This document shows positions 1 to 64,000 of a DNA stretch of 64,000 nt, one piece after another (the stretch's first letter is position 1; the number at the start of each line of letters is the position of its first letter). Made by a program: the position numbers and the translations under genes. The stretch is from Planctomyces sp. SH-PL14 (GTDB lineage Bacteria; Planctomycetota; Planctomycetia; Planctomycetales; Planctomycetaceae), in the NCBI RefSeq assembly GCF_001610835.1, contig NZ_CP011270.1, positions 8,307,256 through 8,371,255 on the forward strand. Reading direction: 5' to 3'. The notes beneath the pieces are model-generated. The model had not been told where the DNA came from. It was given only the letters and a program-made list of their open reading frames with translations, and did not search any database.

Positions 1-714
1 CTCGCGGGACATCCCTTCCGGGTCCGAGGCGTAGAGGACCGGGTCGCCCTGGGAGCGGCACTGCACACCCTGGTAGACGGAGGGGAGGAAGCCGCTGCCG
101 AAGGAGTTCTTGCCGCCGTTGGGCTGGACGCCGCTGGAGATGAGGACGACGAAGCCGGGGAGGTTTTCGTTCTCGGTGCCGAGGCCGTAGGTGACCCAGG
201 AGCCGAGGGAGGGGCGACCGGACCGGGGGGAGCCGGTGTAGATAAGGAGCTCGGCCGGGGCGTGGTTGAACTGGTCGGTGTACATCGACTTCACGACGCA
301 CAGCTCGTCCGCCACGCCGTGAAAGTTCGGGACGGCGTCGGAGAGCCAGACGCCCCCTTCGCCGTATTGCTGGAAGGTACGGGGCGTGCCGAGGAGTTTG
401 GGAGTGCCGGAGGTGAAGGCGAAGCGTTTGCCCTTGATGAACGATTCCGGCGCGTCCTGGCCGCTGAGTTTGACGAGCTCGGGTTTGTAGTCGTAGAGGT
501 CGAGGTGTGGGGGGGAGCCGGTCAGGTGGACGTAGATGACCTGTTTGGCTTTGGCGGGGAGGGGGGCACGTCGGGGAGCGAGGGGGTTGACGACCTGGCT
601 GGCGGCGCGGGTGTCCTGCCCCATGAGGGCGGCGAGCGAGAGGGCTCCGAGGGCGGACTGGGACGTCTTGAGGAAGTGACGTCGTGTCTGGTGTTGGAGG
701 TTGGCGAAGTCCAT
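1..714 (-). CDS. DUF1501 domain-containing protein (C-terminus beyond window)
   Basis: The open frame begins at ATG 714 and runs off the left edge without a stop, so only the first 238 residues are seen. The N-terminus carries a twin-arginine motif (RRHFLK) followed by a hydrophobic stretch, then a segment typical of DUF1501 proteins (VIYVHLTGSPPHLDLYDYKP, then PGFVVLISSGVQPN). The family belongs to the alkaline-phosphatase/sulfatase-like fold and is abundant in planctomycetes, where it normally sits beside DUF1549/DUF1553 cytochromes. Its substrate is unknown. Export through the Tat system is inferred from the motif. Any partner gene would lie to the left, outside the window. Confidence 0.9.
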   Translation of the reverse strand, partial: MDFANLQHQTRRHFLKTSQSALGALSLAALMGQDTRAASQVVNPLAPRRAPLPAKAKQVIYVHLTGSPPHLDLYDYKPELVKLSGQDAPESFIKGKRFAFTSGTPKLLGTPRTFQQYGEGGVWLSDAVPNFHGVADELCVVKSMYTDQFNHAPAELLIYTGSPRSGRPSLGSWVTYGLGTENENLPGFVVLISSGVQPNGGKNSFGSGFLPSVYQGVQCRSQGDPVLYASDPEGMSRE

Positions 715-840
715 AGGCCGAGATCCCGGTTGGGGGTGGAGATGTTGATCTCCGTGTTCTGTCGACGTTACGTCCGCAGCCGGATGGATTCAAGCATCCA
801 TCAAGCCTCCTTGATCCACCGAGCAAGCTGCCCCAAAGAA

Positions 841-1150
841 CCGGGTCCAGGGGCACCCTGGTGGGGGATGCAAGGGGGCAACGCCCCTTTGCCCGCCGGA
901 GGCCGTCTCGCCGGAGACCGTCTGAAGGAGCACGTGTCCAAGCGCGGACAGCGTGTCGTATGCCCCCTCACGAACCCGCGGGGATGGCGACGCGAGCGAT
1001 AAGTCCTCAACGCCGGTTCCACAAAACGGATGCCCGTTGTGTCCCACGGTTCCTCATGGAAGTGCCTCCGGCGGCAAGGGGGTGAGACCCCCTTGACCCC
1101 AGCGGCCGTGGCACGTTGGGTTTGAGCTATCGAGCTGTGCCGGCGAGGAC
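841..1150 (+). repeat. Intergenic structured repeat, copy R1
   Basis: This is copy 1 of the roughly 320 bp family. It starts at the conserved CCGGGTCCAGG edge and ends at the GCCGGCAAGGAC-type edge (here GCCGGCGAGGAC). It lies between two tandem minus-strand genes, only 7 bases from the stop of the TIM-barrel gene. Hairpin H1 has a 6 bp stem with a GCA loop. Hairpin H4 is of the T·A type with a GAG loop. The left GCCGGAGGC and right GCCTCCGGC are complementary and enclose the central domain. Confidence 0.9.
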
Positions 1151-1157
1151 GATGTCC

Positions 1158-2042
1158 TCAGACGTCGCACTGGGAAACGGCTTCCTTCAGCCCGGTCCAC
1201 GCATCGCGGGTCGGAATGAACTCCTGCCCCACATACCCGTCATAGCCGACGTCCAGCAGAGCATGCATGCACGCCGGGTAATTGATCTCCTGCATCGGAT
1301 CGAGCTCGCCCCGCCCGGGGTTCCCCGCCGTGTGGATGTGGCCGATGTGCTCCTTGTGCTGACGGATCCGGCGGATGACATCGCCGTGCATGATCTGGAC
1401 ATGGTAAATGTCGAACAGAACTTTGAGCCGCGGCGAGCCCACCTTGTCGATCAGGCCAATGCAGTACTCCATGTCATCCCCCTGATACCCAGGGTGCCCT
1501 TTCATCGGATGGCTGTCATCGCGGGTGTTGAGCATCTCCAGACAGAGGTCGACCTTCTGCTTCTCTGCATGTCCGACCGCCTCCTTGATCCCCTTCACAA
1601 AGTTCTCCGCCCCTTCCTCCTTCGACAGGCCATGGGACATGCCGGTGAAGGTGATAACCCGCTTCACGCCGAAGTCGACGCACTGGTCGATCCGCTGCTT
1701 GAGGACGCGGGTGCACTCCTCCCACTCGCCGGGATTGTTGAACCCTTTGGGGAACCCGTGGCTGCCGGCGATGGCGCAGGTCAGGCCGTGCTTCTTGAGC
1801 GTGGGCCAGTGCTCCGGATCGCACAGCTCGATGCTCTTGCAGCCGAGGCGGACAGCGGCCTGGCAGAGTTCGTCGAACGACTTCCAGTGCGGGGCGTAGC
1901 ACCAGTGGACGAGCGACTGCTGAATCCGCCCCTTGGTGGCGACCGGCTTTTCGTCGTCGGCCTGAACCTGTGACGAGATCATCCCGGCGCCGAGGAGTCC
2001 GGCGGCCTGCAACCACTGACGACGGGGAACGCGAAGAGTCAC
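1158..2042 (-). CDS. Secreted TIM-barrel sugar-phosphate isomerase/epimerase, hydroxypyruvate isomerase-like
   Basis: A 294-residue protein starting at GTG 2042, with a purine-rich CGAGG about 8 bases upstream. The N-terminus has a twin-arginine signal (RRQWLQAAGLLGAG) ending near residue 28, so export is likely. The body matches the AP-endonuclease-2/xylose-isomerase-like TIM barrel, with motifs such as CLEMLNTRDD, VLFDIYHVQIMHGD, IGHIHTAGNPGR and GYDGYVGQEFIPT, as in hydroxypyruvate isomerase (Hyi) homologues. Planctomycetes carry many exported Hyi-like proteins whose substrates are unknown; a role in secreted sugar catabolism is inference. It is transcribed alone, away from the ATP-grasp gene, with inverted repeat P1 upstream. 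Confidence 0.88.
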   Translation of the reverse strand: MTLRVPRRQWLQAAGLLGAGMISSQVQADDEKPVATKGRIQQSLVHWCYAPHWKSFDELCQAAVRLGCKSIELCDPEHWPTLKKHGLTCAIAGSHGFPKGFNNPGEWEECTRVLKQRIDQCVDFGVKRVITFTGMSHGLSKEEGAENFVKGIKEAVGHAEKQKVDLCLEMLNTRDDSHPMKGHPGYQGDDMEYCIGLIDKVGSPRLKVLFDIYHVQIMHGDVIRRIRQHKEHIGHIHTAGNPGRGELDPMQEINYPACMHALLDVGYDGYVGQEFIPTRDAWTGLKEAVSQCDV

Positions 2043-2142
2043 GGCAAACCTCGTTGAGCGCGGAGCGGGAGATCGGGAAACGCATCTTGAGCGAGCTACT
2101 AAAGCCCGGCAAGTGACCGGCTGAGGACGCCAGATCAGTCCC

Positions 2143-2224
2143 CCTCTGATCCGTGTCTATCTGTGTTCATCTGTGGCCCCATCATTTTTAGCCACAGATG
2201 AACACAGATAAACACAGATGAGGA
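2143..2224. repeat. Long inverted repeat of the 'acagatgaacacagat' type (P1)
   Basis: Two arms of about 33 bases (2145-2177 and 2191-2223) are near-perfect reverse complements around a 13-base A/T-rich loop. The arm core GTTCATCTGTGGC/GCCACAGATGAAC recurs at 62.2 kb (P2). It lies in the gap between the start of the isomerase gene and the stop of the ATP-grasp gene. Similar repeats are common between genes in PVC and other bacteria. It may end the transcript of the ATP-grasp gene, but there is no clean T-run. Confidence 0.85.
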
Positions 2225-2287
2225 AGGACGAGGTCTCCGCGCTGGGGGTGCCCCGATGAATCGAATGAGGAGACAGATTGCGACAAG

Positions 2288-3163
2288 TCACGACGAACTC
2301 TCGATCGAGCTCACGACTCGCTCCGCGACATCGAGGCCCGTCGCCTTCTGAAACCCGCGCCAGCCGGGGACGGCGTTGACTTCGATCACGTAGAGCGTGC
2401 CGTCCGGGCCGTAGAGAAGATCGACACCGGCGAACCGGGTCTGGGTGCTCTCCGCGGCGCGGATCGCGTACTCGACTTCCCGATCGTCGGGCGTGTGGAC
2501 TTCGGCGTGCCCTTCGCGGGAGATGTTCGTTCGGAAGTCCGTGGGGTTCGAACGTCTGATGGCGCCGAGCGGGCGGCCGTCGAGGAGGAGGAGCCGCAGG
2601 TCCCAGCCGGGATGCCGGATGAACTGCTGGAGATAGAGGACCGCGCCGATCCGCTCCAGGGTCCGGAAGACGCGATGGGCGATATCGGGATCGGAGACCC
2701 GCACGATCCCCCGCCCTTCCGCCCCGAACAGCGGCTTGACGACGACGTCTCCGCCGAGCCGCTCAAAGGCGGCCATCGCCTGATCGAACCCTTCACAGGC
2801 GATGGTCGCGGGGACGGGAAGGCCGTCGCGGGCCAGCCGCGCCGTCGTCAGGTACTTGTCGACGGCGCACTCGATCGCCCGCGGGGAGTTCAGGACCTGC
2901 ACGCCCGATTCGTGGAGTCGATGCAGCGCGTCCATGCGGAAGACGACCTGCTCGAGCGACCCCGGCGGCATCGTCCGGATCACGACGGCGTCCCACGCCG
3001 CCAGATCCTCGTCGCCGCTCAGGACGGTGTTTCGAGCGGTCGACGCTTCCGCGACGAGCGCGCCGTAGTCGATCCGTTCGCAGACGTGTCCGCGCTCGCG
3101 GGCGGCGCGCTGCAGGTCCGCGACGTACCAGCTCCCCTCGTTGCCGAGCACCACGATCCGCAT
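2288..3163 (-). CDS. RimK-family ATP-grasp ligase
   Basis: A 291-residue ATP-grasp protein. The nucleotide-binding region is visible as VVVKPLFGAEGRGIVRV (middle) and the metal-binding end as YVIEVNAVPGWRGFQ (near residue 265). The family joins a carboxylate to an amine, often adding glutamate. The sequence style (N-terminal MRIVVLGNEGSWY, no S6-specific extension) resembles RimK-like proteins linked to tetrahydromethanopterin glutamylation (MptN), a C1 pathway present in many planctomycetes, but this assignment is inference. It follows rph by 26 bases and is last in a minus-strand run. Confidence 0.82.
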   Translation of the reverse strand: MRIVVLGNEGSWYVADLQRAARERGHVCERIDYGALVAEASTARNTVLSGDEDLAAWDAVVIRTMPPGSLEQVVFRMDALHRLHESGVQVLNSPRAIECAVDKYLTTARLARDGLPVPATIACEGFDQAMAAFERLGGDVVVKPLFGAEGRGIVRVSDPDIAHRVFRTLERIGAVLYLQQFIRHPGWDLRLLLLDGRPLGAIRRSNPTDFRTNISREGHAEVHTPDDREVEYAIRAAESTQTRFAGVDLLYGPDGTLYVIEVNAVPGWRGFQKATGLDVAERVVSSIESSS

Positions 3164-3189
3164 GGCCCGCCCTCGATCTCAAGCCGCGA

Positions 3190-3930
3190 TTACGCGGGCC
3201 ACAGGTCGCCGAGAATCTGCTTCTGGATCGCGGTCAGTTCGCGGATCCCCTTGTTGGCGATCGCGAGCTGCTGCTGAAGCTCGTCGTACGAGAAGGTCCC
3301 CTTCTCCGCGGTCCCCTGGACCTCGACGAAGTGCCCCGCCCCGGTCATGACGACGTTCATGTCGACCTCGGCCCGGCTGTCCTCGACGTACTCCAGGTCG
3401 AGGATCGGATTCCCACCGAGGATCCCGACGCTGACTGCCGCGATGCTGCCGGTGAACACCTTCCGCCAGTCGAAGCCTTCGGCCTGGATACTCGACACTG
3501 CGTCGACGAGGGCGATGAAGCCTCCGGTGATGCTCAGCGTCCGGGTTCCGCCGTCCGCTTCGAGGACGTCGCAGTCGATGCTGATCGTCCGGGCCCCCAG
3601 GGCCACAGTGTCGATCACGGAACGCAGGCTGCGGCCGATGAGCCGCTGGATCTCGGTCGACCGTCCGTCGACCTTGCCGCCACGCTCCCGCTGCTTCCGC
3701 GGGGCGGTGCTGCCGGGGAGCATGCTGTATTCAGCCGTTACCCAACCGGTCGGCGGAATCTCCCCCTTCTTCCAGGGGGGGACCGACTCGTCGACGCTGG
3801 CGGTGCAGAGGACCGCGGTCCGGCCCGCCCGGATCAGGACCCGCCCCGGCGCGGCGCCGAGATACGGCCGCTCGACCGTGATGGGACGGAGTTCATCGGG
3901 CTTTCGGCCGCCGGGTCGTTCGAAGGACAT
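3190..3930 (-). CDS. rph: Ribonuclease PH
   Basis: A 246-residue protein matching RNase PH over its whole length. RNase PH is a phosphorolytic 3'-5' exoribonuclease that trims tRNA 3' ends as a hexameric ring. Hallmarks include [20 protein letters not shown] at the N-terminus, the [14 protein letters not shown] strand, the [17 protein letters not shown] loop, [17 protein letters not shown], and the [21 protein letters not shown] segment with its acidic residues. Length is normal for the family. It sits 105 bases after ogt and 26 bases before the ATP-grasp gene, so the latter pair is probably co-transcribed. Confidence 0.97.
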
Positions 3931-4035
3931 GAGGGAATCTGGCTTTCGGTCTCAGGAGCAAATTCGATTGGGGGCGAAGAATAGCAGTCGCCTGCGGTCG
4001 TCATAGGGAGCCGCGGCGGCCGGTCCGTCCGGCGG

Positions 4036-4563
4036 TCATGCCCCTCCGCGGGACCGCTCCATCTTCAGCAGTCGTTCTTTCATGTTGACGCCGTCGCGTG
4101 CCGTGTAGCCGCCGAGCTTTCCTCCCGCCGCGGTCACACGGTGGCAGGGAATGAGGAGCGGGATCCTGTTCGTCGACATGACCGTTCCGACTGCGCGGGC
4201 CGCCCCCGGCGCGCCGGCCCGCTCGGCGATCTCTCCGTAGCTGGCGGTCTCTCCGTAATCGAGTCCGCGAACGATCATCAGGACCTTCCGCTGGAATTCG
4301 GTGCTCGCGTGGAACGCGACATCGATCTTCGCCAGATCGCGCGATCGTCCCGCCGCATACTCGATAAGGATCTTGCGGGCCTTCGGGTTCCAGTCCGTTT
4401 CGGTCCACGCGATCTCCGGCGAACGGCGCAGAAAGTCCTTCCGTGCCATTTCCTCCGTGGAATGCCCGAATGTCAGGTGGGTCACCTGCTTCTTCTGGCC
4501 CCCCATCGCGATCCAGCCCAGGTCGGTCTCGAAGAAAGAAACGGCGTAAAGGGTATCGGGCAT
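4036..4563 (-). CDS. ogt: Methylated-DNA--[protein]-cysteine S-methyltransferase
   Basis: A 175-residue suicide DNA-repair protein that removes alkyl groups from O6-alkylguanine onto its own cysteine. The active-site motif IPCHRV is intact with Cys140, followed by GGKLGGYTARDGVNMKERLL, and the DNA-reading helix region SYGEIAERAGAPGAARAVG precedes it. There is an N-terminal small domain as in Ogt, and no Ada-type regulatory domain, so it is Ogt rather than Ada. Start is ATG 4563. It lies in a minus-strand run between the M24 peptidase and rph. Confidence 0.95.
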   Translation of the reverse strand: MPDTLYAVSFFETDLGWIAMGGQKKQVTHLTFGHSTEEMARKDFLRRSPEIAWTETDWNPKARKILIEYAAGRSRDLAKIDVAFHASTEFQRKVLMIVRGLDYGETASYGEIAERAGAPGAARAVGTVMSTNRIPLLIPCHRVTAAGGKLGGYTARDGVNMKERLLKMERSRGGA

Positions 4564-4674
4564 GGTGGTCCTTCCGGGACGCGGAGCAACAGAGAGGATT
4601 TGTTGTACTTCCCGTGGGACGGTTTTTGCAGCGTCGGGAAGTGGTCGGTGCGGATCGCGAGAGAATCGCCTCGC

Positions 4675-5397
4675 TTACAGTGGCTCGAGTCGCCCGGAGT
4701 CGTTGAAGCGATAGATCTCCTCGTGCTTAAAGCCCCACGCCCCTCCTGCGAGTGGGGTCGGCGGACCTTTGCGGATGTGCGGCTCGAAAGTGAACAGCGG
4801 CAGATCCCCCAACCGTCGACGATTGCCTCGCTCGAGATACACCCGGTCTTCGGGACGTGACGTGATTGAGTGGCCGAGGTTTCCCAGGAAGTCGAGATTG
4901 CGGAAGCCGTGACGGGCGATCTCCCCGTTGCCGAACTCGAACAGCTCGTGAAGCGTTCGGTCGGGCGTCGCGAACTCCACGACCGCGCGATGCAGCGCTG
5001 CGAGGACATCCGCCCCTTCCCGAAACTCTGCGGAGGCGGGCGCCGCGGTGGCTTTTCCATCTTCGATGTAGAAGCTTCTCGCCAGGTCTCCCCAGACTCC
5101 GCGGTCGCTGGGACTGAGATCGACCGTCACGAGATTGAAGTCTCCGACTGGCTCGTCCGCCGGCGTGTAGTCGCGGCCGGAGAGGGAGAGACAGGACCGC
5201 GTCCCCAGCAGGACGAGCGCGGGACACTGGTGATACCAGGTCTCGTCGATTCCGCGGCGGGCGAGCTCCGCCACGGCCCGGTCCGCGATGGAGCGTTCCG
5301 TGTCGTCAGGACAGATGGACGCGGCGATCGCCACGAGGACGTCGCGGGCGATCTGCTGCACGCGGCGGTGTTCCGTCCACGGTGCCATCCGCATCAC
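4675..5397 (-). CDS. M24-family metallopeptidase (Xaa-Pro aminopeptidase-like)
   Basis: A 240-residue single-domain member of the pita-bread fold that includes methionine aminopeptidase and prolidase. Expected metal ligands are present in order: Asp93 (TVDLSP), Asp104 (GVWGDLARSF), His176 (GNLGHSI), Glu205 (FTFEPHI) and Glu226 or Glu227 (GFKHEEIY). There is no N-terminal creatinase domain, and it lacks the exact signatures of methionine aminopeptidase, so the peptide substrate is uncertain. No signal peptide is seen; the protein should be cytoplasmic. It is first in the minus-strand run with ogt, rph and the ATP-grasp gene. Confidence 0.85.
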   Translation of the reverse strand: MMRMAPWTEHRRVQQIARDVLVAIAASICPDDTERSIADRAVAELARRGIDETWYHQCPALVLLGTRSCLSLSGRDYTPADEPVGDFNLVTVDLSPSDRGVWGDLARSFYIEDGKATAAPASAEFREGADVLAALHRAVVEFATPDRTLHELFEFGNGEIARHGFRNLDFLGNLGHSITSRPEDRVYLERGNRRRLGDLPLFTFEPHIRKGPPTPLAGGAWGFKHEEIYRFNDSGRLEPL

Positions 5398-5724
5398 CTC
5401 TCGCTCGATAGCCCGGAGCTGGCAGGATTCCCGATCCGAGACCGGTGAAGGGTAGCAGGTGCGGACGGTTCGGCGGGCGTCGTCGGCAACGGAATCCGAT
5501 GCCCGTCGAGGCTGCCTTGGTCACCGGATCAGCATGTTGCGACTGGAGATGCGCGTGTCAGGGAGTGCCGGCAACCCTGCACCGAATGCCACCGGCATCG
5601 TGTGCGAGGGGTGGAAGGAGGGAGAGTGCAGAACTAAACTTGGAGGTTTTCGCACAGGCACGAACCGGACGGTAACGTCGAAGCGGCGGCTCGTTGCGGG
5701 CTCCTTCATAGAAAGTTCAAGGGA
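5398..5724. other. Divergent intergenic gap without a recognisable gene
   Basis: This 327-base gap separates the divergently transcribed M24 peptidase and the unknown protein at 5725. It is the only gap above 300 bases in the window without a copy of the structured repeat. It presumably holds the two promoters. I see a short ATGCC/GGCAT inverted repeat near 5586-5598 and no convincing promoter boxes, RNA gene or terminator. Confidence 0.6.
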
Positions 5725-6468
5725 ATGTACGCCTCTCTCGCGGACGATTACTTCGTCAACATGAACCTCAACACGGAGATGCCCCTCCCCACCGCCCGCG
5801 AGACCGTCCTGGAGTTCTTCGGCCGCGTCCAGAAGTCGTATCCGACTATGCGCAACTTCCACATGCGCGATGGCGGCGACTACGCGCTCGAAGAGGACAA
5901 GGACGAGCCCCACTACCGCTGGATGTCCCTCGAAACCCGCCGCATCTGCAGCGGCAGCGTCAACCCGTCGTCGCTCGAAGACGCCGTCACCCAGCACGCA
6001 CTGGCTCTCGAACTCGCTCCCTACATGCTCTCCGTCAGCCCGCTGGACTGCGAGGCGCTCGACTTCCTCTTCGGCTTCGACTTTCACTTCAAGGGGAACC
6101 ACGACGAGATCGTCGCCGAGGCGCTCAGCCCCGGTTCGGCCTGCGAAGGACTCCTCACGATCCCCGGCAGCCGCCCCCTGAACTACGAGCCGTCGATCAC
6201 CGTCGCTCTCGAACCGAGCTGCCGCCGGCAGTGCCGCCTGCTCATCGAGACCCGGACGAACGCCTATCAGGTCCGCCGCAACCAGTACGGCGATGAACCG
6301 ATCACCGTTTACTTCACGATGCGGCAGTACGGCAGCCTTGCTCACGACGCTTCCTTCGTCGATACGCTCCACGAGCTTCGGGCCGAGTGCGAGCGGCTGA
6401 TCCACGAGTACGTCACGGTGCAGGTCCTGCGGCCCCTCTCTGCGGCGATCGCCCGGCGGAATTCCTGA
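5725..6468 (+). CDS. Hypothetical protein, 247 residues
   Basis: I do not recognise a family. The start at ATG 5725 is preceded by a ribosome-binding-like AAGGGA. The protein is soluble, with no signal peptide or membrane segment. It contains a notable FFGRVQKSYPTMRNFHMRDGG segment near the start, a central LDFLFGFDFHFKGNHDEIVAEAL segment, and a C-terminal helical stretch (DTLHELRAECERLIHEYV). Codon choice with G/C third positions supports that this strand, and not the long antisense frame, is coding. It stands alone between a divergent peptidase gene and the SDR gene. Confidence 0.75.
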   Translation: MYASLADDYFVNMNLNTEMPLPTARETVLEFFGRVQKSYPTMRNFHMRDGGDYALEEDKDEPHYRWMSLETRRICSGSVNPSSLEDAVTQHALALELAPYMLSVSPLDCEALDFLFGFDFHFKGNHDEIVAEALSPGSACEGLLTIPGSRPLNYEPSITVALEPSCRRQCRLLIETRTNAYQVRRNQYGDEPITVYFTMRQYGSLAHDASFVDTLHELRAECERLIHEYVTVQVLRPLSAAIARRNS

Positions 6469-6534
6469 CCGAATCGGCCTGTCCAGCCCAGTCCGCCACG
6501 GCGGTTGTCGACCGGCAGTTTCTGCGGATTGATC

Positions 6535-6564
6535 TTGGCCCGCTTTCGACTTCGATCGTATAAA
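6535..6564 (+). promoter_or_regulatory. Possible promoter of the SDR gene
   Basis: TTGGCC at 6535-6540 and TATAAA at 6559-6564 are 18 bases apart. The -10 box is good and the -35 is only partial. The gene starts 121 bases downstream, leaving a leader that contains a 7 bp CCCGGCG/CGCCGGG hairpin (6637-6657) just before the Shine-Dalgarno. Confidence 0.35.
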
Positions 6565-6685
6565 CCGGCACCGCCCCGGATTCGGGCGGGCCTGCGTGAC
6601 GAAGGGCTCGACTTCCGTCGGCAGGACAATGGTTGGCCCGGCGTCTTTTGCGCCGGGTTGGTCACGCACAGCATGGAGGCTCAGC

Positions 6686-7600
6686 GTGGATACGATTCTC
6701 GTCGTCGGAATTGAAACGGTCGTCGGGGCGAACTTTGCCGCCCACTTTGCGGAACAGCACGATGTTGTCGGCGTCTCGTGTGGCGCCCCGATCCGCATCG
6801 AAGGGTGCCGGACGGTCTCCAACACGTCGTCCGCCGCCGACATCGTCGCCCAAGTCCGTCCCGCGAAAGTCATCTACTGCGGCCCGGAGTCCCGTTCGAG
6901 CTGGGACCCCGCGACGGATTCGACTCTCCAGAAGTCCTCGTCCGCCGCCCGGGAATGGGCGAGCGCCTCCGCGGCCGGCAAGGCCGCGTTTGCCATGATC
7001 TCTTCGGACGCCGTCTTCACCGGTCCGTGGATCTTCCACGACGAAGACTCGACGAGCGAGTCGGCCTCTGCGGCCGCAGAGGCGATCCGCAAGACGGAAG
7101 CCTGTGTCGCGGAAGCGAATCCGGCTGCCCTCCTGATCCGCACCAATGCTTTCGGCTGGTCGCCGCTCGCCAACGGCTGGCTTGAGAAGACGCTCCAGAC
7201 GATTGAGCTCCGTCGGACGATCGACCAGGACTCGTTCCGCCACTCGACGCCGATCCTGGCGACCGACCTGGCCGACATCGTCGACCGGGCTTTTGCTGAA
7301 GGACTGGCCGGCCTGCACCATGTTGCCGGGGCGGAGAGGGTCAGCCCGCACAACTTCGTTCAGCGGTTGGCCGACCAGTTCGACCTCCCGTGGCTGGCTG
7401 TTCGTCGTGAACCGACGACGCTTGAGACGGCCGGCGAAGGGGCCAATGAGACTTCGCTGCAGACCAAGAAGATCCGCAAGGCTCTTTGCGTGGCGATGCC
7501 GATGCTGACTGAAGGGCTCGATCGCCTGAGCGCTCAGCGGTTCAACGGCCATCGCGACCTGCTGATCCAGCCGGCGGCTGCTGGTGTTGCCGCCGCCTGA
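6686..7600 (+). CDS. RmlD-like NAD(P)-dependent sugar epimerase/reductase (extended SDR)
   Basis: A 304-residue protein beginning at GTG 6686, chosen because GGAGGC lies 5 bases upstream and the protein then starts directly with the Rossmann strand (MDTILVVGIETVVGANFA). The open frame continues upstream to 6596, but that part has no family character. The fold resembles dTDP-4-dehydrorhamnose reductase: MISSDAVFTG corresponds to the RmlD STDYVFDG strand and a TPILATDLADIVDRA segment matches its C-terminal region. The usual YxxxK is altered: Lys136 is present but the position of the catalytic Tyr appears to be Glu132. Activity is therefore doubtful. A strong terminator follows. Confidence 0.75.
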   Translation: MDTILVVGIETVVGANFAAHFAEQHDVVGVSCGAPIRIEGCRTVSNTSSAADIVAQVRPAKVIYCGPESRSSWDPATDSTLQKSSSAAREWASASAAGKAAFAMISSDAVFTGPWIFHDEDSTSESASAAAEAIRKTEACVAEANPAALLIRTNAFGWSPLANGWLEKTLQTIELRRTIDQDSFRHSTPILATDLADIVDRAFAEGLAGLHHVAGAERVSPHNFVQRLADQFDLPWLAVRREPTTLETAGEGANETSLQTKKIRKALCVAMPMLTEGLDRLSAQRFNGHRDLLIQPAAAGVAAA

Positions 7601-7623
7601 TCGGTTCGATCCGTCCAATGTCA

Positions 7624-7660
7624 AACCGCACCGGGGAGTACCTCGGTGCGGTTTTGTTTT
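7624..7660 (+). terminator. Rho-independent terminator after the SDR gene
   Basis: A perfect 10 bp stem (7624-7633 with 7644-7653) around a 10-base loop is followed by TTTTGTTTT. It lies 23 bases after the SDR stop codon and just before repeat R2. Confidence 0.88.
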
Positions 7661-7676
7661 GCGCCGAACAAACGGC

Positions 7677-8010
7677 GTCCTTGCCGGACGGACTCCGCTC
7701 GCTCAAACCCAAGGTGCGACGGCCGCTGGGGTCAAGGGGGTCTCACCCCCTTGCCGCCGGAGGCACTTCCGTGAGGAACCGCTGGACACAACGGACGTCC
7801 CCTTTGTGGTACCGGCTATGAGGACTCCCTCCACCCACACCGATTGCTTTGCAATCCCCGCGGGGTGGTGAAGGGGCATACGGCACGTTGTCCGCGTTTG
7901 GATACTCGCTCCTTCAGACATCTCTCGACGGCCAGGCCTCCGGCGGGCAAAGGGCCAAGAAAACAACACAGGCCCCTCTGCACTCCCCACCAGGGTGCCC
8001 CTGGACCCGG
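7677..8010 (-). repeat. Intergenic structured repeat, copy R2 (expanded hairpin loop)
   Basis: At 334 bp this is the longest copy, in reverse orientation between two tandem plus-strand genes and after a terminator. Its H2 hairpin differs from all others. Instead of a 3-base AAC loop it has about 13-14 bases of unrelated A/T-rich sequence near 7951-7967, while the GCAGAGGG and CCCTTTGC arms are kept. H4 is of the T·A type. Confidence 0.9.
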
Positions 8011-8049
8011 TCAGGGCAGCGACGGGGGGGGGCGCTCGCCCTGCGTTCC

Positions 8050-8078
8050 GTGACAGCCCCCCCCAATCGCGGTATTCT
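8050..8078 (+). promoter_or_regulatory. Possible sigma-70-type promoter of the Gfo/Idh gene
   Basis: GTGACA (8050-8055) and TATTCT (8073-8078) are spaced by 17 bases, about 80 bases before the start codon and downstream of repeat R2. Each box has one or two departures from consensus. Confidence 0.45.
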
Positions 8079-8156
8079 GCCTCGAATCAAAACTGACCTG
8101 CGCATCGCCTCCCGGGCGGTGCCCCACTTTCGTTGCATCGATCACGGGAGAGTCCG

Positions 8157-9629
8157 ATGTCCGTGTCACGTCGTCATTTCCTCCAGGGAAGCCTGCTGGG
8201 CTCCCTGGCCATCACCACGGGCGGAAAGACCGAATACGTCTTTGCCCAGGAAGAAAAGCAGAGTTCCAGCCCCAACGAAAAAATCTCCGTCGGCCTCGTG
8301 GGAGCCGGGGGACGCGGCGGCGATCACCTCAACGGCTACACCAGCCGCTCCGACACGGAAATCACCTACGTCTGCGACACAGACGAAGGTCGGGCCAACG
8401 GCGCCGCCGATACGATCGAAAAGAAGACCGGCAAGCGCCCGAACGTCGTCACCGACTTCCGCAAAGCTCTCGAAGACAAGTCGCTCGACTGCATCTCGAC
8501 CGCGACCCCGAACCACTGGCACTCCCTCGTCTCGATCTGGTCGATGCAGGCCGGCAAGGACGTCTACGTCGAGAAGCCGGTCAGCCACAACGTCTGGGAA
8601 GGGCGCCAGGCCGCCGGCTGGGCTCGCAAGCTGAACAAGATCTGTCAGTGCGGCACTCAGTCCCGCTCCAGCCCGAGCCTCAAGGAGGCGGTCCAGTTCG
8701 TCCAGAGCGGACAGCTCGGCAAGATCCTTTACGCCATCGGCACCTGCTACAAGCCGCGGCCGTCGATCGGCAAGCTCGACAAGCCGCTCAAGATTCCGGA
8801 ATCGGTCAACTACGACCTGTGGTGCGGCCCGGCGGCGATGGTCGACCTCTATCGCCCCAAGTTGCACTACGACTGGCACTGGGACTTCAACACCGGCAAC
8901 GGCGACATGGGGAACCAGGGGATCCATCAGATGGATATCGCCCGCTGGTTCCTGGGTGAGAACGAGCTCTCGCCGCGGATCCGGAGCATCGGCGGTCGGC
9001 TCGGCTACGACGACGCCGGCAACACGCCGAACACGCAGGTCGTGATCCACGACTACGCGAAGGCACCGCTGATCTTCGAAACCCGCGGCCTGCCGAAGTC
9101 CAAGATGTCCTACAAGGACGGAATGGACTCGTATCGCGGTTCGGGCGTGGGCGTGATCGTGCAGTGCGAGAACGGGTATATCGTCTGCCCGTCCTACACG
9201 AACGTCACGGCGTACGATAAGGACGGCAAGGAGATCAAGGCCTGGAAGGGAGGCGGCGATCACTACGCCAACTTCATCGCCGGGGTCCGGTCACGGAACC
9301 ATAAGGATCTCAACGCCGACATTCTGGAAGGTCACCTGTCGAGCGCCCTGTGCCACACCGGGGCGATTTCGCACCTGCTGGGTCAAAAGAAGACCGCCAC
9401 GGAAGCGGCCGTCGGGACGGAAGCGAATCCGCAGTGGGCGGATTCCTACGACCGGATGGTCAAGCATCTGGAGGCGAACAACGTCGACGTTTCGCAGGCG
9501 GTGCTGACGCTTGGTCCGTGGATCGAGATGGATCCGAAGACGGAGACGTTCAAGGACAATGCCGCGGCGAATGAGCTGCTGACGCGGAAGTATCGTCATC
9601 CGTATGTTGTGCCGGAATGCCCGGCGTGA
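8157..9629 (+). CDS. Exported Gfo/Idh/MocA-family oxidoreductase
   Basis: A 490-residue protein. Start ATG 8157 is chosen over the upstream in-frame TTG 8133 because GGGAGAG lies just before it and because it puts the twin-arginine motif (SRRHFLQG) at residue 4. The NAD(P)-binding strand is visible as KISVGLVGAGGRGGDH and the family EKPVSHN motif follows. The C-terminal half holds the Gfo/Idh beta-sheet domain, including GDMGNQGIHQMDIARWFLG. Planctomycetes export many such proteins, thought to act on sugars or polyols, but the substrate is unknown. A terminator follows the stop codon. Confidence 0.93.
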   Translation: MSVSRRHFLQGSLLGSLAITTGGKTEYVFAQEEKQSSSPNEKISVGLVGAGGRGGDHLNGYTSRSDTEITYVCDTDEGRANGAADTIEKKTGKRPNVVTDFRKALEDKSLDCISTATPNHWHSLVSIWSMQAGKDVYVEKPVSHNVWEGRQAAGWARKLNKICQCGTQSRSSPSLKEAVQFVQSGQLGKILYAIGTCYKPRPSIGKLDKPLKIPESVNYDLWCGPAAMVDLYRPKLHYDWHWDFNTGNGDMGNQGIHQMDIARWFLGENELSPRIRSIGGRLGYDDAGNTPNTQVVIHDYAKAPLIFETRGLPKSKMSYKDGMDSYRGSGVGVIVQCENGYIVCPSYTNVTAYDKDGKEIKAWKGGGDHYANFIAGVRSRNHKDLNADILEGHLSSALCHTGAISHLLGQKKTATEAAVGTEANPQWADSYDRMVKHLEANNVDVSQAVLTLGPWIEMDPKTETFKDNAAANELLTRKYRHPYVVPECPA

Positions 9630-9653
9630 TTGCGGTTGCGAGTAACTGAATTG

Positions 9654-9692
9654 AACGGCGTCGTCTCGGTCTCGCGGCGACGCCGTTTTTGT
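9654..9692 (+). terminator. Rho-independent terminator after the Gfo/Idh gene
   Basis: A perfect 10 bp stem (9654-9663 with 9678-9687) is followed by TTTTTGTTT. It lies 24 bases after the stop codon. Confidence 0.88.
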
Positions 9693-9757
9693 TTGCGGAG
9701 CGGGCGAGTGAAGGGAGACTCCTCCAAGCTTAGATAGTGGTCGGGCACTGCCCAAAC

Positions 9758-10083
9758 CGGGGTCCAGGGGGCACCCCTGGTGGGGGATGCAAGGGGGCAA
9801 CGCCCTCTTGCCCGCCGGAGGCCTGGCCGTCGAGAGACGTCTGAAGGAGCACGTATCCAAACGCGGACACCGTGCCGTATGCCCCCTCACCAACCCGCTG
9901 GCAGCGCAGAGCAAGCCTTCGGATGCATGGGAATCCTCAACGCGGGTGCCACAAAGCGGAAGCCCGTTGTGTCCCACGGTTCCGCGACGAAAATGCCTCC
10001 GGCGGCAAGGGGGTGAGACCCCCTTGACCCCAGGCTGCCGTGGCACATTGGGTTTGAGCGAGCATCGTCGTGCCGGCAGCGAC
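9758..10083 (+). repeat. Intergenic structured repeat, copy R3
   Basis: This 326 bp copy in forward orientation lies between tandem plus-strand genes, 66 bases after a terminator. H1 has a 7 bp stem (CCAGGGG/CCCCTGG), one pair longer than in R1. H4 is of the T·A type. Similarity to other copies continues weakly to about 10106 (GAGCCAGCGGGACAA). Confidence 0.9.
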
Positions 10084-10252
10084 GTCGTCCGAGCCAGCGG
10101 GACAAGACGTCTCCCCTCCGCCGGCTTCACCTCATTCCCTCTCCCCCCTCTCCCGAGGGAGTGCCACTCCGCCCGCCGCCTGATATCTTGAACGGAACGC
10201 CCGCCAGACTGTCGGCCGGCGTCGTCCTTCCGCGGGTATCTGAGTCAGCCTG

Positions 10253-13200
10253 ATGTTTCGACCGGCGCTAGCTCTGTTTCTTCTCCTCGGACTCTGCCTC
10301 GCCGCGGCGCCCCGAGCCGTCCACGCCGCCGAACCCTACCGCGAATTCCTCGCGGCCCTGCGGGACGGGGGCCTCGACGAGCACTTCGAAGCGGCCTTCG
10401 AATACCTCGATCTCCTCGAAAAGGATCCCAAGGTCCCCACCGACGTCCGCGATGTCCTGGGCTACGAACGGGCCCTCGTGCTCGTGGCGCAGTCCCGCCG
10501 GGCAACGTCCGTCGAATTGCAGCGGCGGCTGCTTGCGGATGCCGAAGCGGCTCTCCAGGGCTTCGTCAAATCGCACGGAAGCCATCCCCTGGCGGGAGAG
10601 GCGAACTTCCAGCTCGCGCAGCTCATCCTCCAGAAGGCCTGGACCGAGATCTTCGCCGCGCTCGACCCCGCAAACGAACAGAGCCGCCTCGACCTCCAGA
10701 CCCGCGCCCGCAAGTTTGCCGACCAGGCCAAGACTGCATTCGCCGCCGCCGAGAAGCGGCTGAAAACCGAGTACGACAAGTTCCCCAGCAACGACGCCGA
10801 CCTTCCCGCTGACGAGCGCGCCAAGAAGGCCCAGGTCGAAGGACAATACCTCCGGTCGCAGTACGAGCAGGCGATGTGCCTGTATGCCACGGCCCAGAGC
10901 TACCGCGATCCGGACGTCGAGTCCCAGCCGCAGATCTTCCGGAACCGCGTCAACGACGCGGCCGACGCCTTTGAAAAGCTGTACGAGAAGTACCGCCAGC
11001 AGCTCTTCGGCCGCTACTGCCGCGTCATGCAGGCCAAGTGCCTCGAAGAACAGGACAAGGATCTCAGGCCGGCCCTGGGGATCTACGACGATGTCCTGGA
11101 TCAGCTCGAGGACGGCAACCCGGACATCGACGCCCTCAAGGACAAGGCGCTCCGCTATCGGCTGGCCGCGATGAACCACCCGACGCTCAAGGAGTACGCG
11201 CTCATCGACGAGCGGGCCACGGCCTGGATGCAGAAGCATAAAGCCCGGCTGCGGACCGATTCCGGGCTCGGCATCGCCTACGAGCACGCCCTCGCGCTGC
11301 GGGAGCTGGCGAAGGAAGACGGGATCACCGCCACGCGGAAGTCGCAGCTCCTCGGACGGGCCCAGGAGCTGGCCAATATCCTGGCCCGCAGCAGCGCCGA
11401 GTTCCGCGGCAAGGGGATCCGATTGCAGCGGGAAGTGGCGGGGATGCGGAACCGGAAGTCGGGCCCCATCGCCAGCTTTACCGAGGCGATGACGGAGGCG
11501 GATGGCGTCATGGCCGACGTCGCGTCGCTCCAGCAGGAGTACACGCAGGCGGTCACCGACGGCGATCCCACCAGGATCGCCGAGAAGCGGAAGGCCCTCT
11601 TCGAGCGGGCCGCGCAGCTCGGCGGAGTCTACGACCAGGCGCTCCTGCTGGCGGACAACACGTCCGAGGCCCGGCAGGTCGCTTCGGCCCGCACGCGGCT
11701 GGCCTACACGTACTACCTGCAGGAGCGGTATCTGGAGGCGGCCACCGTCGCCGACTACCAGGTTCGCAAGTTCAGCCAGGGGACTGGAGTCGACGCCGCC
11801 AAGGAAGCGGCCTACATCGGCCTGGCCGCCCTCGACATCGTCTACCGCCGGGCCCCCAAGGACGACCGGGAGTTCGAGCGCGTCGCCCTCGGCAATGCGG
11901 CGGAGGCGATCCTGAGCCGGTGGCCCGACTCCGAGCGCGGGGGGGACGCCCGGATGATCCTGGGATCGGTCGCCTTCGACAACGGCGACTATCTGGCGGC
12001 GATCGACGACTGGTCGAAGATCAAGGAAGGGGCGAGCCAGTTCGGACCGGTGGCGATCAAGATCGGCTACGCCTACTGGCAGAACTACGCCCGCGAGGCG
12101 AACCTCGACGAGAAGGAGCGCCCCGCGCCGGACCAGCTCAGCAAGTGGAAGGGGGCGGCGATCCAGAACCTCGAGCGGGGAATCGATGTCCTCGGCCGCG
12201 GGGCGTCCGCCTCCCGCCCGCCGGACGAGTTGATCCTGGGGAAGTTGACGCTCGCCACGATCCGCAACCTCGACGGGCTCTACAGCTCGAAGGGGAAGAC
12301 GGCGGGAGCCCGGGAGCTGCTGACCGAGCAGCCGTTTGCGGTCATCGAAGCGGTGGAAGTCCCGGAAGGCCAGAAGCGGCCCCGCGACCCGTCCAGCCCT
12401 AAGAGCCGCCAAATGGCGAGCTACGCCTACCAGCAGCTTCTCAAGGCCTACATTGGCCTGAAGGATCTCGACAAAGCGCAGGCGGCCCGGATGCGGCTGG
12501 AAGAGATTGCCGCCGGAGGGAGCGACGACGCCGAGGCGCTGACGCAGATCTTCGTCGACTTCGGCCGCGAACTGCAGAACCAGCTCAACCAGCTTCGCGC
12601 TCAGGGGGAGACGGTCCGCGTGGCCGAGCTCCGGGACGGATTCGAGTCGTTCCTGAACGACATCCGCCAGCGGACCGAAGGCCAGAACTGGAACACGCGG
12701 CTGTGGATCGCGGAGACGTTTTCGAGCCTCGGCGAGAGTGCCGAGAACGACCCGGGTATTGCCAAGGGGTATTACTCGAAGGCGGCGGAGGCGTACCGGC
12801 AGATGCTCGACGATCCGTCGAAGGCCCCCTCGCCCGACCATGTCGGAGCGTGTCGGCTGCAGCTTGGCCGCGTGCTCGCGAAGCAGGAGAATTTCAAGGG
12901 GGCCGAAGACGCCATCCTGGAGGTCCTCAAGGAGAAGCCGGGTTCGGTGAGCGGTCAGATGGCGGCCGCCGATCTCTATCGGAACTGGGGGGACGCCGGC
13001 GAAGTCGACGCGGCCCAGAAGTACGCGCTGGCGATCTCCGGACAGAAGACCCCCATCGAGGTCTGGGGGTACTACCGGATCGGCCGCGACGTTCAGCGGG
13101 AGATGCTCCAGGAGCCGGATGAGACGCGGCGGGAGTCGCTCGACCGGCTGCGGATGGACGCCCGCTGGCGGCAGGCGCAGTCGCTCCGCAAGCTGGCGCT

Positions 13201-13645
13201 CCTGCAGTCTTCCGACGACGACCGGATCCGCGTCCTGAATCAGGCGGCGCGGGCGGTGATGGCCCTCGGTAACGGCAAGATCGCGCGGTCGGAGTACGGC
13301 CGGTTCAACGAGCTGTTCCACGACGTTCAGACCGACCTGGGAGTGGTGGCGGTCGATCTCGACGAGGCGGACAAACTGGTTCTCGTCGATCCGGACAAGA
13401 AGCGTCCGGCCGCGGCCGGGCCGACGGTGCCGACCGACGCCTCGGGAGCGATTCCGCCCAGCAAGGCGAACGTGGCGGTGATCTCCGGGCTGGTGCTGGT
13501 GGGGCTGATGGCGGTGGGCGGAATCCTGTTTTATGCGAACCAGCAACAGAAGAAGCAGCTGGCCAAGCTGGCGCAGCTGGCCGCGGGGTCGGCGGCGAAT
13601 GAGCCGCGGTCCTCACGACCGAACCGACCCGGCCCGCCGCCGTGA
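10253..13645 (+). CDS. Large exported, membrane-anchored TPR-like repeat protein
   Basis: A 1130-residue protein with a signal peptide (residues 1-25, ALALFLLLGLCLAAAPRAVHA). A very long alpha-helical region follows, rich in Ala, Leu, Arg and Glu, with tetratricopeptide-like spacing (for example YTYYLQERYLEAATVADYQV and GYYSKAAEAYRQMLDD). Near residue 1073 there is one membrane helix (VAVISGLVLVGLMAVGGILFYA) and then a charged, Pro-rich tail. This predicts a periplasmic scaffold held in the membrane by its C-terminus. In other planctomycetes such proteins often precede ExbB/ExbD-like proton-channel genes; none is present here. The function is unknown. A 1092-residue antisense open frame is a composition shadow. 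Confidence 0.85.
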   Translation: MFRPALALFLLLGLCLAAAPRAVHAAEPYREFLAALRDGGLDEHFEAAFEYLDLLEKDPKVPTDVRDVLGYERALVLVAQSRRATSVELQRRLLADAEAALQGFVKSHGSHPLAGEANFQLAQLILQKAWTEIFAALDPANEQSRLDLQTRARKFADQAKTAFAAAEKRLKTEYDKFPSNDADLPADERAKKAQVEGQYLRSQYEQAMCLYATAQSYRDPDVESQPQIFRNRVNDAADAFEKLYEKYRQQLFGRYCRVMQAKCLEEQDKDLRPALGIYDDVLDQLEDGNPDIDALKDKALRYRLAAMNHPTLKEYALIDERATAWMQKHKARLRTDSGLGIAYEHALALRELAKEDGITATRKSQLLGRAQELANILARSSAEFRGKGIRLQREVAGMRNRKSGPIASFTEAMTEADGVMADVASLQQEYTQAVTDGDPTRIAEKRKALFERAAQLGGVYDQALLLADNTSEARQVASARTRLAYTYYLQERYLEAATVADYQVRKFSQGTGVDAAKEAAYIGLAALDIVYRRAPKDDREFERVALGNAAEAILSRWPDSERGGDARMILGSVAFDNGDYLAAIDDWSKIKEGASQFGPVAIKIGYAYWQNYAREANLDEKERPAPDQLSKWKGAAIQNLERGIDVLGRGASASRPPDELILGKLTLATIRNLDGLYSSKGKTAGARELLTEQPFAVIEAVEVPEGQKRPRDPSSPKSRQMASYAYQQLLKAYIGLKDLDKAQAARMRLEEIAAGGSDDAEALTQIFVDFGRELQNQLNQLRAQGETVRVAELRDGFESFLNDIRQRTEGQNWNTRLWIAETFSSLGESAENDPGIAKGYYSKAAEAYRQMLDDPSKAPSPDHVGACRLQLGRVLAKQENFKGAEDAILEVLKEKPGSVSGQMAAADLYRNWGDAGEVDAAQKYALAISGQKTPIEVWGYYRIGRDVQREMLQEPDETRRESLDRLRMDARWRQAQSLRKLALLQSSDDDRIRVLNQAARAVMALGNGKIARSEYGRFNELFHDVQTDLGVVAVDLDEADKLVLVDPDKKRPAAAGPTVPTDASGAIPPSKANVAVISGLVLVGLMAVGGILFYANQQQKKQLAKLAQLAAGSAANEPRSSRPNRPGPPP

Positions 13646-13736
13646 GTCGTTGTCCGAAGCCGGTCGATTTCGGATCAAATCCTGTTAGTATGGGGCGGTG
13701 ACCCGTCCTGAGACATCTCTTCTCCCAGGTTGCGAA

Positions 13737-14801
13737 ATGCTGACTCTTCGTCGTTCCTCGCGCGCCGCTCTCAGTCTGGCCGTGCTTCTGGCTCCGCTCT
13801 CGGCGTTCGCGATCGACACCGTCCACCGGAAGAGCCAGGACAAGTCGACCGGCGGGAGCATCACGACGATCAACGCGAATGAAGTCGTCGTGACGCAGAA
13901 GGTGGGTAACCGGGAGGAGAAGGTCCCGGCGAACGATATCAGGGGGGTCGAGTGGGACGGAGAGCCGGCGGACATGAAGAAGGCCCGCAGCTTCGAGGGG
14001 GGCTCGGAGTATCTCCGCGGAAAGGAGCTGTTCGAAGAGCTACTTAAGACCGACCTGAAGCCGAACATCAAGACGGACGTCGAGTTCTACATTGCCCGCC
14101 TCCTGCATCGATCCGCGCAAGGGGACCCGGCGCAGGCCAAGGAGGCGATCGACAAGCTCACCGCCTTTACGACGTTGCGCAAGACCTCGTATCGCTACTA
14201 CGAGGCCCTGGGACTGCTCGGCGAACTGGCCCTCGCGTCCAAGGACTACGCGGCCGCCGACAAGGCGTTCGACGCGCTGTCGAAGGCGACCTGGCCGGAG
14301 ACGAAACTGGCGGCTCAGATCGGCAGTGCCCGCGTGCTGCTGGCGAAGGAAGATTTCGCCGGCGCGAAGAAGATCTTCGACACCGTGGCCGGGACCGACG
14401 CGAAAACGCCCGCCGAGACGTCCCAGAAGCTGGAAGGGACGCTCGGGCAGGCCGAGTGCCTGATGAACGACAAGAAGTACGCCGAGGCGATCAAGTCGCT
14501 GGAGGCGGTGATCGATCAGGCGGCTCCGACGGACACGCGGCTCCAGGCCCAGGCGTATCTGCGGCAGGGGGACTGCCTGCGTCTCATGGGAGAGAAGCCG
14601 AAGGAAGCGGCCCTGGCCTACCTGCACGTGGACGTGCTGCCGAACTTTGCGGCGCACAAGGATCTCCATGCGGAGGCGCTCTACAACCTGTTCGGGCTCT
14701 GGGGTTCGCTGGGGCAGGCGGACCGGGCCGAGCGGGCGGAATCGCGGCTTCGCGATGAGTATCCGAACAGCGAGTGGACGAAGAAGCTCGGCGGCTCGTA
14801 G
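13737..14801 (+). CDS. Exported tetratricopeptide-like protein
   Basis: A 354-residue protein. The open frame begins at GTG 13698, but ATG 13737 gives a clean signal peptide at once (LALAVLL-type core ending at SAFA, residue ~22). The mature N-terminus has a beta-rich segment (GGSITTINANEVVVTQKVG...VPANDIRGVEWDG), reminiscent of a small sensor or LSM-like domain. Helical pairs with TPR character follow (SKDYAAADKAFDALSKA, KEDFAGAKKIFDTVAG, DKKYAEAIKSLEAVI). It lies 91 bases after the large TPR protein and is probably co-transcribed; a common scaffold role is inference. Confidence 0.85.
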   Translation: MLTLRRSSRAALSLAVLLAPLSAFAIDTVHRKSQDKSTGGSITTINANEVVVTQKVGNREEKVPANDIRGVEWDGEPADMKKARSFEGGSEYLRGKELFEELLKTDLKPNIKTDVEFYIARLLHRSAQGDPAQAKEAIDKLTAFTTLRKTSYRYYEALGLLGELALASKDYAAADKAFDALSKATWPETKLAAQIGSARVLLAKEDFAGAKKIFDTVAGTDAKTPAETSQKLEGTLGQAECLMNDKKYAEAIKSLEAVIDQAAPTDTRLQAQAYLRQGDCLRLMGEKPKEAALAYLHVDVLPNFAAHKDLHAEALYNLFGLWGSLGQADRAERAESRLRDEYPNSEWTKKLGGS

Positions 14802-14820
14802 GCCTTTTTTGAGGCAGCTT

Positions 14821-14868
14821 CGGGAGGGGGAAGCACCGCTGCGGCTCGGCAGGAGCCTCGCCCTCCCA
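14821..14868 (-). repeat. Short planctomycete 'EGEAPAEP' intergenic repeat
   Basis: Read on the minus strand this 48-base stretch contains GAGGCTCCTGCCGAGCC, the core of a short repeat common between planctomycete genes. Its translation (EGEAPAEP or GRGSCRAA) appears in many spurious open frames. It lies between the convergent TPR-like and glycosyltransferase genes. It is the only copy I see in this window. Confidence 0.7.
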
Positions 14869-14879
14869 TGGGAGGCGGC

Positions 14880-16151
14880 TCACGCCTCTGGAAACTGAGC
14901 GGCATTCGCCAGTACAGACCGGACATCGGCAACACGGGCTGTGAGACTGTTTTCGCGAAGAACCGTCTCTCGCGCCGCTTCGAGTGGAACGCTCGTCTGC
15001 CACAGCTCCCGGACGTAGCCGCACAGGGCGTCGAGGTCTTGCGAAAAGCAGCGACCCGCGCCGGTCCGGTTTAGAAAATCCTCGGCTACGACGAGCGATG
15101 CGATCGGGACGCGGGAGATCGCCGACTGCAGGAAGACGTTCGGGAAGCCCTCCAGCGACGACGTGCTGACCAGGGCCGCCGCCTTCGCGAAAAGCCCCGG
15201 CATCCTGGGAAACGGGACCTGTGGGACGATCCGCAGGTTCGGCGGGGCGTCGCGGCGGATCTGGGCCTCAAGCACCGGCTCTCGCGGGTTGAGAACCATC
15301 AGAAAGTCGACCTTGGGGCACCGCCGCGCCACTTCGACCATCAGTTGCGGACGCTTGTGAACCCCTTCGGCCCGGCCGACCCAGAGGACGTACCGGGCCA
15401 GCCCGCACGTTTCGGTATCGGGAAGCGGGTTTTCCAGACCGCGATCCCAAGTCTCGTGATCGATGGGGTTCGGAATGACGGTCGACTCCCGTCCGAACCG
15501 CTCCCGCAGCGTCGCCTGCTGCCACGGCGTCTGGGCGACGATGACGTCGGCCTTCTCGAGGATCCAGGCGCACAGCGGTGCGGGGTCGCCGTAGGGAGAG
15601 ACGTACGTCGAGTCCGGGGTGAACCGCTCGTCGAGGTCGCTGTCGGATCCCAGGAACAGCACCGCCCGTTTGCCGCGGGCGTGGGCCGAGGCGATCACCG
15701 AGGCCGAGGTCATGTTGACGACCCCGAAGGTGGCGTAGACATCGGCGGGCGTCGAGGCGATCGGCTCCATCGGGGCGCGGTAGTCGATCGTCCGCCGGAG
15801 TAGACGCCGCTTGAGGAAGTCGAAACCGACCAGCGGAAGCTGCCACAGGAGAGACGGGGCAAAGCCCTTGAGGCGAATCCAGGGGAACCGGGGCGAGCGC
15901 GAGGCCATCGTCGCCACCGACTCGCGGATCCGGAAGAGCGGATCGACGACCGGGACCAGCCGGACCCCGTCCACCGTCAGCGATTTCGGCCGTTCGTGAT
16001 GCCGGACGACGAACGAGACCTCGGTCTCCGGCTGTGCCGCCAGGGCTCGGGCCAGCATCCAGGCCCGCGTTTCGACGCCGCCGATCGCCCCTCCGGACTC
16101 GGGGGCGATCACGGGGTAGGCGTTGAAGGCCGTGAAGCAGATCTTCAACAC
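14880..16151 (-). CDS. Glycosyltransferase, GT4/GT1 type
   Basis: A 423-residue GT-B-fold glycosyltransferase. The acceptor-side N-domain opens with KICFTAFNAYPVIAPESGGAIGGVETRAWMLARAL, including the glycine-rich loop. The donor domain shows VIPNPIDHETWDRG, RYVLWVGRAEGVHKRP and the EGFPNVFLQSAISRVPI segment that carries the family's E-x7-E-like nucleotide-sugar site (ALVSTSSLEGFPNVFLQSAI). No signal peptide is seen; it should act at the cytoplasmic face of the membrane on a lipid- or polymer-linked sugar. There is no linked polysaccharide cluster here, so acceptor and donor are unknown. It faces away from prs across repeat R4. Confidence 0.9.
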   Translation of the reverse strand: MLKICFTAFNAYPVIAPESGGAIGGVETRAWMLARALAAQPETEVSFVVRHHERPKSLTVDGVRLVPVVDPLFRIRESVATMASRSPRFPWIRLKGFAPSLLWQLPLVGFDFLKRRLLRRTIDYRAPMEPIASTPADVYATFGVVNMTSASVIASAHARGKRAVLFLGSDSDLDERFTPDSTYVSPYGDPAPLCAWILEKADVIVAQTPWQQATLRERFGRESTVIPNPIDHETWDRGLENPLPDTETCGLARYVLWVGRAEGVHKRPQLMVEVARRCPKVDFLMVLNPREPVLEAQIRRDAPPNLRIVPQVPFPRMPGLFAKAAALVSTSSLEGFPNVFLQSAISRVPIASLVVAEDFLNRTGAGRCFSQDLDALCGYVRELWQTSVPLEAARETVLRENSLTARVADVRSVLANAAQFPEA

Positions 16152-16272
16152 CAGAGAATTCCGGCCGCGGGAGGAGAAGAGGGGGAAGATGGCACTTTAG
16201 CGAATCCGCATCCGGTTGCGGCGCCCGGCGGGTGTGCGTTGGCCGATTGGTAGTCGCCAAATACCGATCTAA

Positions 16273-16578
16273 CCGGGGTCCAGGGGCTCGCCCCTGGTGG
16301 GGGATGCAAGGGGGCAACGCCCTCTTGCCCGCCGGAGGCCGTCTCGCCGGAAACCATCGAAAGGTGCACGTATCCAAGCGCGGACAACGTGTCGTATGGC
16401 CCCCTCACCCACCCGCTGCGAGTGCGGAGTCCTCAACGCCGGTCCCACAAAGGCGACATCCGTTGCTTTCCACGGTTCCTCACAGAAATGCCTCCGGGGT
16501 CAAGGGGGCGTGGCCCCCTTGACCCCAGGCTGCCGTGGCACGTTGGGGTTGAGCTACCGGAGCTGCGCCGGCAAGGAC
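16273..16578 (+). repeat. Intergenic structured repeat, copy R4 (perfect 14 bp H4 hairpin)
   Basis: At 306 bp this is the shortest full copy, between divergent genes. The sequence between the central GCCTCCGG and the H4 hairpin has been replaced, so that H4 is now a perfect 14 bp stem (16496-16509 with 16513-16526) around GTG. H4 is of the C·G type. H1 keeps the CCAGGGG/CCCCTGG stem with a CTCG loop. Confidence 0.9.
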
Positions 16579-16737
16579 GCGGTTCGAGCCAGCGGGAGAA
16601 GCGATCTCCTCCCCGTTGACCGACCACCCTCCAGCGAATGCACCCGGACAGCGGCAAACTTGAGAATTGGGTTTCGCTCCTTCGGGGCGGTCCGTTATTC
16701 TCGCATTTTGCCACGGAGGGCGGTCGATCCGACCCAT

Positions 16738-17715
16738 ATGAATTCTCGAATGTACGACCACCTCACCCTCATCAGCGGACGCGCCCACCCGAAGCTCTCG
16801 GCGGAGATCGCGGAATACCTCGGCGTGACGCTGGCGACGGTCGATATCTCCGATTTCCCGGACAGCGAAACGCACGTCAAGCTGAACCAGAACGTCCGCG
16901 GTCGGGACGTCTTCCTGATCCAGCCGACGGGGCCCTCCGCCAATCAGAACCTGATGGAGCTTCTGATCCTGGTGGACACCTGCATGCGGGCCAGCGCCGA
17001 GCGGATCACCGCCGTGATCCCGTACTTCGGCTACGCCCGGCAGGACCGCAAGGACAAGGGGCGGGTCCCGATCACCGCCAAGCTGGTCGCCAACCTGCTC
17101 GACACGGCCGGCGTCGACCGCGTCCTGACCGTCGACCTGCACGCCGCCCAGATCCAGGGCTTTTTCGACCTGCCGGTGGACCACCTCTACGCCGCGCCGA
17201 TCCTCGACAACTACTTCAAGTCGAAGCAGATTCCCGTCGACGAGATGGTCATCATGAGCCCCGACGAGGGGAGCATCAAACGGGCCATGCAGCACGTCGA
17301 GAACCTCGGCGGCTCGCTGGCGATCGTCGACAAGCGGCGGTCGAGCGCCACGGACGTCCGCCCGGCAAACGTCATCGGGGGGCCGATCGAAGGGAAGTGC
17401 GCGCTGATCTTCGACGACATGATTTCGACCGCCGGCTCGATCGTCGGCGCGGCAACCGTCGCGCGGCGGCTGGGGGCCAAGAAGGTTTTCGTGGGAGCGA
17501 CCCACGGCGTCTTCGCGGGGCCGGCCGTCGCCCGCCTCAACGAGGCGCCGATCGACGAGATCGTCGTCACCGACTCGCTCCCCTGCCCTGTCGAAGGGAA
17601 GATCGACCGCCTCAAGCGGGTCTCGATCGCCCCGATGGTGGGTGAAGCGATCCGCCGCATTCACCGGAACGAGTCGGTCAGCTTCCTGTTCGGCGACGCC
17701 TCGCGGCTCGATTGA
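16738..17715 (+). CDS. prs: Ribose-phosphate pyrophosphokinase
   Basis: A 325-residue enzyme making PRPP from ribose-5-phosphate and ATP, the precursor for purine, pyrimidine, His and Trp synthesis. Visible hallmarks are the flexible ATP loop YFGYARQDRKDKGR, the ATP/metal segment TVDLHAAQIQGFFD and the PRPP-binding loop FDDMISTAGSIVGA. The frame is open upstream to 16297 but there reads repeat R4, so ATG 16738 is preferred; ATG 16750 (MYDHLTLISGR) is an alternative. GGAGG at 16715 is rather far from either. It is convergent with tmk, and purD lies nearby, giving a loose nucleotide-synthesis neighbourhood. Confidence 0.96.
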   Translation: MNSRMYDHLTLISGRAHPKLSAEIAEYLGVTLATVDISDFPDSETHVKLNQNVRGRDVFLIQPTGPSANQNLMELLILVDTCMRASAERITAVIPYFGYARQDRKDKGRVPITAKLVANLLDTAGVDRVLTVDLHAAQIQGFFDLPVDHLYAAPILDNYFKSKQIPVDEMVIMSPDEGSIKRAMQHVENLGGSLAIVDKRRSSATDVRPANVIGGPIEGKCALIFDDMISTAGSIVGAATVARRLGAKKVFVGATHGVFAGPAVARLNEAPIDEIVVTDSLPCPVEGKIDRLKRVSIAPMVGEAIRRIHRNESVSFLFGDASRLD

Positions 17716-17775
17716 GCGCCGCGGGGAAGCGGTCGGGGCGTCGGTTACGGCTGGAGCGTGGTGCCGCTCGGGCCG

Positions 17776-18453
17776 TCAGCGTGGCCCGGCGATTTGCCGG
17801 CTGACCGCCTCGAAGACTTCGGCGGCGATGACTTCGGGGGGCCGCACCTGCGCGTCGCGAGTGACCTCCACGACCCGCCACTCCGGCCCGGTCGAGAGTT
17901 CGAGGTAGGCGGCCCGGACCGACTCCTGGTAGTCGGTGTCCGCCTCCTGCAGGTCGGCGGCCGAATCGGTGTAGTCCCGCTTCTTCTTAAGAGCGATCAG
18001 GCCCGCCGCGTCGCGGGCCGGGATGTCGAACAGCACGACGAGGTCCGGACGGGGCAGTCCGTAGAGCTCATACTCGAGGTGCTCGATCCAGTTCCGCAGC
18101 CGGAGGCGGTCTGCCCCGCGGCGCTTGCCCGCCTGGTGGGCAATGTTCGACGGGATGTAGCGGTCGAGGACGACGACTTCGTGGGCCGCCAGGGCGTCCA
18201 GGAGCGTTCCCCTCGATTCATATCGGTCGCCGGCGTAGAGCGTGGCGGCCAGGAACGGGTCGACCTCGTCGAGCCGGCCGAAGCGGCCGTTCAGGAAGTC
18301 GCCGATCCGGGCTCCGAAGAAGGTCTCCGAATACCGCGGAAAGCCCAGGAGGGCCGCGCGGCGGCCGCTTTCCACGAGGCGGCGGTGCAGGAGCGCGGCC
18401 TGCGTCCCCTTGCCGGAACCGTCGATCCCTTCAATGGCGACCAGCAAACCCAC
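17776..18453 (-). CDS. tmk: Thymidylate kinase
   Basis: A 225-residue P-loop kinase converting dTMP to dTDP. The P-loop GIDGSGKGTQ lies at residues 8-17, the DR(Y/H) motif as VVLDRYIPSNIAHQAGKR, and the LID region around LKKKRDYTDSAADLQEAD. The nucleotide-binding LGFPRYSETFFG segment corresponds to the FPR motif. Length is normal. It lies 119 bases downstream of where the purD stop would face it, on the same strand and after purD's start, so the two genes are close but purD ends in a candidate terminator of its own. Confidence 0.94.
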   Translation of the reverse strand: MGLLVAIEGIDGSGKGTQAALLHRRLVESGRRAALLGFPRYSETFFGARIGDFLNGRFGRLDEVDPFLAATLYAGDRYESRGTLLDALAAHEVVVLDRYIPSNIAHQAGKRRGADRLRLRNWIEHLEYELYGLPRPDLVVLFDIPARDAAGLIALKKKRDYTDSAADLQEADTDYQESVRAAYLELSTGPEWRVVEVTRDAQVRPPEVIAAEVFEAVSRQIAGPR

Positions 18454-18538
18454 GCCTGATGCCTTTCAGATCCGCGGACCGTCCCCCGGGGACGTCGCGC
18501 GATCCAAGGTGAGAACTGCAAAGTGAAAATGCGAACCA

Positions 18539-18566
18539 AAGAGGGGCATCGCGGCCCGCCTCTTCC
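18539..18566 (-). terminator. Possible stem-loop between tmk and purD
   Basis: On the minus strand AAGAGG(C)GGGC can pair with GCCC-CTCTT across a short loop, followed by TTTGG. It lies just after the purD stop codon (18573). The stem has one bulge and the T-run is short. Confidence 0.4.
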
Positions 18567-18572
18567 GCCGAC

Positions 18573-19853
18573 TTACCGTGGGCTGCGGGCCTTGTCGGAA
18601 ATGTCCTTCCGGCACCACGCCCCCTGCCAGCGGATGCATTTGACCGCTTCGTAGGCCTTCCGCTTGGCGTCGTCGAGGTCGTTCCCGATCGCCGTAACGC
18701 CAAGGACCCGGCCGCCGTCGGTAACGACCTGGTCCCCCTTGGCGGTCGTTCCGGCGTGGAACACCTTGACGTCCGGGAGCTGGGCCGCGGCGTCGAGGCC
18801 GCGGATCGCGTGTCCCTTGTCGTACTTGCCGGGATAGCCTTCAGCCGCCATGACGACGCACAGCGCCGGGCGGGGATCCCACTGCAGCGGCGGGAGGTCC
18901 TGCAGCCGGCCGTCGGCCGCGGCGGAGAGGAGCGTGAAGAGGTCGGTCTTGAGCCGCATCAGGACCGGCTGTGTTTCCGGATCGCCGAGGCGGACGTTGA
19001 ATTCGAGGACCTTCGGTCCCTGCGGCGTCAGCATGATGCCCGCGTAGAGGATGCCGCGGAAATCGATGCCCATCCGCTTCAGCGTGTGGACGGTCGGAAT
19101 GAGGATCTTGGTTTCGACCTCTTCCATGAGCTCCGGCGTCGCGAACGGGGCGGGAGTGTAGGCTCCCATGCCGCCGGTGTTCGGGCCCTGGTCGTTGTCC
19201 CAGGCCGCCTTGTGGTCCTGGGCGGGGGCCAGGGGGATGATCGTGCGGCCGTCGACGACTGCCAGGACGCTCACTTCCTGGCCCTGGAGGCGGTCTTCGA
19301 TGACGACCCGGTCGCCGGCTGCGCCGAACTCGCGGGTGACCATGATCCGCTTGATGGCGTCGAGGGCTTCGACCTTGTTCGAGCAGACGATGACGCCCTT
19401 GCCCTGGGCCAGGCCGTCGGCTTTGACGACATGGGAGGAGTCTTCGCGTTCCTGGAGGAAGCGGATGGCGTCGTCGGCGGAGGTGAAGGTCCGGCCTTCG
19501 GCCGTGGGGATGTTTCCCTTCCGCATGACCTCTTTGAAGAAGACTTTGCTCCCTTCGAGCTGGGCGGCGGCTTTCGTCGGTCCGAAGATCCGGAGTTTTG
19601 CGGTGAGGAAGGCGTCGACGAGGCCATCGACGAGCGGCGCTTCGGGGCCGACGACGGTGAGGTCAATTTTTTCTTTACGGGCGAAGGAGACGAGGCGGGC
19701 GATGTCGGTCGCGCCGATGTCGACGTTCTGGACGTCGAGGCCCGTTCCGGCGTTGCCGGGGGCGCAGTAGACGTTCGTCACGCGAGGGGATTGCGAGAGT
19801 TTCCAGCACAGCGCGTGCTCTCGTCCGCCCTGACCAATTACGAGGACCTTCAT
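18573..19853 (-). CDS. purD: Phosphoribosylamine--glycine ligase
   Basis: A 426-residue GAR synthetase, the ATP-dependent second step of de novo purine synthesis. The N-domain begins KVLVIGQGGREHALCWKL. The ATP-grasp core shows VVKADGLAQGKGVIVC, the glycinamide-binding stretch PAQDHKAAWDNDQGPNTGGMGAY, and the metal end KVLEFNVRLGDPETQ. Length and motif order are normal for monofunctional PurD. The start is ATG 19853. It lies upstream of tmk on the same strand. Confidence 0.97.
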   Translation of the reverse strand: MKVLVIGQGGREHALCWKLSQSPRVTNVYCAPGNAGTGLDVQNVDIGATDIARLVSFARKEKIDLTVVGPEAPLVDGLVDAFLTAKLRIFGPTKAAAQLEGSKVFFKEVMRKGNIPTAEGRTFTSADDAIRFLQEREDSSHVVKADGLAQGKGVIVCSNKVEALDAIKRIMVTREFGAAGDRVVIEDRLQGQEVSVLAVVDGRTIIPLAPAQDHKAAWDNDQGPNTGGMGAYTPAPFATPELMEEVETKILIPTVHTLKRMGIDFRGILYAGIMLTPQGPKVLEFNVRLGDPETQPVLMRLKTDLFTLLSAAADGRLQDLPPLQWDPRPALCVVMAAEGYPGKYDKGHAIRGLDAAAQLPDVKVFHAGTTAKGDQVVTDGGRVLGVTAIGNDLDDAKRKAYEAVKCIRWQGAWCRKDISDKARSPR

Positions 19854-19940
19854 ACAGCCTGAGACTCCGGGAATGCGGCCCTGGAGTATAGCCTGGGTGG
19901 GAGCGTCACGACAGCGGCCGGAGTTGCGAAGCTCAACCTA

Positions 19941-20265
19941 CCGGGTCCAGGGGGTCACCCCTGGTGGGGGATGCAAGGGGGCAACGCCCTCTTGCCCGCC
20001 GGAGGCCTGGCCGTCGGAAACCGTCAGAAGGAGCACGTATCCAAGCGCGGACAACGTGTCGTATGCCCCCTCACCAACACGCGGAGATTGCAAAGCCAGC
20101 GGTGTGGTACAGATGAGTCCTCATTGCTGGTACCACAAAGCGGACGGCCGTTGTTTACCACGGTTCCGCACAGAAATGCCTCCGGCGGCAAGGGGGCGTG
20201 GCCCCCTTGACCCCAGGCTGCCGTGGCACGTTGGGTTTGAGCGACCGGAGTCGTGCCGGCTAGGA
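19941..20265 (+). repeat. Intergenic structured repeat, copy R5
   Basis: This 325 bp copy lies between tandem minus-strand genes. Its right edge abuts the stop codon of the next gene (20268), so the usual GGTTCGAGCC tail is missing. H4 is of the C·G type with a GTG loop. H5 has a 6 bp GGCACG/CGTGCC stem. In the centre TGTGGTAC (20103-20110) pairs perfectly with GTACCACA (20130-20137), a stem only partly kept in other copies. Confidence 0.9.
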
Positions 20266-20267
20266 CT

Positions 20268-21392
20268 CTATTTGGCGGGGAGCGGCTTGGGATCGAACGG
20301 ATAGACGTGGACGAACGGCTTGCCCCCTTCATCCAGCTTGAGAGAGAGACTCAACCGCGCCTGGTGGACCACTGTATTGACCACGAGCGCGTACGCCAGT
20401 TTCTTCGCCGGATGGCTCACCATCACCATCGCCGGATCAATCGACTTCGCGAGACACCGCGGGTAGTCGATCAGGATCGGAGTCGCCGTCCGCTCCGAAC
20501 ACGCCTCCAGCACGGTCTTCAGCGGGACCTGTTCAAAATCGACCTGCCCGTTCTGAAAGTACGTCGGAGCAACCAGATGCCGCGGCTTGTCCGGATCGAG
20601 CGGCCAACCGACGGGCCACGGCTCGGGGATCATCGAAAGAGGCTGAATCACCAGTTCGATCGTCCCGGAGGGAGTCCGCTCCGGCCGGAACCCGAGCCGC
20701 TGATCGGCCAGCAGAGCCGCAAGCGCCGTCCCTTTCGCCAGCCCCAGCGGATTGACGCGGAGCGGCGCCTCGCCCGCCACGGCTTCGGTAGCCGTCGTAT
20801 GAATCCGGAGGGGATAAGGGATCTTCCAGTCGGCCGCGGCCAGCGCCTCCTTCAGCGTCATTCCGACGAACGCGGTCGTCGTCGGCCGGGAGAGCGTTTC
20901 AAAGATCTCGTCGAACTGGGTCTTGTCGAGCCCCCAGAGCGGCTTACCGTCGGGCGTTCCCTGGGCCCCGTAGACCCGCAGTTCGTCCAGCCACTCCTTG
21001 ACCTTCTCCCGGTCCGCGGTCGTGAACTTGCGGCTGTCGAACAGGACCGTCCCCCGCGGATCGAGGCGGCCAACCACCCGGACCGTGCGGAGCGTTCCCC
21101 GGACCGATTCCGTCGTCGCGGGACGCTCGTCGCGGTTCCCCTGCCGGAGCTGTGCGGAGATCCCCAGGGTCTGGAAGAACCGGCCCCATTCCTGGACCTC
21201 GGCTCCCGCACCGACCGAGGGGATAATGACGTCGACTTCGACGATCGTCTTGAGCTGCCCCACCTCCCCCTCGCCGCCAGGAACGGCTCCAGCGGGCGGC
21301 GGAGACGAGGCGCGGGGCTGTGCGACGACGGCCGCGGCGGAGAGGGCCAGCGCCAGCACGACGACAAACGAAGTTCGAGTGGTCATGGGCAT
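20268..21392 (-). CDS. Exported hypothetical protein, 374 residues
   Basis: The longest frame starts at 21821, but that part overlaps the metallophosphatase gene and has no protein character. ATG 21392 gives a clear signal peptide (TSFVVVLALALSAAAVVAQ, cleavage near residue 23). The mature protein begins with a Pro/Ala-rich linker, then mixed alpha/beta sequence with repeated short modules (GMTLKEALAAADW, GTALAALLADQRLGF, VPLKTVLEACSERTATPILIDY). These resemble the STN/secretin-like or 'DUF4974-like' small beta domains seen in planctomycete periplasmic proteins, but no family is certain. It is 98 bases after the metallophosphatase on the same strand. Confidence 0.75.
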   Translation of the reverse strand: MPMTTRTSFVVVLALALSAAAVVAQPRASSPPPAGAVPGGEGEVGQLKTIVEVDVIIPSVGAGAEVQEWGRFFQTLGISAQLRQGNRDERPATTESVRGTLRTVRVVGRLDPRGTVLFDSRKFTTADREKVKEWLDELRVYGAQGTPDGKPLWGLDKTQFDEIFETLSRPTTTAFVGMTLKEALAAADWKIPYPLRIHTTATEAVAGEAPLRVNPLGLAKGTALAALLADQRLGFRPERTPSGTIELVIQPLSMIPEPWPVGWPLDPDKPRHLVAPTYFQNGQVDFEQVPLKTVLEACSERTATPILIDYPRCLAKSIDPAMVMVSHPAKKLAYALVVNTVVHQARLSLSLKLDEGGKPFVHVYPFDPKPLPAK

Positions 21393-21490
21393 CTCGCGGG
21401 AAGGGTGGCCGAGGGAACGTCCGGGCAGAGGAGCACCGGTCCGTGCCGGCGGTAGTCCACCTGTATTGCACCCCTGATCGCGACGACGAG

Positions 21491-22243
21491 TCAAGATGAG
21501 TACAGAATCTCCATCTCCGGAAGCAGGACGCAGCTCAGGACGCCGTCCGCCTCCCCCCCCGAGGTGTCGATGAGGATCCGCTTTCGCGTCATCAGCACGC
21601 TGGGGACGCGGACGTGGCCGGAGACGACTGTCTGGTGGCAGTCGGCAGGGACCGTGGCAGGCTGCCCTTCGGGCCCGATCGTCAGGTTCTTGGAGCAGAG
21701 CCACTGGGGGCGGCTCAGGGTGAAATCCCGCGCCTGGAGGATCGACCGCTGCACGGAGAACGGGGAGTGCGGCTCTAGGCCCGCGTGCACGAAGAAGTAC
21801 TCCGGATGGTCGACGCACCACGGGAGGTCCGACAGGTAGCGCCCGTGCTCCTCCGGAAGGGTGGCCGCCAGCCGCGAGAGATCGCCGAAGGGGACGCCGT
21901 ACGATTCGAACGTCGGCCGGGCGCCGTAGTGGTCGAGCCAGCGGTGCGGCCAGGTGGAATCCGGAGTGGTCGGGACGCGCCGCACGGCGGCCGACATCGC
22001 CAGCTCATGGTTGCCGGCGATCGCGGTCGTCAGCGGGTGCTCCGCCTTGAGCTGCAGGACCAGATCGATCGCCCCCTTGGGGTCGGGCCCGCGGTCGACT
22101 AGGTCGCCGATGAAGACGATCCAGCGGCGGTCATAATCCTTGAGCCGCTTGATCTGGTCCAGGAGCCCCTGCAGCCGCCGCGTGTGTCCGTGGACGTCGC
22201 CGATGACGGCGATCGGTCCCGTGATCGAAGTCGTGAAATCCAT
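21491..22243 (-). CDS. Serine/threonine-type metallophosphatase (PPP/ApaH-like)
   Basis: A 250-residue calcineurin-like phosphoesterase. The PPP signature motifs are in order: GDVHGH (Asp16, His18), FIGDLVDRGPDPKG (Asp47), AGNHELA, and a C-terminal VSGHVRVPSV with the expected His. The family uses a di-metal site to dephosphorylate phosphoproteins or split dinucleoside polyphosphates; PrpA/PrpE-like bacterial phosphatases have this length. Substrate cannot be told from sequence. It is cytoplasmic, with a Ser/Thr kinase elsewhere in the window (44.5 kb) but no linkage. Confidence 0.9.
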   Translation of the reverse strand: MDFTTSITGPIAVIGDVHGHTRRLQGLLDQIKRLKDYDRRWIVFIGDLVDRGPDPKGAIDLVLQLKAEHPLTTAIAGNHELAMSAAVRRVPTTPDSTWPHRWLDHYGARPTFESYGVPFGDLSRLAATLPEEHGRYLSDLPWCVDHPEYFFVHAGLEPHSPFSVQRSILQARDFTLSRPQWLCSKNLTIGPEGQPATVPADCHQTVVSGHVRVPSVLMTRKRILIDTSGGEADGVLSCVLLPEMEILYSS

Positions 22244-22345
22244 GCGTCCTGCGGAGAGAAAGGCGGCGGGCGGAAAACGAAAGACCGGCTGCTCCCTGCA
22301 GCGCGGCCGACCGAGCGGGTCGCGGAAATCTTAGAAGCTGACCCC

Positions 22346-22394
22346 GTGAAACGAAACAGGGGAGGGCGCCGCGGCATCGCGACGCCCTCCCCTG
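22346..22394 (-). terminator. Strong terminator after the DUF1552 gene
   Basis: A perfect 12 bp GC-rich stem (22383-22394 with 22357-22368 on the minus strand) is followed by TTTCGTTTC. It lies 19 bases after the DUF1552 stop codon and closes the DUF1592-DUF1552 operon. Confidence 0.9.
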
Positions 22395-22412
22395 CCGCTG
22401 TTTCCATCTCGC

Positions 22413-23723
22413 TCAGACGAGTTCGCTGAGCGGGCCCGCGCCGCAGAAGTCCGGGTTGCCGAACTTGTCGATGCGGTGGCCGAACGCGTGGGCGAACGAC
22501 ATAAGGAGGCGGTTGTGCGGGACCTTGTCGAACTTGAGCGACCGCCCCATCTTGAAATCGAGCCCGCCGCCGACCATGACGAACGGGATGTTGTCGAGCG
22601 TGTGCGAGTTCCCCTGGCCGAGCTCGTTCGTCCAGACGAGCGTCGTGTTGTCGAGGAGGCTTCCCACTCCACCCGGCTCCGGCGTTTCGGCCAGCCGCTG
22701 GCAGAGGTAGGCGAGCTGCTCGCAGTACCACTTGTTGATCTTGGTGAGCTTCTCCTGGACCGGCTCGTTGCTGTCCGGCTCATGGGAGAGCTCGTGGTGC
22801 CCTTCGTCGACGCCGATCCACTTCATCCGGGCGCCGCCGACGGAGTTCGTGATCTGGAACGTCGCCACACGGGCGAAGTCCGCGACGAAGCTGTTGACCA
22901 TCAGGTCAATCTGCATCTTCGTCAGCTTGGGCATGTTCTCGTTCTGCTCTTCGACGCCTTTTTCGAGCTGCGGAACGGCATGGCCGACGAGGTTTGGCGT
23001 CGCCTGCATCTCCTGCTCGAACTGGCGGACGAAGGTGGTCTGCTCTTCGAGGAGGTGGCGGTCTTCGGCGCTCAGCTTCGGACGGAGCTTGGCGATGTCC
23101 GTCTGGAGGTTGTCGAGGACGCTCTTGAGGCTCTCCTGGTCCTTCATGCGGCCGTAGAGCTTGTTGAACATCTGGTACGGGTCGTCGATCGGCGAGACCG
23201 GCTTGTTGGCCCCGGCGTAGCTCATACGAGTCCAGGTGTCGGCCCGCTCGGGGACCATGACGCCGAACTCCAGCGAGCCGAACCGCGTGCGGGTGGCGGC
23301 GCTTTGCTGGAGGTAGTTCTTGATCTCCTGGTCGATCGAGATCCCGCTCGCCCAGCCGGCCGGCGTGTCCGATCCCCCCTGGATGTTCCCCGGGAAGAGC
23401 TCGGTTCCGGTCAGCAGGCAGCCCATGCCGCGCATGTGGTTGTCGCCGTCGCCGCGAACCTTGTCGCACACGCCGTGGAGGATGAGGGTCTTGCTCTTGA
23501 ACGGCTCGAGCGGCGAGAGGCTTTCCTTCAGCGTGAAGTTCTCGCCCGCCTCGTCAGGCCAGAACGTCTTGGGGACGATCCCGTTGGGGCTGAACATGAC
23601 GACGAGCCGCTGCTTCCGCTGAGCCTGGTTCGCGAACCCGAGGCTCGGCAGGTTTAGGAGGAACGGCAGGCTGGCGGCGCTGAGGCCAAGGTCGCGGAGG
23701 AATTCGCGGCGGGTGTGACGCAT
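22413..23723 (-). CDS. DUF1552 domain-containing protein
   Basis: A 436-residue protein. The frame is open to 23783, but ATG 23723 places a twin-arginine motif ([12 protein letters not shown]) at residue 3, followed by a hydrophobic core, so this start is chosen. The body matches DUF1552, a planctomycete/PVC family of the sulfatase-like superfamily: [38 protein letters not shown], and the C-terminal [20 protein letters not shown] segment. The family nearly always follows a DUF1592-type cytochrome gene, as here (105-base gap). Roles in degrading sulfated or complex polysaccharides have been proposed but not shown. Confidence 0.93.
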
Positions 23724-23828
23724 GCGGGCTCGTGTCGTCTGGGCCGGAATGGCGGGAGGGCTGGGAGTCGTCAGGCGGGACATTCGTCCCGGAGGGGTGA
23801 CAGAGAAGCGACTGGCATCGCGTTTCGA

Positions 23829-26168
23829 TCAGCCTCCGGGTGTCGCAGAATTATATGCAGGATGCTTGATGGATGACATCAGTCCGATGTCGACCAAAAG
23901 CTTCCGAATGTTGAAATTGTTCTTCTGGAAATCCGATTTCAACTGATTCCGGACCTCCGGTCCATAAGCCCGGACCGACTGCTTCACGCAATATTGAAAC
24001 AGCTGGTCGACGAAGGCGGTGTGGACTTCGTCGCTGTCCGCCAGGAACTTCGCCAGTCCCGATGCTCCTTCGATGGGGACGAGGTCTCCCTTGCGGTCGC
24101 GGTAGGTCCCCTTGGCATCGATCGGCTTTCCCTGCTCCGCGTCGCGATACCGACCGACGGCGTCGAAGTGTTCGAACGAGAAACCGAGCGGGTTGATCAT
24201 GGTGTGACAGCTCTGACACGCCTCGGGGCTGGTCTGGAGCGCCACCCGCTCCCGCGTGGTCAGCCCGGCGTGCAGATCTGGCGCGAGCGGTGCGACCGCC
24301 ACGGGGGGCGTCCGCAGGGCCCGGCCGAGGACGCTCCGCGAGACGAAGACGCCGCGGTGGATCGGCGAGCTGGTCGCGGTGTAGGCGAAACCGGCCATCA
24401 GGTAGGGATGGGTCAGGATCCCGCCGTTGTCCTTCTCCGTCAGGACGACGGGGGCGTACTCGGCCCCTTCAGGGACCTGTGCGCCGTAGAACTTCGCCAG
24501 CCGGTCGTTCAGGTAGACCTGCTTCGTGAGGAACAACTGCCGCAGGTCGGTCGCGTCGCTGCGGAGGAACTCGTCGAGCGTCAGCTCCAGCGAATTCCGG
24601 AGGTCCGCCGCGACCTGGGCGTCGAACCCCGGATACTTCTCCTTGTCCTTCGTCAGGTCCGGGTGCTGCTCGACCTTGAGCCAGCGCATGAAGAACTCGT
24701 GCAGCTTGGCATTGGCCCGCGGATCGCGAGCCATCCGCTCCGCCTGCTGCCGCATCTGCTCGGGCTTCACGAAGTTTCCCTTGGCGACCGCTTCCCGCAG
24801 GTCGCGGTCGGGCATCGAGTCCCACATCGTGAACGAGAGCCGAGAGGCGATATCCCAGGGGTCGTTCTGCTGCTCGACTTCGCGGAACAGGAACCGGGGG
24901 GACTTCATCGCCAGCAGGACGACGCGGCGGACACCAAGCTCCGGGTCCCCCGCCTCGCCGTAGACCTGATCGATATAGAGCTGCCGCTCTTCGTCCGTCA
25001 GCGGACGGCGGAAGGCCCGCTCGGTGAATTTGGCGCAGAACTCCCGGAGCTTGGCATCGCGATCAGCGGCGTCCTTCTTGGTGGCGGAGAACTCGCCGAT
25101 GTGATCGACGACATAATTCGCGGTGTCGATCGCCGCTTCGGTCGTGGCCTGGTCCCACTCGCGGGAGACCGAGGCGGCCCGCTCGTAACCCACGCTCCGG
25201 TCGTCGGGCGGGAAGGGCGTGCTGAGGATGAACGTCTCGGGGGCGTTCCCCGGCGCGAGGAACCGCGCGGCGATCGGCTCGACTTCCATTCCCGGCCGTT
25301 TCCACAGGAGCTTGATCGAAGCGGGCTTCGACTCCGGCTTTTCCTTCTGCTTGTCGGCGTCGTTGACTCCCTGCTTCGCCTTGGAGAACTCGAGACGGAT
25401 CGGGTAGGTCCGGCCGCCGAGGAGGTACATCGTTTCCCGGTATTCCACGTCGTTGCCCGACTTGACCCAGGCGTCGATGATTGGCGTCCGGGTGTCGTTG
25501 ATCCAGAGCCGCGCGGCGTGCTCGGTGTGGACGATCAGTTCATACGCGCCCGTTTCCGGCGGCGTGATCGTCCCGCCCCACTTGATCGAGAACTCGTAGT
25601 CTTCGATCTTCCCCTCTTCGGGGCTCTTGGTGCCGAAGTCGAAGTTGATCTGCGGGTCGACCCGCTCGATGACGCGGTTTTCCTTATTGAACCGCCGGTT
25701 CTTGAAGTACTCGCCGCTCAGCCCCTGCTTGTCTTCTCGCTTCGGGTTCCAGCGGAAGCTCTGGATCAGGTCGGCGACGACGTTGCGGTGCTGACGGACG
25801 GTGAGCCGCGACAGGTCGACGCGGGCCGGGCGGTTCCGGGCCTGGGCGATCGGCGAATAGAAGGTGTCGTAGACGAAGCGGGAGACGACGACCGCCTCCT
25901 CGCCGTTGATCGCCTCCGGTTCCCCTTCGGGCATCGTCTTGTCGATGTATTCCGTCAGTTCGGGGAGCGAACGGTCGCCGATGAGCGGATGGGCGTACTC
26001 GGTCTGGACCCCTTCCCCCTTGTCGCCGTGGCAGGAGGCGCAGTGCTGCTTGAACAGCGCGGCACCGTCAGGCGCGCTCCAGAGCAACGATGGGAGCCCG
26101 AACAGACAGAGAACGCCCCAGGCAAACGATGAGGAGAGCCGACCTGAACGAGCGCAGGGTGAGGTCAT
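23829..26168 (-). CDS. DUF1592/DUF1588/DUF1585 planctomycete cytochrome-c protein
   Basis: A 779-residue exported multidomain protein. ATG 26168 is chosen because it starts a signal peptide (SSSFAWGVLCLFGLPSLLWSA); the open frame beyond it has no such character. A cytochrome c CxxCH motif lies at Cys43-Cys46-His47. Then come a DUF1587-type segment, a PA14-like beta domain (residues ~140-240, GEYFKNRRF...ETGAYELIVHTEHAARLWIND), DUF1595/DUF1592 (ERAFRRPLTDEERQLY, SRLSFTMWDSMPD), DUF1588 (GGILTHPYLMAGFAYTATSSPIHRGVF) with a second CxxCH, and DUF1585 at the end. The family is thought to form periplasmic redox or sugar-binding complexes with DUF1552 proteins. It is first in that two-gene operon. 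Confidence 0.93.
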   Translation of the reverse strand: MTSPCARSGRLSSSFAWGVLCLFGLPSLLWSAPDGAALFKQHCASCHGDKGEGVQTEYAHPLIGDRSLPELTEYIDKTMPEGEPEAINGEEAVVVSRFVYDTFYSPIAQARNRPARVDLSRLTVRQHRNVVADLIQSFRWNPKREDKQGLSGEYFKNRRFNKENRVIERVDPQINFDFGTKSPEEGKIEDYEFSIKWGGTITPPETGAYELIVHTEHAARLWINDTRTPIIDAWVKSGNDVEYRETMYLLGGRTYPIRLEFSKAKQGVNDADKQKEKPESKPASIKLLWKRPGMEVEPIAARFLAPGNAPETFILSTPFPPDDRSVGYERAASVSREWDQATTEAAIDTANYVVDHIGEFSATKKDAADRDAKLREFCAKFTERAFRRPLTDEERQLYIDQVYGEAGDPELGVRRVVLLAMKSPRFLFREVEQQNDPWDIASRLSFTMWDSMPDRDLREAVAKGNFVKPEQMRQQAERMARDPRANAKLHEFFMRWLKVEQHPDLTKDKEKYPGFDAQVAADLRNSLELTLDEFLRSDATDLRQLFLTKQVYLNDRLAKFYGAQVPEGAEYAPVVLTEKDNGGILTHPYLMAGFAYTATSSPIHRGVFVSRSVLGRALRTPPVAVAPLAPDLHAGLTTRERVALQTSPEACQSCHTMINPLGFSFEHFDAVGRYRDAEQGKPIDAKGTYRDRKGDLVPIEGASGLAKFLADSDEVHTAFVDQLFQYCVKQSVRAYGPEVRNQLKSDFQKNNFNIRKLLVDIGLMSSIKHPAYNSATPGG

Positions 26169-26460
26169 GGCGAATTGGAAGGCGGGAGTGGAACGCGGGC
26201 TGGGGCACGATCCGGGGACGGAAACGCGTCGAATCCGGACCGAGGAAGGAGGCGACCGGAGGCCGGTCGGACCAATGCCTGATTGTATCGGTCGCCGCTG
26301 ATCGGAAACAGCAAATTCGGGCGAGTTTCCGTCGTTTCGCCGGTCGGGAAAGAGCGCGCGGTGCGCTCGTCCGTGTCGCACCGCGCTGATCGGGGGACCG
26401 CCGGACGCTATCGTGCGATCATCGTCGTCTTCTCGCCCCCTCTCCTGACGCTCGATTGCC

Positions 26461-27228
26461 GTGAACGACCGCCGCTTCTTCGTCGTCGTGGGGTTTGCCG
26501 CCGTTCTGATCATTGCGCTGCTGCTCGTCCGGGATTGGCGGGACCGAGCGGTTTTCGACAATCTTCCGAAGACGACGAGCCTCTCCGGAGCCTTTACTGC
26601 CCGGGAGGGAGTCGCCGAGGCGCGACGGATCGCGGCCCTGTGGGATCCCGCGGCGTTCCTCCAGTGCGTGCGGATCGCCTACCGCGGGGATCCGCACGGC
26701 GACGACCCCGCCATCACGTTTGAGGGGGCGCCGATTCCTCCCAGCGGCTGGATGTACCGCTTTTTCTCGCGGCCGCGCGGGCAGTTCCTCGTCCTGACGC
26801 TCACTCCGGACGGTCTTTGCGACGCGGAATCCGAGAGCGCGGTCAACTACCTCAACTCCCAGCCGCTGGCGGACAGCTTCCTCGACAGCTCGCGGGCCTT
26901 CGAGATCGCCGAGGAGTCCTTCGGTCGAGCGTTCAGGAAGGAGGGGCCGGTCGTGCGAATGTACGCGCAGGCGACGACGTGGCCCTCGAATGTCGGCGGG
27001 CCGCCGGATCCGACGCCGCATCGGTCCACCTGGCAGATTCACTATATCGCTCCGCGGCGGCTCGAGAGGCGGGTGGATCTCTACCTGATGCTCGACGCGG
27101 TGGACGGACGCGTCCTGACGGTCCAGGAGGACGAGGCCGGTCAGGTTCGCACGATTCACAACGGCTTTGCGGAACGGGAAGTTCCTAGGAGTTCCTCCGA
27201 GGCGAACGGGCATCGCGAGCGTCGTTGA
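26461..27228 (+). CDS. Membrane-anchored hypothetical protein, 255 residues
   Basis: Begins at GTG 26461 with one N-terminal membrane helix (RFFVVVGFAAVLIIALLLV, residues 5-23), so the rest should lie outside the cytoplasm. The exported part has no family I recognise. Its C-terminal strand pair RVDLYLMLDAVDGRVLTVQED resembles the end of PepSY-like repeats. There is no CxxC or heme motif. It is divergent from the DUF1592 cytochrome across a 292-base gap without the structured repeat, and 96 bases upstream of the HEPN-like gene. Confidence 0.75.
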   Translation: MNDRRFFVVVGFAAVLIIALLLVRDWRDRAVFDNLPKTTSLSGAFTAREGVAEARRIAALWDPAAFLQCVRIAYRGDPHGDDPAITFEGAPIPPSGWMYRFFSRPRGQFLVLTLTPDGLCDAESESAVNYLNSQPLADSFLDSSRAFEIAEESFGRAFRKEGPVVRMYAQATTWPSNVGGPPDPTPHRSTWQIHYIAPRRLERRVDLYLMLDAVDGRVLTVQEDEAGQVRTIHNGFAEREVPRSSSEANGHRERR

Positions 27229-27324
27229 TTGACGCGACGCAAGTCTGCGCCTCACACTTCCCGCGATCGCCTGGGGCGATCACGGCGCTGGTCACATCCT
27301 TCAAGGGGCTGCGTTGGGGGCCAT

Positions 27325-27873
27325 ATGAATCCGCGAGCGGAAGTCAACATCCTGCGCGCCGGTGAGTTCTACATCTACTGTCTCTGGATTCAGGGACAGA
27401 TGACGGACCTGATCTCGTTCAAGGTTTACCCTGACCTCGTCGAGCCGTACCTGGACCGGCCGGACCGCGTCCCGCCGGCGCTTGTGAGTCACCGCGCCCG
27501 ATACGCGCAGCTCGATTTCACGACGGTGCGGAAGGAGTTTGTCGCCCTGTTCGAAAAGGACCTGGTCGGGCGCGACCTGGGTGACCTGGAGGCGATCGGC
27601 TACCTGCGGAACGTCATCAGCCACTCCCAGGTCTCGCTGGCCCGCGAATACTTCCTCTACCGTCCGGTCGCGGGGGACGAGCATGAGACACGGGTGATGC
27701 GCGACCTCGGCCTGGGACGGATCGGCGATCCGCTCGATCCGCAGACGCTCATGCTGCGGTTCTTCGACGACGAGAGTTATCTCTCGACGTTCAGCCGGAT
27801 CAACCGGCTCGACAAGGTCTGCTTTCAGAAGATTGCGGCCAAGCTGGGTGTGCCGCATGTGCGGATTCGCTGA
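27325..27873 (+). CDS. Small protein with a HEPN-type RNxxxH motif
   Basis: A 182-residue soluble protein from ATG 27325, with GGGGG 5 bases upstream; the longer frame from 27229 is not used because it has no ribosome-binding site. I do not recognise a named family. It is largely helical, and helix 4 contains R95-N96-V-I-S-H100 (YLRNVISHSQVSLAREYF), the exact R-(N/D/H)-x3-H pattern of HEPN ribonucleases and HEPN-derived toxins. No MNT nucleotidyltransferase or other antitoxin gene is adjacent. An RNase or RNA-binding role is inference from the motif alone; chance is possible. Confidence 0.7.
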   Translation: MNPRAEVNILRAGEFYIYCLWIQGQMTDLISFKVYPDLVEPYLDRPDRVPPALVSHRARYAQLDFTTVRKEFVALFEKDLVGRDLGDLEAIGYLRNVISHSQVSLAREYFLYRPVAGDEHETRVMRDLGLGRIGDPLDPQTLMLRFFDDESYLSTFSRINRLDKVCFQKIAAKLGVPHVRIR

Positions 27874-27910
27874 GCGCACGCGCCAAACTGGGCAACCACC
27901 GAGCTTTCCA

Positions 27911-28237
27911 CCGGGGTCCAGGGGGAACCCCTGGTGGGGGATGCAAGGGGGCAACGCCCTCTTGCCCGCCGGAGGCCCTCTCGTCGAGGGATGTCTGAAG
28001 CGCGCCATGTCCAAGCGCGGACACCGTGTCGTATGCCCCTCACCTGATCCGCGGGGATTGCAAAGCCAGCTGTGTGGTTTGGGTGAGTCGTCACCGCTGG
28101 TTCCACAAAGGGGACATCCGTTGTGCCCCACGGTTCCGCGACGAAAATGCCTTCGGCGGCAAGGGGGTGAGACCCCCTTGACCCCAGGCTGCCGTCGCAC
28201 GATGGGTTTGAGGGGGCACAGTCGTGCCGGCAAGGAC
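27911..28237 (+). repeat. Intergenic structured repeat, copy R6
   Basis: This 327 bp copy lies between tandem plus-strand genes. Its right central arm is GCCTTCGGC, so the long-range pairing with GCCGGAGGC is kept through one G·U wobble if the forward strand is RNA. H1 is CCAGGGG/CCCCTGG with a GAA loop. H4 is of the T·A type. Confidence 0.9.
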
Positions 28238-28342
28238 ATCGCCCAGGCCGGCGGGACAACGGCAGGCTGGAAGGTTTGCAGTGGCGCGCTTACCCTGCCG
28301 GTGCGCCGCATCGAAAATCGTTGATCTGTTCAAGGTGTTTGC

Positions 28343-31300
28343 ATGGCGTTTCGCGGCCTGATCCTCCTGGCCCTCGTGATTACGTGCTCGTCCCTCCGCT
28401 GGGGCGGCTTCGCATCGGCCCTCCTTGCGCAGAACCCGGCCAGCCCGCCTCCTGCGGAGAAGAAGAGCGGCCGCGACGTCTACAAGGATGACCTCGCCGG
28501 CAACGACGAGGTTGAAAAGGTCATCCGGGAGTTCGCCGGCAAGGGAGCGGTCGGCGACGACAGCCAGCCGACCGCCGCTCCAGAGGCGCTGAAGCAGTTC
28601 CAGATGGCCGACGGCCTGAAGATGGAACTCGTCGCGGCCGAGCCCGACGTCATGCAGCCGCTCTATATGTCGTTCGACCCGCGGGGGCGGATGTGGGTCG
28701 TGCAGTACCTGCAGTATCCATTTCCCGCCGGCCTCAAGGTGGTCAAGTACGACCAGTATCTGCGGGCGGTCTTCGACAAGGTCCCCCCCGCTCCGCCGCA
28801 TCACTTTCCCGGCAAGGACAAGGTGACGGTCTTTGAAGACACCGATGGCGACGGCCAGTACGACAAGCACAAGGACGTGGTCACCGGGCTCAACATCGTC
28901 TCCTCCGCTCTTGCCGGCCAGGGGGGCTTCTGGGTTCTCAACCCGCCTTACCTCCTCTTCTATCCCGATGCCGACGGCGACGACGTTCCGGACGGCGATC
29001 CGCAAGTGCACCTCTCCGGCTTCGGACTTGAGGACACGCATTCGGTGGCGAACAGCATGTGCTGGGGGCCGGACGGGTGGCTGTACGGCGCCAACGGCAG
29101 CACGACGACCGCCACGATCAACTCGGCCGTCACCAAGGGGGTGCGGTTCCTGGGCCAGTGCATCTGGCGGTATCACCCGACGAGCCAGGTCTTCGAAATC
29201 TTCGCCGAAGGGGGCGGGAACACGTTCAGCCTGGAGATGGACTCCAAGGGGCGGGTCTTCTCCGGAACGAACGGCGGCAGCACGCGGGGGATGTTCTATC
29301 CGCAGGGGAGCTACGGCGTGAAAGGCTGGGCCAAACACGGCCCGCTCACCAATCCGTTCGCCTTCGGCTACTTCGAGCACATGAAGCACGAAGGGGACGG
29401 CGACCGCTTCCCACAGACGTTCTCGATCTACGAGGCGGACAACCTGCCCGAGAAGTACCGCGGCCACATCGTTTCGGCCAATGCGCTGCACAACCGGGTC
29501 TGGGCCAGCGAGCGGATTCCGGACACGTCGACGTACCGCACGAAGGACTTCCCGCCGATCGTCACGACGCCGGACCGCTGGTTCCGGCCAGTCGATATCA
29601 AGCTCGGTCCGGACGGCGCGGTCTACCTCGCGGACTGGTACGACACCCGCCTTTCGCACGTCGACCCGCGGGACAACTGGCACAAGGGGAGCGGTCGCAT
29701 CTATCGCATCCAGGGGACGGAGAAAGCGTCCAGGGGCGAAAAGCCGTTCACCGCGGTCAACATGGAGACGCTTACGGACGCGGAGCTGATCGCCCTGTTC
29801 GACAATCCGAACCGCTGGGTTCGGATGACGTCGGTCCGCGTTCTCGGATGGCGGCTCGCGGCGAAGAAGAGCGAGACCGAAGAGGCGACGGTCGCGAAGC
29901 TGATGTCGCTCGTCGACGGCAAGGACGGCCCGGCTCTCGAGGCCCTGTGGGCGCTGAATCTGGCGGGCCGCTTTGACCTCGCTCTTGCCGGGAAGCTCCT
30001 GAGCCATCCGGATGAACACGTCCGCCGGTGGACGGTCCGGCTGCTGGGAGATGCCCGGAAGCTCGATGACGCGCTCGCGAGGCAGCTCGTCAGCCTCGCC
30101 AAGACGGAGCCGTACGTGCAGGTCCGCGGTCAGCTCGCCTCCTCGGCGAAGCGTTTCGAGACGGCTTACGCCCTGCCGATCGTGCGGGAATTGCTCCAGC
30201 GCGATGAAGACCGGACCGACCTGCACCAGCCGCTCCTGCTGTGGTGGGCGGTCGAAGGGCACTGCGGGCATCCGGATCAGATGCTGGCGTTTTTCCAGGA
30301 TCCGGAGGTCTGGAAGATTCCGCTCGTCGAAGAAGTCGTCCTCGAGCGGCTGATGCAGCGATACGCCCTGGCGGACGTCAGCGAGACGCCGGGCGGGGAG
30401 CTTGCTCCGGATGCCGGCTCGGGACTCGCCAACTGTGCACGGCTGCTCGCCCTGGCTCCGACGCCGGCGCGCCGGAAGAAGCTGATCGCCGGTTTTCTGG
30501 AGGCCTACCAGGGTCGGAAGATCGACGGACTCCCGAGTGAGCTGGTGAAGGCGATCGAGGAATACCAGTCGTCACAGGGGAAGAGCGACCTGGCGCTCGG
30601 GCTGCGGCTTGGGAAGGTGGAAGCCATCGACGAGGCGCTCAAGCTGGTGGCGAACGAGAAGGCCGACCGGCCGACGCGGCTGGCGGTCATCGACGTCATC
30701 GGCCAGACGAAGCCGGCCAAGGCGGTCGGTCCGCTGATCGCGCTCCTCGGCTCGCCGGCGGTCTCCGTCAAGCGGGCGGCCCTGATGGCCCTCATGAACT
30801 TCGACGATCCCGCGATCGGGACGCAGATCTGCACCCGCTATCACTCGCAGCTTCCGGATCAACAGGACTTGCACTCGGTGGCGCATCGCGTCCTCGCCAG
30901 CCGTCCCGCCTGGACGAAGGCGCTCCTCAAGGAGGTGAGCGAGTGGCGGATCAAGTCGAACACGATCGCCATGGATGTCGTCCAGCAGATGCGGCTCCAC
31001 CAGGACGCGGAGATCCAGAAGTTGCTCGACAAGCACTGGGGCCGCACCCGCGCCTCCTCCGAAGAGAAGAAGGCCCAGATGGCCCGGCTCCGCGGGCTCA
31101 TCACGAAGCAGCGTTCGCAGACGGCCGCGTCGGGTGTCTCCGTGGACGCCTTCGGCCGCGGCCGCGACGTCTTCAAGAAGAACTGTGCGACGTGCCACAC
31201 CCTCTTCGGCGAAGGAGGCCAGACCGGCCCGAACCTCACCGGCTATGAGCGGGACAACATCGACTTCCTGCTGCTGGCGGTCGTCGATCCCTCGGCCGCG

Positions 31301-31558
31301 ATCCGCGAGGAGTTCACGCAGTTCCTCGTCGTCACGACCGACGGCCGCGTCCTGAACGGACTCGTAGACAAGCAGGACGCCCGGACCGTCACGCTCCGCG
31401 GGGCCAACAACCAGACGACGCTGCTGAACCGGGACGACATCGAGGAGCTCAAGGCGACCGAGACCTCCATCATGCCCGACGGCCTGATGGACAAGCTCAC
31501 CGACGCCGAGATCCTCGACCTGCTCACCTTCGTGATGACGAAGGCGCCGCCGAAGTAG
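28343..31558 (+). CDS. PVC-type heme-binding CxxCH protein with beta-propeller and HEAT repeats
   Basis: A 1071-residue exported protein with a signal peptide (residues 1-30). The first half is the PVC membrane-bound dehydrogenase-like beta-propeller (DUF7133 type): GLKMELVAAEPDVMQPLYMSF, the Ca-binding-like FEDTDGDGQYDKHKD, and GPDGAVYLADWYDTR. The middle (residues ~490-900) is HEAT-like helical repeats (PNRWVRMTSVRVLGWRLA, HPDEHVRRWTVRLLGD). The C-terminus is a cytochrome c domain with C948-C951-H952 and a typical Met-ligand region (EATE...IMPDGLMDKL). These proteins are multi-copy in planctomycetes and are thought to pass electrons from sugar oxidation; the reaction is unproven. Confidence 0.93.
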   Translation: MAFRGLILLALVITCSSLRWGGFASALLAQNPASPPPAEKKSGRDVYKDDLAGNDEVEKVIREFAGKGAVGDDSQPTAAPEALKQFQMADGLKMELVAAEPDVMQPLYMSFDPRGRMWVVQYLQYPFPAGLKVVKYDQYLRAVFDKVPPAPPHHFPGKDKVTVFEDTDGDGQYDKHKDVVTGLNIVSSALAGQGGFWVLNPPYLLFYPDADGDDVPDGDPQVHLSGFGLEDTHSVANSMCWGPDGWLYGANGSTTTATINSAVTKGVRFLGQCIWRYHPTSQVFEIFAEGGGNTFSLEMDSKGRVFSGTNGGSTRGMFYPQGSYGVKGWAKHGPLTNPFAFGYFEHMKHEGDGDRFPQTFSIYEADNLPEKYRGHIVSANALHNRVWASERIPDTSTYRTKDFPPIVTTPDRWFRPVDIKLGPDGAVYLADWYDTRLSHVDPRDNWHKGSGRIYRIQGTEKASRGEKPFTAVNMETLTDAELIALFDNPNRWVRMTSVRVLGWRLAAKKSETEEATVAKLMSLVDGKDGPALEALWALNLAGRFDLALAGKLLSHPDEHVRRWTVRLLGDARKLDDALARQLVSLAKTEPYVQVRGQLASSAKRFETAYALPIVRELLQRDEDRTDLHQPLLLWWAVEGHCGHPDQMLAFFQDPEVWKIPLVEEVVLERLMQRYALADVSETPGGELAPDAGSGLANCARLLALAPTPARRKKLIAGFLEAYQGRKIDGLPSELVKAIEEYQSSQGKSDLALGLRLGKVEAIDEALKLVANEKADRPTRLAVIDVIGQTKPAKAVGPLIALLGSPAVSVKRAALMALMNFDDPAIGTQICTRYHSQLPDQQDLHSVAHRVLASRPAWTKALLKEVSEWRIKSNTIAMDVVQQMRLHQDAEIQKLLDKHWGRTRASSEEKKAQMARLRGLITKQRSQTAASGVSVDAFGRGRDVFKKNCATCHTLFGEGGQTGPNLTGYERDNIDFLLLAVVDPSAAIREEFTQFLVVTTDGRVLNGLVDKQDARTVTLRGANNQTTLLNRDDIEELKATETSIMPDGLMDKLTDAEILDLLTFVMTKAPPK

Positions 31559-31570
31559 TGGGCGGGTTGT

Positions 31571-31670
31571 TAAACACCAAGGCACCAAGGAGGCACGAAG
31601 AGCACCAAGGGCTGATGCTGCGGACAGAGTCCTTGGTGTTCTTGGTGAAGTCTTTGTGTCTTGGTGTTTA
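31571..31670. repeat. Long inverted repeat of the 'accaaggcaccaag' type (P3)
   Basis: Two 40-base imperfect arms (31571-31610 and 31631-31670) can fold on each other. Within each arm AC(A/G)C(A/C)AAG-like units repeat. It lies between the convergent cytochrome and ABC-permease genes, where it could serve as a two-way terminator. Repeats of this kind are widespread between genes in many bacterial phyla. Confidence 0.85.
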
Positions 31671-31685
31671 GCTCTTCGGCAGGCG

Positions 31686-32828
31686 TTACTTGAACACGAC
31701 TGCCGGTTCGAGGAACAGGACCTTCCGGAGGCTCAGCAGCGCGGCGACGATCACGATCGCCGTCACGGCCCCCGCGGAGATGGCGGCGATCTGCCAGGGG
31801 ATGTACATCCCCCGCAGGTCGGCCTGCCCGGAGCGTTCCATGAACTCGAAGAACGCCGCGGCCATCCCCATCCCCAGGCTGAAGCCCATCAGGCCGACCA
31901 TTGTGGCCTGAAACAGGACCATTCCGATCAGGCGGGTGTTGGTGACCCCCATCGCCTTCAGGCTCCCGAACTGTTTCAGGTTCTCGAGCGTGAAGAGGTA
32001 GAACGTCTGTCCGGCGATCGCCGCCCCAACGATGAAGCCGAGGGCGACCGTGATCCCGAAGTTGACCGGGATCCCGGTGTTGTCGAGGAAGTACTGAATG
32101 TTCTTCCAGAAGAAGTCGTCCCAGGTGTTGGCCTGCATCTTGGTCTGCTCGGAGATCCGCGCCGCGACGGTCCGGGGATCCTGGCCCGGCGCGACTTTGA
32201 CCAGCACGAACGACAGCTGGTTCCGCTCCGGAGGTGAGTACTTGAGGGCCTGGCTGTAGCGGGTGTAGATCACGGGGAAGGTCTGGAACGGCGGGGTGAC
32301 CTTGCAGGTCCCGACAACGATTGCCCGGCGGTCGTTCATGTCGAGCGTCCGGCCGAGGTCCGTCCCTTCCCCCGGGAAGAGGGTCTTGTAGCCGTCGTTG
32401 TCGACGATGATCGCGTCGGGCCGGCGGAGGTCGGCGTGCGAGCCTTCGAGCATTTCGGTCGGGGCGCCGATGAAGGTCGTGTCGTCGACGCCGACGAGGA
32501 TTGCCTGTCGGAAGAGGCCGCTGGCGGTTTTGACCCGGACGAGGCCTTTGAAGAGGCGGACGGCCCATTCCACGCCGGGGACTCCGCGGACTTGGTAGAG
32601 CCGGTTGTCCGGCATGGGGCGGATGTCGTCGATGTTCTGTTGCTTGAGGTCCATCACCCAGATGTCGGCGGTCGAGATGTCGATGATCTGGCTCGACGTC
32701 CGCCGCATCAGGCCGACGAAGAGTGAGGCCTGCTGGGCGATCAAGAGGGTGCCGAAGGCGACGCCGAAGACGATCCCGAGGTATTTGGCGCGGTCGCCGG
32801 TCAACATTTTCCAAGCGAGCCAACCCAT
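31686..32828 (-). CDS. ABC transporter permease, DevC/FtsX (MacB-like) type
   Basis: A 380-residue membrane protein. The frame is open to 33065, but that extension reads repeat R7; ATG 32828 gives the normal start (MGWLAWKMLTGDRAKYLGIVFGVAFGTLLIAQQ) with TM1 at ~16-36. A large extracytoplasmic MacB-type domain follows (ADIWVMDLKQQNIDD...VVGTCKVTPPFQTFPVIYTRY), then three C-terminal helices (VNFGITVALGFIVGAAIAGQTFYLF, VLFQATMVGLMGFSLGMGMAA, IAAISAGAVTAIVIVAALLSL). The GSLKAMGVTNTRLI motif is typical of FtsX-family permeases. The partner ATPase and adaptor would lie elsewhere; none is in the window. Confidence 0.9.
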   Translation of the reverse strand: MGWLAWKMLTGDRAKYLGIVFGVAFGTLLIAQQASLFVGLMRRTSSQIIDISTADIWVMDLKQQNIDDIRPMPDNRLYQVRGVPGVEWAVRLFKGLVRVKTASGLFRQAILVGVDDTTFIGAPTEMLEGSHADLRRPDAIIVDNDGYKTLFPGEGTDLGRTLDMNDRRAIVVGTCKVTPPFQTFPVIYTRYSQALKYSPPERNQLSFVLVKVAPGQDPRTVAARISEQTKMQANTWDDFFWKNIQYFLDNTGIPVNFGITVALGFIVGAAIAGQTFYLFTLENLKQFGSLKAMGVTNTRLIGMVLFQATMVGLMGFSLGMGMAAAFFEFMERSGQADLRGMYIPWQIAAISAGAVTAIVIVAALLSLRKVLFLEPAVVFK

Positions 32829-32927
32829 CGACGGGACCGATCGTGTGAGAATCCGGGCTGCGATATCGCGGCAGGATTCTACACAGTTAGCGAGCGAAGA
32901 AAATGAGATGGAATCGCCACTGGCCAG

Positions 32928-33253
32928 CCGGGGTCCAGGGGGTACCCCCTGGTGGGGGATGCAAGGGGGCAACGCCCCTTTGCCCGCCGGAGGCCTGGCC
33001 GTCGAGAGATGTCTGAAGGAGTGAGTGTCCAATCGCGAACACCATGTCGTATGCCCCCTCGCCAACTCGCGGGGATTGCACAGCGAGCGGTGTAGATGGA
33101 GGGAGTCCTCAACGCGGGTACCACAAAAGGAACGTCCGTTGCCTACTACGGTTCCTCATGGAAGTGCCTCCGGCGGCAAGGGGGTGAGACCCCCTTGACC
33201 CCAGCGGCCGTGGAACATTGGGTTTGAGCTATGGGAGTCGTGCCGGCAAGGAA
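32928..33253 (+). repeat. Intergenic structured repeat, copy R7
   Basis: This 326 bp copy sits between the divergent permease and gatB genes, ending about 110 bases before the gatB start. H1 has an 8 bp stem (CCAGGGGG/CCCCCTGG) with only a TA loop. H4 is of the T·A type. The right-edge tail GGTTCGAACC is present. Confidence 0.9.
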
Positions 33254-33362
33254 ACGGTTCGAACCGGATACTCTGGCACTGCCGACGCGGAATCGCGACA
33301 GTCTGCAGCTTGCCGAGCGGGGCGGGATGCCCCGCCCTGCGTTCCCCGTGTTTGAGTTCGAA

Positions 33363-34859
33363 ATGACTGTCACCACCGTGGTTGGGCTGGAAGTTCACGT
33401 CCAGCTTCAGACCCGCACGAAGATCTTCTGCGGCTGCCCGAACCGGTTCAATCCGGATCAGCCCAACACCCAGACCTGCCCCGTCTGCCTCGGTCTGCCA
33501 GGGTCGCTGCCGGTCCTGAACGAAGAGGCGTTCCGGCTCTCGCTCATCACGGCGCTGGCTCTCAACTGCGAAATCGCGCGGTTCACCAAGTGGGACCGCA
33601 AGCAGTACTACTACCCCGATCTCCCCAAGGGCTACCAGATCAGCCAGTTCGATCTTCCGTTCAGCCGCAACGGCTGGCTGGAAGCAACCGGCGCCGGCGG
33701 CGAAGCGACCAAGGTCCGGATTCTCCGGGCGCACCTTGAAGAGGACGCCGGCAAGAACATCCACGACGAGACCGGTCGCGGCGCGGATAGCCGCGTCGAC
33801 CTGAACCGCGCCGGGACGCCGCTTCTCGAAATCGTCAGCGAGCCGGACATCCGCTCGGCCGCCGAAGCGAAGTCGTACCTCGAAGAGATGCACCTGCTCC
33901 TCACGTTCCTGGGGGTCTCCGACTGCAACATGCAGGAGGGGAGCCTGCGGTGCGACGCGAACGTCAACCTCTGGATCGAAGGTCCCGACGGGAAGCGCAT
34001 CGCGACCCCGATCGTCGAGATCAAGAACCTCAACTCCTTCCGCGGCGTCGAGGCGGCGATCGAGTACGAGGCGGCGCGGCAGCTCCGCGAATACGAGAAG
34101 ACCGGCCGCAAGCTCGGGGATCCCGGCGTCTTCAAGCAGACCTACGGCTGGGACCAGGACCGGGGCGTCACGTTCATCCAGCGGGAAAAGGAAGAGGCGG
34201 CCGACTACCGCTACTTCCCCGACCCGGACCTCGTGCCGGTCGTCGTCACTGAAGCCGAGATCGAGGCCATCCGCAGCTCGCTCCGTGAGGCGCCGGCGGC
34301 CCGCCGCAAGCGGTTCCAGGCCGAATACGGACTCTCTGCCTACGACTCGTCGGTCCTCATCAACCAGGGTGAGGAATCCGCTGCGTACTTTGAAACGGTC
34401 GCCCGGGCGTGCGGTGATGGAAAGCAGGCCGCGAACTGGTTCACCCAGGACATCCTCCGCGAGATCAAGGAGCGGAGCTGGTCGATCGGCGAGTTTCCGA
34501 TTCCCGCCCCCGTCCTCGGCGATCTGCTGAAGCGGATCGTCCAGGGAGAACTGATGGTCAAGGGGGGCCGGGAAGTCTTCAGCAGCCTGCTCGCGGAGGC
34601 GGACGAGGACATCGTTCCGACGACTGCCCGTGTTGCGGCCATCATCGACGAGAAGGGGCTCCGCGTCGTCCGCGACACCGGGGCCCTCGATGTCGCGATT
34701 CAGGCCGCCTTCGCCGACAGCCCGAAGGCCGTCGAAGACTTTCGCGCCGGGAAACAGCAGGCGCTCGGTGCCGTGATCGGCAAAGTCTTGAAGCAGATCA
34801 AGGGGGCCGATGCAAAGGCCGTCCGCGAACGGGTGATCGAACTGCTCAGCGCGAATTGA
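33363..34859 (+). CDS. gatB: Aspartyl/glutamyl-tRNA(Asn/Gln) amidotransferase subunit B
   Basis: A 498-residue GatB starting at ATG 33363; the frame opens earlier but reads repeat R7. GatB binds and phosphorylates misacylated Glu-tRNA(Gln) (and Asp-tRNA(Asn)) for amidation with GatA and GatC. Hallmarks: [88 protein letters not shown], and the C-terminal YqeY-like helical tail with [24 protein letters not shown]. The zinc-type cysteine pairs (C-G-C, C-P-V-C) are present. gatA and gatC are not in the window. Confidence 0.98.
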
Positions 34860-34930
34860 AGGGCGCGGGCCGATGCGTGTTGCCCGAGGCGGGGGCAACG
34901 CCGGGTCGGCCAGTCGTGGTGTCCTTCTCC

Positions 34931-34993
34931 GCTCGAACCACGCGCTTGCCGGCACGACTCCCGCCACCTCAAACCCATCGTGCGACGGCCCCC
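34931..34993 (-). repeat. Remnant of the intergenic structured repeat (R14)
   Basis: Only the right-edge part of the element is left, in reverse orientation: GCTCGAACC, CTTGCCGGCACGAC and CTCAAACCCATCGTGCGACGGCC. Beyond 34993 the sequence is unrelated. It lies 72 bases after gatB, so gatB is flanked by R7 and this remnant in opposite orientations. The rest of the gap to 35177 shows no gene. Confidence 0.75.
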
Positions 34994-35177
34994 CGGTGCA
35001 GCGGGACGCTGCCGCCGGGCATTGCCAAGACGTAATGTCTTCGTCTTGCTGGGGCCTGCGAAGGTAACGCAAACTTAAGAAAACCGTCCGCGCACTCGTC
35101 ACTTTGAGTCGCACCCGCTTTCCGGACCTCGCATCGCGTCCGGCGGCTCCCACCTCGATCACCTTTCGGTTCCCCCC

Positions 35178-38100
35178 GTGATCCAACCCGTTTCCGGCCT
35201 GCCGGTCGACGACGCTGGAACTGCTCCGCCGGACGCGCACGCACTCGGCGAAATGATCGCCCGGGCGGCGGAACTCCTGCCGATCCACGGGCCGATCAGC
35301 GCGTTTGTGTTCCTCAACGCCCTCCAGGGCCTCGAACACCTGCCGTTTCACGACGCGCTGAAAGAAGGACGCCGGCTGTACGGAAGCGAGCCGTACCTGT
35401 CGGAAGACGCCTACCGCGAGAAGATGTCGCACGGCCGGATCTGCCGGGAGGACCTGGCGGATGTGCTGCGATTCGACCTGGGGACATCGGGCGAGGAGGT
35501 CGTCGCGGGACTTTCGAAGCGGCACGATCTGCGGATGGGGATGCTCGAACATCCCGTGCGGACCGGCCCCCCAGAAGAGATCGAGTGGTTCGTGGCCGAG
35601 ACCGACGCCCTGCAGCAGATGCGGAGGGAGGCGTCGGAGGACGCGCGGCTGCGGATCATCGACGAGACCCGCAAGTGGTTTATGCGGAGCCTTTCGGAGC
35701 GGTCCACCCCGGCGGGACAACCACTGACCGGCAAGGACGATCTCATCGAGGACCTCCGCGCCCGCTATGCCTCGATTCCGGTCGACAGCTGGTCCCCGGC
35801 GACCTGGGAAGCGGTGTCGCTCCAGTCGCTGTGGCGAGTCTGTTACAACGCGATCCTCAATGTCGAGGCGGGCCGGGCTGAGAACGGGAACGGCCTCTGC
35901 CGGCCGCGGGACCTGCTCCTGACCGCCTTGACGGACGACAGCGACCAGCTCGTCCACCAGCAGTTCATCCCCTTCTGCTCGGCGTTCATCGACCAGGGGT
36001 TCGCCTCGCAGCCCCTGCCGGACCGAGAGCTGGGGTTCTGGACCTGTTTCTCGCGGCTCTACCGAGACACCGCCACCTGCCCGCAAGGCTGGCTCGTCCC
36101 GCTGGGCGAAGAGCTGAAGCGTCTGGAAGGCTCCGGTCTTTCTCCGCTGGAGATCATCCGGGACTCCGTCGAGCGGATGGGGGTTCCCCCGCAGTATGTG
36201 GAGGATTTCCTCAAGCGGACCCTGCTCGCCTTCCGCGGCTTCGGCGGGATGATCTGGCAGATGGAGGTCCGGAGCGACCGCGTACGGCGTCCCGTGCCGA
36301 CAGGCACGCTAATCGAGTTCCTCGCAGTGCGGCTCGTGCTCGACCGCCTCGCCTGCCAGTGGATCGCTCGGACAGCCCTCGGCTATGAGAGGCCCCTCGC
36401 CGATCTGCCGGACTGGATGGAACGGAATCACGTCAGCGCCGGCAAGGCGAAGCAGCCGCGGCACATCGTTCAACGGGCGTTCGAGGTCTTTCAGCTCGCC
36501 CAAGTCCTTGGCTGGTCAGTTCCACAGCTCGAGGGACTGACTCCCGACCAGTGGACGGAGCTGACGCAGGAGATCGAATCCTTCTGCGCGCTGGAGCGCC
36601 GGAGGATCTTTCACGTCGGTTTCGAGCGGCGATTTCGCGTACAGGCGCTCGATGCGATCGCCGCTCATCGTCAACACCCGGTCCGCCGCGTCCCCCGGCC
36701 GAAGTTTCAGTCGGTGTACTGCATCGACACGCGGGAGGAGTCGTTCCGGCGGCATCTCGAAACCGTCGAGCCGCACGCCGAGACGTTTTCGGCCGCCGGG
36801 TTCTTCGGGGTCCCGATCTACTTCAAGGGGGTGGCGGACGCCCACTTCTCGACTCTCTGCCCGATCGTGGCCCGGCCGAAGCACTGGGTGACGGAAGAGG
36901 TGGTCTACTCGCTCGATGACGAGAACCGGCGGCGGGCGCGGACCCGTCAGCTTCTCGGGCAGGCGACACGGTCGGTCCACCTCGGGAGCCGGCGGGTGGC
37001 CGGCGGAGCGCTGCTGGCGGCTGGCTTCGGGTTCCTGGCGACTGCGCCGCTCATCGCGCGGGTCCTGGCGCCGCGGCTGACGGCGAAGATCCGCCGCCGC
37101 GCGGCGCGGTTCATCGAGCCCCCTCCGGTGACGAAGCTCCGGCTGGAGCGGACGGCGGCGGAACCTGGTCCGACCCCTGAGGGGATCGGCTTCACCGTCG
37201 GTGAGATGGCCGATTTCGCCGAGCGGCTCCTGAGGGATATCGGGCTGACGTCCGGCTTCGCGCGGCTGATCTTCCTGTTGGGGCACGGCTCGTTCTGCAT
37301 GAACAATCCGCACAAGTCGGCGTACGACTGCGGGGCCTGCTGCGGCATGGGGGGCCCGAACGCCCGGGCCATCGCGGCGTTCCTCAACGATCCGCGGGTC
37401 CGGTCGATCCTCGCCTCGCGGGGGCTGGCCCTTCCGTCCGACACGTTCTTCATGGGGGGGATGCACAACACCGGGAACGACAGCATCGTTTACTTCGATA
37501 TCGATTCGCTGCCGTCGTCCCACATCCCGGACTTCGAGGCGGCCCGAAACGCCCTGATGGAGACCTGTAAGCGGAATGCCCACGAACGCTGCCGGCGGTT
37601 TCAGTCGGCGGCGGTCGACCTGACGCCGGAGGAGGCCAAGGCCCACGTCGAGGAGCGGTGCGAGGACCTGGCACAGGTCCGTCCCGAGTTCGGCAACGCC
37701 ACAAACGCCATGTGCTTCGTCGGCCGCCGCGGGCGGACCCGCGGACTGTACCTGGACCGGCGATGCTTCCTGCAGTCCTACGACCCCCTCCAGGACGACG
37801 AAGAGGGGACGATCCTGGGACGGATTCTCGCCGCAGTGGTTCCCGTGTGCGAGGGGATCAACCTCATGTACTACTTCTCGAGCGTCGACTCCCAGGGATG
37901 GGCCTGCGGCAGCAAGCTGCCGCACAACCTCGTCTCACTGATGGGGGTCATGGACGGCGCGGCGAGCGACCTGCGGCCGGGGCTCCCCTGGCAGGGGGTC
38001 GAGATCCACGAGCCAATCCGCCTGCTGTTCATCATCGAGTCGACTCCCGAGATCCTCCGCAAGATCATGAGCCGCAACGAAACGGTTCGCCGGATCATCG

Positions 38101-38297
38101 AGAACCGCTGGGTGCAGCTCTCGTTGATCGATCCGCAGACGTCCGAGATCTGCGTCTATCGGCGGGGGGAGTTCATCCCCTACGTCCCGGACGTCGCGGA
38201 GCTGCCGCGCGTGAGCAACTCCATCGACTGGTATCGGGGCCAGCGGGACCACCTCAAGTTTGCCCAGGTGGACGACGCCCTGACGCCCGACTCGTGA
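35178..38297 (+). CDS. dabA: DabA-type inorganic carbon transporter subunit (DUF2309/UPF0753)
   Basis: A 1039-residue protein matching DabA, the carbonic-anhydrase-like subunit of the DAB energy-coupled CO2/bicarbonate uptake complex. The zinc-site residues expected from Halothiobacillus DabA2 are seen: Cys515 and Asp517 (YCIDTREES), His703 (LGHGSFC) and Cys718 (YDCGACCG), with the same 15-residue His-to-Cys spacing. It is cytoplasmic/peripheral, with no signal peptide. The start is GTG 35178 without a clear Shine-Dalgarno; an internal ATG near codon 28 is an alternative. It is followed by two proton-channel-like genes, so it heads a transporter operon. Physiological role in a probable heterotroph (anaplerosis or pH) is inference. 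Confidence 0.93.
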   Translation: MIQPVSGLPVDDAGTAPPDAHALGEMIARAAELLPIHGPISAFVFLNALQGLEHLPFHDALKEGRRLYGSEPYLSEDAYREKMSHGRICREDLADVLRFDLGTSGEEVVAGLSKRHDLRMGMLEHPVRTGPPEEIEWFVAETDALQQMRREASEDARLRIIDETRKWFMRSLSERSTPAGQPLTGKDDLIEDLRARYASIPVDSWSPATWEAVSLQSLWRVCYNAILNVEAGRAENGNGLCRPRDLLLTALTDDSDQLVHQQFIPFCSAFIDQGFASQPLPDRELGFWTCFSRLYRDTATCPQGWLVPLGEELKRLEGSGLSPLEIIRDSVERMGVPPQYVEDFLKRTLLAFRGFGGMIWQMEVRSDRVRRPVPTGTLIEFLAVRLVLDRLACQWIARTALGYERPLADLPDWMERNHVSAGKAKQPRHIVQRAFEVFQLAQVLGWSVPQLEGLTPDQWTELTQEIESFCALERRRIFHVGFERRFRVQALDAIAAHRQHPVRRVPRPKFQSVYCIDTREESFRRHLETVEPHAETFSAAGFFGVPIYFKGVADAHFSTLCPIVARPKHWVTEEVVYSLDDENRRRARTRQLLGQATRSVHLGSRRVAGGALLAAGFGFLATAPLIARVLAPRLTAKIRRRAARFIEPPPVTKLRLERTAAEPGPTPEGIGFTVGEMADFAERLLRDIGLTSGFARLIFLLGHGSFCMNNPHKSAYDCGACCGMGGPNARAIAAFLNDPRVRSILASRGLALPSDTFFMGGMHNTGNDSIVYFDIDSLPSSHIPDFEAARNALMETCKRNAHERCRRFQSAAVDLTPEEAKAHVEERCEDLAQVRPEFGNATNAMCFVGRRGRTRGLYLDRRCFLQSYDPLQDDEEGTILGRILAAVVPVCEGINLMYYFSSVDSQGWACGSKLPHNLVSLMGVMDGAASDLRPGLPWQGVEIHEPIRLLFIIESTPEILRKIMSRNETVRRIIENRWVQLSLIDPQTSEICVYRRGEFIPYVPDVAELPRVSNSIDWYRGQRDHLKFAQVDDALTPDS

Positions 38298-38361
38298 CGC
38301 TCCGGCCCGCGTCCCTGTCTTCCGCCGTTGGCCCTGCTGATCCCCCTTCCCTTCCCCCTTC

Positions 38362-39744
38362 ATGAATCCGTCTCACCTTTTTGGTCTGGTCATCATCGCG
38401 GCTCCCCTCGTCATGCTGGCGATTCTGGGGATCAGCGCGGTGCTGCTGAAGCGGCCGCTGACCGAGACGGCGATCGGGCGGATCGTCCAGATTGGCATCA
38501 TCACCGGATTCCTGGCGTCGCTGGGGATGCTGGCCTACATGCTGGTGACCGGGACGCGGCACGTCCCGCTGTATCTGGGTGACTGGGTCCATGTGCATTC
38601 CGGGTTCGGTTCGGACTATCACTTCTCGATCAAGTTCCTGTTCGACCGGCTGTCGATCCCGTTCGTGATCCTGACTTTCGTGATCTGCGGCACCGTGGGG
38701 GCATTCGCGAACAGGTACATGCACCGCGAGCCGGGGTTCGGGCGGTTCTTCTTTCTCTACGCGATGTTCGTGGCGGGGATGATCATCACCGCCACATCGG
38801 GAACGATCGAGACGCTGTTCACCGGCTGGGAGCTGGTGGGGCTCTCCTCCGCTCTGCTGGTCGCCTTCTTTCACGAGCGGGTCATGCCCTGCCGGAACGG
38901 GCTGCGGGTCTGGACGGTGTACCGCTTCGCCGACGCGGCGCTCCTGCTGGCGTCGGTCGTCCTGCACCATCTGCATGGACATGGTGACTTCGACCAGTTC
39001 CTGAGCGAGCTCCCCTGGCCGGCCGGCGTGACCGCCCTGCCGCCGAACTGGATCCTCCTTGTCGGCGGGCTGCTGCTCATCGCCGCGGCGGGCAAGAGCG
39101 CCCTGCTGCCGTTTTCCGGCTGGCTTCCGCGGGCGATGGAAGGTCCGACTCCCTCCAGTGCGGTGTTTTACGGGGCGTTGTCGGTCCATCTCGGGGCGTT
39201 CCTGCTGCTCCGCATGAGCCCGCTCCTCGATCAGTCTCCGCTGCTGTGCGTCCTGATCGTCCTGCTGGGGCTGCTGACGGCGGCCTTCGGGGCCTTCGCC
39301 GGACGAGTGCAGACCGACGTCAAGTCCGCCCTGTCGTTCGCGGCCCTGACGCAGGTGGGGCTGATCGTTGCCGAGATCGGTGTTGGCCTGCGGTACATCG
39401 CGCTGATTCACATCATCGGCCATGCGTGCCTGCGGACGCTCCAGTTCATCCGGGCTCCTTCGATGTTGTATGACCTGCGGAACATCGAGAACGCCCTCGG
39501 CCAGCGGCTGGCGGCGGAGCACAGCGAGGCCGCGCCGACGAAGGCGCCCGCCTGGGTCTATCGCCTGGCCCTGGAACGCGGATACATGGATGCCCTGCTG
39601 GACGCCTGCATTGCCGGACCGTTCGTCCGGTTCTTCTCCGCGTGTCAGGCCCTCGAAACGCGGTGGACGAAGTGGCTCGCCGGCCCGGACGCCGGGGCGC
39701 CCAGCTGTCCGACCTCGAACGCCCCCCTGGAAGATCTGTTGTGA
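38362..39744 (+). CDS. NuoL/DabB-like proton-conducting transporter subunit
   Basis: A 460-residue polytopic membrane protein of the NADH-quinone oxidoreductase L/M/N (Mrp antiporter) family, with roughly 12 hydrophobic helices. Signature regions are GTIETLFTGWELVGLSSALLV (conserved Glu in WE), AAAGKSALLPFSGWLPRAMEGPTP and KSALSFAALTQVGLI. In DAB systems this type of subunit couples ion flow to DabA. It lies 64 bases after dabA and overlaps the next gene by four bases. The polar C-terminal tail (EHSEAAPTKAPAWVYRLALERG) is longer than in small DabB proteins. Confidence 0.9.
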   Translation: MNPSHLFGLVIIAAPLVMLAILGISAVLLKRPLTETAIGRIVQIGIITGFLASLGMLAYMLVTGTRHVPLYLGDWVHVHSGFGSDYHFSIKFLFDRLSIPFVILTFVICGTVGAFANRYMHREPGFGRFFFLYAMFVAGMIITATSGTIETLFTGWELVGLSSALLVAFFHERVMPCRNGLRVWTVYRFADAALLLASVVLHHLHGHGDFDQFLSELPWPAGVTALPPNWILLVGGLLLIAAAGKSALLPFSGWLPRAMEGPTPSSAVFYGALSVHLGAFLLLRMSPLLDQSPLLCVLIVLLGLLTAAFGAFAGRVQTDVKSALSFAALTQVGLIVAEIGVGLRYIALIHIIGHACLRTLQFIRAPSMLYDLRNIENALGQRLAAEHSEAAPTKAPAWVYRLALERGYMDALLDACIAGPFVRFFSACQALETRWTKWLAGPDAGAPSCPTSNAPLEDLL

Positions 39745-41186
39745 GTGAACTGCATCTCCCCTGGCTCGAGCTGGCGGTCCTGATCCCGCTTCTGGGATCG
39801 GCGGTCCTGTCGCGGATGCGGGACTCGCAGCGGGCCCGCAATGCCGCGCTGCTGTTCAGCGGACTGGCGCTGGTGTGTGCCGCGGGGGAGTTCGTCGACT
39901 TCACGGTGATGCACGCCACCCAGGCGGATGACCACTTCCACCTGCTGACGTTCCTGTTCGGCCGGCCGTTCCTTGTGATCGACCAGCTCAGCGCGCCGCT
40001 CCTGCCGCTGACGGCGATGATCTTCTTCATGGTCGTGGCGACGACGTCGTCCACGAAGCTCAGGCGGTTCTCGTTTCCGCTGGCGCTGCTGGAAGAGGCG
40101 ATCACGCTGGCGATGCTGAGCTGCAAGGAGCCGTGGGGGGTGATCGTCCTGCTCGGGCTGGCGGCGGTTCCGCCGTACCTCGATCTGCGGGCCCGCGGCA
40201 AGCCGACACGGGTCTTCGCCATTCATATGGCAGCGTTCATGCTGTTCATGGTGCTGGGGTGGAGCTTCGTCGAGAGCGAAGGGGGGCAGCATCATGCCCA
40301 TTCGCTGATCGCTGTCATTCCGCTGCTGATCGCCGTCTGTATCCGGAGCGGGATCGTTCCGTTCCACGCCTGGCTGCCGGACCTGTGCGAGAACGCGTCG
40401 TTCGGGACGGCTCTGCTGTTCCTGACACCGCTAACCGACGGGTATGCGGCGGTCAGGCTCCTGATGGCGACGTCGCCGTCGTGGGTGCTGAAGAGCATCG
40501 GCACGCTGTCGCTGATCACGGCTGTCTATACGGCCGGGATGGCGCTGATCCAGAAGGATGCGCGGCGGTTTTTTGCGTACCTGTTCATCAGCCACTCTTC
40601 GCTGGTGCTCGTCGGGCTGGAAGTCGTAACGCCGACGGCGCTGACGGGGGCGCTCAGCGTGTGGCTCTCTTCCGCGCTGGCGATGACGGGCTTCGGGTTG
40701 GCGATCCGGGCCGTGGAGGCTCGCCGCGGACGGGTGGACCTGAGCCGTTACCTGGGGCTTTACAGCTACACGCCCGCGTTGGCGGGGCTGTTCATGGTGA
40801 CGGGGCTGGCGAGCGTCGGCTTTCCGGGGACGATCGGGTTCATCGGGTCGGAGATGATCGTCGACGGGGTGGTGGTGACGTATCCCTACATCGGGGCGGT
40901 CGTGACGATCGCGGCCGCGCTGAACGGGATCGCGGTGGTGAAGGCGTATTTCTCAATCTTTACCGGGTGTGTCCATAAGGCGTCTGTTCCGCTCGAGATC
41001 CGCGGGCGGGAGCGGTTTGCGGTGTTGACGTTGGCGTCGATCATTTTCGTTGGGGGTCTGTTTCCGCAGGCGAATGTTCTGTCGCGGCATCATGCCAGCG
41101 AGGAATTGCTGAAGGAGCGGAATGTCGATCTTCACGAGACGATTGGCGGGGGTGAAGCGGCGCACGGTGCGGAGGCGACCCATTAG
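39741..41186 (+). CDS. Second NuoM/N-like proton-conducting transporter subunit of the dab operon
   Basis: A 481-residue polytopic membrane protein. GTG 39741 overlaps the TGA of the preceding gene (GTGA), and this start is used although the frame opens at 39642. Signature regions include SGIVPFHAWLPDLCENASFG, KDARRFFAYLFISHSSLVLVG and a C-terminal NGIAVVKAYFSIFTG typical of Nuo/Mrp channel subunits. The tail is His-rich. Together with the previous gene it gives two channel-like subunits beside one DabA, whereas the studied DAB pairs have one DabB. It is followed 2 bases later by repeat R8. Confidence 0.9.
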   Translation: MSELHLPWLELAVLIPLLGSAVLSRMRDSQRARNAALLFSGLALVCAAGEFVDFTVMHATQADDHFHLLTFLFGRPFLVIDQLSAPLLPLTAMIFFMVVATTSSTKLRRFSFPLALLEEAITLAMLSCKEPWGVIVLLGLAAVPPYLDLRARGKPTRVFAIHMAAFMLFMVLGWSFVESEGGQHHAHSLIAVIPLLIAVCIRSGIVPFHAWLPDLCENASFGTALLFLTPLTDGYAAVRLLMATSPSWVLKSIGTLSLITAVYTAGMALIQKDARRFFAYLFISHSSLVLVGLEVVTPTALTGALSVWLSSALAMTGFGLAIRAVEARRGRVDLSRYLGLYSYTPALAGLFMVTGLASVGFPGTIGFIGSEMIVDGVVVTYPYIGAVVTIAAALNGIAVVKAYFSIFTGCVHKASVPLEIRGRERFAVLTLASIIFVGGLFPQANVLSRHHASEELLKERNVDLHETIGGGEAAHGAEATH

Positions 41187-41188
41187 TC

Positions 41189-41513
41189 GTTCTTGCCGGC
41201 ACGACGTTGCTCGCTCAAACCCAATGTGCGACGGCCGCTGGGGTCAAGGGGGTCTCCCCCTTGCCGCCGGAGGCATTTTCGATGAGGAACCGTGGTAAAC
41301 GACGGATGTCCCCTTTGTGGCACCGGTATTGAGGACTCCCTCACCCGATGCCGCTCGCTTTGCAATCCCCGCGGGTTCGGTGAGGGGGCATACGGCACGT
41401 CCTCCGCGCTTGAACACTCACTCCTTCAGACATCTCTCGACGAGAGGGCCTCCGGCGGGCAAAGGGGCGTTGCCCCTCTGCACTCCCCACCAGGGGTACC
41501 CCCTGGACCCCGG
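41189..41513 (-). repeat. Intergenic structured repeat, copy R8
   Basis: This 325 bp copy in reverse orientation begins 2 bases after the stop codon of the dab operon, between convergent genes. H4 is shortened to a GGGGG/CCCCC stem with a TCT loop. The H2 hairpin has the GCAGAGGGGC/GCCCCTTTGC form. Confidence 0.9.
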
Positions 41514-41536
41514 TTCTTGCGACCAGATGTGAGTGA

Positions 41537-42520
41537 CTAAGAGTGGCCCAGGATCGGGTGCGGCTCGTAGGGCTCCGTCAGCCGGCGGATCTCGTCTTCA
41601 GAGAGTTTGACGGCGAGGGCCGAAAGCGCGTCGTCCAGATGTCGGGGCTTCGAGGCCCCGATGATCGGCGCCGTCACCGTCGGTTGATGCAGCAGCCACG
41701 CGAGAGCCACCTGAGCGTTGTTGAGGCCGCGCTCCCTGGCAACCTCCGTCACCCGGTCCACCACCAGGAAATCGCTGTCACGGTAGTACATCTTGTGCGC
41801 GTAGTCGTCCGTCTGCGATCGGCTCGTCTCGCCGGACTTGTCCTTCGTCCGGTTCCCCATCAGGAACCCGCGGGCCAGCGGACTCCACGGAAGCAGTCCG
41901 ATCCCCTCTTCCCCGCACAGCGGAATCATCTCCCGCTCTTCCTCGCGATAAGCGAGGTTGTAGTGGTTCTGCATCGTGACGAACCGCGCCAGGCCGCGGC
42001 GGTCCGACGTGTTCAGCATCTTGGAGAACTGCCAGGCGAACATCGACGAGGCGCCGATCGCCAGCACCTTGCCGCTCCGCACCGCGAGGTCGAGGGCCTC
42101 GAGTGTTTCTTCGACCGGCGTCGTCGGGTCGAAGCGGTGGATCTGGTAGAGGTCGACGTACTCCACCTGCAGGCGGCGGAGGCTGGCGTCGAGTGCTTCG
42201 CGGATGTGCTTGCGGGAGAGGCCGCGTTCGTTGGGGGCTGGGCCCATGGGGTTGAACACCTTGGTCGCGATGACGACCTGCTCGCGGCGGATTCCGAGGG
42301 TCCGCAGGGCCCGCCCCAGGACCTCTTCGCTGGCGCCGTCGGAGTACATGTCGGCGGTGTCGAAGAAGTTGATCCCTGCTTCCCACGCCTGGCGGAAGAA
42401 CGGGGCGCTCGGCTCCTCGTCGAGGACCCACGGACGCCATTGGCTGCTGCCGTAGGTCATGCATCCGAGGCAGAGCCGGGAGACCTTGATGCCGCTTCGG
42501 CCGAGGTTGACGTAGTCCAT
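41537..42520 (-). CDS. Aldo/keto reductase
   Basis: A 327-residue (alpha/beta)8 NADPH-dependent oxidoreductase of the Tas/YajO-like group. The catalytic tetrad is complete: Asp54 and Tyr59 (NFFDTADMYSDG), Lys87 (VIATKVFNPMG), His128 (VDLYQIHRFDP). The NADPH-binding C-terminal region VTAPIIGASKPRHLDDALSAL is present. No signal peptide, so cytoplasmic. The physiological substrate is unknown. It is bracketed by two copies of the structured repeat (R8 and R9) in the same orientation. Confidence 0.95.
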   Translation of the reverse strand: MDYVNLGRSGIKVSRLCLGCMTYGSSQWRPWVLDEEPSAPFFRQAWEAGINFFDTADMYSDGASEEVLGRALRTLGIRREQVVIATKVFNPMGPAPNERGLSRKHIREALDASLRRLQVEYVDLYQIHRFDPTTPVEETLEALDLAVRSGKVLAIGASSMFAWQFSKMLNTSDRRGLARFVTMQNHYNLAYREEEREMIPLCGEEGIGLLPWSPLARGFLMGNRTKDKSGETSRSQTDDYAHKMYYRDSDFLVVDRVTEVARERGLNNAQVALAWLLHQPTVTAPIIGASKPRHLDDALSALAVKLSEDEIRRLTEPYEPHPILGHS

Positions 42521-42639
42521 GGAGAACCTGCTCTTGCGTGGGGAGGTGGTGGCTCCTCATTTTGAGTGGTGGCTGCGATTGGCTCAATCAAGCGTGGCCG
42601 GTCGCTGGGCAGCGGAGCTGTCTCCCTGGCTCGAACGAT

Positions 42640-42961
42640 GTCCTCGCCGGCACGGCTCTGCTTGCTCAAACCCAACGTGCTACGGCCACTGGGGTCAAGG
42701 GGGTCTCACCCCCTTGCCGCCGGAGGCACTTCCATGAGGAACCGTGGGACACAACGGGTGTCCGCTTTGTGGGACCGGCGTTGAGGACTCCCTCACATCA
42801 GAACGCTGGCTTTGCAATCCCCGCGGGTTGGTGAGGGGGCATACGGCACCGTGTCCGCGCTTGGATACGCACTGCTTCCGCCGGTGTCCGACGAGACGGC
42901 CTCCGGCGGGCAAAGGGGCGTTGCCCCTCTGCACTCCCCACCAGGGTGCCCCTGGACCCGG
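42640..42961 (-). repeat. Intergenic structured repeat, copy R9
   Basis: This 322 bp reverse-oriented copy lies between the divergent aldo/keto reductase and PadR genes. Its tip carries the longest conserved tail, GCTCGAACGATGTCCTCGCC. H4 is of the T·A type. It ends 60 bases upstream of the PadR -35 box. Confidence 0.9.
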
Positions 42962-43020
42962 TGAGGCCAGCGACGTTGGGTGCGCGAAGATCAAACAAGC
43001 ATCCGCCATGGTATATCGCA

Positions 43021-43049
43021 TTGACAGGTAGCATGTGACGCCATATAGT
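43021..43049 (+). promoter_or_regulatory. Consensus sigma-70 promoter of the PadR gene
   Basis: A perfect TTGACA (43021-43026) is separated by exactly 17 bases from TATAGT (43044-43049). The start codon ATG begins at 43057, only 7 bases after the -10 box, so the predicted transcript would be leaderless or nearly so. This is the best-matching promoter in the window. Confidence 0.75.
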
Positions 43050-43056
43050 CCAGGTC

Positions 43057-43395
43057 ATGGACACCGTACTGGAGAACTGGCAGGTGCAGGTCCGCAAAGG
43101 ACTGCTCGAGCTCTGTGTTCTCAACTCGCTCCGGGCCGGAAAGCAGTACGGCTACGACATCGTCAAACAGCTCCGGGCACTCGACGGACTGGTGATCGGG
43201 GAAGGGACAATCTACCCCATCCTCAGCCGCTTCCGGACACAAGGCCTCGTCGAGGCCACCATCGAAGAGTCCCCCGACGGCCCGCCGCGGAAGTACTACC
43301 GGCTCACCACGGAAGGACGGCGGACCGTGGGACAGATGAACGAAGCCTGGGACAAAATTCACAGCGGCGTCCTTTCCCTCCGTGGAGGTGACTGA
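43057..43395 (+). CDS. PadR-family transcriptional regulator
   Basis: A 112-residue winged-helix repressor-type protein. The PadR N-domain pattern is clear: LLELCVLNSLRAGKQYGYDIVKQLR, then GLVIGEGTIYPILSRFRTQGLVEATIEESPDGPPRKYYRLTTEGRRTV. It is a short type without a large C-terminal dimerisation domain, as in the subfamily that precedes HAAS/DUF1700 genes. The next gene starts inside its stop codon (TGATG), so the two are translationally coupled. Expression from a consensus promoter with no leader suggests autoregulation at that promoter; this is inference. Confidence 0.92.
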   Translation: MDTVLENWQVQVRKGLLELCVLNSLRAGKQYGYDIVKQLRALDGLVIGEGTIYPILSRFRTQGLVEATIEESPDGPPRKYYRLTTEGRRTVGQMNEAWDKIHSGVLSLRGGD

Positions 43396-44378
43396 TGCTC
43401 ACGTTGACTCCCGATGCCCAATCTCGACTCGATGAATACCTGGCGGAACTCCGCCGCGTCCTGGGCGCGAGCCCGGCGGTAAACCCCGCCGAGGTCGAAC
43501 AGGACGTCCGCGACCACCTCAGCGCCGCCTTTGCCGGGCGCGGCGGGCCGATCGAACGGTCCGCGCTGGACGGCGAGCTGCAGAAGCTCGGCGCTCCCTC
43601 GCAGTGGCTTCCCGACGAGGCCCAGCCCTGGTTTCGGAAACCGCCGCGGGACTGGCTGCACGACCTGCGCGCCTCGCTCGTCCAGACCGGGAAGCGGCTG
43701 GCCGGCGGCCCCGAAAGCTATCGCCTGCCGTACCTCTCACTCCTGGTCCTGGGCGTGGGGCTTTTCCTGGCGATGCTGGTCGGGGACGAGGAAGGGTTCC
43801 TCGCCGGCTTCGTGGCGTGCGTGACCGCCTTCATTCTCTCACGGGCGGGACTGGCGCTCCTGGGGCACGAGAACCTTTCTTCACCGCAGAAGTGGCTCCT
43901 CTACCCGGCCTTGCTTCCCGTCTACATTCCCTTGCTGGTAGTGCTCCTCGCCGCCGTGCCGGTTCTGAGCGGCCTGGCCATCGACGAACGCCTGGCGGTG
44001 CAGCGGTTCGGCGCGCACTCGGCGCGGGAACAACTCCAGGCTCATGACGCCCACGCGGAGGCCCTGAAAAGCCGCGGCGGGGACCTGTCGGCATATGCGG
44101 CCACGCGAGACCGGCTCCAGCGTTCCTATGACGCGGCGAGCGCGCCGCCTCAGATTCTCGGCCGAACCGTCACGCCGGCCGTCGCCTTCGGCCTCGTCGT
44201 GGCCTCCACCGGACTGTGGCTCTGCGTCCTCGGGATGGTCCTGGGACTGGCCCCCAGCCTCGTCCGCGGCATGTTCTATCCGTTCGCCGTCGGCTATCGG
44301 AGACGCTACGGATTCATGCTGGCCGCGCTGGGGGCCGTGACCGCCATCGCCTACTGGCCGCTCATTCGGCCTGTCTAG
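43395..44378 (+). CDS. HAAS-domain (DUF1700-like) membrane protein paired with PadR
   Basis: A 327-residue protein. Residues ~1-80 are a helical HAAS-type signalling domain (LDEYLAELRRVLGA...EVEQDVRDHL...LGAPSQWLPD), followed by several membrane segments (YLSLLVLGVGLFLAMLV, FVACVTAFILSRAGLALL, LLPVYIPLLVVLLAAVPVLSG, AFGLVVASTGLWLCVLGMVLGL, FMLAALGAVTAIAYWPLI). A charged stretch near residues 205-245 lies between helices. PadR-HAAS pairs are common in Gram-positives and planctomycetes and are thought to sense membrane or envelope state, with the PadR protein controlling the pair. No further downstream gene belongs to this unit. Confidence 0.82.
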   Translation: MLTLTPDAQSRLDEYLAELRRVLGASPAVNPAEVEQDVRDHLSAAFAGRGGPIERSALDGELQKLGAPSQWLPDEAQPWFRKPPRDWLHDLRASLVQTGKRLAGGPESYRLPYLSLLVLGVGLFLAMLVGDEEGFLAGFVACVTAFILSRAGLALLGHENLSSPQKWLLYPALLPVYIPLLVVLLAAVPVLSGLAIDERLAVQRFGAHSAREQLQAHDAHAEALKSRGGDLSAYAATRDRLQRSYDAASAPPQILGRTVTPAVAFGLVVASTGLWLCVLGMVLGLAPSLVRGMFYPFAVGYRRRYGFMLAALGAVTAIAYWPLIRPV

Positions 44379-44490
44379 AGCCGTTCACGCTGGCTTGTTC
44401 GTGCCCGGTTCCAGTGGCCGGAGGAGCAGTGGATCCCACGCACGAATGGCAAACCGTTTCAGGCAGCCAAACGATTGAGGCGCGGCCGGC

Positions 44491-45990
44491 TCACTCCGTC
44501 TGCCCCTGCTTGATCCACCAGTAGACGCCGGTTCCCGCCGTGGCCAGCAGGCAGAGAACCGTCAGTGGCCACATCCAGCTTCCCGGGGAAGGCGCGTCTT
44601 TGATCGCGCTCACGGCCTGGATCGCCATCTCGCGGACTCCAGCGGCACTGTCTTCCTTCTGGATCCGCATGAGCTCGACCATCGCGATCTTGCCGTTGCT
44701 GCCGAGCTTGCCAAGCCCTTGAACGGCGGCGAGGCGGATCGTCGGATCCTCGTCGGACAGGCGCTTGCGGAACACCTCGGCCCGCTCGTGGTCGTTCCCT
44801 TCCGTCGCGGCGAGCGCGTGGAGTGCGGATTGCCGCACGACCATGTTCGGATCGGTGCTGAGGGTTTCCCACGTCGCGGCCCAGGCATCGGCCCGGCTGT
44901 CGGCCCGGCGGAGAACCACGTTGGCCAGGAGCGAAAAGGCGAGGGCCGTCCCCAGAGCGAGCGGGAGCCAGCGGGGCGTCGAGACATCGCCCGATCGAGA
45001 GGGGACCGACAGCGGTGCCGCGGGCGTGCGGGCCGATTCGAGACGGGGGCGGTCCGGGTCCGACCCGGTGGGACGCTGGCTGAGCCGGCTGCCGCCGTTC
45101 GAGCTCCGCCGCGTCTGGACCATCATCATGCTGGAGGCGATCTGGCCGAGCTCTTCCGAAACCGCTTCGGCCGACGCGGGCCGGTCGGCCGGAGCTTTGG
45201 CCATCATCCGGCGAATGAGATCGTCGAACGCCGGAGGGGAGTCGAGGGCGACCTGCGACGCGCGGGGAATCTCCTGCTTGCAGTGCATGTGCAAGGTGGC
45301 GGCCGGCGAATCCCCGACGAAGGGGGGACGCCCCGTCAGCAACTCGTAGAAGACGCAGCCGAGGGCGTACAGATCCGACGCCGGCGTAATGTCGCCGCCG
45401 CGGATCTGCTCGGGCGACATGTACAGCAGCGTGCCGGCGGTCTTCCCCGCGGCGGTGATCCGGCGGGCCGCAACGACCGTCGCCAGGCCGAAGTCGCTGA
45501 GCTTGAGCGAGCCGTCGGCCGCGATCAGGAAGTTGCTCGGCTTGACGTCGCGATGGACGACCCCCGCGGCGTGCGAGCACGAGAGCGCCGCGCACATCTG
45601 CCGGCCGTACTCGACGACCTGTTCCCAGCTCAGCTTTCCGCGGCTCTGCAGGACGTCTTCCAGGCTGCCGCCGGAAATCAGCTCCATCGCGTAGAAGCGC
45701 TGTTTGTCCTCGCAGGCCCCGCCAAAACAGCGGACGATATTCGTATGCCGGAGGTTCTTGAGGACCTCCATCTCCCGCTCGAAACGCGCCAGGACAATCT
45801 TGTCCGAGACATCGCCGGGGAGCATCTTCACGGCAACTTCACGGCCGTTGACGACGTACCGCGCGCGGTACACGATCCCCATGCCCCCTTCGCCGATCCG
45901 CTCGATCAGCTCGAAGGGCCAGATCCACTTCATCGGTGGGGTTGCGGTTCGTCCTTCGTTCATCACCCCGCGCTCCGCGTGCTGCACCAT
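44491..45990 (-). CDS. Membrane Ser/Thr protein kinase with HEAT-like repeats between two membrane helices
   Basis: A 499-residue eukaryotic-type kinase. Kinase domain residues ~25-285: G-loop GEGGMG (33-38), Lys55 (VAVKML), catalytic H146-R147-D148 (HRDVKPSN), DFG at 166-168 and SPEQ at 192-195. A basic linker leads to TM1 (341-360). Residues ~375-465 are helical HEAT-like repeats (PNMVVRQSALHALAATEG, PTIRLAAVQGLGKLG, AGVREMAIQAVSAIKD), then TM2 (472-493). The repeats would lie outside the cytoplasm as a possible sensor. ATG 45990 has GGAG ten bases upstream and is chosen; ATG 45963 is an alternative. Substrates are unknown. Confidence 0.92.
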   Translation of the reverse strand: MVQHAERGVMNEGRTATPPMKWIWPFELIERIGEGGMGIVYRARYVVNGREVAVKMLPGDVSDKIVLARFEREMEVLKNLRHTNIVRCFGGACEDKQRFYAMELISGGSLEDVLQSRGKLSWEQVVEYGRQMCAALSCSHAAGVVHRDVKPSNFLIAADGSLKLSDFGLATVVAARRITAAGKTAGTLLYMSPEQIRGGDITPASDLYALGCVFYELLTGRPPFVGDSPAATLHMHCKQEIPRASQVALDSPPAFDDLIRRMMAKAPADRPASAEAVSEELGQIASSMMMVQTRRSSNGGSRLSQRPTGSDPDRPRLESARTPAAPLSVPSRSGDVSTPRWLPLALGTALAFSLLANVVLRRADSRADAWAATWETLSTDPNMVVRQSALHALAATEGNDHERAEVFRKRLSDEDPTIRLAAVQGLGKLGSNGKIAMVELMRIQKEDSAAGVREMAIQAVSAIKDAPSPGSWMWPLTVLCLLATAGTGVYWWIKQGQTE

Positions 45991-46185
45991 CGAGACCGCA
46001 CTCCAGATTGTTCGGAGGAATTCCAGAACAGCCTAGATCGCGTTTTGCAGCTCGACGCATCTTTTTGCGTCAGCCTGATCTCTCACCGCTCCAACCAGTG
46101 CCGCGGTCCGCACAAACCACGTGTCCAGCAAAGCGAATTGAACGGTTGTGCACATGCCGCGCCGTTCGAGCCGTTCTTACCGAAC

Positions 46186-46977
46186 TCAGACTCCGGGAAA
46201 ACCTGATGCCGCGTGTTGACGGTGGACCATCAGTCCAGCGAGATAGCCCGCCTTGAAACCGGCGTCGATGTTGACGACCGCAACATTGGACGAGCAGCTG
46301 TTCAGCATGCCGAGCAGCGCCGTCAGCCCGCCGAAGGCGGTTCCGTACCCGACACTTGTGGGAACGGCGAGAACCGGGCAGTCGACCCACCCCCCGACGA
46401 CCGAGGGGAGAGCCCCCTCCATTCCGGCGACCACGATCAGGACGTCCGCCGCGTGGAGCCGCGGAAGCTGCTGGAGCAGCCGCTGCGGCCCCGCGACGCC
46501 GCAGTCTGTAATCAGCTCGCAGCCCGTCCCGGTCCAGAGGAGCGTCTCCATCGCCTCTTCGGCGACCGGAAGGTCGCTCGTTCCGGCGGTCAGGACGACG
46601 ACCTTCCCGATCGGCTTCTCTCCGCCGGGCGAGAGCCGGACAGTCCCGCCGCGGCGGTTGGCGATCGCGTCGGGAAACGCGGCGACGACCGCTTCGATCT
46701 GTTCGGCGTTCACGCGCGTCGCCAGCGAGGCCTGGCCCCGCTCCTGCTGGCATCGGAACACCTCGACGATGGTCTGCGGTGACTTTCCAGGGCCGTAGAC
46801 CACTTCCGGGAACCGGCAGCGCCGTTCGCGGTCCAGATCGACCCGAACTTCCCCGTTCTCGGTGACGGCGGTCCCATCGCGAAGGAGGGGAGCCAGCAGC
46901 TCAACGGCCTGCGCAGGGGCGATCCCGCCGGAAGCGACCTGGGAGAGAAGACGGGAGAGTTCGTTGTCGGCGGGCAC
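46186..46977 (-). CDS. larB: Nickel-pincer cofactor biosynthesis protein LarB
   Basis: A 263-residue protein of the AIR-carboxylase-like LarB family. LarB carboxylates and hydrolyses nicotinic acid adenine dinucleotide as the first step to the nickel-pincer cofactor of lactate racemase-type enzymes. The C-domain shows [67 protein letters not shown] and [12 protein letters not shown]. The longest frame reaches 47265 and overlaps bioF; GTG 46977 gives a normal length and is used, though no Shine-Dalgarno is clear. It follows bioF by 80 bases. larC, larE and larA are not in the window. Confidence 0.9.
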
Positions 46978-47057
46978 GGAAACGTTTCGAAAGAGAAAGG
47001 CGGGAAGGATCAGACGAGTCCGCGGATCGTGTCGGGCACGAACCGGCGGTGGACTCG

Positions 47058-48257
47058 TCAGGGAGACGCATTCGACAGGACGGCGCACAGTCCGTCGAGC
47101 GCCTCGGGAGGATGAGCGGCGGAGACGGTGATCCGCAGCCGCGATGTGCCGCGGGGGACCGTCGGCGGACGGATCGCCCCGACGAGGTAGCCGGCGGCCT
47201 CCAGCGTCCGGGCCAGGTCCATCGTGCGGGGGATGTCGCCGATCAGGACCGGGACGATCGGGCAATCGATCTGCCCGGCGACCGCGTAGCCTCGCTCCTG
47301 CAGGGCGTGGCGGAGGCGGACGGCGCTCGACCGCGCGGCGGCGGCGATCGAGCCGTTCTCACTCAGGATCTGGATCGCCCGGTCGGCGGCGGCCGCCGCG
47401 GCCGGAGTCAGAGCGGTCGAGTACATCTGCGTCCGGGCGCGGTTCCAGAGCCAGTCGCACAGGTCCCGGGAGCCCGTGACGAAGCCCCCCTGGGAACCGA
47501 GCGCCTTGCTGAGGGTCCCGATGCAGATGAAGCCCGCCTCGGCGAGTCCGAGTTCAGGGACGAGTCCTGTTCCCTGCGGTCCGTAGATGCCGGTCGCGTG
47601 CGCCTCGTCGACGATGACGATTGCCCGGTGCCGGGTTGCCAGCCCGTGGATCTCGGCCAGCGGAGCCAGATCACCATCCATGCTGAAGACGGAGTCGGTC
47701 ACGATCACCCGTCGGCGGGCGTCGGCGGCCTTGGTCAGTTCCCGGTCGACGAGGTCGAGGTCGTCATGAGAATAGACACGCAGCCGCGCGCGGGAGAGCC
47801 GGCAGCCATCGACGAGGCTGGCGTGGTTCAACCGGTCGCACAGGACGACATCCCCTTCGCCCGCGAGCGCGGGAATCGTTCCCAGGTTCGCCGCGTAGCC
47901 GCTGGGGAAGAGGACCGCTCCTTCGACGTGCTTCCACTCGGCGATCCGCCGTTCGAGTTTCGCGTGGACCGGCGTCCGGCCGGAGACCGCAGCACTGGCC
48001 CTCGCGCCGCTGCCGAGTTCCGCCGCGGCGTCGCGGGAAGCCTCGACGACGCGCGGATCCGCGGCCAGACCCAGGTAGTCGTTGCCGGCGAAGTTCCAAA
48101 GTGTCCGGCCGTCGATCCGGCAGCGCCCCTCGGGAAGCGGTTCCACGACGCGGCGTTGCCGGCGCAGTCCCTCCTGGTCGAGGGAGGCGAGCTCCTCGGA
48201 GATCCAGTCGAGGGGGCTTCCGGTTTCGCCTGTCGAAACGGGCCGGGACTCGATCAC
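47058..48257 (-). CDS. bioF: 8-amino-7-oxononanoate synthase (biotin synthesis) or related alpha-oxoamine synthase
   Basis: A 399-residue PLP enzyme joining pimeloyl-CoA (or -ACP) and alanine. Features: [27 protein letters not shown]-like ring ([13 protein letters not shown]), [12 protein letters not shown], the [12 protein letters not shown] motif with Asp217 and His220, and PLP Lys251 in [11 protein letters not shown]. Length and order match BioF closely; Kbl and serine palmitoyltransferase are related but less likely. GTG 48257 overlaps the TGA of the DUF1080 gene (GTGA). No bioA, bioB or bioD is here; birA is 14 kb away. Confidence 0.92.
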
Positions 48258-48988
48258 GATGCCGACGACTCCGTGCTCAGGTCGCGGAGCCAGATGTTGC
48301 GGAACCGGACCGGGTTGCCGTGGAACTGGAGCTGGATTGCCTCGCGGTCCTTGTGTCCGGTGTAGGAGGGGGGGCGGTCGTAGTTCGTGTCACCCAGCAG
48401 CTCGTAGTGGTCCTGGACCAGGATGCCGTTCTGGAGGACGGTCAGCGTGGCTGGGGTGTGGACGCTGCCGTCGGGACGGAACTTGGGGGCGTGGAAGATG
48501 ATGTCGTAGGTCTGCCACTCGCCGGGCTTGCGCGAGGCGTTCACGAGCGGGGGGTGCTGCTTGTAGACGGAGGCGCACTGGCCGTCGAAGTAGGTCTTGT
48601 TCTCGAAGGAGTCGAGGATCTGGACCTCGTACTTGCCCATGAAGTAGACGCCGCTGTTCCCCCGGCCCTGCCCTTCTCCGGAGACCTTTTCCGGGGTGGC
48701 GAATTCGAGGTGGAGTTGGCAGTCGGCGAATTTCTTCTTGGTGGAGACGTTGCCGCCGCAGACGCCGTAGCCGTTTTCGACGGTCCACTTGTTGCCGCCG
48801 TTCCATTCTTCCATGTTCTCTCCGTTGAAGAGGACGACGGCGTCGGACGGGGCGGTTTTTTCGGTGGCGGGGGTGACGAGGCGGGGTTCTTTCCAGTCGA
48901 TCCCGCTCTTCCATTCGACGGCGCGGGCGGCGGTGACGCTGAGCGCCAGTCCGGCGAGTGCGAGGGTGAGTTGTTTTCGGCTGAGCAT
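48254..48988 (-). CDS. Exported DUF1080 (3-keto-disaccharide hydrolase-like) protein
   Basis: A 244-residue protein with a signal peptide (LTLALAGLALSVTAARA, cleaved near residue 23). The body is a concanavalin-like jelly roll of DUF1080: DAVVLFNGENMEEWNGGNKWTVENG, FADCQLHLEFATPE, GRGNSGVYFMGKYEVQILDSF, and the C-terminal FHGNPVRFRNIWLRDL. Members cleave or bind 3-keto-sugars in some bacteria and are very numerous in planctomycetes. The frame extends upstream into repeat R10, so ATG 48988 is used. Its stop overlaps the bioF start by four bases, an unusual pairing. Confidence 0.92.
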   Translation of the reverse strand: MLSRKQLTLALAGLALSVTAARAVEWKSGIDWKEPRLVTPATEKTAPSDAVVLFNGENMEEWNGGNKWTVENGYGVCGGNVSTKKKFADCQLHLEFATPEKVSGEGQGRGNSGVYFMGKYEVQILDSFENKTYFDGQCASVYKQHPPLVNASRKPGEWQTYDIIFHAPKFRPDGSVHTPATLTVLQNGILVQDHYELLGDTNYDRPPSYTGHKDREAIQLQFHGNPVRFRNIWLRDLSTESSAS

Positions 48989-49108
48989 GTCCGATCTCGA
49001 TTTCTGTGCTGTGTGCGACCTGCCGCGCGGGGAGGGGGAGGACCTCGCGACACGCACCGAGTGTCGCAAGAGGTTTCGGCGCCCGCAATTGTGCGTGCCT
49101 TGAACGCC

Positions 49109-49417
49109 GTTCTTGCCGGCACGACGCCCATAGCTCAAACCCAATGTTCCACGGCCACTGGGGTCAAGGGGGCAACCCCTTGCCGCCGGAGGCGCTTCTG
49201 TGAGGAACCGTGGTACGCAACGGACGTCCGCTTTGTGGAACCGGCGATGAGGACTCCGCGCTCGCTCTGGAATCCCCGCGGGTTGGTGAGGGGGCATACG
49301 ACCACAGTGTTCGCGCTTGGACACGGGCTCCATCAGACAACTCTCGACGAGAGGGCCTCCGGCGGGCAAAGGGGCGTTGCCCCTCTGCACTCCCCACCAG
49401 GGGGCTCCTGGACCCGG
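49109..49417 (-). repeat. Intergenic structured repeat, copy R10
   Basis: This 309 bp reverse-oriented copy lies between tandem minus-strand genes, 14 bases from the DUF1570 stop codon. H1 is reduced to CCAGG/CCTGG with a longer loop. H4 has a shortened stem around TTG. The central pairing GCCGGAGGC/GCCTCCGGC is kept. Confidence 0.9.
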
Positions 49418-49431
49418 TTGAGAGGACGCGA

Positions 49432-50652
49432 CTACGGCGCCGCCAGCTTCAGCTCCGACACACCGATCTTCTTCCCATACGCAGCCAGAAGATCCGCATA
49501 GCTCAGCCCGAACGACCGCTGAAGACTCTCCTCCGGCGAATAGCCCTCTTTGATCCCAACCGCGAACTCCCGGTACTTGTCCTTGTCCCGGGCCGAAAGA
49601 AACTTGGCCAGATTCGTCCCCATCCCATACCGCCAGCCAAGCTCAATGTCCTCACCAAAGAACCCATTGGGGATCGTCTTGTTCTGACGGCAGTAGTCGA
49701 CCGCCTGAAGCTGCTTCTTCCGAGGCCCGTCATACGCCGCCACCACCGACTCCGCCGCCCAGTCGGAGACACCCTCATTCAGCCACTTCGGAATCTCAGC
49801 GCTCGACAGGTAACGGTGCAGGAACCCGTGCGTCGTCTCGTGCGTCAGCAGCCCGACGAAGTTCGTGAACTGCTTCGACTCATAGACGCTGACAATCACA
49901 CGCCCCGTCCCATAGTTCCAGTGCGCCCGTCCGCCCGCCTTCGTCTGCCCCGCCTTGTAGTAATGCTCTTCCCACGCCAGGAACGACTCCTTGGCCGCGA
50001 AGGCGTGAATGATGCACTTGCCATACCAGATGTTCTTGCCGGTCGGGATGCGGAAGCCCTCGCACAGTTCATCGTAGAGTGAGTCCAGGGCCTTGAGCAT
50101 TTTCCGGACGTCCGCCTCCGGCAGGTCGCTGCAGACCAGGAAGTAGGGAGACTCGTAGGTCTTGAAGTTGAGCTTCGGAAAGAGCTTCTTCACCTCGGCG
50201 ATGTGCTCGTGGTGCTCCTCCATCGCTTTCGCAACCGCGGCGGCAGTGAGCCGCGGCCAGAGCTTCTTCTTGGACTTCGCCAGACGTCCCGCCGTCTCCG
50301 ACTCATAGGCCAGTCGCGCGGTCCGCTCTTCGGGCGAGTGAGCCAGGAGCTTCCGGTCGGCGACATAGGCGACGTCCCACGGCTCGGCGTTCACAAGGAT
50401 CTCCATGATCTGTGAGGCCGCGACGACAGTCGGCTCCTCGGTCCGCTTCAACTTAAGCTCGGTCAGCCCCCCCTTCCCGTCCTGCTGGACAGACTCGACC
50501 TCGACACCGCTGAGATAGCGCCGGCCGCTCAGCTCCAGGTCGATCACGCGTCCGGTGAGCGTCTGGAAGTCGGGAACCTCACCCCGCACGGATGCCGGGA
50601 GGAGAGCCCCCAGGACGGCCAGAACAGCGATGATCGGCGAGCGGCGACGCAT
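49432..50652 (-). CDS. DUF1570 domain-containing exported peptidase-like protein
   Basis: A 406-residue protein. ATG 50652 is chosen since it gives a signal peptide (PIIAVLAVLGALLPASVRG, ~24 residues); the frame beyond reads across the divergent cytochrome gene. The C-terminal half (residues ~165-390) is a peptidase-MA-like metalloprotease fold with H271-E272-T-T-H275 in LLTHETTHGFLHRY, then WLNEGVSDWAAESVVAAY supplying a possible third ligand. Planctomycete DUF1570 proteins share this layout. The N-terminal segment (GRVIDLELSGRRYLSGVEVESV) looks like a small beta domain. Proteolytic activity is inferred from the motif only. Confidence 0.85.
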   Translation of the reverse strand: MRRRSPIIAVLAVLGALLPASVRGEVPDFQTLTGRVIDLELSGRRYLSGVEVESVQQDGKGGLTELKLKRTEEPTVVAASQIMEILVNAEPWDVAYVADRKLLAHSPEERTARLAYESETAGRLAKSKKKLWPRLTAAAVAKAMEEHHEHIAEVKKLFPKLNFKTYESPYFLVCSDLPEADVRKMLKALDSLYDELCEGFRIPTGKNIWYGKCIIHAFAAKESFLAWEEHYYKAGQTKAGGRAHWNYGTGRVIVSVYESKQFTNFVGLLTHETTHGFLHRYLSSAEIPKWLNEGVSDWAAESVVAAYDGPRKKQLQAVDYCRQNKTIPNGFFGEDIELGWRYGMGTNLAKFLSARDKDKYREFAVGIKEGYSPEESLQRSFGLSYADLLAAYGKKIGVSELKLAAP

Positions 50653-50817
50653 GAGAGCCCTTCGCGAGGAGGGAGAAGGTGAAGGCAAGAGGAAGCCCGG
50701 CGCCAGAACGGAAGAAAAGGGAGACCCGTCGTTGCGATTCTGATCCGCGGGCGTTTGAATTTCCAGTACGGCGAATCGGGACTGACTCGCCGCCGACCTC
50801 GCCTCGAAAGGGTCTCG

Positions 50818-53800
50818 ATGCTCGCCGGCCGCTCGATGCTCCAACCCGTTCTCCTGCTCGCCGTGGTCGCTTCGGCTGCGGCGTTCTGGCCCACCGCCGC
50901 AACAGCGGAAGACCGGGTGCGCTTCAACCGCGACATCCGCCAGCTCCTCTCCGACAACTGCTTCGCCTGCCACGGCCCCGACGCCAACACCCGCGAGGCG
51001 GACCTCCGGCTCGACGCGCGGGAGAACGCCGTCGAAGGAGGGGCGATCCGGCCCGGTAACGCGTCGGAGAGCGAGGTCATCCGGCGGATCACGAGCAGCG
51101 ATCCCGACCTCGTGATGCCTCCGCCGAAGTCTCACAAGACCCTGACGCCCCAGCAGAAGTCTCTCCTCACCCGCTGGATTGCCGAGGGAGCGGAGTACGA
51201 GGGGCACTGGGCCTATCTCCCGCCGGTGAAGGCAGAGGTTCCGGCCGGGGCTTCCGCGATCGACCACCTCATGGAGAAGCACTGGAAGGAACGGGGCCTG
51301 GAACCGGTAGACCGGGCCGATCGCCGGACGCTCGTGCGACGGCTGACGTTCGACCTGATCGGGCTTCCCCCGACGGCCGACGAGGTGGACCAGTTCGTCG
51401 CGGACGAGCGGCCGGATGCGTATGACCGCCTCGTCTCACGGCTGCTCGCCTCGCCCCACTACGGCGAGCGGATGGCGATCGCCTGGCTCGATGTCGTCCG
51501 GTTTGCGGACACGATCGGCTACCACTCCGACACGCCGCGGAACGTTTACCCCTACCGGGACTACGTCATTCGGGCCTTCAACGGCAACAAGCCGTTCGAC
51601 CACTTCACGGTCGAGCAGCTGGCTGGCGATTTGCTGCCTGAGAGCACGCAGGAACAGAAGGTCGCCTCGGCGTTCAATCGTCTCCTGCTCACCACCGAAG
51701 AGGGGGGAGCCCAGGCCAAGGACTACGAGGCCCGGATGCTCGGCGATCGGGTCCGCGCCGTTGGGACGGTCTGGCTCGGCCAGACACTCGGCTGTTGCCA
51801 GTGCCACGACCACAAGTTTGATCCGATCGCAACCCGCGACTTCTACACGATGGGGGCCTTCTTCGCCGACATCCAGGAACCGATCATCGGCCGCCGGGAA
51901 GCGGGGATGAACGTCCCGACTGAGGACCAGTCCCGGAAGCTGGCGGACCTTCAGCAGCAGGTCGCCGCGGTTCAGACAGACTTCGACGGCCCGCATCCGG
52001 AACTGGCTGAGGCCTTCGCGAAGTGGCAGGCCGAGCAACTCGCCCGACTCGCTGCCGCCGGTGCCTGGCAGACCGTCAAGCCGACGAAAGTCTCCGGAAC
52101 GGGCAAGGTCAAGCTGCAGGCCGCGGACGACGGTTCGGTCCTCGCTTCCGGCGCGAATCCCGATACGACGAACTACACGTTCGAAGCCGCCATCGACCAG
52201 AAGGGAATGCTCGGACTGCGGCTCGAGGCACTGCCCGATGACTCGTTGCCCTCCAAGGGACCGGGGCGAGCCGGAAACGGGAACTTTGTTGTCACGGAAG
52301 TGACCGCCGTTCTTCGCAAAGCCGATGGCCAGACCGCTCCTCTGCGGTTCGCCTCGGCCATCGCCTCGTTCGAGCAGATGGTCGCCGGTGACAAACATCC
52401 GGACGGCCGCTGGTCGGCCGCTTCGACGATCGATGGCGATGCTCGCGATCCGAAGGCCGGATGGGCGGTCCTGCCGGAAGTCGGCAAGCCGCAGCAGCTC
52501 CTGCTCGCGCTGGCAGAGCCGGTCGACCTCGCGGCCGCGGAACCGCTTGTCGTCGAGATCCGCCAGCAGCACGGGAACGGGAAGCACACTCTCGGCAAGT
52601 TCCGGCTCTCCGTCACGGCGAGCGCCGATGACCTTAAGATGGCCCCGGCACCAGCGCCGCCGCGGGAAGTGGTCGACCTCCTCAAAGTGCCGGCGGAGCA
52701 GCGGAACGCGGACCAGACCCGGCAGCTCTTTGGCCACTTCAAGGCGGCCAGCGAAGAGCTCGCCCCGCTCCGCCAGCGGCTCGATGACGCCCGCAAAGCG
52801 GTGACCCGCTTCGAAGAGTCGCTCCCCAAGTGCCTCATCTCGGTCTCGATGCCGAGCCCCCGGACGGTCCGGATCCTTCCTCGGGGCGACTGGCAGAATG
52901 ACTCCGGCGAGATCGTCGCCCCGGCGCTTCCTGGTTTCCTCACCAAGGCTCAGCCCGCAGGGGATCGCCGGCTGAACCGGCTCGATCTTGCCCGGTGGAT
53001 CGTCTCTCCCGAGAACCCGCTCACCGCCCGCGTCTTCGCGAACCGGCTCTGGAAGCAGTTCTTCGGCACCGGGCTGTCGAGGAATACGGACGACCTCGGA
53101 TCGCAGGGGGAATGGCCCACGCATCCCGAACTGCTCGACTGGCTGGCGGTCGAATTCCGCGAGAGCGGCTGGAACGTCCAGCACCTCGTGCAGCTGATTG
53201 TTTCCAGCCGGGCGTACCAGCTCTCGTCCGTGCCGACGGCCGATCTTGTCGCCCGCGATCCGCTGAATCGGGAGCTCGCCCGGCAGAACCGGTACCGGTT
53301 CGACGCCGAGCTCGTCCGGGACAACGCGCTGGCGATCGCCGGACTCCTCGACGGGCGGATCGGCGGACCGAGCGTCAAGCCGTACCAGCCCGCCGGTTAC
53401 TGGGAGAACCTGAACTTTCCGGTCCGGGATTACGATGCGAGCGGCGGCGCGGACCAGTATCGCCGCGGGCTCTACACCTGGTGGCAGCGGTCTTTCCTCC
53501 ACCCGAGCCTCCTGGCCTTCGACGCGCCGACCCGCGAAGAGTGCTGCGCGGACCGGACGCGATCCAACATTCCGCAGCAGGCCCTCGTCCTCCTGAATGA
53601 CCCGACCTACGTCGAGTGCGCCCGGGCGCTCGCGGTGCGGACGCTCGCGGCGAAAGACCAGACGCCCGAACAGCGGATCCAGTGGCTGTGGCGGACGGCG
53701 CTGCAGCGAACGCCCACTACCGCTGAAGCGGATGCGCTGCGGACGCTCTACGGCAAACACCTCGAAGAGTTCCAGAAGGATCCCAGCCGCTCGGCGGCGC

Positions 53801-53916
53801 TCCTGGCCGTCGGGAACGCGCGGCCGCCGGAAGGGATCGACGCCGCGGAGCTCGCCGCCTGGACGAGCGCCGCCCGCGTGGTTCTCAACCTCCACGAAGT
53901 CATCACCCGCAATTGA
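50818..53916 (+). CDS. DUF1549/DUF1553 planctomycete cytochrome C (PSCyt1) protein
   Basis: A 1032-residue exported protein. ATG 50818 with AAAGGG upstream starts a signal peptide (residues 1-30). A cytochrome domain follows with C48-F-A-C51-H52 (PSCyt1: RLDARENAVEGGAI, VMPPPKSHKTLT). DUF1549 comes next (LVRRLTFDLIGLPPTADEVDQF, HYGERMAIAWLDVVRFADTIGY, CCQCHDHKFDPI), then an inserted beta domain, then DUF1553 (LARWIVSPENPLTARVFANRLW, NTDDLGSQGEWPTHPELLDWLA, RSNIPQQALVLLNDPTYVE). Such proteins normally neighbour a DUF1501 gene; here the next gene is a membrane protein instead. Confidence 0.95.
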   Translation: MLAGRSMLQPVLLLAVVASAAAFWPTAATAEDRVRFNRDIRQLLSDNCFACHGPDANTREADLRLDARENAVEGGAIRPGNASESEVIRRITSSDPDLVMPPPKSHKTLTPQQKSLLTRWIAEGAEYEGHWAYLPPVKAEVPAGASAIDHLMEKHWKERGLEPVDRADRRTLVRRLTFDLIGLPPTADEVDQFVADERPDAYDRLVSRLLASPHYGERMAIAWLDVVRFADTIGYHSDTPRNVYPYRDYVIRAFNGNKPFDHFTVEQLAGDLLPESTQEQKVASAFNRLLLTTEEGGAQAKDYEARMLGDRVRAVGTVWLGQTLGCCQCHDHKFDPIATRDFYTMGAFFADIQEPIIGRREAGMNVPTEDQSRKLADLQQQVAAVQTDFDGPHPELAEAFAKWQAEQLARLAAAGAWQTVKPTKVSGTGKVKLQAADDGSVLASGANPDTTNYTFEAAIDQKGMLGLRLEALPDDSLPSKGPGRAGNGNFVVTEVTAVLRKADGQTAPLRFASAIASFEQMVAGDKHPDGRWSAASTIDGDARDPKAGWAVLPEVGKPQQLLLALAEPVDLAAAEPLVVEIRQQHGNGKHTLGKFRLSVTASADDLKMAPAPAPPREVVDLLKVPAEQRNADQTRQLFGHFKAASEELAPLRQRLDDARKAVTRFEESLPKCLISVSMPSPRTVRILPRGDWQNDSGEIVAPALPGFLTKAQPAGDRRLNRLDLARWIVSPENPLTARVFANRLWKQFFGTGLSRNTDDLGSQGEWPTHPELLDWLAVEFRESGWNVQHLVQLIVSSRAYQLSSVPTADLVARDPLNRELARQNRYRFDAELVRDNALAIAGLLDGRIGGPSVKPYQPAGYWENLNFPVRDYDASGGADQYRRGLYTWWQRSFLHPSLLAFDAPTREECCADRTRSNIPQQALVLLNDPTYVECARALAVRTLAAKDQTPEQRIQWLWRTALQRTPTTAEADALRTLYGKHLEEFQKDPSRSAALLAVGNARPPEGIDAAELAAWTSAARVVLNLHEVITRN

Positions 53917-54704
53917 GCCAGGAGTCACTCCAGATCGCGTCGGTCTCCACCCCCTCGGAATCGAAAGGGACGGGACAGCCTGTCGGGCGATGGGTCTGGC
54001 CGGTGCTGGGGCTCGCCGCGATTCTGCTCTTTGAAGTGACGGCCAACGTGGCGCTCTCCGCGTTCGTCCTGTGCCTCAAGGCGGGCTGGTCTGATTTCGT
54101 GGCCGCCCGCTGGATCGCCCGGAACGAGCGGCACCGCGGCCGGAAGCGGACGCTCTGGTACTTTCAGCTGGCCCTCGGCGCGTTCAAGATCGTCATCGCC
54201 GGCGTCGCCCTGAGCCTTATTCTCATGTTCGTCATGGCCTGGGCCCGCGCCGGCGGACAGAGGCGGATGCCGTTTGAGGCGGTGGCGATCGTTGCGGTCA
54301 CCGCCTTCGCCGGGTTCTTCCTGTCGTCGATGCTGACGCTCCGCGGGATCGAATGCGCCCGCTGGTGCGGCCTGCGGGTGTGGGTCGACCGCCGCATGGC
54401 GAGGAATGTCCGCTTCGAGTATCCACCGCGGCAGTTCAGCACTTACAACGAGCTCGGCTCGCTCGTCGCGGGGCTGGCGATCTTCATTCTCGGTGCGGTG
54501 TGGGTCGTGGGGATCGTCCTGGCCCTGCAGGTTCCGCAGCAGATGGCGGTGGGGGTTTTCATTGCGTCGGTCCTGTTGGCGTTGGCGGGATCGATCACGA
54601 TCGCCTTCCGGGCCCGGACGATCACGGCCCGAAGTCCGTTCGAGTGCTGGCCTGATGCGGATGAGGAGACGGACTGGCAACCGGTCGGAATTCCCGATCC
54701 CTGA
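53913..54704 (+). CDS. Hypothetical four-helix membrane protein coupled to the cytochrome gene
   Basis: A 263-residue protein starting at TTG 53913, which overlaps the TGA of the cytochrome gene (TTGA). No ATG or GTG occurs before the first helix, so this rare start is likely. Membrane helices are WVWPVLGLAAILLFEVTANVAL, ALGAFKIVIAGVALSLILMFVMAW, AVAIVAVTAFAGFFLSSMLTL and, late, GLAIFILGAVWVVGIVLAL with MAVGVFIASVLLALAGSITIAF. No family is recognised. Translational coupling suggests work with the cytochrome, for example as membrane anchor, but this is inference. Confidence 0.7.
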   Translation: MSQESLQIASVSTPSESKGTGQPVGRWVWPVLGLAAILLFEVTANVALSAFVLCLKAGWSDFVAARWIARNERHRGRKRTLWYFQLALGAFKIVIAGVALSLILMFVMAWARAGGQRRMPFEAVAIVAVTAFAGFFLSSMLTLRGIECARWCGLRVWVDRRMARNVRFEYPPRQFSTYNELGSLVAGLAIFILGAVWVVGIVLALQVPQQMAVGVFIASVLLALAGSITIAFRARTITARSPFECWPDADEETDWQPVGIPDP

Positions 54705-54732
54705 GAGCGGATCGAAATACTCGCCAACCAAA

Positions 54733-55055
54733 CCGGGTCCAGGGGCACCCTGGTGGGGAGTGCAGAGGGGCAACGCCCCTTTGCCCGCCGGAGGCCTGGC
54801 CGTCGAGAGATGTCTGAAGGATCACGTATCCAAACGCGGACAACGTGCCGGATGCCCCCTCACCAATCCGCGGGGATTGCAAACCCAGCGGCATCGGGTG
54901 AGGGAGTCCTCAACAACGGTACCACAAAGGGGACATCCGTTGCTTACCACGGTTCTTCATAGAAGTGCCTCCGGCGGCAAGGGGGCGTGGCCCCCTTGAC
55001 CCCAGACTGCCGTGGCACGTTGGGTTCGAGCTATGGGAGCCGTGCCGGCAAGGAC
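54733..55055 (+). repeat. Intergenic structured repeat, copy R11
   Basis: This 323 bp copy in forward orientation lies between convergent genes, its tail reaching to within about 10 bases of the acyltransferase stop. H2 has the GCAGAGGGGC form. H4 is of the C·G type with a GTG loop. Confidence 0.9.
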
Positions 55056-55073
55056 GCGGTTCGGGCTGGCGCG

Positions 55074-56306
55074 TCACGCCGCCTTTCGGATCACCTTCCC
55101 GTCCAACGCGGCAGGCCGAACGGTTCCGTTCAGCCACTCGTCGAGCCGCTTTCCCCGAACGAAGGCCTCGTACGTCAGAAGACTCATCGCGATCCCCACC
55201 GCGGCCGCGAGTCCGCACTTGACCGGCCCCGGCAGGTCGAAGACCCGCAGTGAGACCTGCGTCAGCCCGACAACGGGATGATGGGCCAGATAGATCCACA
55301 GCGAGGCCCGCGAAAGGTATCCAACCAGGGGCGTGACCGTCCGCGACCCATCGATCGCCGTCAGGAACAGCCCCGAGGCGGCCAGCCAGCCGCAGCCGGC
55401 GAACCCGGTCGTCAGTCCCAGCCGCGACCATCCGGAAAACGGCTCGGCAACGTGCATCGCCACCGTCGACCAGACGGGAAGAAACAGCAGGCCCGCCGCG
55501 GCCACGAGACGCAGGCCAAGTCCGGAGTTGCCGGCGATGCCGCTCATTCGCCCCAGCCAGCCCAGGGCGAAGCAGGGGGCGTAGTACGCAAGCCGCCCCG
55601 GAGTCAAAAGAATCGATTGCTCAAAGCCGATCACGACCCGCGGATCCCAGGTGAGTCCCGCCACGCTGATCGCAAAGAGACCGGCCACGATCGCCGCCCG
55701 CGTCCAGGTCGACGGACCGCGGCGGATCGGAATGGTCGCCGGCTCCGCGGCCGGACGCCGGGTGTTCCAGAAGGCGATCAGTCCCCCGTACGCGCAGAAG
55801 ATCCACTGGTAGATCAGAAACCACAGGTGGCTCGGCCCGAGGAGCTGGTCGGAGAGGGGCGCGTCGACTTTGAGGCTTTGAAGTTTGCGGGGGATGATCC
55901 GTCCTTCGCAGACCCATCCCAGGAGCCAGACATAAAGGTCGAGCGGGAGGATCAGGACCGCGCCGACGAGGAATGGAATTCCGAGCCGGAGAGTCCGGTT
56001 GCGGACGAGGGCGACGGGGCCGGCGCGTTCGCACGACTGTGCTGCCAGGAACCCGCCGATCAGAAAAAAGAGCGGCATGACGAACGTATCGATCCCCCAG
56101 CAGAGCCCGTCGACGAGGACGGACTGGGCCGGCAGATCGGTCGTACACCACACGAGCCCCGGCATGGGGGAACTCATGTAGGGAATCCCCGCATGCAGGA
56201 CGACCACCGCCAGGCTCGCACCGGCGCGCAGCCAGTCGAGGCCGCCGTAGCGGGGAGCGGGCGAAGACGCCGATGTGGGCCAGCCGGGAGCGGGGCGGGA
56301 ATTCAT
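55074..56306 (-). CDS. Acyltransferase 3 family membrane protein (OpgC-like)
   Basis: A 410-residue polytopic protein with about ten membrane helices. The family signature is clear: GLDWLRAGASLAVVVLHAGIPY with the catalytic-type His38, FVMPLFFLIGGFLAAQS, RTLRLGIPFLVGAVLILPL, LLGPSHLWFLIYQWIFCAY and LSRASLWIYLAHHPVVGLTQV. Members transfer acyl groups to sugars of envelope glucans or polysaccharides; OpgC adds succinyl groups to osmoregulated glucans. The acceptor here is unknown. It is convergent with the preceding operon and has no linked glucan genes. Confidence 0.9.
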   Translation of the reverse strand: MNSRPAPGWPTSASSPAPRYGGLDWLRAGASLAVVVLHAGIPYMSSPMPGLVWCTTDLPAQSVLVDGLCWGIDTFVMPLFFLIGGFLAAQSCERAGPVALVRNRTLRLGIPFLVGAVLILPLDLYVWLLGWVCEGRIIPRKLQSLKVDAPLSDQLLGPSHLWFLIYQWIFCAYGGLIAFWNTRRPAAEPATIPIRRGPSTWTRAAIVAGLFAISVAGLTWDPRVVIGFEQSILLTPGRLAYYAPCFALGWLGRMSGIAGNSGLGLRLVAAAGLLFLPVWSTVAMHVAEPFSGWSRLGLTTGFAGCGWLAASGLFLTAIDGSRTVTPLVGYLSRASLWIYLAHHPVVGLTQVSLRVFDLPGPVKCGLAAAVGIAMSLLTYEAFVRGKRLDEWLNGTVRPAALDGKVIRKAA

Positions 56307-56405
56307 CCGTGATTTCCGCGGGACTCAAGTCGGCCGAAGTCTAGCCGGAGAGCCGCTTTTCCGCCGAGATCACTTTCGCCCCGTCCCGTTTCGCATCCTA
56401 AGGGG

Positions 56406-60809
<4,404 letters not shown>

Positions 60810-60896
60810 GATGGTTTTAAGGAGATGCCGAGATGCGGTGAGACGTGGGTTTGCAGTTTACGAGTTTCCGCCGCGCTTCACCAATGGACGCAACGT

Positions 60897-61215
60897 GTGC
60901 TTGCCGGCGCGACGTCGATAGCTCAAACCCAATGTGCCACGGCCACTGGGGTCAAGGGGGCAACCCCTTGCCGCCGGAGGCACTTCCATGAGGAACCGTG
61001 GTAAGCAACGGATATCCCCCCTTGTGGTGCCGGTGTTGAGGACTCCCTCACCCGATGCCGCTGGGTTTGCGATCCCCGCGGGTTGGTGAGGGGCATACGA
61101 CACGGTGTCCGCGTTTGGACACTCACTCCTTCAGACATCTTCCGACGGCCAGGCCTCCGGCGGGCAAGAGGGCGTTGCCCCCTTGCATCCCCCACCAGGG
61201 TGCCCCTGGACCCGG
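60897..61215 (-). repeat. Intergenic structured repeat, copy R12
   Basis: This 319 bp reverse-oriented copy lies between divergent genes. A central GTGTCC/GGACAC hairpin with a 6-base loop is perfect here. H4 has a shortened stem around TTG. H2 has the standard 10 bp form with one wobble. Confidence 0.9.
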
Positions 61216-61290
61216 TGAAGGGGTGCATTCGATGTCTCCCCTCCCCTTCGATAGACTCACACCTCACCCGCTGCCACCTGGAGACTCTCG

Positions 61291-62223
61291 ATGCAACTCG
61301 GCTTCGTCAGCACGATCCTTCCGGAACTCTCCCTCCCCGAACTCCTGGCCTTCTCCAAAAAAGCAGGAGCCAAATGCGTCGAAGTCATGTGCTGGCCCGT
61401 CGGAAAGGCCGAACGCCGCTACGCCGGCGTCACCCACGTCGACGTCACCGACATGACCCAAAGCCGCGCCGATGACATCCTGGCCACCGTCCACCAGAGC
61501 GGCGTCGCCCTCAGCGGACTCGGCTACTACCCCAACGCCCTCTCCCCCGACCGCGAAGACGCCGAACGCGGCATCGCCCACCTCAAGAAAACGATCCAGG
61601 CCGCGCCGCTCCTCAAGGTCGGAGTTGTCACCAGCTTCGTCGGCAAAGACTGGACGCGCCCCATGTCCGACAACTGGGCCCTCTTCGAAAAGATCTGGCC
61701 CGACATCATCCGCCTGGCGGAAGACAACGGCGTCAAAATCGCCATCGAAAACTGCCCGATGTACTTCACGAAGGACGAATGGCCCGGCGGAAAGAACCTC
61801 GCCACGAGCCCGGCTTACTGGCGGCGAATGCTCGAGATCATCCCCAGCCCGAGCTTCGGCCTCAACTTCGATCCCTCTCACTTCGTCTGGCAGCGGATGG
61901 ACTACCTCACGCCGCTCCGGGAGTTCAAGGACCGGCTGTTCCACATCCACTGCAAGGACGCCCGCCTCGACGTCGAGAAGCTCAACGACCTGGGAATCTT
62001 TGCCCACCCGAACGAGTACCACACCCCCAAGCTCCCCGGCCTGGGGGATGTCGACTGGGGCAAGTTTTTCTCGGTCCTGAGCGACATCGGCTACCGCGGA
62101 CCTGTGTGCGCCGAAGTCGAAGACCGCGCTTATGAAGGCTCGCTTGAGCTCCGCAAGGTGTCGGTCGTCCAGAGCCTGCGGTACCTCCGCAACTTTGCGA
62201 TGGACCAGGGAGAGCCGGTCTAG
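61291..62223 (+). CDS. Sugar-phosphate isomerase/epimerase (xylose-isomerase-like TIM barrel)
   Basis: A 310-residue cytoplasmic TIM barrel with no signal peptide, unlike the homologue at 1.2 kb. Family motifs: [46 protein letters not shown] with the conserved Glu, [13 protein letters not shown] with metal Asp/His, [11 protein letters not shown] and [14 protein letters not shown]. Such enzymes commonly act with Gfo/Idh oxidoreductases on inositols or keto-sugars. It is followed by inverted repeat P2 and then birA, 170 bases on, so it is probably a single-gene unit. Confidence 0.93.
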
Positions 62224-62232
62224 TCACCTCGT

Positions 62233-62312
62233 CCTATCTGTGTGCATCCGTGTTCATCTGTGGCCAATCCTTCTGATTCAGCCACAGATGAACGCAGATT
62301 AACACAGATAAG
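62233..62312. repeat. Long inverted repeat of the 'acagatgaacacagat' type (P2)
   Basis: The arms 62233-62264 and 62281-62312 are near-perfect reverse complements around a 16-base loop. The GTTCATCTGTGGC core is identical to P1 at 2.1 kb. It lies 9 bases after the TIM-barrel stop codon and may act as its terminator. Confidence 0.85.
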
Positions 62313-62393
62313 AGGGCTCACTGTTATTGTCTTGTTCGCCGTTCCGGTGCCTGGCTGACCTCGGCCAAGTGCCGTCTTGATATCCCCGGTTGA

Positions 62394-63185
62394 ATGTCCC
62401 TGTCCGGTCCCTTTCTCGACGCCGATCGCCTGCTCCGCGAGACCTTTCTCGCCGATGTCCGGCTCTTCGCGCAGCTCCCCTCGACGAACGACTACGCCCA
62501 TGCGGCAGCCCGGGAAGGGGCCCGCACGCCGCTGCTCATCGTGGCGGACGAGCAGACGGCCGGACGCGGACGCGGCGCCAATCGGTGGATGACCGGGGCG
62601 GGGGCGCTGACCTTCTCGCTCCTGCTCGAGCCGCGGAAGCTGGGGATGCCGCTCGCCTCGTGGCCGATTCTGTCCCTCGCCTGCGGAGCGAGCGTGGCGC
62701 TGTCACTGGAGACGCTGCTCGGTCCGCGGGCGGATGTCCGGGTCAAGTGGCCCAACGACGTTTATCTCGAAGGGGCCAAGGTGTGCGGGATCCTGGTGGA
62801 GACGCCGAAGTCTTCGCCGGATTCGCTGATCATCGGGATTGGCATCAACGTCAATAACCTTCGAGAGGCTGCGCCGCCTGAAGTCCAGAAGCGGATGATT
62901 TCGCTGGCCGATGTGGCGGGACAGGAGTTGCCGCGGACCGATGTCCTCATTGAGGTCCTGCAGCAGTTGCGCAGGCAGTTCGACGCCGTGGCGGAAGTTC
63001 CGGGGGCGGTGATCGAGAGCTGCCGGGCGCGGTGTTTTCTGACGGGTCGGCTTCTCAGTGTCAGCGATGGTGTGCGAACCGTCAGCGGGACCTGTTTGGG
63101 TCTCGATGATGATGGAGCCCTCCGCGTGGCGACGGCGGCGGGGCAACAGCGGTGTGTAGCGGGTAGCGTCGAGCTCCTCGACTGA
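62394..63185 (+). CDS. birA: Biotin--[acetyl-CoA-carboxylase] ligase
   Basis: A 263-residue biotin protein ligase that activates biotin as biotinyl-AMP and attaches it to the carboxyl carrier protein. Conserved sites: the substrate loop AGRGRGANRW, LTFSLLL, KWPNDVYLEGAKVCGILVET, and IIGIGINVNN. The C-terminal SH3-like domain ends RCVAGSVELLD. There is no N-terminal helix-turn-helix, so it is a monofunctional ligase and not a BirA-type repressor. bioF is 14 kb away with no shared promoter. Confidence 0.95.
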   Translation: MSLSGPFLDADRLLRETFLADVRLFAQLPSTNDYAHAAAREGARTPLLIVADEQTAGRGRGANRWMTGAGALTFSLLLEPRKLGMPLASWPILSLACGASVALSLETLLGPRADVRVKWPNDVYLEGAKVCGILVETPKSSPDSLIIGIGINVNNLREAAPPEVQKRMISLADVAGQELPRTDVLIEVLQQLRRQFDAVAEVPGAVIESCRARCFLTGRLLSVSDGVRTVSGTCLGLDDDGALRVATAAGQQRCVAGSVELLD

Positions 63186-63191
63186 CTTTGC

Positions 63192-63514
63192 GTCCTCGCC
63201 GGCAAAGCGTTGATAGCTCAAACCCAACGTGCGACGGCCGCTGGGGTCAAGGGGGCCACGCCCCCTTGACCCCAGCGGCACTTCTATGAGGAACCGTGGT
63301 AAGCAACGGGTATCCCCTTTGTGGAACCGGCCATGAGGACTCTCTCAAACCACACCGCTTGCTTTGCGGTCCCCGCGAGTTGGTGAAGGGGCATACGGCA
63401 CGGTGTCCGCGCTTGGACACGCTCTCCTTCAGACAGCTCTCGACGAGACGGCCTCCGGCGGGCAAGGGGGATTCTCCCCCTTGCATCCCCTGACCAGGGT
63501 GCCCCTGGGCCCGG
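63192..63514 (-). repeat. Intergenic structured repeat, copy R13 (perfect 20 bp H4 hairpin)
   Basis: This 323 bp reverse-oriented copy lies between convergent genes. H4 has become a perfect 20 bp stem (63237-63256 with 63260-63279) around a 3-base loop, and the right central arm has been lost in exchange. H2 is the only copy with an A·T pair at the loop (GCAAGGGGGA/TCCCCCTTGC) where others have C·G. These changes keep both stems. Confidence 0.9.
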
Positions 63515-63529
63515 TTCTTACGCCAGTCG

Positions 63530-64000
63530 CTACACCAGCCCGCGCGTCTTCCGCAACGTCCACTCCAACGTCATCAGACCCGCAAACAACAACAACAACG
63601 GCCACCCATCCCACAAATTCTCCAACCGCTGCCGAGTCATCTCCGTCATCAGCCCCTGAGCCAACAACTGATCCACAAAATCACCAAACTTCTCCGGGAC
63701 AATCGCCACCGTCCCCGTAATCGTGGCGATCTCGTTCGCCAGCTCCGGATTCGCCGCCGGATTGTCCAGCTCAATGTCCCGCGCATCGACAATGAACCGC
63801 GTCGTCGCCGTCAGACCAAGCGACTTCCCATCTTTCGAAGCCCGGACCGACACCCAGTAGTCCCCCGGCAAATCAGTCCCCGCAAACTCCCCCTGTCCCC
63901 CTTCCGCCGTCCTCTGCGGCGTCACCGTCTGCTTCGATCCATCCGGCCGAACGACTTCGACCTGATAGTCCGCATCCTTCACCGGAGCGAGGTTCTTGTC
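63530..64000 (-). CDS. C-terminal part of a membrane protein (VWA/glutamine-amidotransferase-like, N-terminus beyond window)
   Basis: The open frame enters from the right edge and ends at a stop at 63530, so 156 residues are seen. They show a beta-sandwich stretch (DADYQVEVVRPDGSKQTVTPQ, GDYWVSVRASKDGKSLGLTATTRFIV), an acidic linker (DIELDNPAANPELANEIATI) and one terminal membrane helix (WPLLLLFAGLMTLEWTLRKTRGLV). The ending with EW-x-LRK-x-GLV is typical of large planctomycete proteins annotated as VWA-domain or glutamine amidotransferase-like, usually near MoxR/BatA genes. The assignment rests on this tail only. Confidence 0.7.
   Translation of the reverse strand, partial: DKNLAPVKDADYQVEVVRPDGSKQTVTPQRTAEGGQGEFAGTDLPGDYWVSVRASKDGKSLGLTATTRFIVDARDIELDNPAANPELANEIATITGTVAIVPEKFGDFVDQLLAQGLMTEMTRQRLENLWDGWPLLLLFAGLMTLEWTLRKTRGLV

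Follow-up and report, generated by a model that had tools for sequence, protein, structure and literature searches.

A dabA-first operon of a planctomycete with a proton channel apparently split across two antiporter-like proteins

In the window, which is the whole 64,000-nucleotide stretch of DNA that was analyzed, three genes on the same strand (dabA, L, and M) occupy positions 35178-41186. We propose, with a probability of roughly 0.55, that they encode a DAC-superfamily complex of three subunits that is coupled to the proton motive force, accumulates bicarbonate, and conducts protons along a composite path. The proton channel is apparently divided over two proteins, unlike that of DAB2, the sole machine of this kind with a solved structure.

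Sequence Sampling

Ninety-nine DabA rows were aligned, after exclusion of fragments shorter than 780 aa and of repeated DabA sequences; 14 rows without a readable gene arrangement were left out. Among loci with the order dabA-L-M (A-L-M), rows shorter than 430 aa were likewise left out, removing 1 of 50 for L and 6 of 50 for M. Beyond Planctomycetota, sampling covered eight regions from plasmids plus a single scan of genome contigs for a peptide pattern, which returned 38 loci, all with planctomycete titles except one titled "Bacterium." Searches against plasmids returned 212 records for M, all below 60% identity (about 25% for the 15 listed), and 123 records for DabA, none of which reached 80% query coverage.

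Operon Structure and Genomic Context

The coordinates of the three genes were borne out by open reading frames and by reading of the sequence:

35178..38297, + strand: dabA, PF10070 subunit, 1039 aa, GTG start
38362..39744, + strand: L, NuoL-like subunit, 460 aa, TM1-11 plus lateral helix, without TM12-15
39741..41186, + strand: M, NuoM-like subunit, 481 aa, its GTG start codon overlapping the stop of L

The dabA product scored 743 bits against PF10070 (cut-off 25), L matched PF00361 and PF00662, and M matched PF00361. The start of M is most plausibly the GTG at 39741, which has GTGA in common with the L stop; a 514-aa frame opening at 39642 was rejected as merely the longest one. These results agree with a preliminary description of dabA followed by two NuoL/M/N-type genes with a GTGA overlap. 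When the longest open reading frames were measured, the 4-nt overlap between L and M was found in 23 of 49 A-L-M loci. A promoter and terminator scan of the locus performed no better than shuffles.

The order A-L-M was found in 50 distinct planctomycete loci and is thus no chance cluster; judged from this recurrence, dabA-L-M is a real operon and both membrane genes belong with dabA. Both L and M are homologues of complex I antiporters, which would fit a separate respiratory complex merely adjoining dabA. This reading is largely excluded by the recurrent order and tight spacing, and by two further clusters in the same genome, each with three PF00361 genes including an identified NuoL-like and NuoM-like gene; L and M thus do not fill a gap in complex I. 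Furthermore, L and M share only 29% and 25% identity with their NuoL- and NuoM-like counterparts in this genome.

No match to the RuBisCO large subunit was found in the genome, which led us to reject RuBisCO-based autotrophy and fits the preliminary suggestion of a probable non-autotroph, RuBisCO being the sole pathway covered. The use of bicarbonate uptake in such a host was earlier called open; it is less open than stated because MpsAB serves non-autotrophs (PMC6689103; PMC8552792). By a count made by eye, a beta-carbonic anhydrase is present in 28 of 32 sampled genomes holding this type of DabA, the remaining four being 77-86% complete. This coexistence is unusual when set against the statement in PMC8552792 that carbonic anhydrase and an MpsAB-type system rarely occur together.

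Active Site and Membrane Finger of DabA

Alignment to DabA2 of DAB2 placed the following features in the window DabA:

36720..36734, + strand: codons of Cys515 (zinc ligand) and of Asp517 and Arg519 (dyad)
36969..37091, + strand: membrane-finger hairpin, about residues 598-638 (limits approximate), with Ala615 where DabA2 has Glu444
37284..37286, + strand: His703 codon, zinc ligand, equivalent to DabA2 His524
37329..37331, + strand: Cys718 codon, zinc ligand, equivalent to DabA2 Cys539
37695..37697, + strand: Asn840 codon, at the place of DabA2 Leu658

Cys515 and Asp517 correspond to DabA2 Cys351 and Asp353, such that all four zinc-site residues listed in the preliminary description (Cys515, Asp517, His703, and Cys718) have their DabA2 counterparts, and the zinc and dyad residues are kept in all 50 A-L-M loci. 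In the predicted DabA model, pLDDT falls below 50 at residues 708-723 and 831-840. A Foldseek comparison of this model with the PDB gave no match at E 0.001 or better; 9rd0 was absent among the best 50 rows of each structure-search list, perhaps because the library ends on 8 April 2026.

This zinc site bears on a rival reading, modeled on what has been proposed for MpsAB, in which the complex would carry bicarbonate together with a cation (symport) instead of acting as a vectorial carbonic anhydrase. MpsAB, a relative found in heterotrophs, is said to transport bicarbonate (PMC8552792), and SulP neighbors, present in 20 of 50 A-L-M loci, provide a setting of bicarbonate or anion transport. SulP or carbonic-anhydrase genes taken together flank 27/50 A-L-M, 3/17 A-L, and 0/15 L-A loci; the window locus has neither as a neighbor, and tblastn with one SulP seed found no match in the window. 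Full retention of the zinc site speaks against a symporter, as does the report that DAB2 needs no sodium (PMC13144422), and we consider it improbable.

In DAB2, the finger residue Glu444 is described as essential and Leu658 as strictly conserved among 150 homologues (PMC13144422). The Glu444 position holds Glu in none of 70 dabA-first rows, and the Leu658 position of dabA-first DabA is Asn or His. A deep split in the DabA tree coincides with the disappearance of three features, namely the finger Glu, Leu658, and the DabB helices TM12-15; since these losses fall on one split, they count as one event and not as 70. The dabA-first clade comprises planctomycetes and anammox bacteria.

Complementary Halves in L and M

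Profile comparison placed L closest to NuoL models and M closest to NuoM models. L keeps the ion-pair residues of a first half-channel (E157, R188, D191, K245, K321, H350, and H354), and its AF2 model (pLDDT 82) has 11 TM helices followed by a helix at 407-440 and matches E. coli NuoL in structure alignment (7p7c_L, for instance, with Z 38 and rmsd 2.9 over 392 residues). Beyond the TM11 column the C-terminus of L extends only 75-105 aa in 49/49 rows, compared to 187 in DabB2 and 254 in NuoL, and just one of the 49 tails contains a hydrophobic segment. Unlike NuoL of complex I, L lacks the Lys399/Asp400 region, these TM12 residues aligning with a gap in 49/49 L rows. A frameshifted gene was rejected as an explanation, the short form recurring in all 49 rows. 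Conservation in L is highest in TM4-8 (0.71, with 0.62 in TM9-11), while NuoL control pairs gave 0.48-0.52 and 0.51-0.64 for the same regions. Where DabB2 has Ile151, L has Glu157 as in NuoL; three DabB2 residues essential in DAB2 are also replaced, His260 by Tyr (49/49; Tyr270 in the window), Ser316 by Ala (48/49), and Lys347 by Arg (49/49; Arg358 in the window), so even the first half-channel differs from that of DAB2.

M shows the converse pattern. Relative to NuoM of complex I, it has Gly139 at TM5 Glu144, Arg202 at TM7 Lys234, a gap at TM8 Lys265, and Ser311 at His348; the TM5 Glu occurs in 0/44 M proteins and Lys234 is Arg in all 44. What M retains is an acidic residue in TM12, found in 44/44 (42 Glu, 2 Asp) and located here by alignment and the M profile:

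40851..40853, + strand: Glu371 codon of M, TM12 acidic residue

MAFFT set this residue one position aside from NuoM Glu407, and the M profile set it exactly on Glu407. Conservation in M is highest in TM9-13 (0.60 vs. 0.47 in TM4-8), the reverse of the NuoM controls, of which there are only three pairs (0.37-0.40 vs. 0.44-0.49). That M might be the detached tail of L was rejected, as M aligns to NuoM over nearly its full length.

The earlier proposal that both channel proteins keep the Lys/Glu-type motifs therefore fails: L has them for the first half only, and M has neither the Glu of TM5 nor the Lys of TM7/TM8. Likewise, the two channel-like subunits do not look like two complete channels; each looks incomplete, in complementary halves. 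Two separate channels moving more than one proton per turnover, in line with the ion-number idea of PMC5700660, would account for two PF00361 proteins per operon and for the NuoL-like ion pair of L. We regard this as quite unlikely, as L has no TM12-15 and M no first-half residues, neither protein contains both halves, and relatives retain just an M-like half.

Fused M-like Halves in Relatives

In relatives with a long L and no separate M, an M-like half is present at the C-terminus of L (best iE 7e-31 with the M profile). In hhalign comparisons with M, two subgroups of these fused tails scored 96.9% and 55.6% and canonical DabB tails 0.1%, the best E among shuffled controls being 0.099. In the 665-aa type of L, the M profile matched just 5 of 13 tails singly. 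A TM12-like Glu is present in 19/19 fused tails; the count is 19 and not 20 because one locus (L107) was sorted as A-L despite a 432-aa L and an M-like open reading frame after it. Two loci, L072 and L074, have a fused M-like tail yet keep the finger Glu. In the fused L proteins whose sequences and hydropathy were inspected by eye, TM9-11-like segments are repeated ahead of the TM12-like segment. The tail therefore resembles half of a second antiporter more than it does TM12-14 of L itself.

These forms also bear on whether M could be a structural or assembly subunit that holds the short L and the DabA finger, with protons passing through L (with the finger) alone. Loss of the TM5 Glu, the TM7/TM8 Lys, and the His348 position means that M is probably no channel by itself, and fused L proteins retain just part of M, both as this explanation would have it. 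A mere scaffold would have no need of the acidic residue kept in TM12 of M and in the fused tails, and for such a path both a TM12 in L and a Glu in the finger are missing; we consider a purely structural role unlikely, if the least unlikely of the alternatives.

Proposed Mechanism

From these features we infer the assembly of DabA, L, and M into the proposed composite-path complex, together with its proton path, direction, and substrate. DabA would bind zinc and, facing the cytoplasm, hydrate CO2 to bicarbonate, as its conserved residues suggest; the SulP or carbonic-anhydrase neighbors of 27/50 A-L-M loci fit such a complex. The first half-channel, ion pair included, would come from L, and TM9-13 of M would form the second half, in which Glu371 is the terminal acidic residue, M taking the role proposed in DAB2 for DabB2 TM12-13 and the DabA2 finger Glu444. 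With its one extra membrane module, the dabA-first clade (planctomycetes without RuBisCO, and anammox bacteria) is a natural experiment on the coupling of proton flow to CO2 hydration, one that opens the coupling model to tests by leaving out subunits or mutating single residues. Antiporter halves that are split or fused in nature are also relevant to the working of complex I-type channels.

Comparison with Known Systems

The preliminary assignment as DAB-type is right at the level of the DAC superfamily (PF10070 + PF00361; DAB/MpsAB), given the PF10070 score above cut-off, the Cys2His ligands with the Asp-Arg dyad, and an adjacent NuoL-like PF00361 protein. These features, along with the finger, are common to DAB2 of Halothiobacillus neapolitanus (DabA2/DabB2, PDB 9rd0). 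The operon differs from DAB2 in having dabA first, a third subunit, Ala615 and Asn840 in place of Glu444 and Leu658, and an L without TM12-15, where DAB2 has a 15-TM DabB whose TM11-14 are contacted by the finger (PMC13144422). Whereas DAB2 is a two-subunit heterodimer, the gene content here suggests three subunits. That characterized DAB pairs have one DabB holds for DAB2 but less well for DAB1, in which a small membrane protein is described as a third component (PMC13144422).

The gene composition itself is already published: in COGNAT clade C (PMC5700660, 2017), ybcC (dabA) precedes a nuoL homologue, and COG1008 (NuoM) and COG0659 (SulP) are frequent companions. The window operon shares this composition and order, with the SulP neighbor, frequent and not obligatory in the clade, absent. 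That paper proposed another function and, in the passages covered, contains no analysis of channel residues, shortening, fusion, or active site; a literature search gave us no description of the split channel or altered residues. MpsAB of Staphylococcus aureus similarly pairs a NuoL-like with a PF10070 protein in a heterotroph, and differs, by its description, in being named a two-component system.

DAB1-type loci (hneap_0907-0909, and locus L148 on a Nitrobacter hamburgensis plasmid) likewise have a third membrane protein alongside DabA and a NuoL-like DabB. Unlike the window operon, the Nitrobacter locus has the order DabB-middle-DabA and keeps the finger Glu and Leu658. Its 253-aa middle protein, matched to hneap_0908 by position only, aligned with the L072/L074 tails (hhalign E 1.3e-5, against 0.16 for the best of 30 shuffles), and those tails in turn aligned with M (E 1.4e-11); compared directly with M, the middle protein gave no score (1.2%). 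A search for further DAB1 middle proteins on plasmids returned just the same Nitrobacter record. Tentatively, DAC complexes may follow two designs of proton path: in DAB2 the finger Glu would complete the second half-channel, while the dabA-first clade would use another antiporter-like protein, be it complete, halved, or fused, together with a beta-carbonic-anhydrase-like His/Asn where DAB2 has Leu, and the third protein of DAB1 might be a shrunken relative of this module.

A three-gene dabA operon

The preliminary description had placed a dabA gene and two genes for channel-like membrane proteins between 35178 and 41186, and all three were found at those positions, with the proposed GTGA shared by the L stop and the M start:

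35178-38297, + strand, dabA
38362-39744, + strand, NuoL-like gene (L)
39741-41186, + strand, NuoM-like gene (M), GTG start at 39741
41189-41487, direct-repeat copy directly behind the M gene
42640-42938, 32928-33227 and others, further direct-repeat copies

DabA scored 743 bits against PF10070 in a profile search and matched the solved DabA2 of Halothiobacillus neapolitanus at E 2.5e-72. L and M are PF00361 proteins whose nearest models are NuoL and NuoM, respectively, both scoring under those models' curated cut-offs. Judged by translation alone, the upstream neighbor is presumably gatB and the downstream one an aldo/keto-reductase-like gene. No SulP (tblastn, one seed, in the window) or carbonic-anhydrase match was found at the locus; elsewhere in the genome there are matches to carbonic anhydrases (four of the beta type, one of the alpha type) and to SulP (four), and no RuBisCO large-subunit match was found in the genome. 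The window also carries interspersed direct repeats of 77-300 nt in eight reported families, some overlapping, with 3-7 copies each at 60-91% identity to the reference copy.

Recurrence and genomic context

Of 392 genomes drawn from the phylum, 61 contained PF10070, and scanning genome contigs with a peptide pattern yielded 38 loci. With repeated DabA sequences and fragments removed, the readable DabA rows fell into three arrangements, dabA-L-M (n = 50), dabA-L (n = 20) and canonical L-dabA (n = 15); in 14 of the 99 rows the arrangement could not be read. Both the canonical pair and the dabA-L-M operon occur in seven genomes (G137, G181, G238, G333, G350, G381, G389). The COGNAT paper already reports dabA upstream of nuoL, with nuoM and SulP as neighbors (PMC5700660).

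SulP-type transporters flank 20 of the 50 dabA-L-M loci, in 15 of these within ~600 nt behind M, and carbonic-anhydrase-like sequences flank 15, 11 of these representing a single conserved gene of the beta type (≥73% identity) that points away from dabA. This divergent gene lies beside dabA at loci L087-L091, L094, L096, L105, L108, L109 and L112. One or the other neighbor was seen at 27/50 dabA-L-M, 3/17 dabA-L and 0/15 L-dabA loci, counts that are lower bounds owing to contig ends. A free cytosolic carbonic anhydrase would be expected to short-circuit a vectorial one.

DabA keeps its zinc site and loses the finger glutamate

Retention of the zinc site, noted earlier for the window locus, proved general: every row has the zinc ligands together with the Asp-Arg dyad (50/50 dabA-L-M, 20/20 dabA-L and 15/15 L-dabA). 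According to PMC13144422, changing DabA2 Glu444, borne on the membrane hairpin or finger, to Ala or Gln abolishes activity. A glutamate occupies this place in none of the 70 dabA-first rows; the finger core is devoid of any acidic residue in all 50 dabA-L-M rows (Ala615 stands at the Glu444 place in the window), an Asp lies elsewhere in it in three dabA-L rows, and the glutamate is also absent from 1 of 15 L-dabA rows. Leu658, which the same source reports as invariant across 150 homologues, is Asn (n = 28) or His (n = 22) in dabA-L-M, His in 20/20 dabA-L, and Leu in 15/15 L-dabA rows and 8/8 plasmid DabAs. At this place Gln or His is found in canonical beta-carbonic anhydrases, and DAB2 Leu658 mutants remain active in vivo (PMC13144422).

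In a tree of 94 DabA sequences, a branch with 100% support separated the 70 dabA-first rows from 24 L-dabA rows (15 loci, DabA2 and the eight plasmid DabAs); the tree is a quick one in which the program flags long branches, and its finer structure should not be over-read. Since the key losses coincide with this one split, their covariation counts once, which is the weak point of the composite-channel reading discussed below. In this tree only the M-module arrangement (separate or fused) shows more than one change: its label switches three times, and two or more of these switches are supported.

L and M look altered in opposite halves

Scored at DAB2/NuoL functional positions, L retains Glu157, Arg188, Asp191, Lys245, Ser266, Lys321, His350 and His354 (window numbers) in 49/49 proteins. 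Glu157 is the counterpart of a NuoL glutamate where DabB2 has Ile151, and DabB2 His260 is replaced by Tyr in 49/49, Ser316 by Ala in 48/49 and Lys347 by Arg in 49/49. Only 75-105 residues follow the TM11 column in L, compared with 187 in DabB2 and 254 in NuoL. An AF2 model of L (mean pLDDT 82) has 11 TM helices, followed by one helix spanning 407-440 and a pair of short ones; because the structural alignment with NuoL, taken by its first and last residue only, reaches the lateral-helix region, the modeled helix 407-440 may correspond to NuoL HL.

All 44 full-length M proteins have lost the NuoM TM5 glutamate, carry Arg for Lys234 and a gap for Lys265, and have His348 replaced. An acidic residue is found at, or one residue beside, the NuoM Glu407 place in 44/44 (42 Glu, 2 Asp); in NuoM, Glu407 is assumed to release a proton to the P-side (PMC9271201). 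Within M, TM9-13 is better conserved (0.60) than TM4-8 (0.47), and three NuoM control pairs show the opposite (0.37-0.40 in TM9-13, 0.44-0.49 in TM4-8); in L conservation is higher in TM4-8 (0.71) than in TM9-11 (0.62; NuoL control pairs 0.48-0.52 and 0.51-0.64, respectively). From this contrast in conservation, L and M look degenerate in complementary halves.

Fused and distant forms of the M module

Nineteen dabA-first rows have a long L (625-808 aa) and no separate M, and the TM12-like motif glutamate is present in all 19. The tail of L134 matches the M profile over M positions 190-437 (iE 7e-31), as do the tails of five L of 625-653 aa (4.8e-17 to 2.2e-15) and 5 of 13 tails of ~665 aa L (1.5e-7 to 3.5e-6); the other eight were not matched individually by this profile. 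When groups were compared with M, the first tail type reached 96.9%, the second 55.6% and 13 canonical DabB tails 0.1%, with a best E of 0.099 for shuffled controls.

Sixteen of the 19 fused rows sit in group f46, an anammox group by the presence of hydrazine-synthase alpha in 5 of 6 f46 genomes tested. Two further f46 loci, L072 and L074 (genomes G106 and G248, hydrazine-synthase positive), combine canonical order with an M-like tail and a kept finger Glu, so that neither solution strictly excludes the other. Their DabB proteins (848 and 883 aa) end in a second antiporter-like half. These tails match M at E 1.4e-11 and the 253-aa middle protein of a Nitrobacter DAB1-type operon at E 1.3e-5, against 0.16 for the best of 30 shuffles and 0.4 when reversed; the middle protein compared directly with M does not score (1.2%):

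4697-5458 of L148 (Nitrobacter hamburgensis plasmid region), DAB1-type middle membrane protein

By sequence this protein appears to be a remote half-antiporter with kinship to the L072/L074 tails, and the M module and the third subunit of DAB1 may be distantly related. The same plasmid has two DUF2309 genes (L148 1-1637 and 5443-8556), and behind each lies a PII gene, the two PII genes sharing one protein accession; the second DUF2309 gene adjoins RuBisCO and carboxysome genes.

A proposed composite channel and its relation to DAB2

The simplest reading is a composite L + M channel, whose first half would lie in L and second half in M; the DabA finger would connect it mechanically to the zinc site, at which CO2 would be hydrated. 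Antiporter modules are able to conduct protons in isolation (PMC11496545), which makes the L/M split testable. The literature searched, with few subscription papers and no bioRxiv preprints in it, yielded no treatment of a split channel, a missing finger Glu or a changed Leu658. In DAB2, as PMC13144422 describes it, finger Glu444 stands in for NuoL Lys399/Asp400, and the periplasmic half-channel is probably made up of the finger together with TM12-13 of DabB2. Compared with DAB2, L lacks TM12-15 and the finger lacks its glutamate, whereas M supplies a TM12 with an acidic residue (Glu371 in the window).
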